A stretch of 34,614 nt of DNA from Blastopirellula marina. Its GTDB lineage: Bacteria; Planctomycetota; Phycisphaerae; Sedimentisphaerales; UBA12454. The notes below the pieces were generated by a model. It ran no database searches, was not told where the DNA came from, and saw nothing but the letters and a program-made list of their open reading frames with translations. The DNA is taken from positions 1-34,614 of the forward strand of contig DYLR01000004.1 of NCBI GenBank assembly GCA_020721975.1. The letters run 5' to 3'. A program made the position numbers and the translations under genes. Shown here one piece after another: positions 1 through 34,614 of this stretch. The first letter of the stretch is position 1, and the number at the start of each line of letters is the position of its first letter.

Positions 1-79
1 GGCGAAAGCCTTTTGGTTATTGGTAATTGAAAATTCTCCGGTCATTCGGATTTGGTCATTGGTCATTAAATGGATGTTG
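1..79 (+). repeat. 79-bp dispersed direct repeat, copy 1
   Basis: This stretch matches 11269-11347 with a single mismatch (C at 39 against T at 11307). It is built from short degenerate words such as TTGGTCATTGGTCATT. It begins at the window edge, so the true left end is unknown. It lies just past the 3' end of uvrB and supplies that gene's stop codon and last residues. It is one of several AT-rich repeat tracts in the window. Confidence 0.9.
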
Positions 80-2084
80 CGTGATTGGATGTTTCTTTTT
101 GAGTTTGTTTTTTTAGTTCCGGCATTTCTTTTAATTCTTTCAGTCGGTCGCGCAAAACGGCGGCGCGTTCAAAATCCAAAGCCTCGGCGGCAGCAAGCAT
201 TTCCTTTTCAATTTCTGCTGCAATCTGAACTTTGTCGAACTCGTCATCATTTAGCCGGACTGCCTCGGCGGCAATTTTGCGGGCCTTGAGTTTTTCGACA
301 AGACCCTGACGAATCTGTTTTTGCACACTCTGCGGAGTAATACCGCTTGCCCTGTTATATTCAAGCTGAAGCTTACGGCGGCGATTGGTTTCGTCAATGG
401 CTTTTTGCATCGCCTCGGTTATCTTGTCGGCATAAAGATAAACTGCGGCATCGATATTTCGCGCGGTTCGGCCAATTGTCTGGATAAGCGAGGTCTGACT
501 GCGCAAAAAGCCTTCCTTGTCCGCATCGAGAATTGCCACAAGCGAAACTTCGGGCAAATCCAGGCCTTCGCGCAAAAGGTTTATGCCTACAAGCACATCA
601 AACTCGCCGGTTCGCAAATCGCGCAGAATCTCGACACGCTGAAGCGTTTCAATTTCACTGTGCAGATAACGGCATCGAAAGCCTTTTTTTGTGATGTAGG
701 CGGATAAATCTTCGGCAAGCCGTTTTGTAAGAGTCGTTACAAGCACCCGCTGTTTGGCTGCGACTCTTTGTTCAATCATACTCATAAGATGCGGCACCTG
801 ATTAGAGGCAGGATGAACAAAAATTTCCGGGTCAACCAGCCCTGTCGGCCGGATAATCTGCTCGACAACTTCGCCGCCGCAAAGCTCAAGCTCAAATGGC
901 GAAGGCGTAGCCGATACAAAAATCACATGTTTCCAGTTTTCCTGAAATTCCTCAAATCGCAGCGGCCGGTTATCAAGAGCGCTGGGCAATCTAAAACCAT
1001 GTTCGACGAGTACCTGCTTGCGGTTTCTATCCCCGGCATACATCGCACGTATCTGCGGAATCGTAACATGCGACTCGTCGATAAAAAGCAGGAAATCGTC
1101 GGGGAAATAATCAATCAACGTATAAGGCCTTGAACCGGCCGGCAAACCGTTGAGATGTCTTGAATAATTTTCTATGCCGCTGCAAAAACCGACCTCCTGC
1201 AAAAGCTCAACGTCATATTTTGTTCTGGCCTGGAGCCGCTGAGCCTCGAGCAGTTTGCCCTGGCTGCGAAGCACGCCAAGCTGCTGTTCAAGCTCGTCAA
1301 GAATGCCCTGCGTGGCTGCGGCAATACGGTCCTGCGGCATTACATAATGGCCGGCAGGATACACGAAAAGCTGTTTTTCACTGCTTAATATCTCACCGGA
1401 AACGGGATTGATGTAATCGATACTTTCGACTTCGTCTCCGAAAAGGCTTATTCGCACGGCGTAAGATTCATAAGACGGCCAAAGCTCTATCACATCGCCG
1501 CGAACGCGGAAGCGTCCCCGCTGAAATGCGATATCATTGCGTTCATACTGAATATCGGCAAGCCGGCCGAGAAATTCATTGCGGTCAATTGTCGCTCCAA
1601 CGCTTACAGCCGCCACAGAGGCCTTATATTCGGCCGGCGAACCGAGACCAAATATGCAGGATACCGACGCAACAATGATTACATCGTCTCGCGTCATAAG
1701 ACTGGTAGTTGCGGCAAGTCTTAACCGGTCGAGGTCGTCATTTCGAGAAGCGTCTTTTTCGATGTAAATATCACGCTGCGGAATATAGGCTTCCGGCTGA
1801 TAATAATCGTAATAGCTAACGAAGTATTCGACGGCGTTTTCAGGGAACAATTCGCAGAATTCCTCATAAAGCTGGGCAGCCAGAGTTTTATTGTGCGATA
1901 TCACCAGGGCAGGTCTGCCGAATCGTTCAATGACGTTGGCCATTGTGAACGTTTTGCCTGAGCCGGTTACGCCGAATAATGTCTGGAACTGCCTGCCGCT
2001 GCGTAAGGCCGAGGAAAGCGACTCTATAGCACGAGGCTGATCGCCTTTGGGCTTGAAGGGACTGTGTATCTTAAACTTTGCCAC
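66..2084 (-). CDS. uvrB: UvrABC excision nuclease subunit B
   Basis: UvrB is the damage-verifying helicase-like subunit of nucleotide excision repair; UvrA loads it onto DNA and it recruits UvrC. The 672-residue length is normal. Visible signatures are Walker A GVTGSGKT (about residues 38-45), the aromatic beta-hairpin YYDYYQPEAYIP near residue 95 that inserts between strands, the DESHVT helicase motif, the SATPSPFE segment, and a C-terminal UVR motif (EALDFERAAVLRDRLKEL) that binds UvrC. The start codon is GTG, read from 2084, with no strong Shine-Dalgarno in front. The last residues (about HATSI) are encoded by the dispersed repeat at the window start, so the C-terminus is probably extended by repeat intrusion. 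uvrA and uvrC are not in the window. Confidence 0.97.
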   Translation of the reverse strand: MAKFKIHSPFKPKGDQPRAIESLSSALRSGRQFQTLFGVTGSGKTFTMANVIERFGRPALVISHNKTLAAQLYEEFCELFPENAVEYFVSYYDYYQPEAYIPQRDIYIEKDASRNDDLDRLRLAATTSLMTRDDVIIVASVSCIFGLGSPAEYKASVAAVSVGATIDRNEFLGRLADIQYERNDIAFQRGRFRVRGDVIELWPSYESYAVRISLFGDEVESIDYINPVSGEILSSEKQLFVYPAGHYVMPQDRIAAATQGILDELEQQLGVLRSQGKLLEAQRLQARTKYDVELLQEVGFCSGIENYSRHLNGLPAGSRPYTLIDYFPDDFLLFIDESHVTIPQIRAMYAGDRNRKQVLVEHGFRLPSALDNRPLRFEEFQENWKHVIFVSATPSPFELELCGGEVVEQIIRPTGLVDPEIFVHPASNQVPHLMSMIEQRVAAKQRVLVTTLTKRLAEDLSAYITKKGFRCRYLHSEIETLQRVEILRDLRTGEFDVLVGINLLREGLDLPEVSLVAILDADKEGFLRSQTSLIQTIGRTARNIDAAVYLYADKITEAMQKAIDETNRRRKLQLEYNRASGITPQSVQKQIRQGLVEKLKARKIAAEAVRLNDDEFDKVQIAAEIEKEMLAAAEALDFERAAVLRDRLKELKEMPELKKQTQKETSNHATSI

Positions 2085-2109
2085 GTTGATAATTTATGAA
2101 AATAAAAGG

Positions 2110-2185
2110 TTCTGATAAAAATCCGTGCCAATCTGCGGTTGAAAATAATTCGTGTATATTCGTGTTCATTCGTGGCTATTAAATT
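2110..2185. repeat. Degenerate 'attcgtg' repeat tract
   Basis: The uvrB-rpsU gap contains a near-tandem run of short words (ATTCGTGTATATTCGTG, then TTCATTCGTGG). A related tract with the words AATCCGCG/TTAATCCGCGG lies at about 31180-31205. No coding potential is apparent. It appears to belong to the class of short degenerate intergenic repeats that recurs across this window. Confidence 0.55.
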
Positions 2186-2197
2186 CTTTCTTCGCGC

Positions 2198-2238
2198 AAA
2201 GAAAACCGGGCGGAAAGCTCAAGAACCTTTGCGCCCGG
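2198..2238 (-). terminator. Rho-independent terminator of rpsU
   Basis: On the minus strand, just after rpsU, two 12-nt arms (2227-2238 and 2206-2217, one mismatch) enclose a 9-nt loop. A T-rich run, TTTTCTTT (2205-2198), follows. The arrangement fits an intrinsic terminator for rpsU. Confidence 0.7.
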
Positions 2239-2259
2239 ATTATTATTTGACAATATCTT

Positions 2260-2448
2260 TTAGTATCGAGCAACGAGTTTTACACCGCGCTGAGATTTGC
2301 GTTTACGGCGGCGATTCTTTTCAGACGGCTTTTCATAATAGCTCAGCCGCTTCATGTCACGGATGATGCCTTCCTTCTCGCACATCTTTTTAAAACGCCT
2401 GACCATCTGCTCGACACTTTCACCAAGCCTGGCCCTGACTTTTACCAT
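2260..2448 (-). CDS. rpsU: Small ribosomal subunit protein bS21
   Basis: This 62-residue basic protein has the bS21 pattern. It begins MVKVRARLGESVEQMVRRFKK, then KMCEKEGIIRDMKRLSYYEKPSEK, and ends in a lysine/arginine-rich tail (RRRKRKSQRG). bS21 sits on the 30S platform near the anti-Shine-Dalgarno end of 16S rRNA and helps initiation. A longer in-frame reading begins at 2517, but the ATG at 2448 gives the family's usual length and has GGAG about 11 nt upstream, so I chose it. An intrinsic terminator follows directly. Confidence 0.93.
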   Translation of the reverse strand: MVKVRARLGESVEQMVRRFKKMCEKEGIIRDMKRLSYYEKPSEKNRRRKRKSQRGVKLVARY

Positions 2449-2565
2449 ATCAACATAACTCCGGAATTTATAAATACTTACAATAACTGTACTGAAACCG
2501 CGTTTTTGTGAAAACACTAATGGTATAAGCCGGCGGGATTTATTTCAAGCAGAAAATCGCAAATT

Positions 2566-2609
2566 GCCAAACAAAACCTTTAAAGTCGCCAAACAAGACC
2601 TGCCAAAAC
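2566..2609. repeat. Two tandem 22-bp units upstream of rpsU
   Basis: GCCAAACAAAACCT (2566-2579) recurs as GCCAAACAAGACCT (2588-2601) exactly 22 bp later, and a partial third start (GCCAAAACA) follows at 2602. The rest of the 2449-2676 gap shows nothing else recognisable. The units may be a small regulatory iteron or chance low-complexity sequence. Confidence 0.45.
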
Positions 2610-2676
2610 AGCGGCTTATCTTGAAATTTCAAACCATAACATCTTGTTATTTAAGCAATTATAAAAATGGCGGTTT

Positions 2677-2755
2677 TTAATATCTTTTGCTGAATACGGA
2701 TATATTTTTGCTATAATTCACAAAAAAATACCGCAGTGCGTCGATGGAGTGGTCG
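2677..2755 (-). pseudogene. Displaced 3' end of a terminase large-subunit gene
   Basis: Read on the minus strand, this segment encodes 25 residues beginning DHSIDALRYFFVNYSKN and ending SKRY, followed by TAA. The intact terminase at 3885-5354 ends with the matching DHPIDALRYFFVNYSQN and SKRY. DNA at 2710-2755 matches 3918-3963 in 45 of 46 positions. Beyond that block the DNA diverges, but the protein keeps the same length and the same SKRY-stop end. It therefore looks like the tail of a related but distinct terminase allele left downstream of the two-gene cassette, not a simple local duplication. No upstream part of that gene remains. Confidence 0.8.
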
Positions 2756-2781
2756 CACGTTCGGATTCATACAATAAGCTG

Positions 2782-3222
2782 CTAATTGCAGATAACAGTC
2801 AATGAAGAATTGAGTTGTTGACAGGCCTGATCCGGCAAGAATTGCTCGCAGGATTTAATTATCTGCGTCAAATGTCCTTTGATAAATTTAGTCCTGATTG
2901 TTTCATTGCTTAAAAAACCGATTGTAATGCTGCCTTCCAGATACCTTACAGTCTTTGATGTTCTGTAAAGCTCGATGTAATTGCGTGCTATTTTCTCATA
3001 GCATTTGGTTTGCTTTAATATGTTGGCCCTGTCCTGATGGTTGCCCCCATGTCGCAATCTGTGAGCAGCCGGATTTCTATAAATTACAGCGTCAACAACA
3101 TGTAGTGCGACATAAAAAGCGAGAACCACACTCCAATCACAGAACTCCGGTTTCTCAAGTAAATACTTTAAAACATCAAGATTATGAAGTGCGGCCTTTA
3201 TATGCTCGCTATCGTTTGGCAT
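2782..3222 (-). CDS. HEPN-like protein, second gene of an insertion cassette
   Basis: This 146-residue, probably all-helical protein has a pattern common in HEPN-superfamily proteins. It includes HNLDVLKYLLE near the N-terminus, DWSVVLAFYVALHVVDAVIY at about residues 29-48, a His/Arg-rich loop containing RHGGNH (an R-x4-H arrangement), and YIELYRTSKTVRYLEG further on. Many HEPN proteins are RNases or toxin/defence effectors and use R-x4-6-H. The family assignment is from pattern recognition only. It overlaps the upstream 177-aa gene by 14 nt, which implies translational coupling. GGAG lies about 13 nt before the ATG. A terminase-tail remnant follows immediately, so this is the distal gene of an inserted module. 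Confidence 0.7.
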   Translation of the reverse strand: MPNDSEHIKAALHNLDVLKYLLEKPEFCDWSVVLAFYVALHVVDAVIYRNPAAHRLRHGGNHQDRANILKQTKCYEKIARNYIELYRTSKTVRYLEGSITIGFLSNETIRTKFIKGHLTQIIKSCEQFLPDQACQQLNSSLTVICN

Positions 3223-3742
3223 TTCGTGTCATGTACTCCAGCGTCCATACAAAATTACAGAACGATTCATATCCATCCGCATCGCAACGCGGCAAGGTCT
3301 GAACTGAGAAGGGAATTTCTGAAAAGTCAGGGTCTTTGGCAATATCCATATCAAGATCTGTTACCTGGCTCTCAAATTCCTCGTCATATTTTAGTTCTTT
3401 GCGAACTATGACTAAAAGCAGTCCGCCTTCACAGACCGTAAGAAAAGTTTTATGAATTTTTTCATTATGGTCAAATAACCAGGTTCCAAGCTTATTCAGA
3501 AGAAGCTGAAATTTTTTAAGCTGTTCATCGTCCCGTTTTCTGATGCGACAAGCCTCTAGCGCATCCGTGAGAAAAATATTTAGTTTATCCGAATCTTTAG
3601 ATAGCTGATAATTACTGCATGCTCTGGCGGCATCCTCGTGAGACATAAAAAACCTGTCTCCATCCGTAGTTTCAACAAAAACAATCCCGTCTTTGTTAGA
3701 AGCCTCTATTCTGACATAGTTTTTACTTTGGGAAACAGCCAT
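3209..3742 (-). CDS. Unknown 177-aa protein, first gene of the HEPN cassette
   Basis: I do not recognise the family. The N-terminus (residues 8-35) alternates charged and hydrophobic residues like beta strands (YVRIEASNKDGIVFVETTDG). A helical, charged middle follows with KFQLLLNKLGTWLFDHNEK, then a hydrophobic strand (GGLLLVIVRKEL) and an acidic C-terminal third. There is no signal peptide or membrane segment. It starts at ATG 3742 with GAGAG about 8 nt upstream and overlaps the HEPN-like gene by 14 nt. Its own consensus promoter and a palindrome lie just upstream. Position and coupling suggest a partner, possibly an antitoxin, sensor or regulator, of the HEPN-like protein. That role is inference. 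Confidence 0.75.
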   Translation of the reverse strand: MAVSQSKNYVRIEASNKDGIVFVETTDGDRFFMSHEDAARACSNYQLSKDSDKLNIFLTDALEACRIRKRDDEQLKKFQLLLNKLGTWLFDHNEKIHKTFLTVCEGGLLLVIVRKELKYDEEFESQVTDLDMDIAKDPDFSEIPFSVQTLPRCDADGYESFCNFVWTLEYMTRNAKR

Positions 3743-3772
3743 ATTATTACTCTCTTAACAACGCCGGCATCC

Positions 3773-3786
3773 TCGATATATATCGA
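3773..3786. promoter_or_regulatory. 14-bp perfect palindrome (candidate operator)
   Basis: TCGATATATATCGA is a perfect palindrome. It lies between the predicted transcription start (about 3838) and the start codon (3742) of the cassette's first gene. A symmetric site there suits autoregulation by a dimeric product of the cassette, as in many toxin-antitoxin operons. No direct evidence of binding is visible. Confidence 0.5.
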
Positions 3787-3844
3787 CATTACACTCTATG
3801 AAGCCAAAGGAAATGTTCTCAAACACAACTTTAATGACTATATC

Positions 3845-3872
3845 ATTATAAACAATTCAATACAACTGTCAA
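3845..3872 (-). promoter_or_regulatory. Consensus sigma-70 promoter of the HEPN cassette
   Basis: On the minus strand TTGACA (3872-3867) is followed by a 16-bp spacer and TATAAT (3850-3845); both hexamers match the consensus perfectly. It sits 13 bp beyond the terminase stop codon and points into the 177-aa gene, giving an mRNA leader of about 95 nt. The cassette thus has strong expression independent of the terminase. Confidence 0.8.
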
Positions 3873-3884
3873 TAGTATAATTGT

Positions 3885-5354
3885 TTAATACCTTTTAGAT
3901 ATACTTTTTCTGTTTTGGCTATAATTCACAAAAAAATACCGCAGTGCGTCGATGGGGTGGTCGTAAATGCCGTCTTTCAGCGGCAATTCATCGGCAGCGC
4001 TGTCGGGGTAATGGTAGCATTTCATTGCCTCAATCAGTCGTCCGCAGCGGGGGCTGATTACCAAACTGCTTGCGCCATCACCCCGCCGCAAAGCCCGGCG
4101 TATCAGTTCAAGCCCCTGCAAAATCGAACTTGCCCGCCATCGCAAGGGTACGCCAAGCGAACGCATTACCGCGGCCGGACTGCTGCCGGTAATATCATTC
4201 ACGCCCGCGCCTGCCGGGTCGCAAAAACTTGCCGCAACCGAACCAGGCGTTCTCTCAATAATCGCCCGCGCGTGTACGTCAATCGTGGTGCGACTTCGCA
4301 CATATTCATCAATTACCCGCACAACTGTGTTGCCGTCAACCTGAATCCACAGGCACACAAATGGATTGACAAATCCGAAATCAATCGCGCGATACAACGG
4401 CAGATTCGCGTCATATTCCACTGCCGCGACGTGAATATCAGGCTCAAATTCCGCGAATACCGCATTATCCAGCGAAGGCCTGCGGCATAACATTTCGCTT
4501 TCAAAGGCTGCTTGTGAACTGCGGCGCATTTGCGTAATACAGTCGTCAATCTTTAGATATCCGCCGGCATTTTTCGCCCGGCCCATACAATATTTGTCAA
4601 GTTCGCAGCGCGAACACGAGCGGTCAACGCATTTTTCAATCGACTCGAACATACACCACTTATAAATTGATGAATGATGATTTATGATTGATGATTTTTT
4701 TTCTGCCGCATCGACGAGTTTCTGCATAAGGCCGTAAGGTCTGTGCATTGTGCTTAAACATTCCATTCCGCCGATAATGCCGTCTTTGCTCTGTGTGATA
4801 AATTTGGCCGCTTCGAAAACCTCCGGCTCGAACAATTCAATTTCATCGCAGCGCAGTTTATGCACGTGTCTGCCGCGCACGCAGGCCGAAGACTGAGTAA
4901 GCACTTCAACGCCTGAACCGTTAATAAATACACAGCGATTTTTGCGAATCGGCTCGGCAAGCAGATGTGAAAACCCTGCATTTATATATTGCACGAGATA
5001 TTCATACATGCGCTGTGCCTGGTCGCCTGAACCTGCGAGAATTCGCACCTGGCAATCCGGCTTGAATATACAATCCAGAAGCGTCGCCACAGCGCCAAGC
5101 AGCGTTTTGCCTCCGCCGCGACCGGCCCAGACAATCGCGTCGGAATTGACCGAAACATCGGCGGTCTCTAAACCTCTAACCTTCCCATCAGTATAACAAT
5201 GCCAAAGATAATCCATCGGCGCACAGTGGTCATCACAAATACGTACATCCGGCACATTCACGCCGAGAAAGGCCTTTACATAATTCCGCAAATCATCACG
5301 ATTTCGCGGTACAATGGTTTTTAAACTGTCGTACAATTCTCCGATTATATGCAT
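3885..5354 (-). CDS. Phage-type terminase large subunit
   Basis: This 489-residue DNA-packaging motor has both expected modules. The ATPase shows Walker A AGRGGGKT (77-84), Walker B LRCDE (D170, E171) and a coupling-type STMHRP (201-206). The RNase H-like nuclease shows acidic residues in AIDFGF (D325), FCDPAG (D379) and DHPIDALRYF (D465, D469). All key residues are present, so it looks functional. Between the modules lies a cysteine cluster (C242, C247, C250, C256) that could bind zinc or an Fe-S cluster. A low-complexity insert at about 220-231 (SSIINHHSSI) is encoded by a repeat tract. ATG at 5354 has AGAGGTG 5 nt upstream. No portal, protease or capsid gene is nearby. The small-terminase-like gene is 2.8 kb upstream on the same strand. 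Confidence 0.9.
   Translation of the reverse strand: MHIIGELYDSLKTIVPRNRDDLRNYVKAFLGVNVPDVRICDDHCAPMDYLWHCYTDGKVRGLETADVSVNSDAIVWAGRGGGKTLLGAVATLLDCIFKPDCQVRILAGSGDQAQRMYEYLVQYINAGFSHLLAEPIRKNRCVFINGSGVEVLTQSSACVRGRHVHKLRCDEIELFEPEVFEAAKFITQSKDGIIGGMECLSTMHRPYGLMQKLVDAAEKKSSIINHHSSIYKWCMFESIEKCVDRSCSRCELDKYCMGRAKNAGGYLKIDDCITQMRRSSQAAFESEMLCRRPSLDNAVFAEFEPDIHVAAVEYDANLPLYRAIDFGFVNPFVCLWIQVDGNTVVRVIDEYVRSRTTIDVHARAIIERTPGSVAASFCDPAGAGVNDITGSSPAAVMRSLGVPLRWRASSILQGLELIRRALRRGDGASSLVISPRCGRLIEAMKCYHYPDSAADELPLKDGIYDHPIDALRYFFVNYSQNRKSISKRY
3918..3963. repeat. 46-bp direct repeat, terminase copy
   Basis: This matches 2710-2755 in 45 of 46 positions (G against A near the right end). It encodes the DHPIDALRYFFVNYS segment of the terminase nuclease tail. 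The two copies are 1208 bp apart, start to start, and bracket the two-gene cassette. Confidence 0.9.
4664..4702. repeat. Degenerate 'gatgaatgatga' repeat inside the terminase gene
   Basis: The plus strand carries a run built from GATGA, ATGATT and TGATGA words. On the coding strand it gives the low-complexity peptide KKSSIINHHSSIYK, between the ATPase and nuclease parts of the terminase. The frame is preserved. It looks like an in-frame repeat expansion or insertion into a tolerant linker. Confidence 0.6.
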
Positions 5355-5426
5355 TATTCACCTCTTAAAGTTCTATATTTTTTTACATCTGTTAAGCAGC
5401 CGTTTTGCACTGCCGATACTATTTAT

Positions 5427-6578
5427 ATGAAGTATTCTGCGCATAAAGTCCGTCACGGAGTGGCGCTTGTTTTAGTGCTTGGAATTATAATGGCCGTTGT
5501 TATTATCGGGCTTGGCTATATGGCCCGCTGCACAATTGACCTGGCCATTGCCGACAATACGGTCGTCCGCAGCCGGCTCGACCAGACCGCCCGCAGCGGA
5601 ATAGAACACGCCAGGGGTCTGCTGCTTAATCCTCAATATATTGCCGGTGAATATTTCACAGGCGCAGCCGGCCAGCAGATTGACTCCGCCAGCGATTACT
5701 ACTACGACATTACTATAACAAAACAGAGCGAATTAAATTACGATATCGTTTCAGATGCCTATCTTCTTGACGCCGGCAGCAAAACAGCAGAAAGCGTATT
5801 TAATGCACAATTACGATTGCATCCGGCCGTTGCTTATTATACCGCTCTATATGATTACCTCACATCGAATCAAACATTTAACGGCGACGTTTACGGCGGA
5901 CATGGTATAGACAATTATGGTGCGATTTATGGCGATTTGACGGCCGCCGGTGCAATCGGAGGAACAGGCACAGTAACAGGCCAAAAACAAAGCAATGCAA
6001 CACTAACTATTGCCGCACCAGGCCTTACACCGGCATTCTATCAAACCAGCTACTACTACAATGGCGGCGGGCCTTATGGCGTTACGATTCTCTCAAACGG
6101 AAGTTATGACGGGTCGTTTCCTGATGCCTCCGCCGCAATGAATCCTGCCAAAGTTTATTATCGCAGCGGCAATCTTGACCTGAAAAATATGAATCTGACA
6201 ATCAACGGCGGCACGCTTGTTGTCAGCGGCGATTTGCATCTCAAGGATAGTATGCAGTTGACCATCAATCCTGCCAAAAACATGCCTGCGTTGATAATCG
6301 GCGGCAAACTGAACATTGATAACGATTTCGACAGACTCATTGTGAACGGCTATGCGCAGGTCGGAGACATAATTGATATCCACAACAGTCTCCGGACTCG
6401 ATTTGAGGTCAATGGCTCGCTTTTTGTTCTCGGTGCCGGTATGGATAATACTTCCGGTTGTACTGTTGTGATTAACGCCGCACCGAACAAAGCGGCAATG
6501 AAAATTTATACAAGCACGACAAATTATACGCTCTGGTCTCCGGCGAGCGGAGCAGTATATAAATATATTGGGAGATAG
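5427..6578 (+). CDS. PilX-like type IV pilin-related protein with beta-rich body
   Basis: The 383-residue protein begins MKYSAHKVRHGVALVLVLGI, a short basic leader followed by one long hydrophobic helix (about residues 11-32). This resembles PilX/GspK-type minor pilins, whose N-terminal helix packs into a pilus or pseudopilus. The remainder is rich in Gly, Asn, Thr and Tyr. Repeated strand-like phrases such as DLKNMNLTINGGTLVVSGDLHLKD suggest a beta-helix. An upstream in-frame ATG at 5349 overlaps the divergent terminase start and would bury the helix at residue 37, so I prefer 5427, although neither start has a clear Shine-Dalgarno. The exact role is unknown. It sits divergently from the terminase and ahead of a small Arg-rich gene. 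Confidence 0.65.
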   Translation: MKYSAHKVRHGVALVLVLGIIMAVVIIGLGYMARCTIDLAIADNTVVRSRLDQTARSGIEHARGLLLNPQYIAGEYFTGAAGQQIDSASDYYYDITITKQSELNYDIVSDAYLLDAGSKTAESVFNAQLRLHPAVAYYTALYDYLTSNQTFNGDVYGGHGIDNYGAIYGDLTAAGAIGGTGTVTGQKQSNATLTIAAPGLTPAFYQTSYYYNGGGPYGVTILSNGSYDGSFPDASAAMNPAKVYYRSGNLDLKNMNLTINGGTLVVSGDLHLKDSMQLTINPAKNMPALIIGGKLNIDNDFDRLIVNGYAQVGDIIDIHNSLRTRFEVNGSLFVLGAGMDNTSGCTVVINAAPNKAAMKIYTSTTNYTLWSPASGAVYKYIGR

Positions 6579-6612
6579 AAGGTAGAAGGTAGAATATAGA
6601 ATATAAATATAG
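6578..6612. repeat. Short 'agaaggt/agaatata' tandem tract
   Basis: Directly after the pilin-like gene the sequence runs AGAAGGTAGAAGGTAGAATA and continues TAGAATATAAATATAG. It is a degenerate 7-bp tandem array of the same general type as the other tracts here. The Shine-Dalgarno of the next gene (AGAGGAAAAT before ATG) lies at its right edge. Confidence 0.6.
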
Positions 6613-6620
6613 AGGAAAAT

Positions 6621-6911
6621 ATGAACCCCAAAACCAACAAAAACAACCCGACTGACGAAAACATCGCCATCCGAATTGACGCCGCCGAGCAAATAGCCGC
6701 GATGTATGAGGGCAAGCTCGATGAGCAGAACGCGCAGCCCAGCCCGCAGGCCGAACCCCCGAAAACCTGGCCGGAATTTGAACGTCGCAGCGGCATCAAC
6801 GACCGCCGAAATGCCGCATCCGACCGCAGGAAATTTGCATTCGGCGCATTTAACGAACGGCGCAGCTGTCAGGAACGCAGAACAACTCGTGGCCGACGAA
6901 AAGACGACTAA
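6621..6911 (+). CDS. Small arginine-rich protein of unknown function
   Basis: This is a 96-residue protein. The N-terminal half is hydrophilic with an AAEQIAAMYEGKLDEQ helix. The C-terminal half repeats a paired-arginine unit: ERRSGINDRRNAASDRR, then FNERRSCQERRTTRGRR. The spacing of RR pairs resembles the ERRSG-DRR boxes found in assorted bacterial proteins, but I cannot name a family. There is no signal peptide. AGAGGA precedes the ATG by 5-6 nt, so the start is secure. It lies 42 bp after the pilin-like gene on the same strand and may be cotranscribed. A long hairpin follows. Polybasic composition suggests binding to nucleic acid or membrane, which is inference. Confidence 0.7.
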   Translation: MNPKTNKNNPTDENIAIRIDAAEQIAAMYEGKLDEQNAQPSPQAEPPKTWPEFERRSGINDRRNAASDRRKFAFGAFNERRSCQERRTTRGRRKDD

Positions 6912-6951
6912 AAAAACAATTTACATAATTTTTCCGACGGCCAATTCCACA

Positions 6952-7009
6952 TTCAGAGCCGCGAATGTCAATGAGCGTTCAGGCACTCAATTATTTTCGC
7001 GGCTCTGAA
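6952..7009. terminator. Long-stem hairpin between convergent genes
   Basis: TTCAGAGCCGCGAA (6952-6965) and its exact reverse complement TTCGCGGCTCTGAA (6996-7009) form a 14-bp stem with a 30-nt loop. It is followed on the plus strand by interrupted T runs (GGTTTTAAACTTTTACGC). It lies between the Arg-rich gene and the convergent PEP-CTERM gene and could terminate both. The long loop is unusual for an intrinsic terminator. Confidence 0.5.
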
Positions 7010-7031
7010 AAGGTTTTAAACTTTTACGCTT

Positions 7032-7777
7032 TTATTTCTTCCTCAATGCAAGCAAGCCCAGGGCAAACAATGCTATCGTCGCAGGCTCAGGCGTAATTAC
7101 AAATGCAAGGTCTATCGACTGGCCGCCTCTGCCGTACAAATCTTCGGGCGGATAACGCAGTTCCTGATAGCCCGGTCCGCCAAGCGGGTAATAAACTGCA
7201 TCGTCCATAAAATGCTCTATCGAAGTTTTCCAGCCGATATTTGGTGTGGTGTCGTTTGGAAGCTTGATTTCAAGCCAGTAAATCTGACCCTTATTCTGGT
7301 AAAAAGCATCAACTATCGGCTCGATGTTTATCTGGAAATAGCTGGTGTGGTCGTTGACTATTACCTCGCGTGGCAGCGGGTTATACCAGCCCTGCTGACC
7401 CTGGCCAGCATATATCACTTCATACTCGCCATAGGTGAATTCTCTATTCCAAAGCGGAGTGGCCGGTATGCTGTAACCGCCGGGACCCTGCGGATTGTTG
7501 CTGTAAATCGTTACGTCAATTTTTCCGGGTATGCCGTTGGCGGGGGAGCAGTGCCGTTATACCCGCGATATGAAACCCACAGGTGAATATCTGTTACCAG
7601 GCCGCTTTCGCTGCATTGCCAGTCATCGGCAATCCTGTGAGCGTCAAATGCAATATCCCAGCCCTGCGGGTCCGGCAGTTGCGGAAAGTGCATCTTATGA
7701 GCATATCCCGGAACCCAGCTTGCCATTACGCTAACAACGGCCAATAAACATATTGAAACAAAAATTAACCTTCTCAT
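7032..7777 (-). pseudogene. PEP-CTERM secreted protein, broken by a -1 frameshift
   Basis: Two frames make one gene. The first part (7777 to about 7545) starts MRRLIFVSICLLAVVSVMAS, a clear signal peptide, behind GAGGTG, and continues WDIAFDAHRIADDWQCSES and VTDIHLWVSYRG. The second part (from about 7545 to 7032) reads GIPGKIDVTIYSNNPQG, then IGWKTSIEHF, and ends with a PEP-CTERM sorting signal: PEPATIALFALGLLALRKK, i.e. PEP motif, helix and basic tail. The layout resembles a family of planctomycete secreted proteins (DUF7901-like, from memory). Adding one base to the run of five G/C at 7542-7546 restores one 248-residue protein. Either a genuine frameshift or a homopolymer sequencing error would explain it. 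If intact, it would be exported and processed by an exosortase-type system. Confidence 0.8.
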
Positions 7778-8110
7778 TTTACACCTCGTTTTCAAAATTA
7801 AATTTCTTCTATCTTGCAATTTTGAAATCTTACAGATGATAATCCATCGGAGGTGTGAAATTATGATTTGGGAATTCCTATTTACGGCGGGTGGTCGCCT
7901 TGAAATGATTTCGGTGGAGCCATCCTCAAAGTCCATTTGGATTGGCCCGACAACATTACCTTCGCTCCAGGTCTCTACCTTGAACGGGGGAAATGTTTTA
8001 TCGGACTTGCGGGATAAAGTCAATCAAAATATTTACATTATTTGTAATCTCCGCAACTCTATATTTGACAACACCTTAACTCTATTAACTTGTCAAAGAA
8101 CACTGGAAAA
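7778..8110. other. 333-bp gap between PEP-CTERM gene and HTH gene
   Basis: No secure gene is visible. Both strands have open frames here. On the minus strand an open stretch runs in frame into the PEP-CTERM signal peptide but has no recognisable domain. On the plus strand an open stretch contains LPSLQVSTLNGGNVLSDL, faintly like the start of a redoxin domain. Neither has a convincing start signal. A 7-bp inverted repeat, TTTGACA (8064-8070) and TGTCAAA (8091-8097), is present. The segment may hold a gene remnant and the promoter of the PEP-CTERM gene. Confidence 0.4.
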
Positions 8111-8506
8111 TCAGTCCTGCGCAAGGATTCGCAGAATTTGTGAAGCTTTTTTGTTGCTTATCTTCATAACGGCATTATCGTTTGAATTGTTTTGTTCCCT
8201 GTTCGTTTTTTCCGGCAGCGACAAAATGTCCAGGCATGCCTTGCGAAGCGTTTCGCCTTCGCCGTTGTTCATCAGTTCAATCAATTTTGCCGCAGCCAGC
8301 GGACGATAACGCGCCAGCAAGATACGGCTTTGCCTGTGAGCCGATTCAATACGATATTGCAGTTCGCTGATAAATTCACTTTGACCAAGCCATCTGCGGT
8401 AAGTCTGCATCGTGATTTTATGTTTTGCCGCAGCCGTTTGCTCGTCAACGCCGTTGAAAAGCTCGTCGAGAATAATTTTCTGTTTGAGTGTAATGTTTTT
8501 TTTCAT
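8111..8506 (-). CDS. HTH protein resembling a small terminase subunit (phBC6A51-like)
   Basis: This 131-residue protein starts MKKNITLKQKIILDELFNG and has a helix-turn-helix at about residues 8-40 (TAAAKHKITMQTYRRWLGQ). A long helix (FISELQYRIESAHRQSRILLARYRP) and an oligomerisation-like segment (AAKLIELMNNGEGETLRKACLDIL) follow. HTH followed by coiled helices is the usual design of phage small terminase subunits and phBC6A51-type proteins, which recognise DNA and hand it to the large terminase. It is the last gene of the five-gene operon, 17 bp after the ParB-like gene, with a weak GGGA ribosome site. The large terminase lies further downstream on the same strand, separated by the inserted pilin/PEP-CTERM block. 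Function is inferred from family and context. Confidence 0.7.
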   Translation of the reverse strand: MKKNITLKQKIILDELFNGVDEQTAAAKHKITMQTYRRWLGQSEFISELQYRIESAHRQSRILLARYRPLAAAKLIELMNNGEGETLRKACLDILSLPEKTNREQNNSNDNAVMKISNKKASQILRILAQD

Positions 8507-8523
8507 TTTTATTTTCCCATTTA

Positions 8524-9141
8524 TTATTTGCGACAGGCTGAATTGTAATGCCGTGATATTTGCACCAGCGCAGCGGCCTTGCGTTTTGCGGACGATATTT
8601 CGTCAATATCCGCAGATGCGGCAGCAAGGGCGTTTTCAACAATTACATACTGCCCGTCATCAAGATAAAAGACCATGCATTTGGGCATAGCCGGAATTTC
8701 CTTAGGCAATTCAACCGGCTTATACAATGCCTTTATTCGTTCAATGGCCGTTCGGCTTTGCGGAAGCATTTCGGCAAGTTCTGCAATTTCGTAATGTTTG
8801 CTCAAAGCGGCAATCAATTCGGATTGTTTTTGCAGTTCGTCTCTGCCGCACAGACGGTTGAGAGTTTGCAGCAGCACAAGCGTCTGTGCGTCGTCAACTT
8901 CCCAGACGACGCACATTGCCTGTTTATGGCCGATTTGACGCAGCGCTTCTGTCCTGTGATGGCCGTTTATGATTTGATATTTGTCTTGCTCATTGGGACA
9001 GCGGCGTACGACAATCGGCTCGTACCGGCCGGTGGTTTTTATATGCCGAATAAGTTTGTTGAAATTACTTTTGCTCATCCTGTTTGCGTTAAGCGGATGG
9101 GCAACAAGATTTTCTACCGGAATCATTTGTGTATTACTCAT
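8524..9141 (-). CDS. ParB/Srx-domain protein
   Basis: The 205-residue protein opens with IPVENLVAHPLNANRMS and contains the hallmarks of the ParB N-terminal/sulfiredoxin-like fold: RYEPIVVRR at about 39-47 and the nucleotide-binding INGHHRTEALRQIG at about 58-71. The sequence TLVLLQTLNRLCGRDELQKQ and a helical region with SRTAIERIKAL follow, possibly an HTH. The C-terminus is Ala-rich. There is no long ParB dimerisation domain and no ParA partner, so it is probably not a chromosome-partition ParB. Phage and mobile-element ParB-like proteins can be CTPases, nucleases or DNA-modification adaptors. GAGGA lies upstream of ATG 9141. It is the fourth gene of a tight operon with 17-bp gaps on both sides. 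Confidence 0.85.
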   Translation of the reverse strand: MSNTQMIPVENLVAHPLNANRMSKSNFNKLIRHIKTTGRYEPIVVRRCPNEQDKYQIINGHHRTEALRQIGHKQAMCVVWEVDDAQTLVLLQTLNRLCGRDELQKQSELIAALSKHYEIAELAEMLPQSRTAIERIKALYKPVELPKEIPAMPKCMVFYLDDGQYVIVENALAAASADIDEISSAKRKAAALVQISRHYNSACRK

Positions 9142-9158
9142 TTTTTATTCCTCAGTTT

Positions 9159-9890
9159 TCACCTTTTACTTTTAATTTTTTGTTTTAAGTAATACACCGG
9201 TCTGTCGGTCAGGCGGCTTAATACAAATTCCGTCCGTTCCAGCCCGGCGGGCATTTGCTTTCTACTGCCATAGACCTGCATAAAACGGGCAATTTGCGTA
9301 TTTATGAAGAGCTTTCGCTTTTCATCAAGCCCGTCTATAAGGCTATGCACGGCGGAAGGGTCAACCAGCATATTCTCATCTGCACCCACATAACTTAACG
9401 CCTCAAGCAACTGCATATTATTTTCCGATGGCGGTGATTCGTACCTTCGCATTTTTGCCCGCTCGAAAAACGGATTGACCCGCCCCATTGTCGCAAGTGC
9501 TTCAACATAAGGCATATCAACCGCGGATGTGGTTTCACTCACCAGCCATGCCGCAAGACTCAGCGAACGATAACGCGGCTCAATTATCACCCTGCTGATT
9601 GTTCGCATGTTGTCGTTGAGCCACTGCAAACGCTGCGAAACAGCAAGTCCGTCCAGCACACTGCCGAGGGCAATATTTCGCAGCCGGCAATTGGCTGTGG
9701 GCATTGAATATATAATCACGCCGACCGGCGTTTTGTAACGCGCGCGTGCAGGGTGCGTATCAATTATTTTATATATCTTCCACATCGTCGGAACGCCGCA
9801 GCTGCGATAGTGAAATCGTGACAAACAATGATAATCGCCGAGACTGCCCGGCTCTATTTGTAAATATTTTGTTATTGAGCAATCAGACAT
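9159..9890 (-). CDS. GNAT-like protein paired with an ABC ATPase (COG2401-like)
   Basis: The product is 243 residues from ATG 9890. N-terminal LSRFHYRSCG and PVGVIIYSMP, then ISRVIIEPRYRSLSLAAWLVSET (about 98-120) and VEALATMGRVNPFFERAKM (about 129-147) form the outline of an acetyltransferase fold. They resemble the acetyltransferase half of COG2401 (ATPase fused to acetyltransferase). The pyrophosphate-binding loop is degenerate: R-S-L-S-L-A replaces the usual glycine-rich Q/RxxGxG, so catalysis is doubtful. The C-terminal 90 residues are helical and unassigned. The ATG at 9890 overlaps the ATPase stop codon by 8 nt (ATGTCTGA). An upstream ATG at 9914 is possible but would read through repeat sequence. 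The C-terminus is Lys-rich (KQKIKSKR). Confidence 0.65.
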   Translation of the reverse strand: MSDCSITKYLQIEPGSLGDYHCLSRFHYRSCGVPTMWKIYKIIDTHPARARYKTPVGVIIYSMPTANCRLRNIALGSVLDGLAVSQRLQWLNDNMRTISRVIIEPRYRSLSLAAWLVSETTSAVDMPYVEALATMGRVNPFFERAKMRRYESPPSENNMQLLEALSYVGADENMLVDPSAVHSLIDGLDEKRKLFINTQIARFMQVYGSRKQMPAGLERTEFVLSRLTDRPVYYLKQKIKSKR

Positions 9891-10554
9891 AAACTTCTTT
9901 TTGGTTTTTGGCATTTGATATTTGATTTTTATGTATGATTTCGGTTTCGCCGTTAAGGTGTTTAATTACAACCGTTTCTGGCAGCAGGTCGCTTAAAATG
10001 TCGTCGTTGGCTGCCGCCAGTATAAAAGTGATTTTGCTGCGGTCTGTGAATTTACGGATGTTGTGAGAGATGACGGCGGCGGCAACCCTGTCAAGATTTG
10101 AGCAAAATTCATCTGCGACAATATATTTCTTTCCGCTTGCAATCGCCACAGCAAGGCGGAAGCGGTATTTTTGTCCGTCGCTCAAATAAGCCGGCATATT
10201 CAGGGCTGCAAAAATATCCGACAGACCGGCTATGCTCAAAATTCGCAGCGCAGAAAGATAATCGCAGTCAAAACAATCAACGCAGGTCTTGTCATCCGGC
10301 AGAGGTATGCCGTTGATATCGACGGTTTCTTCACGCGGCAGTTGGGCAATAATTTCACGAAGCACAACGCTTTTGCCGCAGCCGCTGGGTCCGGTTATAA
10401 AAATTATTTCGCCCGGCGATATGTCAAGTTCGAGTCTGTGTGTTATAGAATTATCTCGCAGTCGTCCGACCGATACGCCGAAAGCACGGAGCGTCGAAGC
10501 CACCTTTGGCGTTATTTTCCCTGACCAGTCAAATTTTTTTTCTACGCTAATCAT
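9883..10554 (-). CDS. Soluble ABC-type ATPase (COG2401-like)
   Basis: This is a 223-residue stand-alone ABC ATPase. Walker A is GPSGCGKS (55-62), the signature is YLSDGQKYR (about 123-130), Walker B is YIVADEF (144-150, D148/E149), and the D-loop SNLD follows. The usual switch histidine after Walker B is missing: ILAAANDD stands where TILSTHD-like sequence would be. A CVDCFDC cysteine triplet lies at 91-97. There are no membrane segments and no permease gene nearby, so it is not an obvious transporter. Its neighbour is an acetyltransferase-like protein, the pair that is fused in COG2401. GAGGTGAGAA precedes the ATG, and the gene overlaps its upstream neighbour by 8 nt (ATGATTAG). The last 15 residues are encoded by an AT-rich repeat tract. 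Confidence 0.85.
   Translation of the reverse strand: MISVEKKFDWSGKITPKVASTLRAFGVSVGRLRDNSITHRLELDISPGEIIFITGPSGCGKSVVLREIIAQLPREETVDINGIPLPDDKTCVDCFDCDYLSALRILSIAGLSDIFAALNMPAYLSDGQKYRFRLAVAIASGKKYIVADEFCSNLDRVAAAVISHNIRKFTDRSKITFILAAANDDILSDLLPETVVIKHLNGETEIIHKNQISNAKNQKEVYV
9893..9933. repeat. 'ttttggtttttggcatttgat' degenerate tract
   Basis: TTTTTGGTTTTTGGCATTTG followed by ATATTTGATTTTTATG covers the end of the ATPase gene and its overlap with the GNAT-like gene. On the other strand it reads as CAAAAACCAAAAAG-like words, the same style as 17688-17730. It encodes the ATPase tail NQISNAKNQKEV. Confidence 0.6.
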
Positions 10555-10933
10555 TTCTCACCTCTGATATTTGGCCGAGCGTTTTTCTTACAAAATATCT
10601 TGAGCATTGCATTTCCTCGGCAATATGATTTTCGCTTTTGCCTTCAATGTAATACCCCCGGGCGATTTGCATTTGTAGCGGAGTAAAGTGATGGGCATTT
10701 CTGATGATATTGGGATAATTACTATCCAGAAGTCTTTTTGCTATTCTTGCTACTCGCCGGGCAATAGTAGCTTCATTCACACCTGCCAATGTTGCCATTT
10801 GCTTATACGTGGCATTGGTATTCATAAAAATTCCAAGAAGCTGCCTATCAGCATCTTCCAGCCAATCCATCCGTGCATATATCACATCCGATTGCCTCAA
10901 TAATTCCGACTTGACCTGTCCTTTAATTCTCAT
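10547..10933 (-). CDS. Two-HTH regulator heading the ATPase/ParB/terminase operon
   Basis: This 128-residue protein has two helix-turn-helix segments. One is at about residues 40-68 (TYKQMATLAGVNEATIARRV) and one at about 86-120 (FTPLQMQIARGYYIEGKSEN, then HIAEEMQCSRYFVRKTLGQI). The arrangement recalls sigma-70 region 3/4-like or phage late-gene regulators, but I cannot assign a named family. It is the first gene of the operon and overlaps the ATPase by 8 nt, so it probably regulates the operon or nearby DNA. The upstream 500 bp is very AT-rich. No strong Shine-Dalgarno is visible before ATG 10933. Confidence 0.75.
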   Translation of the reverse strand: MRIKGQVKSELLRQSDVIYARMDWLEDADRQLLGIFMNTNATYKQMATLAGVNEATIARRVARIAKRLLDSNYPNIIRNAHHFTPLQMQIARGYYIEGKSENHIAEEMQCSRYFVRKTLGQISEVRND

Positions 10934-11227
10934 ATCTATATATATTTTAATTATAATATGTTATATATCTACCAAACTTTATTATATTTTAGTAATTCAT
11001 TATTTTTTGTCAATAAAAATATTTGATTAAAACATAACATTTGTTCATAAATCTATTTATTTTAATGATTAACAAACAAATAAAATTTTTTATTTTTGAA
11101 AAAGAATGCCGTTGTATCGATGAAGACCCCCGAGTAAATCGCGATAAAGAAACCACGCGAATATATCGCGGGGCTAACAAAAAAGAAAACATTTAACCTC
11201 CGATTAATTCCCAATGCCCAATTTTTC

Positions 11228-11314
11228 AATGACCAGAGAATACCAAGTTTTTAAATGCCCAATATTCCGGCGAAAGCCTTTTGGTTATTGGTAATTGAAA
11301 ATTCTCTGGTCATT
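11228..11314. repeat. 14-bp perfect inverted repeat
   Basis: AATGACCAGAGAAT (11228-11241) is the exact reverse complement of ATTCTCTGGTCATT (11301-11314), with 59 bp between the arms. The right arm lies within the 79-bp dispersed repeat. At the window-start copy the corresponding position differs by one base. The arms could form a cruciform or RNA hairpin, or mark the end of a repeat element. Confidence 0.75.
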
Positions 11315-11347
11315 CGGATTTGGTCATTGGTCATTAAATGGATGTTG
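11269..11347 (+). repeat. 79-bp dispersed direct repeat, copy 2
   Basis: This matches 1-79 with one mismatch, in the same orientation, 11.27 kb away. It lies upstream of the ferredoxin-oxidoreductase operon. A low-complexity CCCTATCCCTTATACCCTAT tract follows at 11381-11400. Confidence 0.92.
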
Positions 11348-11448
11348 GAATTTGTTTATTGGATGTTTATATCCACTAAACCCTATCCCTTATACCCTAT
11401 ACCTTATTGGGGGTTGTCTTTTGTTTTCATTGCCGGTGATTGAAAAAT

Positions 11449-11697
11449 ATGGTATTATTTGCCTTTGTTATGGCGGCAAAAGCAGAAATAAACATTGAAA
11501 AGTGCAAAGGTTGTTATTACTGCATAGATGTATGTCCGGCCGGGGCGATAGTACGCAGCGGCTTAAGCAACAGCAAAGGCTACGATTATGTAGAGGTTGA
11601 CCGGTCTAAATGTACCGGCTGCCAGAGATGTTATATCGTCTGCCCGGACTGCTGTTTTACGATAGTTTCAGACTCAATGGTTAAAAATAATAAATAG
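11449..11697 (+). CDS. Ferredoxin-type subunit of 2-oxoacid:ferredoxin oxidoreductase
   Basis: The 82-residue protein carries two 4Fe-4S binding motifs: CKGCYYCIDVCP and CTGCQRCYIVCP, each CxxCxxCxxxCP. It passes electrons from the catalytic subunits to soluble ferredoxin. Three starts are possible: TTG 11440, ATG 11449 and ATG 11470. GGTGA at 11435-11439 has suitable spacing only for 11449, though the core family fold begins near 11470 (MAAKAEINIEKC). It is the first gene of a four-gene operon, 11 nt before the alpha subunit. The region just upstream is filled by repeats, so the promoter is not obvious. Confidence 0.85.
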   Translation: MVLFAFVMAAKAEINIEKCKGCYYCIDVCPAGAIVRSGLSNSKGYDYVEVDRSKCTGCQRCYIVCPDCCFTIVSDSMVKNNK

Positions 11698-11708
11698 TTT
11701 GTACGGGC

Positions 11709-12797
11709 ATGGAAGCGACACATACCGGCAAAAAAGTTTTGATGAAAGGCAACGAGGCCGTAGGCGAGGCTGCGATAAAGGCAGGCTGTCAGTGTTATTT
11801 TGCGTATCCGATTACGCCGCAGACCGAAACACCCGAATACCTCAGCCGCAGAATGGAAGAAACAGGCCGGATATTTTTACAGGCTGAAAGTGAAGTGGCG
11901 GCAATAAATATGGTCTTTGGTGCGGCCGCTGCCGGAGCAAGAGCGATGACCAGTTCGTCATCGCCGGGTATAAGCCTCAAACAGGAAGGTATATCGTACA
12001 TTTCCGCAGCGCAGCTTCCGTGTGTAATTGTAAACGTTGTTCGCGGCGGACCCGGACTTGGCAACATTGACGCCTCGCAGGCAGACTATATTCAATCGAC
12101 CCGCGGCGGCGGACACGGCGATTACCGCTGTATAGTTCTTGCGCCGAACAGCATTCAGGAATGCTACGATATGACGATGAATGCCTTTGATTTGGCGGAT
12201 AAATACCGCATTATTGTGATGATTCAAAATGACGGCATTATTGGGCAGATGGTCGAGGCGTTTGAGATGCACGAATATATACCGCTGTTCGACAATCTGC
12301 CCGCAAAGGACTGGGCATTAACCGGCTGCAGGGGGCGGCAGCCGAATGTGTGCCATACGCTTTATCTCGGCACTAACGGCCTTGAGAAGCTCAACCGCCA
12401 GTTGCAGGAAAAATACGCGCGGATTCAGCGCGAACTGGCCTGGTTCGAGGAGTACGCCTGCGAAAATGCCGAGCTGATTATTGTTGCTTACGGGGCTGTC
12501 TCGCGTATAACCAAAGCAGCCATAAAACAGCTCAACGGCAGCGGCAGAAGGGTCGGACTTTTCAGGCCGCGTACCTTATGGCCTTATCCGTCGCAAAGAC
12601 TCGCCGAGCTGGCCGGAAAAATGAAAAAACCGAAATTTTTAGTTATTGAAATGAGCGCAGGCCAGATGCTTATTGATGTGCAGCTCGCTTTAATGGATGT
12701 TGTGCCGAAGAAGGATATTTATTTCGAGGGTATGGGCGGCGGATGGTATTCTTCTGTTGAAGGCACGTTAAAAAAAGTTCAGGAGATACTCGGCTGA
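11709..12797 (+). CDS. vorB: 2-oxoacid:ferredoxin oxidoreductase alpha subunit (VorB/KorA-like)
   Basis: This 362-residue protein matches the alpha subunit of 2-oxoisovalerate- or 2-oxoglutarate-type ferredoxin oxidoreductases. Recognisable stretches are LMKGNEAVGEAAIKAGC, YPITPQTETPEYLS, FLQAESEVAAINMVFGAAAA, SSSPGISLKQEGISYIS and GGPGLGNIDASQADY. The enzyme oxidatively decarboxylates a 2-oxoacid to acyl-CoA with thiamine diphosphate and reduces ferredoxin. The pattern is closest in memory to VorB (3-methyl-2-oxobutanoate dehydrogenase subunit), but substrate specificity cannot be read from sequence. A weak ribosome site (CGGGC) precedes the ATG. The stop codon overlaps the beta-subunit start by one base (TGATG). 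Confidence 0.88.
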   Translation: MEATHTGKKVLMKGNEAVGEAAIKAGCQCYFAYPITPQTETPEYLSRRMEETGRIFLQAESEVAAINMVFGAAAAGARAMTSSSSPGISLKQEGISYISAAQLPCVIVNVVRGGPGLGNIDASQADYIQSTRGGGHGDYRCIVLAPNSIQECYDMTMNAFDLADKYRIIVMIQNDGIIGQMVEAFEMHEYIPLFDNLPAKDWALTGCRGRQPNVCHTLYLGTNGLEKLNRQLQEKYARIQRELAWFEEYACENAELIIVAYGAVSRITKAAIKQLNGSGRRVGLFRPRTLWPYPSQRLAELAGKMKKPKFLVIEMSAGQMLIDVQLALMDVVPKKDIYFEGMGGGWYSSVEGTLKKVQEILG

Positions 12798-13543
12798 TGA
12801 CTCAAACTATATTAAAACGGCAGCCTTCAAGCATTACCGAAGGTTCGACGCATTATTGCGGCGGCTGCGGTCACGGAATAACTCTGCGGCTTATCGGCGA
12901 AGTGGTTGATGAGCTTGGGGTTCGGGAAAATATGATTCTGACTTCACCGGTGGGCTGCGCGGTAGTGATGTACGATTACCTGAAATGTGATTCGATAGAA
13001 TGCGCTCACGGCAGAGCGCCTGCCACAGGCACTGCCATTAAGCGGGTTCATCCCGATAAGTTTGTGCTTATATACCAGGGCGACGGCGATTTGGCTGCAA
13101 TCGGCACAGCCGAAATAATTCATGCGGCAAACCGGGGTGAAAATCTTACGGTGATTTTCGTCAATAACGCCGTTTACGGTATGACCGGCGGACAGATGGC
13201 TCCCACGACGCTGATAGGCCAGCGCACCACGACAAGCCCTTTCGGCAGGACAATCAAAGGCATGGGCAGACCTATTCGTATTTGCGAACTGCTCAGCAAC
13301 ATTGAAGAAACGAAATATATCGAGCGCGTCAGCGTGCATAATGTTCGTAATATTCAAAAGGCAAAAGCTGCAATAAAAAAGGCGTTTAATAATCAGATTA
13401 ACGGCGTTGGTTTTTCTCTTGTGGAGATTTTATCGATGTGTCCCATCGGCTGGCGTTTATCTCCGCAGCAGTCGCAAAAATATATCGAAGAACAAATGCT
13501 TCATTATTTTCCGCTGGGCGTTTACCGGGATGTTGAGTATTGA
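12797..13543 (+). CDS. 2-oxoacid:ferredoxin oxidoreductase beta (TPP-binding) subunit
   Basis: This 248-residue subunit binds thiamine diphosphate. CGGCGHGI near residue 22 and the TPP motif YQGDGDLAAIGTAEIIHAANRGENLTVIFVNN (about 93-125) carry the expected GDGD and NN ends. GMTGGQMAPTTL follows, typical of the VOR/KOR group. Cysteines in CGGCGH and in PVGC probably ligate an Fe-S cluster or lie near the active site. It is translationally coupled to the alpha subunit by TGATG and followed after 3 nt by the gamma subunit. The subunits together form one cytoplasmic complex. Confidence 0.9.
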   Translation: MTQTILKRQPSSITEGSTHYCGGCGHGITLRLIGEVVDELGVRENMILTSPVGCAVVMYDYLKCDSIECAHGRAPATGTAIKRVHPDKFVLIYQGDGDLAAIGTAEIIHAANRGENLTVIFVNNAVYGMTGGQMAPTTLIGQRTTTSPFGRTIKGMGRPIRICELLSNIEETKYIERVSVHNVRNIQKAKAAIKKAFNNQINGVGFSLVEILSMCPIGWRLSPQQSQKYIEEQMLHYFPLGVYRDVEY

Positions 13544-13546
13544 AAA

Positions 13547-14101
13547 ATGATTACAGTTTCAACTGAGGAAAGAAATATTCTGATTGCCGGTTTTGGCGGG
13601 CAGGGCGTAATTATGGCAGGCAATGTGCTGGCGTATGCGTGCATCGAGTCCGGCAAAAATGTTCTGGCAATGGCCTCGTACGGCGCAGAAGTTCGCGGCG
13701 GCACCGCCAAGGCGCTTATATCAATAAGCAATGAGCCTATCGATTCGCCGATTATTGCAAATCCGAATACGGCAATGATAATGAACAGACCGTCGTTCAT
13801 AAAATATATCGAGACCATAAAACCGCACTCGCCGGTTATTCTCATCAGCTCGATGATTGACTACCATACTTGTCCGCGAAGCGACCTTGACCTGGTGCCG
13901 ATTGATGCCACAAATATTGCTATTCGAATGGGCAATATTCTGGTGGCTAACATAATACTGCTCGGTACGCTCATCCGCAAAACCGGCATACTAAACTCCG
14001 ACGACGTGCGAAAAGGCCTGGTGCGAGCCTTTTACAAGGGCAAAAAACACCTGTATTATATCAACGAACAGGCTTTCGAGACAGGTTATAACTTGATTTA
14101 G
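13547..14101 (+). CDS. 2-oxoacid:ferredoxin oxidoreductase gamma subunit
   Basis: The 184-residue protein starts MITVSTEERNILIAGFGGQG. It has the gamma-domain hallmark GFGGQGVIMAGNVLAYA, where the CoA-handling domain begins, then ASYGAEVRGGTAKALISIS and MGNILVANIILLGTL. It completes the four-gene ferredoxin-alpha-beta-gamma set, so the enzyme has separate subunits, not fused ones. The gap after the beta stop is 3 nt. The 123-bp gap to clpX holds a poor hairpin (GGCAG/CTGCC) and no obvious gene. Confidence 0.9.
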   Translation: MITVSTEERNILIAGFGGQGVIMAGNVLAYACIESGKNVLAMASYGAEVRGGTAKALISISNEPIDSPIIANPNTAMIMNRPSFIKYIETIKPHSPVILISSMIDYHTCPRSDLDLVPIDATNIAIRMGNILVANIILLGTLIRKTGILNSDDVRKGLVRAFYKGKKHLYYINEQAFETGYNLI

Positions 14102-14224
14102 TTTAAGCCAAATGTTAAAATTGATAAGGCAGGCATATAAACGCCGATAAATAAAATAGAATAGGCAGCTCGTATTGGGCGTACCTGCCGGCCATAAGGT
14201 TTTTAATGAAATTTTGGAGTACTG

Positions 14225-15496
14225 ATGGCTAAAGTGAGCAATTCGTCCGGCAGACGAGAAATATGCAGTTTTTGCGGACGCAATCGAAAACATCCTGACG
14301 CTTTTGTCGAGGGGCCGGGCGGTATATTCATCTGCCCCGAATGCGTTGACCTGTGCTATAACATCGTAAAGCAGGAACGCCGCCGGCTGCAGGGGGCTTC
14401 CGTAGCGATTAAGCAGGTGCCGAAGCCTCGCGAAATCAAGGAATATCTCGACCAGTATGTAATCGGACAGGACAGGGCTAAAAAAATTCTTGCCGTCGCC
14501 GTGCATAATCACTACAAAAGGCTGCTGCATACCGATAGCCAAAGCGACGATGTTGATATTGACAAATCCAACGTTTTACTCATTGGTCCGACAGGTTCAG
14601 GAAAAACACTGCTTGCCCGCACACTGGCAAAACATCTGAACGTGCCGTTCGCAATCTGCGATGCCACAACGGTTACCGAAGCGGGCTACGTGGGCGAGGA
14701 CGTTGAAAATTTTCTTCTGCGTCTTTTGCAGAACGCAGATTTCGATATCGAAGCTGCTCAGCGAGGTATTGTTTATATTGACGAAATTGACAAAATCGGC
14801 AAGACCAATCAGAATATCTCCATCACCCGCGATGTATCCGGCGAAGGAGTGCAGCAGGCTCTACTGAAGATGCTCGAAGGCACAATAGCAAATGTTCCTC
14901 CGCAGGGCGGCCGTAAACACCCCGAACAGTCGTATATCCAGATTGATACCTCGCATATTCTGTTTATATGCGGCGGCACGTTCGTTGGTCTTGAAAATAT
15001 TATTAAAAAACGACTCGGCCGAAAAATGATAGGCTTTGACTCCGAGCAAAAGGCCGTTACGGACGTCAAGGCCGATTACAGCGAAGTGCTTAGACAGGTT
15101 ACGCCTGAAGATATTGTCGAATATGGTATGATACCTGAAATTGTAGGCAGGCTGCCTGTGGTTTGTACGCTTGAAGCGCTCAGCCAGGCTGCTCTTGTCG
15201 ATATTCTTACCAAGCCTAAAAATGCCCTCGTGCGACAGTATCAGAAGTTTTTTGAAATGGAAAACGCAACTTTGCGTTTCACCGACGATGCACTGCAAGC
15301 TCTTGCCGGCAAAGCAATGAAACGCGATACCGGCGCACGTGCCTTGCGCGCAATTGTCGAGGAACTGATGACCGATTTAATGTATCAGCTGCCCGAAGAA
15401 CCCAAGTCCCGTGAATATGTGATAACCAGGGATGTTGTCGAAGGCAGGGTGAATTTGTTCGAAGCGGTCCAGATTCGCAAACGCGAATCCGCCTGA
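14225..15496 (+). CDS. clpX: ATP-dependent Clp protease ATP-binding subunit ClpX
   Basis: ClpX is a hexameric AAA+ unfoldase that feeds substrates to ClpP. The 423-residue length is typical. The N-terminal zinc-binding domain has C14, C17, C37 and C40 (CSFC, then CPEC). Walker A is GPTGSGKT (121-128), the pore loop is in [10 protein letters not shown], Walker B is [10 protein letters not shown], and an IGF tripeptide (KMIGFDS) is present as needed for ClpP docking. Sensor-2 lies in [18 protein letters not shown] 5-6 nt before ATG 14225 fixes the start. No clpP gene is beside it. Confidence 0.97.
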
Positions 15497-15767
15497 AAAA
15501 TATTCAAAACCGGCAGACGATAATCAAAATACGACATACGGCGTTTTTTACATCCTTAGGGAAATTCCACCTCTTTTTTATGCCGCACCTTCAAAAATTG
15601 CATCGCAGTTTTATTCCGCTCTTTACACAAGTTGTTTAGTATAAGCAAATTTGTGCATTCAATGCTCAGGCGATGCTATCGGACTTTTTACCTCGGACCA
15701 TAACAGTTTAGGCAACATAAATGCACTTTGTTAAACCAAACATTGCCCATTTTTAAGGAAAAAGACT

Positions 15768-16030
15768 GTGAAAAAGATGTTACAGTTACCAATAAAGGCG
15801 ACGCCTCGGCAAACAATCTGATGATTGAGGATGTTGCTCCGGCAGGCTCACTGGCTGAAAATGTTATCACATTCCGGCCTCTTGCTTCGCTTGCTCCAAA
15901 GGCCAAAGCTACATGGCGTGTGGTTGTAAAAGCCAAAGACGCCGACAATGTAAGATTTAAGGTTGCCATGAATAGCGACCAGCTTACCCGGCCGGTTGAG
16001 GAAACTGAATCGACAAACTTCTACAAGTAA
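15768..16030 (+). pseudogene. Decapitated DUF11-type gene fragment
   Basis: A good ribosome site (AAGGAA at 15755-15760) precedes GTG AAA AAG ATG TTA, which looks like the start of a signal peptide. That frame closes after 17 codons. In another frame the rest encodes a C-terminal DUF11-like domain: VTVTNKGDASANNLMIEDV, then APKAKATWRVVVKAKDADNV, ending RPVEETESTNFYK before TAA. Such domains occur in large secreted or surface proteins of planctomycetes. The simplest reading is a large internal deletion, or a repeat collapse in assembly, joining the first codons to the last domain out of frame. An in-frame TTG at 15728 lacks a ribosome site. A strong terminator follows. Confidence 0.65.
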
Positions 16031-16051
16031 TGCGCAAGGCAGCGTAAATAC

Positions 16052-16082
16052 AAAAAGCCGTAAGACCGCTTACGGCTTTTTT
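16052..16082. terminator. Bidirectional intrinsic terminator
   Basis: AAAAAGCCGTAAG (16052-16064), loop ACCG, then CTTACGGCTTTTTT (16069-16082) form a 13-bp perfect stem with T runs on either strand. It separates the DUF11 fragment on the plus strand from the end of the ackA/phosphoesterase genes on the minus strand and can stop both. Confidence 0.92.
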
Positions 16083-16114
16083 ATGCGCATCAGAGAAACA
16101 GACCAGGTCTGCAT

Positions 16115-16510
16115 TTATTGAATTTCCCTGCCCTGCCGCCGCAGTTGCCAGATGTCATCGCAGATATGCAAAAGCTCAAACCGGCCGGCCAATAATTTCC
16201 CCTGAAAATCAATAACAAAACTGCCGGCTGATTTGCAAATAAGCGAGCTGACGCCTTTGTCAATCATTTCAACCGAAGCATTGCCCTGATTGACAGGCCC
16301 CTGATAATTCAGAAATTTTCTGTCGTGGTCAAATATGCGGCAAATTCTTTGCGGCTCATCAAAGCCCGTCTGCGGGTCGGACTCGATTCGCCAGGTCCAC
16401 AGCGCATCGCCCGAATCAATCATCAAATCCCAGTGGACATTCCGGCCGCGTATATGTTTGTGAATTACAAATTGTCCGTCAGATTTTTCCTGTACGGCGG
16501 AGTATTTCAT
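16115..16510 (-). CDS. Stand-alone LigD 3'-phosphoesterase-domain-like protein
   Basis: This 131-residue protein resembles the phosphoesterase (PE) domain of bacterial DNA ligase D, which trims 3'-phosphates and ribonucleotides at DNA ends. FVIHKHIRGRNVHWDLMIDSGDALWTW corresponds to the PE core with its His, His and Asp (HKH, then VHWDL). A second His lies in FDHDRKFLNYQGPVNQGN, and the end GRFELLHI matches the closing strand. No ligase or polymerase domain is attached and no ku gene is nearby. ATG 16510 has CGGGA upstream and overlaps the 3' end of ackA by 32 nt; ATG 16540 would overlap more. Its function outside NHEJ is unclear. Confidence 0.75.
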   Translation of the reverse strand: MKYSAVQEKSDGQFVIHKHIRGRNVHWDLMIDSGDALWTWRIESDPQTGFDEPQRICRIFDHDRKFLNYQGPVNQGNASVEMIDKGVSSLICKSAGSFVIDFQGKLLAGRFELLHICDDIWQLRRQGREIQ

Positions 16511-17678
16511 AGGTATCCCGTGCAATGACAAGCTCCTCATTGGTTGGAATCATCATCGCATAAACTTTCGAGGAAGGCTTTGAGAAAATATGCTCGTTGG
16601 CATTATTTTTTCCCTCGTCAATCTCCAGTCCAAGATAGGCGAAATTAGCCAGCACCCTGGAGCGAACGGCGGGATTATTTTCGCCTATGCCGGCAGTGAA
16701 TACTATTGCGTCAACACCGTTTAGTGCGGCAACATAAGCGCCGACGTATTTTATAATTCGATATTCAAATACATCCAGGGCGATTTGTGAATTTTCATCA
16801 CCGGCTGCGATTTGTGCGTATATATCACGGATATCGCTTTTGCCGCACATACCAAGCAGGCCGCTTTTCTTGTTAAGCAGGTCGTTGGTTTGTGCGACAG
16901 TCATACCGAGCATTTCCTGAAGATAAAGCACAACAGCAGGGTCAATATCTCCGCTGCGCGTGCCCATTACAATGCCTTCAAGCGGCGTAAGCCCCATCGA
17001 GGTATCGACGCTTTTGCCGTTGCTGAAAGCGGTAATTGAGCCGCCGTTGCCGATATGCACGGTAATTATTTTTGTCTGCTCGAAGGGCCTGTTCATCAAC
17101 TGTGCAGCCTCGCGGGCGACATAGCCGTGGCTTGTGCCGTGGAAACCATACTTGCGGATGCCGTGCTTTTTATACAATTCCATCGGCAGGGCGTAAAGAT
17201 AAGCCTTTTTCGGCATTGTCTGATGAACAGCCGTATCAAATACTGCGACGTTCGGCGTTTTTGGCAGCAGTTCCCGACACGTCTGTATGCCCACAATGTT
17301 CGGCGGATTGTGCAGGGGTGCAAGTTTACAGTTTTCCTCGATGGCTTTCAGCACCTCATTGCTAATTAAGGTCGAGCCTGTGAACCGCTCGCCGCCATGA
17401 ACGACCCGGTGGCCTATGCCGTCAATTTCATTTATATTTTTCAATACGCCGTGCCTTGAATCAACCAGTATCTCCTCGATGGCCCGCATGGCGGCCTTAT
17501 GGTCCGGCATATTTTTTTCAATGGAAATTTTATTGTCGCCGCGCAAATGTTTGAGCATCGAACCGCTCAACGCGATTCTTTCCGCAAGACCTTTCGCAAG
17601 AAGTTTGTATTCTCCGTCTATGCGAAAAAGCTGATACTTAATACTGCTCGACCCGCAGTTGATAACAAGAATATTCAT
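16479..17678 (-). CDS. ackA: Acetate kinase
   Basis: AckA makes ATP and acetate from acetyl phosphate and ADP. The 399-residue length is standard. Motifs include MNILVINCGSSSIKYQL (phosphate loop, ASKHA fold), GIGHRVVHGGERF, PLHNPPN, VFDTAVHQTMP, HIGNGGS, MGLTPLEGIVMGTRSGDIDP and FTAGIGENNPAVR. AGGA precedes ATG 17678. It lies downstream of pta on the same strand, 139 bp away, with a repeat tract in between, so cotranscription is likely. Its 3' end is overlapped by the phosphoesterase-like gene. Confidence 0.97.
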   Translation of the reverse strand: MNILVINCGSSSIKYQLFRIDGEYKLLAKGLAERIALSGSMLKHLRGDNKISIEKNMPDHKAAMRAIEEILVDSRHGVLKNINEIDGIGHRVVHGGERFTGSTLISNEVLKAIEENCKLAPLHNPPNIVGIQTCRELLPKTPNVAVFDTAVHQTMPKKAYLYALPMELYKKHGIRKYGFHGTSHGYVAREAAQLMNRPFEQTKIITVHIGNGGSITAFSNGKSVDTSMGLTPLEGIVMGTRSGDIDPAVVLYLQEMLGMTVAQTNDLLNKKSGLLGMCGKSDIRDIYAQIAAGDENSQIALDVFEYRIIKYVGAYVAALNGVDAIVFTAGIGENNPAVRSRVLANFAYLGLEIDEGKNNANEHIFSKPSSKVYAMMIPTNEELVIARDTYEILRRTGKI

Positions 17679-17685
17679 TTAAAAT

Positions 17686-17817
17686 CCTAAAAATAAATCA
17701 AAAAAATCAAATACCAAAAATCAAAAACAGTGGAAGTAAAACCGAATTTTTGTTTTGAATTTTTAGTATTGGTTATTGGAATTTGTTTCGTATTTCGATA
17801 TTCGAATTTCGGATTTT
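17686..17817. repeat. AT-rich degenerate repeat tract between pta and ackA
   Basis: The gap contains AAAAAAATCAAATACCAAAA and ATCAAAAACAG words, then TTTTAGTATTGGTTATTGG and CGTATTTCGATATTCGAATT. These are near-palindromic variations on the ATCAAAAA/TTGGTTATTGG theme seen at 1-79, 9893-9933 and 22092-22141. No gene is visible. Confidence 0.65.
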
Positions 17818-18819
17818 CTATCCGCATGCCTGAATCGCTGTTATTGCAATAGTGCCGAAAATATCATCAGCATTGCAGCCGCGGGAAAGGTCGTTCACCG
17901 GCCTGGCAAGACCCTGCAAAATAGGCCCGTAAGCCTCCATACCCGCAAGTCTTTCAGCCATTTTGTAAGCAATATTTCCAACCCCAAGATCAGGAAAGAT
18001 AAATACGTTTGCCTGCCCTTTAAGAGGACTGTCGGGACATTTCTTTGCGGCCACGGCAGGCACAAAGGCGGCGTCAAACTGCAATTCGCCGTCTATTGCC
18101 ACGGGCTGATTTATCTGGGCGGCAATTTTTTCCTTCGCAAGTCTTGTCGCCTGTATCATTTTATCAGGGCCGGCGCCTTTGGCCGAGCCTTTGGTTGAAT
18201 ACGACAGCATTGCAATACGCGGCACAATGCCGAACTGCAAAGCGGTTTTTGCGGTTGACAAGGCAATATCCGCAACCTGCTCGGCATTCGGGTCCTGGTT
18301 CAGGCCTGAATCGGCAAACAGTAAAGTCATTTCGCCGCGACACATAAAGAACATACTTGAAACGGTCTGCACGCCTTTTGCTGCTTTGATGATTTGCAAA
18401 GCAGGGCGAATCGTATCAGGTGTGGAATGCACCGCACCGGAGACAAGCCCGTCTGCGGCGCCGGTTTTCACCATCATTGTGCCGAAATACATCTCGTCGA
18501 GCATCTGCTTTTCGGCCTGCTGCTCGGTTAGCCCTTTGTTCCTGCGTAATTCGTAGTACATCTTTGCGAACCGGCTTGTCAGCGGACTGTTTTTAGGGTC
18601 AATAACTGCAACAGCGCCGTCAGGCACACCCGCACTTTTCAGAGCCTTGAAGATGTTATCCTGATTGCCGAGAATTGTCAGTCTGACTAATTTCCGCTGA
18701 ACAGCCTTTGCTGCCGCTGCTATTGTGCGAGCATCGCTGCCTTCAGGCAGAACAATATGTTTATAAACCGACTGTGCCTTTTCTGTCGTCCGTTCAAGAA
18801 AACTTTTAACTTGTGACAT
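17818..18819 (-). CDS. pta: Phosphate acetyltransferase
   Basis: Pta interconverts acetyl-CoA and acetyl phosphate. The 333-residue product is the short, single-domain form. Signatures are IVLPEGSDARTIAAA near the N-terminus, TMMVKTGAADGLVSGAVHST, RPALQIIKAAKGVQTVSSMF, and ILQGLARPVNDLSRGCNADDIFG at the C-terminus. ATG 18819 (MSQVKSFLERT) was chosen because it matches the family start and has AGTGAAG upstream; the open frame extends further but without family similarity. With ackA it forms the acetate-producing ATP-yielding pathway. Confidence 0.95.
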   Translation of the reverse strand: MSQVKSFLERTTEKAQSVYKHIVLPEGSDARTIAAAAKAVQRKLVRLTILGNQDNIFKALKSAGVPDGAVAVIDPKNSPLTSRFAKMYYELRRNKGLTEQQAEKQMLDEMYFGTMMVKTGAADGLVSGAVHSTPDTIRPALQIIKAAKGVQTVSSMFFMCRGEMTLLFADSGLNQDPNAEQVADIALSTAKTALQFGIVPRIAMLSYSTKGSAKGAGPDKMIQATRLAKEKIAAQINQPVAIDGELQFDAAFVPAVAAKKCPDSPLKGQANVFIFPDLGVGNIAYKMAERLAGMEAYGPILQGLARPVNDLSRGCNADDIFGTIAITAIQACG

Positions 18820-18959
18820 AAACTTCACTGAAAAAAAATTAAAAATCAGAAAAACAACAGTATTATATCCTTCTAATTCTCTGCGCCAAGTCCGCAGAAT
18901 CAAATAAAAACAATAACCCCGCAGCGCCGTTTTAGAAACTTATGAGACTATATATATCG

Positions 18960-21900
18960 CTATTGACTTATAAATATTTTATTGGTGATTTTTTGGACAT
19001 AAACGGTCAGGTCATCAAAGATTGTGTAAAGCACAGGCACAACCAAAAGGCCCAGCCATCCGCCGACAATCAGGCCGCCAATCTGCACCATTGCCATTGG
19101 CGACATCATTTCGCCGCCCCATCCGCGACCCAGCGCAAGCGGCACCAGAGCAATAATTGTGGTAAGATTTGTCATAAGCAAAGGTCTCATTCGCCTTTTG
19201 ACAGCCTGAATAATCGCCTCGGTTCTTTCTGCGCCTTCAGCACGCAGAGTTTTAATATAGTCAATTACAATAATCGCATTGTTGACGACAAGACCTACCA
19301 GAATCACAATCGCCATTATGGAGAATATGGAAAATGTGCCGCCCATCAGAAACAGGGCCAGCAATACGCCAATCAGACTCAGCGGCACGGTAATCATAAC
19401 TATCAGCGGCTGCACATAAGATTCAAGCAGGCTTGCGATAACCATATACGTAAGGCAAACTGCCATAATAAGCGCAATACCCAGTCTTACGAAACTTTCC
19501 TGCATACGTTCTATCTGTCCTGCAAAGGAAATCGAGACTCCCGGATATTTTTCGAGCAGCGGTTTTAGCTGATTAACTATTTCTGCGGCAAGCTCGCCGG
19601 TGCTTATGCCTGTCGCATCACAGCTTATTGTGGTAAGACTTTGTCTGTTCTTGCGAAACAACTGCGAAGGTCCGGTAGCGTAAGAAATCGCCGCAATCTG
19701 TGGAAGCGGTATCAACTGGCCGCGATTATTGATTACGGTAAGTTTGTCTATATCGTCAATTGTTTTGCGAGACTGTTTGCTGTTTCTTATTCGTATGTCA
19801 TAACTGAAACCGCCTTCGCGGTATTCGCCTGCAAGAAGCCCGTCAAAGGCGGCAGCAACCGTTCTGGCAAGATACTGCGAATCCACCGCGGCATCTTCGC
19901 ATTTGATTCTGTCGGGAATAATTTTCACTTCCGGCTGGCCTGGGCGGTAATCGGTGTCAAGGTCGATTACGCCGGGTATCTGCTGTATTATCGTAAGACC
20001 TTCGGCAACGAAGGCTTTTACATCCTGCACATCATCCGCGGTTATCTCCATTTGAATCGGAGCGCCGCCTGGACCTTCGGCTTCTTCGAGTATCTTGATT
20101 TTTGCGCCCGGTATTTGTTTTGCTGCAATGACCGGCCTTAATCTGTCCATTATTTCGCGTGTGCTTTGACGCCTTTGATTTTTATCAACGACGTGAACGA
20201 TTAACTGTGCCTGATTAACAGACTGGCTCGACGCCGTTGTTCTGCCGCCGAGAGTTCTTCCAATACTCGAATAAATGCCGGTAAGTTCAGGCAGTATATT
20301 CGGATCTTCAAGCACCTGCTCGACCTGTGCAACGGCTGCGTCAGTTTCCTCGAGCCTTGTGCCGGTGGGCATTTCCATGATTATTGAAAACTTACCCTCA
20401 TCCATACTCGTTATAAATTCAAAGCCGATAAATCTGCCCACACCAATAAAACACAGTATCAGCGCCATGACAGCCGTAATAACGGTCCGCCAGCGATGCC
20501 GCAGACATTTTGCAAGAACGTTGGCATACATATTCTTAAATTTCTCAAGCCTGAGGTCAACGAAGGCAATTATTTTTTCAAGAATATTCTCAACAGTGAT
20601 GAATCTTGAGCGGGATTTTTTACTGCCGAGAAAATGCGCCGCCATCGTAGGGGTAAGCATAAACGACACAATCAGCGATACAACCGTGGATATGCAGGCT
20701 GTCAGCCCCATATCCCTAAAAAACCGTCCGACAATCCCGCCCATAAAAGCAATAGGCACAAACACGACAATGTTGGTGAGCGTTGTAGCGGCAACTGCTA
20801 TGGATATTTCCTTTGTGCCGACGATTGCGGCATCAGCGGGCTTTTCACCCAAATCTATTCTGCGCGTAACATTTTCCAGCACAAGGATTGAATTATCGAC
20901 CAGCACACCTATCGTCATTGCCAGCCCCATCATACTCATCATATTGACGGTAAAGCCGGAAACATACATAATCACAAAAACCGTCGCAACGGAAATCGGC
21001 ATACTTAGCGCAACGATAAACATACTCCGAAAATTGTGCAGAAACAAAAACAACACTACCGCAGTAAGCAAAATGCCGATTTGCATTGTTTCAAAAACGT
21101 TGCTTATCGCCCCTTCAATCCAGGTTGCCGATTCGTCCTCGATTGTGATTTTATAATCGGCAGGTAAAACAGACCTGAGCTTTTCAATTTCTTTTTTTAC
21201 ATGGCGTACAACTTTGACGGTATTGCCGTCGCTGCGTTTCTGAATGCTCATGCCTACGCAGGCATTTCCACTTGCCCGAACTTTATCACGGATATCCTTG
21301 TAGGCGTCCTTAACCTCGGCTATGTCGCGGATATACAGATTTTTTTCCGGTGCAGTAATAATTTTCGCATTGCGGATTTCGTCAAGACTGTAAAATTTGC
21401 CTTTAAACTGAATGGTAAACTCTCTGCTGTTCTGCTGAATCTGTCCGCCGGGACTTTCAAGATTTACAGCGTTTATAGTGGCAATGACGTCGGTGATGTT
21501 CAGACCGTTTGCACGCAATCTCTGCTGGTCGGTAAGGACGTGAATTTCGCGTTCCTCGCCGCCGATAATTGTAACAGAAGCTACCCCCGGTACGGTTGAA
21601 ACCCGGTCCTTTATACGGCGGTCGGCCATCTGAAAAATTTCAGTAAGCGGTCGCGGCGCAGCAACCGCAAGCTGCATTACAGGCTCGGCATTGAAGTCCA
21701 GCTTCTGCACTACCGGGTCGTCAGCCTCCTTGGGCAGCGTATCCCGAACAATATTAACCTTGTCGCGCACGTCCGCAGCGGCCACATCCACATCGGTTTC
21801 AAGATAAAATTCTATCATTACAATGCTGATGCCCTGCTGCGAAATGCTCCGAAGATGCTTAACGCCTTCGACTGTGCTTACCTCATCCTCAATTTCCTTT

Positions 21901-22091
21901 GTAATAAGCTGTTCAACCTCCTCAGGACCTGCACCCTGATAAGTCGTCATCACGGTAACCATTGGAAATTCAATCTTCGGGAATAATTCGACAGGAAGCT
22001 GAAAATAACAAAATATGCCAAGGCCGGCAAACGCCAGCATAATCATAGCTACCGAAACAGGACGTTTGACTGAAAATTCTATAATACCCAT
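18960..22091 (-). CDS. RND-family efflux pump (HAE1/AcrB-like inner-membrane transporter)
   Basis: This 1043-residue protein is a proton-driven RND transporter. The N-terminus MGIIEFSVKRPVSVAMIMLA is the first transmembrane helix. Porter-domain phrases such as QGAGPEEVEQLITKEIED and VPGVASVTIIGGEEREI follow. TM4 carries GVLVDNSILVLENVTRR, where an acidic proton-relay position is Asp-Asn, not the Asp-Asp of AcrB. A second 6-TM block has VVNNAIIVIDYIKTLR and RRMRPLLMTNLTTIIALVPL. It is the last gene of tetR-OMF-MFP-RND. The 21-bp gap before it is repeat sequence, and no Shine-Dalgarno is visible. Substrates are unknown. Confidence 0.95.
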   Translation of the reverse strand: MGIIEFSVKRPVSVAMIMLAFAGLGIFCYFQLPVELFPKIEFPMVTVMTTYQGAGPEEVEQLITKEIEDEVSTVEGVKHLRSISQQGISIVMIEFYLETDVDVAAADVRDKVNIVRDTLPKEADDPVVQKLDFNAEPVMQLAVAAPRPLTEIFQMADRRIKDRVSTVPGVASVTIIGGEEREIHVLTDQQRLRANGLNITDVIATINAVNLESPGGQIQQNSREFTIQFKGKFYSLDEIRNAKIITAPEKNLYIRDIAEVKDAYKDIRDKVRASGNACVGMSIQKRSDGNTVKVVRHVKKEIEKLRSVLPADYKITIEDESATWIEGAISNVFETMQIGILLTAVVLFLFLHNFRSMFIVALSMPISVATVFVIMYVSGFTVNMMSMMGLAMTIGVLVDNSILVLENVTRRIDLGEKPADAAIVGTKEISIAVAATTLTNIVVFVPIAFMGGIVGRFFRDMGLTACISTVVSLIVSFMLTPTMAAHFLGSKKSRSRFITVENILEKIIAFVDLRLEKFKNMYANVLAKCLRHRWRTVITAVMALILCFIGVGRFIGFEFITSMDEGKFSIIMEMPTGTRLEETDAAVAQVEQVLEDPNILPELTGIYSSIGRTLGGRTTASSQSVNQAQLIVHVVDKNQRRQSTREIMDRLRPVIAAKQIPGAKIKILEEAEGPGGAPIQMEITADDVQDVKAFVAEGLTIIQQIPGVIDLDTDYRPGQPEVKIIPDRIKCEDAAVDSQYLARTVAAAFDGLLAGEYREGGFSYDIRIRNSKQSRKTIDDIDKLTVINNRGQLIPLPQIAAISYATGPSQLFRKNRQSLTTISCDATGISTGELAAEIVNQLKPLLEKYPGVSISFAGQIERMQESFVRLGIALIMAVCLTYMVIASLLESYVQPLIVMITVPLSLIGVLLALFLMGGTFSIFSIMAIVILVGLVVNNAIIVIDYIKTLRAEGAERTEAIIQAVKRRMRPLLMTNLTTIIALVPLALGRGWGGEMMSPMAMVQIGGLIVGGWLGLLVVPVLYTIFDDLTVYVQKITNKIFISQ

Positions 22092-22141
22092 ACTGATTTT
22101 AGATTTTGGATTTTAGATTTTAGATTTTGGATTTTGGATTG
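22092..22141. repeat. 'ttttagattttggatt' tandem tract
   Basis: About six repeats of ATTTTAGATTTTGG-like 7-8-mers fill the MFP-RND junction. They encode the MFP tail (IQNPKSKI) on the minus strand and occupy the space where the RND gene's ribosome site should be. Confidence 0.8.
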
Positions 22142-23249
22142 AAGAAAATTCGACCTGCACCTTCATACCCGGTTTGATGTTCTCTCCGGCAAGAGTAATA
22201 AGTCTCATGCCGTCTTTAAGGCCGTCAACGACCTCAATCATATCGCCCAGATTTTTGCCGATTTTCAGCGTAATTTCCTCAACAAATCCGTCGGCGTTCA
22301 CATTCAACGCATACTTTTTTTCGCCGCTTGTTCGTACCGCATCTGCAGGAACAACAAATGTATTTTCCTTATTATTTGTAATAATATACGACCGGGCGAA
22401 CATGCCGGGACGCAAAGTTTTATCGGAATTGTCAATCAGTATTCGCGTACGAAAATCTCGCGATTGCACATTGGCCATCGGGTTAATTTCCTCAATAACG
22501 CCAAAAAATTCCGCACCCGGCAACGCATCAACCGTAACCCTTACCTGCATATCCTGTTTTATGTGCCGCAGATATATTTCCGAAACATCAACTATCTGCC
22601 AGACTTTGGAAATATCCAGCACGTGAAAAATTTCCTGTTTAAGGTCCACATAATCGCCCTGCTCGAATTTTTTAAGGCTTACCAGTCCTGCAAACGGCGC
22701 TTTTATGTAGTGATTTTCGAGCATATCGGTCGAAAGCCCCACATTCGCCGAGGCCAGTTCAAGTTCGGCCCGGGCTATTTTAAACTGATTTTCCTGAATC
22801 TGCACCTGCTGCAAAGTTGCGGCCTGCTGCTGATACATCTGCTGCTTGCGCTCAAGCTCAATCTGCTGAAGATTGAAGTTCGCCTGCGCTCTTGCAAGCT
22901 GTGCCTGGGCGGCCTGTAGTTCAAGTTTGCTTTTGGTATCGTCGAGTGTAACAAGCAGTTGATTCTGCTCGACAAAGTCGCCGGTTTTCACATGCAGTTG
23001 TTTTATTTTATCCGCTACTTTGGTAGTTATGGTTGAATCGGCAAAGGCCTCGATTGCCCCGCTTATGGATATGGTTTCCTCAAGCGGCCCGCTTTGAACC
23101 GTAAAGACCCGCACAGGCAGCCCCTTTTCTATTTGTATCTGTTCAATACTTTTTGCCCTGGGAGCTGTCTTTATTTTGTAAAACCGCCAGCCCGTCAGAA
23201 CAATAAATATCAAAATCGCTATTAAAACTATTCTGCGTTTTTTTGTCAT
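22113..23249 (-). CDS. RND efflux periplasmic adaptor (membrane fusion protein)
   Basis: The 378-residue protein has an N-terminal membrane anchor (IVLIAILIFIVLTGW, about 7-21). Next comes a biotinyl-lipoyl-like half motif (ITTKVADKIKQLHVKTGDFVEQNQLLVTLDD) and a long coiled-coil hairpin (KSKLELQAAQAQLARAQANFNLQQIELERK and onward). The second lipoyl half (IKAPFAGLVSLKKFEQGDYV) and a beta-barrel with LRPGMFARSYI follow. It bridges the RND pump to the outer-membrane channel. Its ATG overlaps the OMF stop codon as ATGA (23246-23249), so translation is coupled. The last residues come from the repeat tract. Confidence 0.93.
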   Translation of the reverse strand: MTKKRRIVLIAILIFIVLTGWRFYKIKTAPRAKSIEQIQIEKGLPVRVFTVQSGPLEETISISGAIEAFADSTITTKVADKIKQLHVKTGDFVEQNQLLVTLDDTKSKLELQAAQAQLARAQANFNLQQIELERKQQMYQQQAATLQQVQIQENQFKIARAELELASANVGLSTDMLENHYIKAPFAGLVSLKKFEQGDYVDLKQEIFHVLDISKVWQIVDVSEIYLRHIKQDMQVRVTVDALPGAEFFGVIEEINPMANVQSRDFRTRILIDNSDKTLRPGMFARSYIITNNKENTFVVPADAVRTSGEKKYALNVNADGFVEEITLKIGKNLGDMIEVVDGLKDGMRLITLAGENIKPGMKVQVEFSSIQNPKSKI

Positions 23250-24709
23250 TGTGATATCTCCGCGGTATCTTTAATCTGTGAATCATCTGCAATAACAGGA
23301 AGTTCGCTTTCGCCGATGATGCCGGTCGCCGCACTGAGATTGTATTTTGAAAGCATATAGTTGTGTACCGACCTGACATAATCAGCGCGAGCCTGGGCAA
23401 GGTCAAGCTCGGCTGAAATTACGTCCAGTGAGGTATTGGTTCCCTGTCTGAAATTGACCTGGGCCAGCCGCAAAGCCTCGGCAGCGTTATCAACATTGCC
23501 CTGCTGAGAAATTACAAATTCATCGCTGCTTTTAAGATTAAGCAGCGCCTGCGTTATTTCATACTGAACCTGCTCCTCCATTTTTCTGAGGTTAATCTTT
23601 TGTTTGCGAAGATTCGCCCGTGCCTGTGCAACCCGTCCGCTTGTTCTGCCGCCGTCGAATACCGACCACTCAACAACTATGCCGAGACTGGAGGAATAAT
23701 CATTTTGTTTTTGTCCGTTGAAAAAATAATTTGAGCCGGGATAATCCTCCTGATAGGCCGCATCCAAATACGCTTTGGGCCGGCTTTCCGATTTTTTGGA
23801 CAACACATCGGCATTGGCCAGCCGCACATTAGACTCGCCCACAAGCAGTTCCGGCCTGCTGGTCATGGCTAAGGCAAGACACTGCCGGGCATCCACATCT
23901 ATCTTCTGATAAGCCAGAGGATCGCTTAAATTGACATCGCTTAATTGTGAAACGCCCATCGCGTTTAAAAGACCGGCAACGGCGATTCTGTAGTCGTTTT
24001 GCCTTTGAATCAGTTCGGCTTCAATGGCCTGCAGCCTTACCTGCGCACGCAGGACTTCATATTTAAGCGATTCGCCCTGCTCGAATTTTGTACGGAACAA
24101 TCTGAGATTTTCCGTAGCGTCTATTTTTGCCTGTTTGGAAACATTGACAAGCTCACCGGCTAAAACTGCCGAGAGATATTTACCCAGTACATCCAGCCGC
24201 ACTTTTTGTACTGTTTTGCGAAGTTCCTGTCTGACCTGATATTCATAAGTAGCCGCTGCATCCATCGCAGCTTCGGATTCTCCGCCCTGATATAAAGGCT
24301 GACGCAGCTTTGCAGACCATTCATAACTTTGACGGGGATTGGAAGGATTTTCATCTTTATGAGCCTTCGCAAAAGTACCGACCGAAATTTTGGGCATAGC
24401 CGTAGCCGTCGCTTCGACTATCTGACCTCTTGCCTTGTCAAGATTGGTCTGTTGAGCAAGGATTTCCTTGTTGTTCTGCATTGCCACAGCTAAACATTGT
24501 TCAACCGTCATTTCGCCGTTAAGCACCTGCGGCATTCTTGCATCACGCGCAGCGTTCGGCTCGGCAGTTGTCAAAGACTGATAACTGCTGATGCGATTTT
24601 GACGAAACTCTTCGGCAATTTTGGTTTTGTATTTCTCAGAAACGCAGCCCGATACCAAAACAATCGCCGTACAGATTAAAGTCCGAACAGATAATGCGTA
24701 ATGTTTCAT
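23246..24709 (-). CDS. TolC-like outer-membrane efflux lipoprotein
   Basis: This is a 487-residue outer-membrane factor. The signal peptide MKHYALSVRTLICTAIVLVSGC ends in a lipobox (LVSGC, Cys22), so it is lipidated like OprM. The body has the two-fold helical pattern of the family: MTVEQCLAVAMQNNKEILAQ in the first half, and AEALRLAQVNFRQGTNTSLDVISAELDLAQARADYVRSV in the second. It forms the trimeric exit duct of the pump. Its start overlaps the tetR stop codon as ATGA (24706-24709), and its end overlaps the adaptor start. Confidence 0.92.
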   Translation of the reverse strand: MKHYALSVRTLICTAIVLVSGCVSEKYKTKIAEEFRQNRISSYQSLTTAEPNAARDARMPQVLNGEMTVEQCLAVAMQNNKEILAQQTNLDKARGQIVEATATAMPKISVGTFAKAHKDENPSNPRQSYEWSAKLRQPLYQGGESEAAMDAAATYEYQVRQELRKTVQKVRLDVLGKYLSAVLAGELVNVSKQAKIDATENLRLFRTKFEQGESLKYEVLRAQVRLQAIEAELIQRQNDYRIAVAGLLNAMGVSQLSDVNLSDPLAYQKIDVDARQCLALAMTSRPELLVGESNVRLANADVLSKKSESRPKAYLDAAYQEDYPGSNYFFNGQKQNDYSSSLGIVVEWSVFDGGRTSGRVAQARANLRKQKINLRKMEEQVQYEITQALLNLKSSDEFVISQQGNVDNAAEALRLAQVNFRQGTNTSLDVISAELDLAQARADYVRSVHNYMLSKYNLSAATGIIGESELPVIADDSQIKDTAEISQ

Positions 24710-25326
24710 TTCACAACTATCCCGGCAAAAAATAATCTGCTTATAGTATCAGCCCTGGCAGAAAGCTCATAACGCTTGTCTTCTCCGAGCCAGTCATACA
24801 AAAACGCATCGCACAATCCGTCAAGCGCAACAGCCATGTCGTGCGGATATATATCGCTTCTGAACAATCCCTGCTTAATGCCTTTTTGAAATTCATCAAC
24901 CAGCTGCCGCATTACACGGGAATGCTCCGGGCCGACAACTTTACACCACAATTCGCTTTTGATAAATCTGTCATTCATTCGCTGCTGCGTGTACATCCGG
25001 ACAAAATCAGGATATTCCGTGCATATCGCACACCACACCTGAATATAGCGATGAACCGCCTGCTTCGGTCCGCCGGCAGCAGCAATTTCATCGCTTATCC
25101 TTGCACCTAATGTGCTGATACGCCATTGAATTACCGCTTCGTACAGACTTTCCTTGCCCTCAAAAAACTTATAAAGCGACCCGACGGAAAACTCCGAAGC
25201 AGCCGCTACATCTTCCATAGTAGCTTTAAAAAAACCTTTTTCGGCAAAAATTTTTTCTGCCGCCCGGAGTATCTCCTCACGATGAGCCTGCTTTTCACGC
25301 TCTTTTCGCCCTAATTGAATCTGCAA
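24706..25326 (-). CDS. TetR-family transcriptional regulator of the efflux operon
   Basis: The 206-residue protein has the TetR HTH at about 15-60: HREEILRAAEKIFAEKGFFK followed by ATMEDVAAASEFSVGSLYKFFEGKESLY. A ligand-binding helical domain follows. The start codon is probably TTG at 25326, placed 7 nt after AGGAG, with no nearer ATG. It is the first gene of the operon it presumably represses. A consensus promoter and an inverted repeat lie just upstream. ATGA overlap couples it to the OMF gene. Confidence 0.93.
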   Translation of the reverse strand: MQIQLGRKEREKQAHREEILRAAEKIFAEKGFFKATMEDVAAASEFSVGSLYKFFEGKESLYEAVIQWRISTLGARISDEIAAAGGPKQAVHRYIQVWCAICTEYPDFVRMYTQQRMNDRFIKSELWCKVVGPEHSRVMRQLVDEFQKGIKQGLFRSDIYPHDMAVALDGLCDAFLYDWLGEDKRYELSARADTISRLFFAGIVVK

Positions 25327-25381
25327 AACAAAACTCCTAACGTCTTATAATAAAATAAGTTGCGTAAGTATAAATATGCAC

Positions 25382-25396
25382 ATTCATTTTATGAAT
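25382..25396. promoter_or_regulatory. Candidate TetR operator (inverted repeat)
   Basis: ATTCAT-TTT-ATGAAT is a perfect 6-bp inverted repeat with a 3-bp spacer. It lies immediately downstream of the -10 box, covering roughly +2 to +16 of the efflux operon transcript, where a TetR dimer would block initiation. Related ATTCATTATAT words nearby could extend it. Confidence 0.55.
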
Positions 25397-25404
25397 CTAT
25401 ATTC

Positions 25405-25433
25405 ATTATATAAATCAATAATTCAATTGTCAA
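25405..25433 (-). promoter_or_regulatory. Consensus sigma-70 promoter of the tetR-efflux operon
   Basis: On the minus strand TTGACA (25433-25428), a 17-bp spacer and TATAAT (25410-25405) match the consensus perfectly. It reads toward tetR with a leader of about 70 nt. Confidence 0.85.
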
Positions 25434-25571
25434 GTATGGATTATAAAAATTTTAATGCCTAAAAACTCTTGCTTATTTTGACAATGTATTTACAATCGTT
25501 CGGTTATTGCCGCAGGTGTTAGCATTCAGAATTGACAATCATCGAATATCAACACTTTTTCGGAGATATTT

Positions 25572-26156
25572 ATGGCAGCGGGACATAACTTCATTGTCTG
25601 GTTTTATATTATGATATGTCTGAATATGCCTGTATTGTCGGGATGCAAAACCAAATTGGCCAAACAGCCGGCGGCAAACGGAGAAGTAAAAATGAAATTT
25701 CAATTAACAAGTTCCGCATTTGAAAATAATCAGCGAATACCTGTCCAATACACAGGCCAGGGCAAAGACATCAATCCGCCTCTGAAATGGGCAAACGCTC
25801 CTGCTGAAACGAAGAGTTTTGCTGTTATAAGCGATGACCCTGACGCACCCGGCAGAACATGGGTACACTGGGTTTATTTCAATATACCCGCCGATAAAAC
25901 CGAACTGCCGGAGGGTATCAAAAATCTCAAACAACTGCCCGACGGCTCGCGTCAGGGAATTACCGATTTCGGCTCAATCGGTTATGGCGGACCGATGCCT
26001 CCGCCGGGTTCTGTCCACAGATATTTCTTCAAAATATATGCGCTTGATGCTATGCTCGATTTACAGCCGGGAATAAGCAAAGACCGACTGCTCAAAGCGA
26101 TGAACGGCCATATATTGGCAGAAGCACAACTGGTCGGAACTTACAGCAGAAACTAA
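25572..26156 (+). CDS. YbhB/YbcL-type (PEBP-like) lipoprotein
   Basis: The 194-residue protein has a signal sequence ending in LSGC (Cys25), predicting a lipoprotein. It then carries a phosphatidylethanolamine-binding-protein-like domain: FQLTSSAFENNQRIPVQYTG, NPPLKWANAPAETKSFAVISDDPDAP, WVHWVYFNIP, IGYGGPMPPPGSVHRYFFKIYALD. The DPDAP and GxPPxxHRY motifs form the ligand pocket. Cellular roles of bacterial members are poorly defined. GGAG 7-8 nt before ATG 25572 supports the start. It is divergent from the efflux operon. Confidence 0.9.
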   Translation: MAAGHNFIVWFYIMICLNMPVLSGCKTKLAKQPAANGEVKMKFQLTSSAFENNQRIPVQYTGQGKDINPPLKWANAPAETKSFAVISDDPDAPGRTWVHWVYFNIPADKTELPEGIKNLKQLPDGSRQGITDFGSIGYGGPMPPPGSVHRYFFKIYALDAMLDLQPGISKDRLLKAMNGHILAEAQLVGTYSRN

Positions 26157-26384
26157 GGGGAACCGAAATATCCGTCAAAGCCGTTATAATCGTCAAAGTC
26201 GGTTGGTTGTTTAAAACCGCTTAAAGCCGATAATAAACCCCATTTCCTTTAATTTTTGCCATCCTCCAAAACATTTATTTAAATACACAGAAATTCTCTG
26301 CGCATGCCCAGGCAGCCTGCCCATCCGGCCGATTTATTTTATATCCTTTAAGAAAACAGGCTACAGATTTCAAGGAGTATTGAG

Positions 26385-27317
26385 GTGGATACGAAAGCTC
26401 AAACAGGCCGGGATTTTTGCCGCCGGGGATATATAGGCGGGATTCTGCGCTTTGGTTTTCTGTCAATATTTCTATTCAATACATTGCTTTTCGCCTATGT
26501 TGCGCTGCCGGACAATAACATAAAATCTGCCCGTGCGCTGCGGTGGATGGCCAGACTCAAAGCAGCCGGGGGGGATTTTTCCGGCGCTTTGAAACTCGCT
26601 GAAAGCGCCTGCGGGCTTGCGACAATCGACTCCGAGAACAACGAGGAAGCCGGCAGTTGCCATATTGAGCTGGCGTTTCTTTACAAAGAGCTTGGCGATT
26701 ATAACCTGGCGATGAATCACTGCACAAGAGGGCTTGAAATAATGCAGGCATATTACGGCACGATGCATCCTCATACGGCAGGCGCTATGCGTATAATGGC
26801 GTGCATTCAGCTTGCAAATGGCGATTACGAATCCGCCGAAAATCACATAACATCAGCAGTGCAAATTATGGAAAATTTGTTTCCAAACGATCAAATTATG
26901 ACCGCCGGATATATGGTTGATATGGCCGATATACTCACGGTACAGGGAAAATTTGAAAATGCCTGCCGGCTCTATCAGACGGCGCTGGGACTGATTGAAA
27001 AATATTATGGCCGGGAAAATCCTTACACGCTTACGGTCAAATGCCGTTTTGCGGCCTATTATGCAGCAGTAAAACAATATTCAAAAGCCGAAGAGATTCT
27101 TGACGAGGTTTTGCCGATGCAGCAGAAGATTCACGGTCAGGACAGCTATATTCTGCTTACCGGCCTTAAAACGAAACTTATCTGCGATACGGCAATGGGC
27201 AATCAACAGTCCGTTGCGACGGTTTCCGAACAGATAGCAAGAATTACGGCAGCCAGAAATACAAAAACGCTTTACAGTTCCGAGTCGGGCGGACAGACAA
27301 ACAGGTCGGCAGGATAA
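26385..27317 (+). CDS. Membrane-anchored TPR protein
   Basis: The 310-residue protein starts at GTG 26385, with AAGGAG 8 nt upstream. A basic N-terminus is followed by one transmembrane helix (about 20-42). At least four tetratricopeptide-like units follow, for example SCHIELAFLYKELGDYNLAM, AMRIMACIQLANGDYESAEN, YMVDMADILTVQGKFENACR and CRFAAYYAAVKQYSKAEEIL. The regular 42-residue spacing suggests TPR_12-type repeats, as in kinesin-light-chain-like proteins. TPRs mediate protein contacts; the partner is unknown. It converges on the TpsA gene. Confidence 0.85.
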   Translation: MDTKAQTGRDFCRRGYIGGILRFGFLSIFLFNTLLFAYVALPDNNIKSARALRWMARLKAAGGDFSGALKLAESACGLATIDSENNEEAGSCHIELAFLYKELGDYNLAMNHCTRGLEIMQAYYGTMHPHTAGAMRIMACIQLANGDYESAENHITSAVQIMENLFPNDQIMTAGYMVDMADILTVQGKFENACRLYQTALGLIEKYYGRENPYTLTVKCRFAAYYAAVKQYSKAEEILDEVLPMQQKIHGQDSYILLTGLKTKLICDTAMGNQQSVATVSEQIARITAARNTKTLYSSESGGQTNRSAG

Positions 27318-27348
27318 AACAAAACCTGCCGGGCTGTCCCGGCAGGTT
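27314..27348 (-). terminator. Intrinsic terminator of the two-partner secretion operon
   Basis: AACCTGCCGGG (27323-27333) pairs with CCCGGCAGGTT (27338-27348) around a 4-nt loop. On the minus strand it is followed by TTTTGTTTTATC. The T run lies on the minus side, so it terminates tpsA transcripts. It may also weakly stop the convergent TPR gene. Confidence 0.85.
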
Positions 27349-27372
27349 AAAACGAATATTAATCGTCAATTG

Positions 27373-30300
27373 TTATCGTGTTGCCTCGGCCATGCGAGCC
27401 ATTATAAGCATAGCCACTCCTTCATTACCGCTGCTGGCAAGCCTGTCAACATATTTTTCAAAGGCAGCGGCAACGGCTCTGTCGCCGTCCCAGCCGAGTT
27501 CACGATTAAGCACTCTTACATAAGCCTCAACGCCTTTTTCAAGCCAGGCAACCGCATTGGCATGAACTAAATTACCTGCCGCATCGCGTCTTGCAAGCTC
27601 GGCATTAACCGCCACAAGCTGCTCTGCGCTGGGCGGAGCGGTAATATCCATCAGCGGTGAAACGGCTGCAATTAAATCTGCAACCGCAGCATCGGGGCCG
27701 GCCTGAATGATTTCAACCGAATCCCGCAGCCGCTGACACGAATCGCAAAGCTGGTCGCTTTGGTCGGTATCCGTGGCCTGTGCAAATGCATTATTCAGGT
27801 ATATCTGCTCATTTTCCGCGCCAAGCTCCTGCCGCAGCCAGGCAAGCAGTTCCGGGCATCCGACAGGCAGCAGAATTGTTTCCGGCACATATTGCTCAAG
27901 TTCCATAAACGCAGGCGGAATAGGCTCAGGCGTTGGTCCCGGCGCTGGAGCTGGAGCGCCTAATATCGGCTCATCGCCCGGATGAAGCACTCCGCCTCGA
28001 AGAACATAACTGCCGGGATAACCGATTACATCAGCGACCAAATTCGCCTGCGACTGTGCCTGTGAATCGGCGCTTGCATAAGGCAGCTTTCCTGCTGCTG
28101 CACCCGGCAGGTCGGATGTAATACGCGAGCCGACCTGTAATACATTATCGGCGGACAGCAAGGTAAGCGAATTTTTAAAATCACTGCCGAATGTTACGGT
28201 ATCATAAGCGTCGATGGCAATCGTTCCGCCGGGTTGAATTGCCGCTGCACCGGCAACATTTGTATTTCCGGTCAGGCTGGCAACATGAATACCTATATCA
28301 ATGGGGTCGCCGTCGTCGAGGAATCTTACGCCGTCGCGGTCATCGTTGATCGCCGAATTATAAACGCCGCGGGTATCGGTGAGTTTGCCCTGTACGTCAA
28401 GGTCTGCTGAAGCAACTATGACAATGCCTGCCGTGCCTTTTGTGCCTGGGTCTTCATCGGCATCGCCGATAAAAGGCAAATCGACTTCATCATTATTGCC
28501 CTCTTTATGAGCGGTTATATTAACCGTAAGCTGGGTGCCTGTGGTATATACTTTGCCGGTTTCGGAAATAATCGACACGCCGCCTGTATTGCTTGTTACG
28601 TCCTGTTTTAACTGTACATCGCCATTGCCGAGTATTTCAATATTTCCATAGGCATTTACAAACGAGTTTGCTGCAATCTGATTATTATTTGAAGTGATTG
28701 ATAACGAGCCTTTCTTTGAATCAACAGACCCATCAAGCGTAATCAATCCGTCAGCCGTAATATCCAGACTGCCTTCCTTTGTTTTGACGACATCTTTTTT
28801 GGCCCACAGGGCGCTGCCTGCCTCGATTGCCTGGTCAAAGGCCATTCCCGGAATCAGGCCTGCGCCGTCAAAAGTCGCCAAATCTTCAAAGGTTATATTG
28901 CCGCTGGCCTTTATATCTCCGCCGGCCGTGAAATCTTCTTCTATTGTGAGACTGCCGTTTTGCACATCAACGGTTTTGTCGAGGTCAATCTGATTGCCGC
29001 CCGAAATATTCAAATCGCCGGCGGTTGTTTTAGTAATCGTTCCTTTGGCGTGCAGTTTATCGCCTGCGTCAATTTTCTGATTGGCGGCGGCGCCTGCGCC
29101 GTTGAGCGTGCCGTTTTTATCAAATGTAATGTTGTCGCGTGCAAGGATATCGCCGGATGCGGTGAAATTATCCTTTATAACTAAATTAGCCGCAGCCTGC
29201 GGAATATCGCTGCCCTTTACATTAACCGTGCCGTCAATAACAATTCCGTTATTTCCGCCGAGCGTGAGCGTGCCGTCATTGCCGGAAAGCGAAGACGTTG
29301 CGCCTTTTATTACGTCGCTTTGGAATTCAAGTTTGCCGCCGGCGTCAACGAGCTGGTCAAGGGGTGTAATTGTAATTGGATGCAGGAAATACGCGGTATC
29401 CATAAATGTAATATCGCCGCCTGTGGAAATTTCGGTAGCCGCGACATTGATTCCGCCGGAGCCGGAGTCGAAAATGATGCTGCCGGAACCGGAGTTTATC
29501 ATATTTGTAAGAATATTGATTTTGCCTGTTGCCGCGAGAGTCTGAAGTTTGAGAGTGTTATTCCAGGCAGTGAAGCCCGCATCGCCGGTATTTATCCACT
29601 CATTGACGTTTATCGTATCATCTGCAACGAGCAAAACATTTTGCAATAAAAGTTGTGCAAGCACTGCCGCAGGGCTGAGTATGCTCTGGCCGGTATTGTC
29701 ATACCAGAATCCGTCGCCGTGGTCTGCCCAGGCAGGCACGCCGGCCCCGAATGTAGTAATGTTTAAAACGGCAGGGTCTATCAGCAAAGCGCCTGCTTCA
29801 CCAAAATATGCCGAGGTATCGACAAGGCCGCTGAATTCGACAAACTGCTTGCCTGACAATTCCACAAATCCGCCGTTGCCGCTTGTGCTGCCGCCTTTTG
29901 CGCTAATCAATGCGCCGTCTCGCAGCAGAACCGCGCCGGGCGAATAAACGATAACCTCACCGCCTGTCCCGACTATGCCGGCATTTGCGGACGTAAGGCT
30001 GTCAACGCCGAGTGCAATTACCTCGTCGGCATAAAAACTTATATTGCCGGCTGTACCGGCTGAGCCGTTCGCAAGGACCTGTCCGAACTGGCCGAGTCTT
30101 GTGGCGTCAAAATTTATGAACCCGCCTGTTGTGCCGGTTGCATCTATTACGCCGGAGTTGATGAAATCGCCGCCAAGGCCGATTATGCTGCCGCCGCGAC
30201 CGAATCCGCTTGCAGCAGAAATAAAGCCCGTATTGCTTACAATTCCGTCATAGCCGTTAAGTTTGACAAGACCTCCGTCGCCCATTTCCACCGAGGCCGT

Positions 30301-31077
30301 AATCGTGCCTACGTTTTTAATGGCGTGTGAAAATATATCGCCGGCAGCGGCTATTACAATTTCGCCGCCTGCTGCGCTAATAGCTCCATCATTATAAACT
30401 GCCGCATCGGCCTGATAATCTGCATCAGGCGTATCGAGCAGGTCGATTGTGCCGATTTCCACAAGCACATCGCTGTGTTCACTGCCGATATAAACTTTGT
30501 CGCCTGCTGCAATAACAAGTGCGCCGTCCGGACAATTTATAGTGCCGCTGTTTATGACCTGCCTGGCGATGAGCGCAACTTTTTCGGCAAGAATATCGCC
30601 GCGATTCACCACCGAGCCGTTGCCGCCCATAAAGCTCATATTCCCGGCCAAGAAATCGGCGTTGGTGATATTCAGCCCGGATGCAACAAATGCTCCGACG
30701 TGAATTTGTGCGCTTGGTCCGATGAAAACGCCCATCGGACTGACGAACCATACTGCACCAATGGAGTTGACTGCGCCATTAATTGTTATCAGGTTGCCGC
30801 TTCGGTTCAACACCGATGATGCGCTGTCCGGCAAAATATAATTATACGTCTGGCCCTGATTGATATTGAGATTCTGCCAGTTGATAACTGTGCCGTTATC
30901 GGCCGTTATATCCCAGCCGCCGGTGTCGTTGGGGTTGAAAGCAGCCTGACCTGTTTCCACCGTTACGCCATCAGGGTCGGCCATTATGCACGACAGGGGC
31001 AGACTCGTCAATATGCAGAAAGCCATTACGACCGCAAATATTTCATGCAGGTCACGAATTATTGATTGCCAAACCAT
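27373..31077 (-). CDS. Two-partner secretion exoprotein TpsA (filamentous haemagglutinin-like)
   Basis: This 1234-residue secreted protein has an N-terminal hydrophobic signal (IFAVVMAFCILTSLPLSC). The TPS domain recognised by TpsB follows: NLNINQGQTYNYILPD, NLITINGAVNSIGAVWFVSPMGVFIGPSAQIHVGAFVASGL. The usual NPNG/NPxG motif is changed to SPMG. A long Gly/Asn-rich beta-helix follows. At about residues 600-830 near-repeat units recur (KGSLSITSN, NGSLTIEEDFTAGGDIKASGNITF, EGSLDITADGLITLDGSV). A proline-rich linker (PAPAPGPTPEPIPP) leads to a helical C-terminal domain with CDSCQRL. ATG 31077 is preceded by AAAGGAGAT; the upstream ATG at 31113 is less likely. It is transcribed after tpsB. Confidence 0.85.
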   Translation of the reverse strand: MVWQSIIRDLHEIFAVVMAFCILTSLPLSCIMADPDGVTVETGQAAFNPNDTGGWDITADNGTVINWQNLNINQGQTYNYILPDSASSVLNRSGNLITINGAVNSIGAVWFVSPMGVFIGPSAQIHVGAFVASGLNITNADFLAGNMSFMGGNGSVVNRGDILAEKVALIARQVINSGTINCPDGALVIAAGDKVYIGSEHSDVLVEIGTIDLLDTPDADYQADAAVYNDGAISAAGGEIVIAAAGDIFSHAIKNVGTITASVEMGDGGLVKLNGYDGIVSNTGFISAASGFGRGGSIIGLGGDFINSGVIDATGTTGGFINFDATRLGQFGQVLANGSAGTAGNISFYADEVIALGVDSLTSANAGIVGTGGEVIVYSPGAVLLRDGALISAKGGSTSGNGGFVELSGKQFVEFSGLVDTSAYFGEAGALLIDPAVLNITTFGAGVPAWADHGDGFWYDNTGQSILSPAAVLAQLLLQNVLLVADDTINVNEWINTGDAGFTAWNNTLKLQTLAATGKINILTNMINSGSGSIIFDSGSGGINVAATEISTGGDITFMDTAYFLHPITITPLDQLVDAGGKLEFQSDVIKGATSSLSGNDGTLTLGGNNGIVIDGTVNVKGSDIPQAAANLVIKDNFTASGDILARDNITFDKNGTLNGAGAAANQKIDAGDKLHAKGTITKTTAGDLNISGGNQIDLDKTVDVQNGSLTIEEDFTAGGDIKASGNITFEDLATFDGAGLIPGMAFDQAIEAGSALWAKKDVVKTKEGSLDITADGLITLDGSVDSKKGSLSITSNNNQIAANSFVNAYGNIEILGNGDVQLKQDVTSNTGGVSIISETGKVYTTGTQLTVNITAHKEGNNDEVDLPFIGDADEDPGTKGTAGIVIVASADLDVQGKLTDTRGVYNSAINDDRDGVRFLDDGDPIDIGIHVASLTGNTNVAGAAAIQPGGTIAIDAYDTVTFGSDFKNSLTLLSADNVLQVGSRITSDLPGAAAGKLPYASADSQAQSQANLVADVIGYPGSYVLRGGVLHPGDEPILGAPAPAPGPTPEPIPPAFMELEQYVPETILLPVGCPELLAWLRQELGAENEQIYLNNAFAQATDTDQSDQLCDSCQRLRDSVEIIQAGPDAAVADLIAAVSPLMDITAPPSAEQLVAVNAELARRDAAGNLVHANAVAWLEKGVEAYVRVLNRELGWDGDRAVAAAFEKYVDRLASSGNEGVAMLIMARMAEATR

Positions 31078-31083
31078 AAAAAC

Positions 31084-31217
31084 ATCTCCTTTGCATTTTG
31101 CAAAATGCGTCAATAACCGAATCCCTTCGCTTTCGATTACTGCGCACCATCCGTGGAATCGCTTAACAGGTAAAAATTCAAAAAATCCGCGTTAATCCGC
31201 GGTTAAATATTCTTAAT
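31084..31217. repeat. tpsB-tpsA spacer with 'aatccgcg' repeat
   Basis: This is the gap between the two TPS genes. It contains AATCCGCGTTAATCCGCGG (31183-31201), a short tandem/dyad of the word AATCCGCG, similar to the tract at 2110-2185. The tpsA ribosome site borders its left end. No gene is seen. Confidence 0.5.
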
Positions 31218-33083
31218 TTACCATCTTAATATAAAGTTAAAATGCCATCTGCCGCTGCCGGCGGGCGTTTCAGGTCCGTCGGTTACGGCAAGGCCGTAGT
31301 AAATACCCGCTGAAAAACTTCTTCCCGCTTCAAGCAGCGTACCTGCGCCGATGCTCCAAAGATCATCATCGGCATCTTCACCGGCTGCCGGGTCTTCAAT
31401 CTCGGCATGAGCATAGTCTGTAAAGCCCACAAGCGAAACATTCGGCGGCCAGAGCTTCTTCGCCATTGCTTTTTCATCAACTTCAAGGCCGGCTTTGCGG
31501 TCTGCGACTATTCCAGCCCGCGTGAGGTCATATCTGTACTGTCCTGAAAAAAGCAGACCTTCATCCGCTATCAATTCATCCTCGGCATAACCGCGAACGG
31601 TATAAAGCCCGCCGAAAGCAGTCATCTTGGCCGGTGCAACTCTGTCGGTTGCATCAATACTCCTCAATAATCCCTTAACCTCGTGTATGCGGTCAAAATC
31701 AATATACTGCTTATGATAGGCCTGAACTATATACAAGGCAAAATCATTCGTTGCGCCGGCTCTTGCGGTTTGAATGGCCGCCTTGTCCGAACCGCCAATG
31801 GTCTCAATCCTGTTAAAACTCAGCGATGTTTCAGTTCTTTCGCTGCGACGATGAAGTTCCGTACCAAACCCCAGCAAATCAAGGGCGTAATCGCTGCCGA
31901 TGCCGGTATCAGGCACAACTTTGCTTACCTCATGGCTGTAAGACATCAACGCATCAAACATCCAGTCGTCAAATTGAGCGACGTTGTATCTGGCATTCGA
32001 GCCGACAAACCAGCCGTTGCCGCGGAAATCAACAGGGATGCCTGCCGCAGTATCGTCGGTCAGGTCAAATTCACTGTACCCGGCAAATACGCCTATGCGC
32101 AGTCTGGGGGAAAGCACCGGCACTTCATAACTGCCGTAAGTCGTCCAGTTATCGTCAAATTTGCTGTCTAAACTGCTTTGCCAAAGGGCGGCAAATCTGT
32201 CGTCCCGGCCGGTGAGGTTGGTGTTTACAAGGCCGAACCGCGGATTCCACTGCCGTTTATCACGCCCTGCATTGTCAACCTGCAAATACCAGTGCCAGGG
32301 ATTGTTTTCGTATAAATCATAGCTGACCTGCAGCGCATTGGGTTCAGTTCCCTTTTTGACAACGGCCGCAACATATCTGTCGGGATTGTAATTAAGCAAA
32401 CGAACAAATTCGTCAAGCGGTTTCTTTTTTATCATTTTCCCCTGCTCTACCGGCGACCAGTCCCGAACAACTTCATTAGACAGCCAGCCTTTTTCCTTTT
32501 CATTTTTATCGAAATCAAAATGCCTGATGTTCACATCCTCGACAAAACCTTCAATTACACGCAGCTCCAGTAAGCCGCCCGGAACAGATGGTCTGCCTTG
32601 CACCGCCAAAGTCGGCACATAAACATAAATGCCCACGTACCCGGCCTTCTGATATACATCCAGAATATATTGCGTAAGCCCCTGAATTGTATGCTGCGAT
32701 ACGGAACGGCGTGTGCCGGGCTGAGCAAAAATTTCCTTTACGGCACGGAAATCATAAACTTCCTCGCTGGCGATTTTGCCGTCAACACGCAAACGCACTT
32801 TATAAGTTGACGGCACAGATGCGATAAGTCTTTCCGTTGGCAAGGTTTTATTGCCGATAATTTTTATTTCACTGACGTCAAAACGCGGACTTGTATCCTG
32901 CGGAAGATTGAAATCGCCGGCAATGCCTTCTCTTTCCGGAACCCCGCCGCCGGTTTGAATGCCGTAACCTTCAATTGCCTGTGAATAACCGGTCGGTATA
33001 TTTGTTTTGGCCGCGAAACACATCACCCCCACAACAGCCGGCAACAACACATAAACGAATCCTGTCCTTAGATTCTGCACCAT
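31218..33083 (-). CDS. Two-partner secretion transporter TpsB (ShlB/FhaC/HecB family)
   Basis: The 621-residue outer-membrane protein exports TpsA. A signal segment (TGFVYVLLPAVVGVMCFAA) comes first. POTRA domains follow: FDVSEIKIIGNKTLPTERLI, and GLTQYILDVYQKAGYVGIYVYVP, ELRVIEGFVEDVNI. The rest is a 16-strand-type barrel with the diagnostic loop-6 motif TVRGYAEDE (VRGY) and a terminal aromatic residue (NFILRW). ATG 33083 has AAGGGA 7 nt upstream and gives a proper signal peptide, so I prefer it to the further upstream ATGs at 33110 and 33158. It is followed by tpsA. Confidence 0.92.
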   Translation of the reverse strand: MVQNLRTGFVYVLLPAVVGVMCFAAKTNIPTGYSQAIEGYGIQTGGGVPEREGIAGDFNLPQDTSPRFDVSEIKIIGNKTLPTERLIASVPSTYKVRLRVDGKIASEEVYDFRAVKEIFAQPGTRRSVSQHTIQGLTQYILDVYQKAGYVGIYVYVPTLAVQGRPSVPGGLLELRVIEGFVEDVNIRHFDFDKNEKEKGWLSNEVVRDWSPVEQGKMIKKKPLDEFVRLLNYNPDRYVAAVVKKGTEPNALQVSYDLYENNPWHWYLQVDNAGRDKRQWNPRFGLVNTNLTGRDDRFAALWQSSLDSKFDDNWTTYGSYEVPVLSPRLRIGVFAGYSEFDLTDDTAAGIPVDFRGNGWFVGSNARYNVAQFDDWMFDALMSYSHEVSKVVPDTGIGSDYALDLLGFGTELHRRSERTETSLSFNRIETIGGSDKAAIQTARAGATNDFALYIVQAYHKQYIDFDRIHEVKGLLRSIDATDRVAPAKMTAFGGLYTVRGYAEDELIADEGLLFSGQYRYDLTRAGIVADRKAGLEVDEKAMAKKLWPPNVSLVGFTDYAHAEIEDPAAGEDADDDLWSIGAGTLLEAGRSFSAGIYYGLAVTDGPETPAGSGRWHFNFILRW

Positions 33084-33273
33084 AGGTTTATCCCTTAAAA
33101 TGCGCAACATCCCTGTATAAATGCACCGACAAATGTATATCTTGTCCAACTTCATCAATATTGTAAAGAAAAAAACCAGAATTCATTCTCCTTGCTAAAC
33201 GTGAAAATATCATCACCCATTAAGCAATGCCGGCTTTTACAGGCCACGATTTTATAGGAACAAATCGCACAGT

Positions 33274-33302
33274 ATTTTACATTTTAGGACTTAAAAAGTC
33301 AA
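33274..33302 (-). promoter_or_regulatory. Probable promoter of the two-partner secretion operon
   Basis: On the minus strand TTGACT (33302-33297), a 17-bp spacer and TAAAAT (33279-33274) each match the sigma-70 consensus in 5 of 6 positions. The predicted start is near 33267, leaving a 5' leader of about 180 nt before tpsB. Confidence 0.6.
33288..33300. promoter_or_regulatory. Palindromic box 1 (GACTTAAAAAGTC)
   Basis: GACTT-AAA-AAGTC is a perfect inverted repeat overlapping the -35 and spacer of the predicted TPS promoter. Its near-copy lies 86 bp upstream. The position suits a repressor site. Confidence 0.5.
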
Positions 33303-33373
33303 ACTCAAATTGCCTATTTTATCTATTTTTACATTATTCGGCGTAAAATCCACCAAAAATCCACACAATTACA

Positions 33374-33386
33374 GACTTAAATAGTC
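33374..33386. promoter_or_regulatory. Palindromic box 2 (GACTTAAATAGTC)
   Basis: This differs from box 1 at one base, with 12 of 13 positions identical. The 86-bp offset is close to eight helical turns. The pair may bind the same regulator. Confidence 0.45.
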
Positions 33387-33417
33387 CAATTATAACACAA
33401 AAAGATGAAAAAAGGCA

Positions 33418-34551
33418 TCAGTTATTAAGGTGTAAAATTTTCGCCCCGTCGAAACCGTTAAATTTTGTTGACGAGGCAATGCTGTATGCTCCTATATTAT
33501 GTGTATATAGATAATCTCCAATTTTTAAGTTTTCTGGCAGATATTCGGAAACGGAAATTTTGTCGAAACTGTCGCAGGTCGGTCCTACGACGGCACAAAC
33601 TTCTTTTGTACCCTGCCGGAAGGCGTGAAAGTTAGGTATCCAGTGGTCGTAAACCACTCCGGAGAAGGTGTGATAAACTCCGTCGTTAATATGATAGAAA
33701 ATTTTGCCGTCTCTTCTGGCCTTGCCGATAATTTCAGAAATCAGTATTGCAGTGGTGGCAACCATAAATCTGCCCGGTTCGGCTATCAGTTCGACATCTT
33801 TCGGGAAAAGCCTTTTGCATTCGGAATTTATTGTCGAGGCCAGCTTTTCAAATTTAGGCACGGTTGAATCGTAAGGCACGGGGAAACCGCCGCCTATATC
33901 GACAATTTTCAGAGGATAACCTTTTTGCCTTGAATCGTTAAATATTTGTGAGGTAATCTGCAGCGCGCTTGAGTAATTATCAAAATTCGTACACTGGCTG
34001 CCGACGTGGAAACTCAAACCCTCGACGGTCATTCCCAATTCGAATGATTCCCTGATGAGATTATACGCATCGGCGATTTCTATGCCGAACTTGGAGCTCA
34101 TTTCCACCTGAGAGCCGGTATCAGGCACTTTTAGCCGCAGCACCAGTCCCGCCGTGCCGCAGTGTTCCCTGATTTTCAGAAGTTCGTCCCTGTTGTCATA
34201 AGTTATCAGAGGTTTGTATTTTTTTATTTTTCGGAGCGTCGGAATATCCTTGATGGTATTTGAAAAAATTATCCTGTCCCAGATATAAAAATCTTTTTGC
34301 TTTTCTTCAAAGTGCCTGACGTATTCATACACCTGCATAAATTCGTTATATGATGCAACGTCAAAACTTGCCCCTTCATTGAACAAAGTTTTGATGATCT
34401 CCTGATTGGAGTTGGCCTTTACCGCATAATATGCCTGTACTTTCGGCAAATGCCTTTTGAAGAGCCGGTAGTTTTTGCGGATTTTGTCATGGTCGATAAT
34501 AAACAGCGGTGTACCGTGTTTTTCAGCCAGTTGCAGCAGTTTTTCTTTCAT
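33418..34551 (-). CDS. Fold-type III PLP decarboxylase (ornithine/lysine/DAP family)
   Basis: The product is 377 residues from ATG 34551. It has the alanine-racemase-fold PLP barrel: YYAVKANSN with the PLP lysine near the N-terminus, SFHVGSQCTNF, DIGGGFPVPYD (phosphate loop) and AEPGRFMVA. The C-terminal VVGPTCDSFDKIS supplies the partner-subunit Cys/Asp typical of ornithine decarboxylases, with GAYSIASSTKFNGF at the end. It probably makes putrescine or cadaverine; meso-DAP decarboxylation is less likely given the CDSFD pattern. A GTG at 34572 adds seven residues; neither start has a clear Shine-Dalgarno. Confidence 0.88.
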   Translation of the reverse strand: MKEKLLQLAEKHGTPLFIIDHDKIRKNYRLFKRHLPKVQAYYAVKANSNQEIIKTLFNEGASFDVASYNEFMQVYEYVRHFEEKQKDFYIWDRIIFSNTIKDIPTLRKIKKYKPLITYDNRDELLKIREHCGTAGLVLRLKVPDTGSQVEMSSKFGIEIADAYNLIRESFELGMTVEGLSFHVGSQCTNFDNYSSALQITSQIFNDSRQKGYPLKIVDIGGGFPVPYDSTVPKFEKLASTINSECKRLFPKDVELIAEPGRFMVATTAILISEIIGKARRDGKIFYHINDGVYHTFSGVVYDHWIPNFHAFRQGTKEVCAVVGPTCDSFDKISVSEYLPENLKIGDYLYTHNIGAYSIASSTKFNGFDGAKILHLNN

Positions 34552-34614
34552 AATTTTCAAGTAACCGTTCACAGTATTTAACAGATTAACGATGGATATT
34601 TTTTGTTATTCCAG

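Follow-up and report, generated by a model that had tools for sequence, protein, structure and literature searches.

A dispersed, phage-derived packaging and virion gene set of Phycisphaerae as a candidate gene transfer agent

A minus-strand operon and the large terminase gene downstream of it probably form the packaging module of a gene transfer agent (GTA) that is derived from a phage, dispersed over the chromosome and vertically inherited throughout the class Phycisphaerae. This reading draws on gene content, conservation across the class, co-occurrence and frequent proximity of a packaging and a virion module, their co-inheritance, purifying selection, their dispersion and their phage ancestry, all of which were observed here. 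The agent looks very old and undescribed. No report of a planctomycete GTA was found in the literature searched (Planctomycetes, Planctomycetota, Phycisphaerae), and functional GTAs have been described for some alphaproteobacteria, a sulfate reducer, a methanogen and Brachyspira (PMC9662315; PMC12946183).

Packaging genes in the window and across the class

The window, i.e., the whole stretch of 34,614 bp analysed here, is the entire contig C13 of genome G000 (assembly size 1.65 Mb, 120 contigs, 89% completeness). Five tightly packed genes (10933-8111) encode a helix-turn-helix (HTH) regulator, an ABC ATPase, a GNAT-like protein, a ParB protein and the small terminase TerS. The intact gene for the large terminase TerL lies 2.8 kb downstream on the same strand and is separated from the TerS gene by unrelated genes (Table 1). 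The operon, which had been proposed on inspection of the sequence, is real: the open reading frames are in place, the products match protein families, and the junctions checked consist of the 8-bp overlaps ATGATTAG and ATGTCTGA plus two 17-bp gaps. The overlap ATGTCTGA with the ABC gene results from the likely start of the GNAT-like gene at position 9890. The HTH regulator gave a profile match of 5e-46, and its gene adjoins those for ABC and GNAT in most loci of the class.

Table 1 Features of the packaging region in the window
Feature	Coordinates	Strand	Evidence and remarks
HTH regulator, first gene of the operon, two HTH-like stretches	10547..10933	-	Weak AsnC-type HTH / sigma region 4 matches
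ABC-type ATPase, phrog_293 family	9883..10554	-	ABC_tran 2e-13, phrog_293 1e-29; 8-bp overlap with HTH gene
GNAT-like protein, phrog_886 family	9159..9914	-	phrog_886 2e-12
ParB N-terminal-domain protein	8524..9141	-	ParB_N 5.9e-10
Small terminase TerS	8111..8506	-	phrog_2538 5e-6
Large terminase TerL, ATPase and RNase H-type nuclease	3885..5354	-	Terminase_6N (Pfam) 2.6e-5, PHROG TerL 5e-21
Copy of the ~27 terminal codons of TerL	2680..2760	-	96% identical 51-nt repeat; beyond two-gene insert 2782-3742

TerL had been described as complete in its ATPase and nuclease residues, in full agreement with our comparison of 18 orthologues, in which Walker A, Walker B (D170/E171) and the nuclease residues D325, D379, D465 and D469 are invariant. 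Its nuclease half matches the solved TerL structure 5oe8 (4e-8). For TerS, the structure predicted by AlphaFold (mean pLDDT 68) comprises helices at residues 7-17, 22-28 and 33-41 and a long helix at 43-79, and the best fold match, a weak one, was phBC6A51 2ao9 (E = 0.19). With moderate confidence, the model suggests that TerS retains an N-terminal HTH of three helices, followed by a long helix.

The ABC ATPase had been said to lack the switch histidine and its GNAT-like partner the glycine loop. This is correct for the window proteins, the GNAT-like protein carrying RSLS (RSLSLA) instead of the acyl-CoA loop R-x-x-G-x-G/A, but not for the families: histidine occupies the switch position in 9 of 17 ABC orthologues, and the R-x-[LI]-G loop is kept in 17 of 18 GNAT sequences. 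The deviations are therefore peculiar to G000 or variable within the family. Profile matches of the GNAT-like protein to acetyltransferases in the PDB were weak and confined to residues 95-154, and its structure model reached a pLDDT of 39, such that the GNAT fold is not confirmed. The view that the pair represents the split form of a fused protein gained support, since ABC and GNAT are joined in one protein in three loci of the class (L179, L184, L188) and phage homologues bear the annotation 'ABC-type ATPase fused to a predicted acetyltransferase'. COG2401 (MK0520) likewise unites an ABC ATPase with a predicted acetyltransferase but is a fusion, whereas the window has separate genes; the likeness is drawn from the annotation of the phage homologues and from the fusions in the class. 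A literature search for COG2401 gave no paper. A Mom-like DNA-modification role for GNAT was considered and found no support in this analysis.

TerL occurs in each of the 13 family genomes. It is full-length in 12 of them, whereas in G009 only 28 residues of its tail were found, close to the end of a contig. It was also found in 128 of the 161 genomes of the order (59 of the 66 of high quality) with about 60% identity and, as a strong match, in 103 of the 198 genomes of the class. The loci fetched from the order keep the gene order HTH-ABC-GNAT-ParB-TerS-TerL, while inserted host genes (for a sulfatase, an FAD-dependent protein or RpiB) differ and mostly separate TerL from TerS. The packaging genes of the remaining orders of the class form a tight operon. 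HTH-ABC-GNAT(-ParB-TerS) usually lies beside TerL across the class, and all six genes occur in 7 of 18 class loci. In families f7 and f8, no ParB was detected next to TerL, and in most of the f8 loci no TerS either; ABC and GNAT remain in both situations. Relatives among the matches listed are Anaerohalosphaeraceae SMBSF06, Planctomycetes GWF2_41_51 and Phycisphaerales bin71, by which the group is assigned to Phycisphaerae, its order presumably being Sedimentisphaerales. The gene set is absent from some lineages (most of f11, all f106 listed, most of f107). The suggestion of the sequence-only reading that intact packaging genes belong to a domesticated, gene-transfer-like system is supported, and the genes occur together in many genomes.

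Several further features were observed at these loci. Directly 3' of terL, the window carries a two-gene insert (177 and 146 aa; 2680-3888) bounded by the duplicated TerL tail. The same gene pair, 37-41% identical and with the same duplication, is present in G060 of another genus (L078 5376-6663), and in G009 (L137) the duplicated tail is also present without the two insert genes. The insert looks like a mobile cassette using the 3' end of the TerL gene as its site. A second kind of element combines TerS with an ATPase-only TerL of 300-305 aa that stops shortly past the EMLC motif, near an HNH/AP2-like gene (L139 3244-4573, L140 5695-7072 and L194 1297-2909, in G094, G059 and one viral contig); L140 additionally has a homologue of the GTA tail gene p11. 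Elsewhere in the window, a 79-nt direct repeat (99% identical) occupies positions 1-79 and 11269-11347, one copy lying exactly at the contig end. Two minus-strand open reading frames at 7032-8023 look like a single gene for a PEP-CTERM-type protein split by a frameshift or stop. A plus-strand gene for a prepilin/PilX-like protein (5349-6578) overlaps the TerL start and had no homologue in the other loci fetched. Genes for a large filamentous-haemagglutinin-like protein and an ShlB-like outer-membrane protein (27373-33158) likely encode a two-partner secretion pair.

Virion genes at a second locus

Family searches yielded no match to virion families anywhere on contig C13. The earlier statement that no virion gene is visible thus holds for the 34.6-kb contig but not for the genome, where contig C98 carries the end of a capsid gene together with tail genes. 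Of the 198 genomes of the class, 87 have an SPP1-type portal (PF05133), mostly in single copy. The portal regions fetched (n = 20) have a cluster in common, in which scaffold and capsid genes adjoin the portal gene and are followed by about ten tail genes; in G519, the genes past the scaffold gene are too divergent to cluster. Matches were obtained for the portal (PF05133, 5e-18), the scaffold (PF06810, 8e-7), an SU10-type major capsid protein (PF17236, 1e-84) and a tail collar protein. Most tail genes of the cluster had no database match. As no long tape-measure gene was recognised in the cluster, the particle is predicted to be probably short-tailed.

The capsid profile matches 106 of 159 genomes of the order, usually once, G000 among them. 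The last 83 codons of its capsid gene lie at the very edge of C98, and downstream follow genes for adaptor, tail, beta-helix and lipoprotein-like proteins, all open, and then dnaA. Missing from the G000 assembly are the genes for portal and scaffold and the greater part of the capsid gene; portal and scaffold genes presumably fall in an assembly gap. It is unlikely that C98 is a foreign contig, because its proteins match members of the family and order at the expected distance and its GC content (0.48) is close to that of the window (0.47).

Portal searches with phrog_145 (4 of 159 genomes) and PF04860 (14 of 159) as well as a search for the HK97 capsid family PF05065 (51 of 198) returned patchy matches only, and the picture of a system without virion that they had suggested was overturned by the PF05133 result. 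The central proposal of the sequence-only reading, a terminase-centred system without a virion, therefore has to be abandoned in the main: the same genomes have, at a second locus, conserved genes for portal, scaffold, major capsid protein and tail, so that particle-free translocation is no longer the natural reading. Two IMG/VR contigs listed as viral, L386 and L388, encode capsid proteins 67-76% identical to the planctomycete capsid, and L388 contains a nearly complete virion cluster; both are probably host GTA fragments.

Linkage, selection and phage ancestry

TerL and portal co-occur across the 198 genomes of the class: both are present in 81, TerL only in 22, portal only in 6 and neither in 89 (p = 4e-27, a value inflated by the shared ancestry of the genomes). 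Three genomes counted as TerL-only on the basis of PF05133 (G000, G004 and G021) yet possess a capsid gene. About two dozen genomes have the capsid gene on one contig with TerL or ABC, at a distance of about 6-50 kb, e.g., G092:C247 (ABC at 49485, capsid at 55475), G096:C31, G130:C12, G132:C6 and G113:C2. In genomes consisting of a single contig, packaging and virion loci are separated by about 8 kb (G159) to 1.1 Mb (G041); the distances of 0.7-1.1 Mb in G041, G156 and G160 are greater than any head would be likely to hold. The genes are not always part of full prophages, an arrangement that had been named as speaking against domestication: flanks and gaps consist of ordinary host genes (e.g., uvrB, rpiB, aspS, sulfatase, dnaA) and not of prophages. 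Nor do they form what defines a prophage, a single contiguous element for virion, packaging, replication and integration with patchy hosts, but occur class-wide and nearly in single copy.

The trees for TerL and UvrB have 15 of 21 splits in common (r = 0.93), and no split specific to TerL is strongly supported. Portal and TerL trees agree in 10 of 11 splits and portal and UvrB trees in 8 of 11 (r = 0.86), while agreement is weaker for the major capsid protein (MCP) and UvrB, with only 5 of 12 splits (r = 0.77). Both modules are under purifying selection. dN/dS values (Nei-Gojobori, 11 genome pairs) are mostly 0.04-0.3 in either module, the maximum of 0.52 being reached by one short gene.

The system is of phage origin. 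ParB, ABC and GNAT genes occur together in SSU5-like, Nickievirus and Rhizobium phages, and in Rhizobium phage RHph_X66 and Pseudomonas phage ZY21 (Nickievirus) they lie directly upstream of TerL-portal-capsid. As in the window, ParB, ABC (phrog_293) and GNAT (phrog_886) are grouped next to TerL in these phages. Unlike in the window, portal and capsid follow immediately (phrog_145 and phrog_212 in X66) in genomes of 100-120 kb; moreover, portal and capsid belong to other families, and identity between the GNAT proteins is only about 20%. In the IMG/VR phages L390, L391 and L393-L397, TerL (1e-45 to 1e-57) and the SU10-type capsid (1e-66 to 1e-94) are of the same families as in Phycisphaerae and encoded a few kb apart. 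These are real phage contigs of up to 101.7 kb whose TerLs fall outside the Phycisphaerae clade, and ABC-GNAT was not detected in the stretches fetched. In the TerL tree, the sequences from the class form one clade relative to phage TerLs once L138 is counted in; the nearest sequences, phage L130 (TerL then portal) and L189, sit on long branches. L138, which was first labelled phage in this tree, is a second TerL copy of G045 in host context.

A gene transfer agent and competing explanations

GTAs are defined by six features: caudovirion-like particles derived from caudoviricetes, mostly random host DNA as cargo, endogenization, often at multiple loci, a genome exceeding the capacity of one particle, mostly vertical inheritance with co-diversification, and delivery of DNA to other cells (PMC9662315). 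Three of these could be recognised from the genes alone and none was contradicted. Caudoviricete-derived proteins, for which similarity of some suffices, are represented by TerL, portal, scaffold and capsid; the loci are fully endogenized amid host genes, at distances of 6 kb to 1.1 Mb; and the TerL and, with the MCP as a weaker case, portal trees follow that of UvrB. Like RcGTA (Rhodogtaviriformidae), BaGTA and BhGTA (VSH-1) of Brachyspira, the Phycisphaerae set comprises phage-derived head, tail and terminase genes that have become fixed in the chromosome, frequently at more than one locus, and are inherited vertically, co-diversifying with the hosts (PMC9662315). It differs in belonging to another phylum, the Planctomycetota, in which it is class-wide, in being known here through its genes, and in its SU10-type capsid, its SPP1-type portal and the ABC-GNAT(-ParB) cassette beside TerL. 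In addition, its TerS is predicted to possess an HTH, while TerS of known GTAs is reported to be without one (PMC11841831).

In the proposed mechanism, the HTH protein would turn the packaging module on, and TerS with its HTH, perhaps together with ParB and the ABC-GNAT pair, would select or prepare host DNA. TerL would cut this DNA, dock at the portal and pump the DNA into the capsid, the virion module (portal, scaffold, SU10-type capsid, adaptor, tail) being supplied from a separate chromosomal locus, beside dnaA on C98 in the case of G000. Filled particles would then exit and carry host DNA to kin. We infer the expression of the genes, the formation of particles, the nature of the packaged DNA and its delivery, along with the roles of ABC, GNAT and ParB in packaging. 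Because the ABC-GNAT pair stays with TerL where ParB (f7, f8) or TerS (much of f8) was not detected, we tentatively raise the rather doubtful idea that it may replace or license TerS and, together with the HTH-bearing TerS and ParB, may steer packaging to particular chromosomal sites and not to random DNA. That ABC, GNAT and ParB make up a packaging-start module of a kind not known in other GTAs is a similarly speculative thought.

Vertical inheritance and selection would suit any particle that is useful to the host, and the HTH kept in TerS suggests chosen and not random DNA. The particles might then be domesticated for another purpose, such as killing of rivals, delivery of proteins or interference with the packaging of phages, with packaging genes kept since particles need filling. 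We regard this as improbable. The gene set retains a TerL whose nuclease is intact as well as portal, scaffold and capsid, none of which is needed by a tailocin-type particle, and the clusters searched contained no recognisable effector gene. A fragmented cryptic prophage in decay, its conservation being leftover synteny, might be suspected from the window, where the TerL tail is duplicated, genes are inserted between TerS and TerL and the GNAT loop is altered to RSLS. The low dN/dS values in the genes tested, catalytic residues intact across the order and agreement with the host tree across the class make such decay very improbable. The original model, DNA translocation independent of a virion, would fit the contig free of virion genes and the imperfect overlap of TerL and portal, with 22 TerL-only genomes. 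Some of these genomes possess a capsid gene nonetheless, the same genomes also hold a conserved virion cluster, and G000 itself retains the capsid end and tail genes, which leaves hardly any room for this model.

Should the GTA reading be correct, the taming of phages for gene transfer arose early in another phylum and persisted there as an independent lineage. It would also open a testable path for genes to be exchanged in a group of which many members are uncultured, and ABC-GNAT-ParB, of which phages make use as well, would count as a new accessory of packaging. Note that dispersed GTA loci can pass for virion-less systems on single contigs and that GTA fragments can enter viral databases, of which L386 and L388 look like cases. 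For Phycisphaerae strain ZRK32 (Poriferisphaera), hexagonal, non-lytic particles have been described and assigned to a 21.9-kb extrachromosomal phage (PMC10945688); whether some of these are GTA particles is worth asking.
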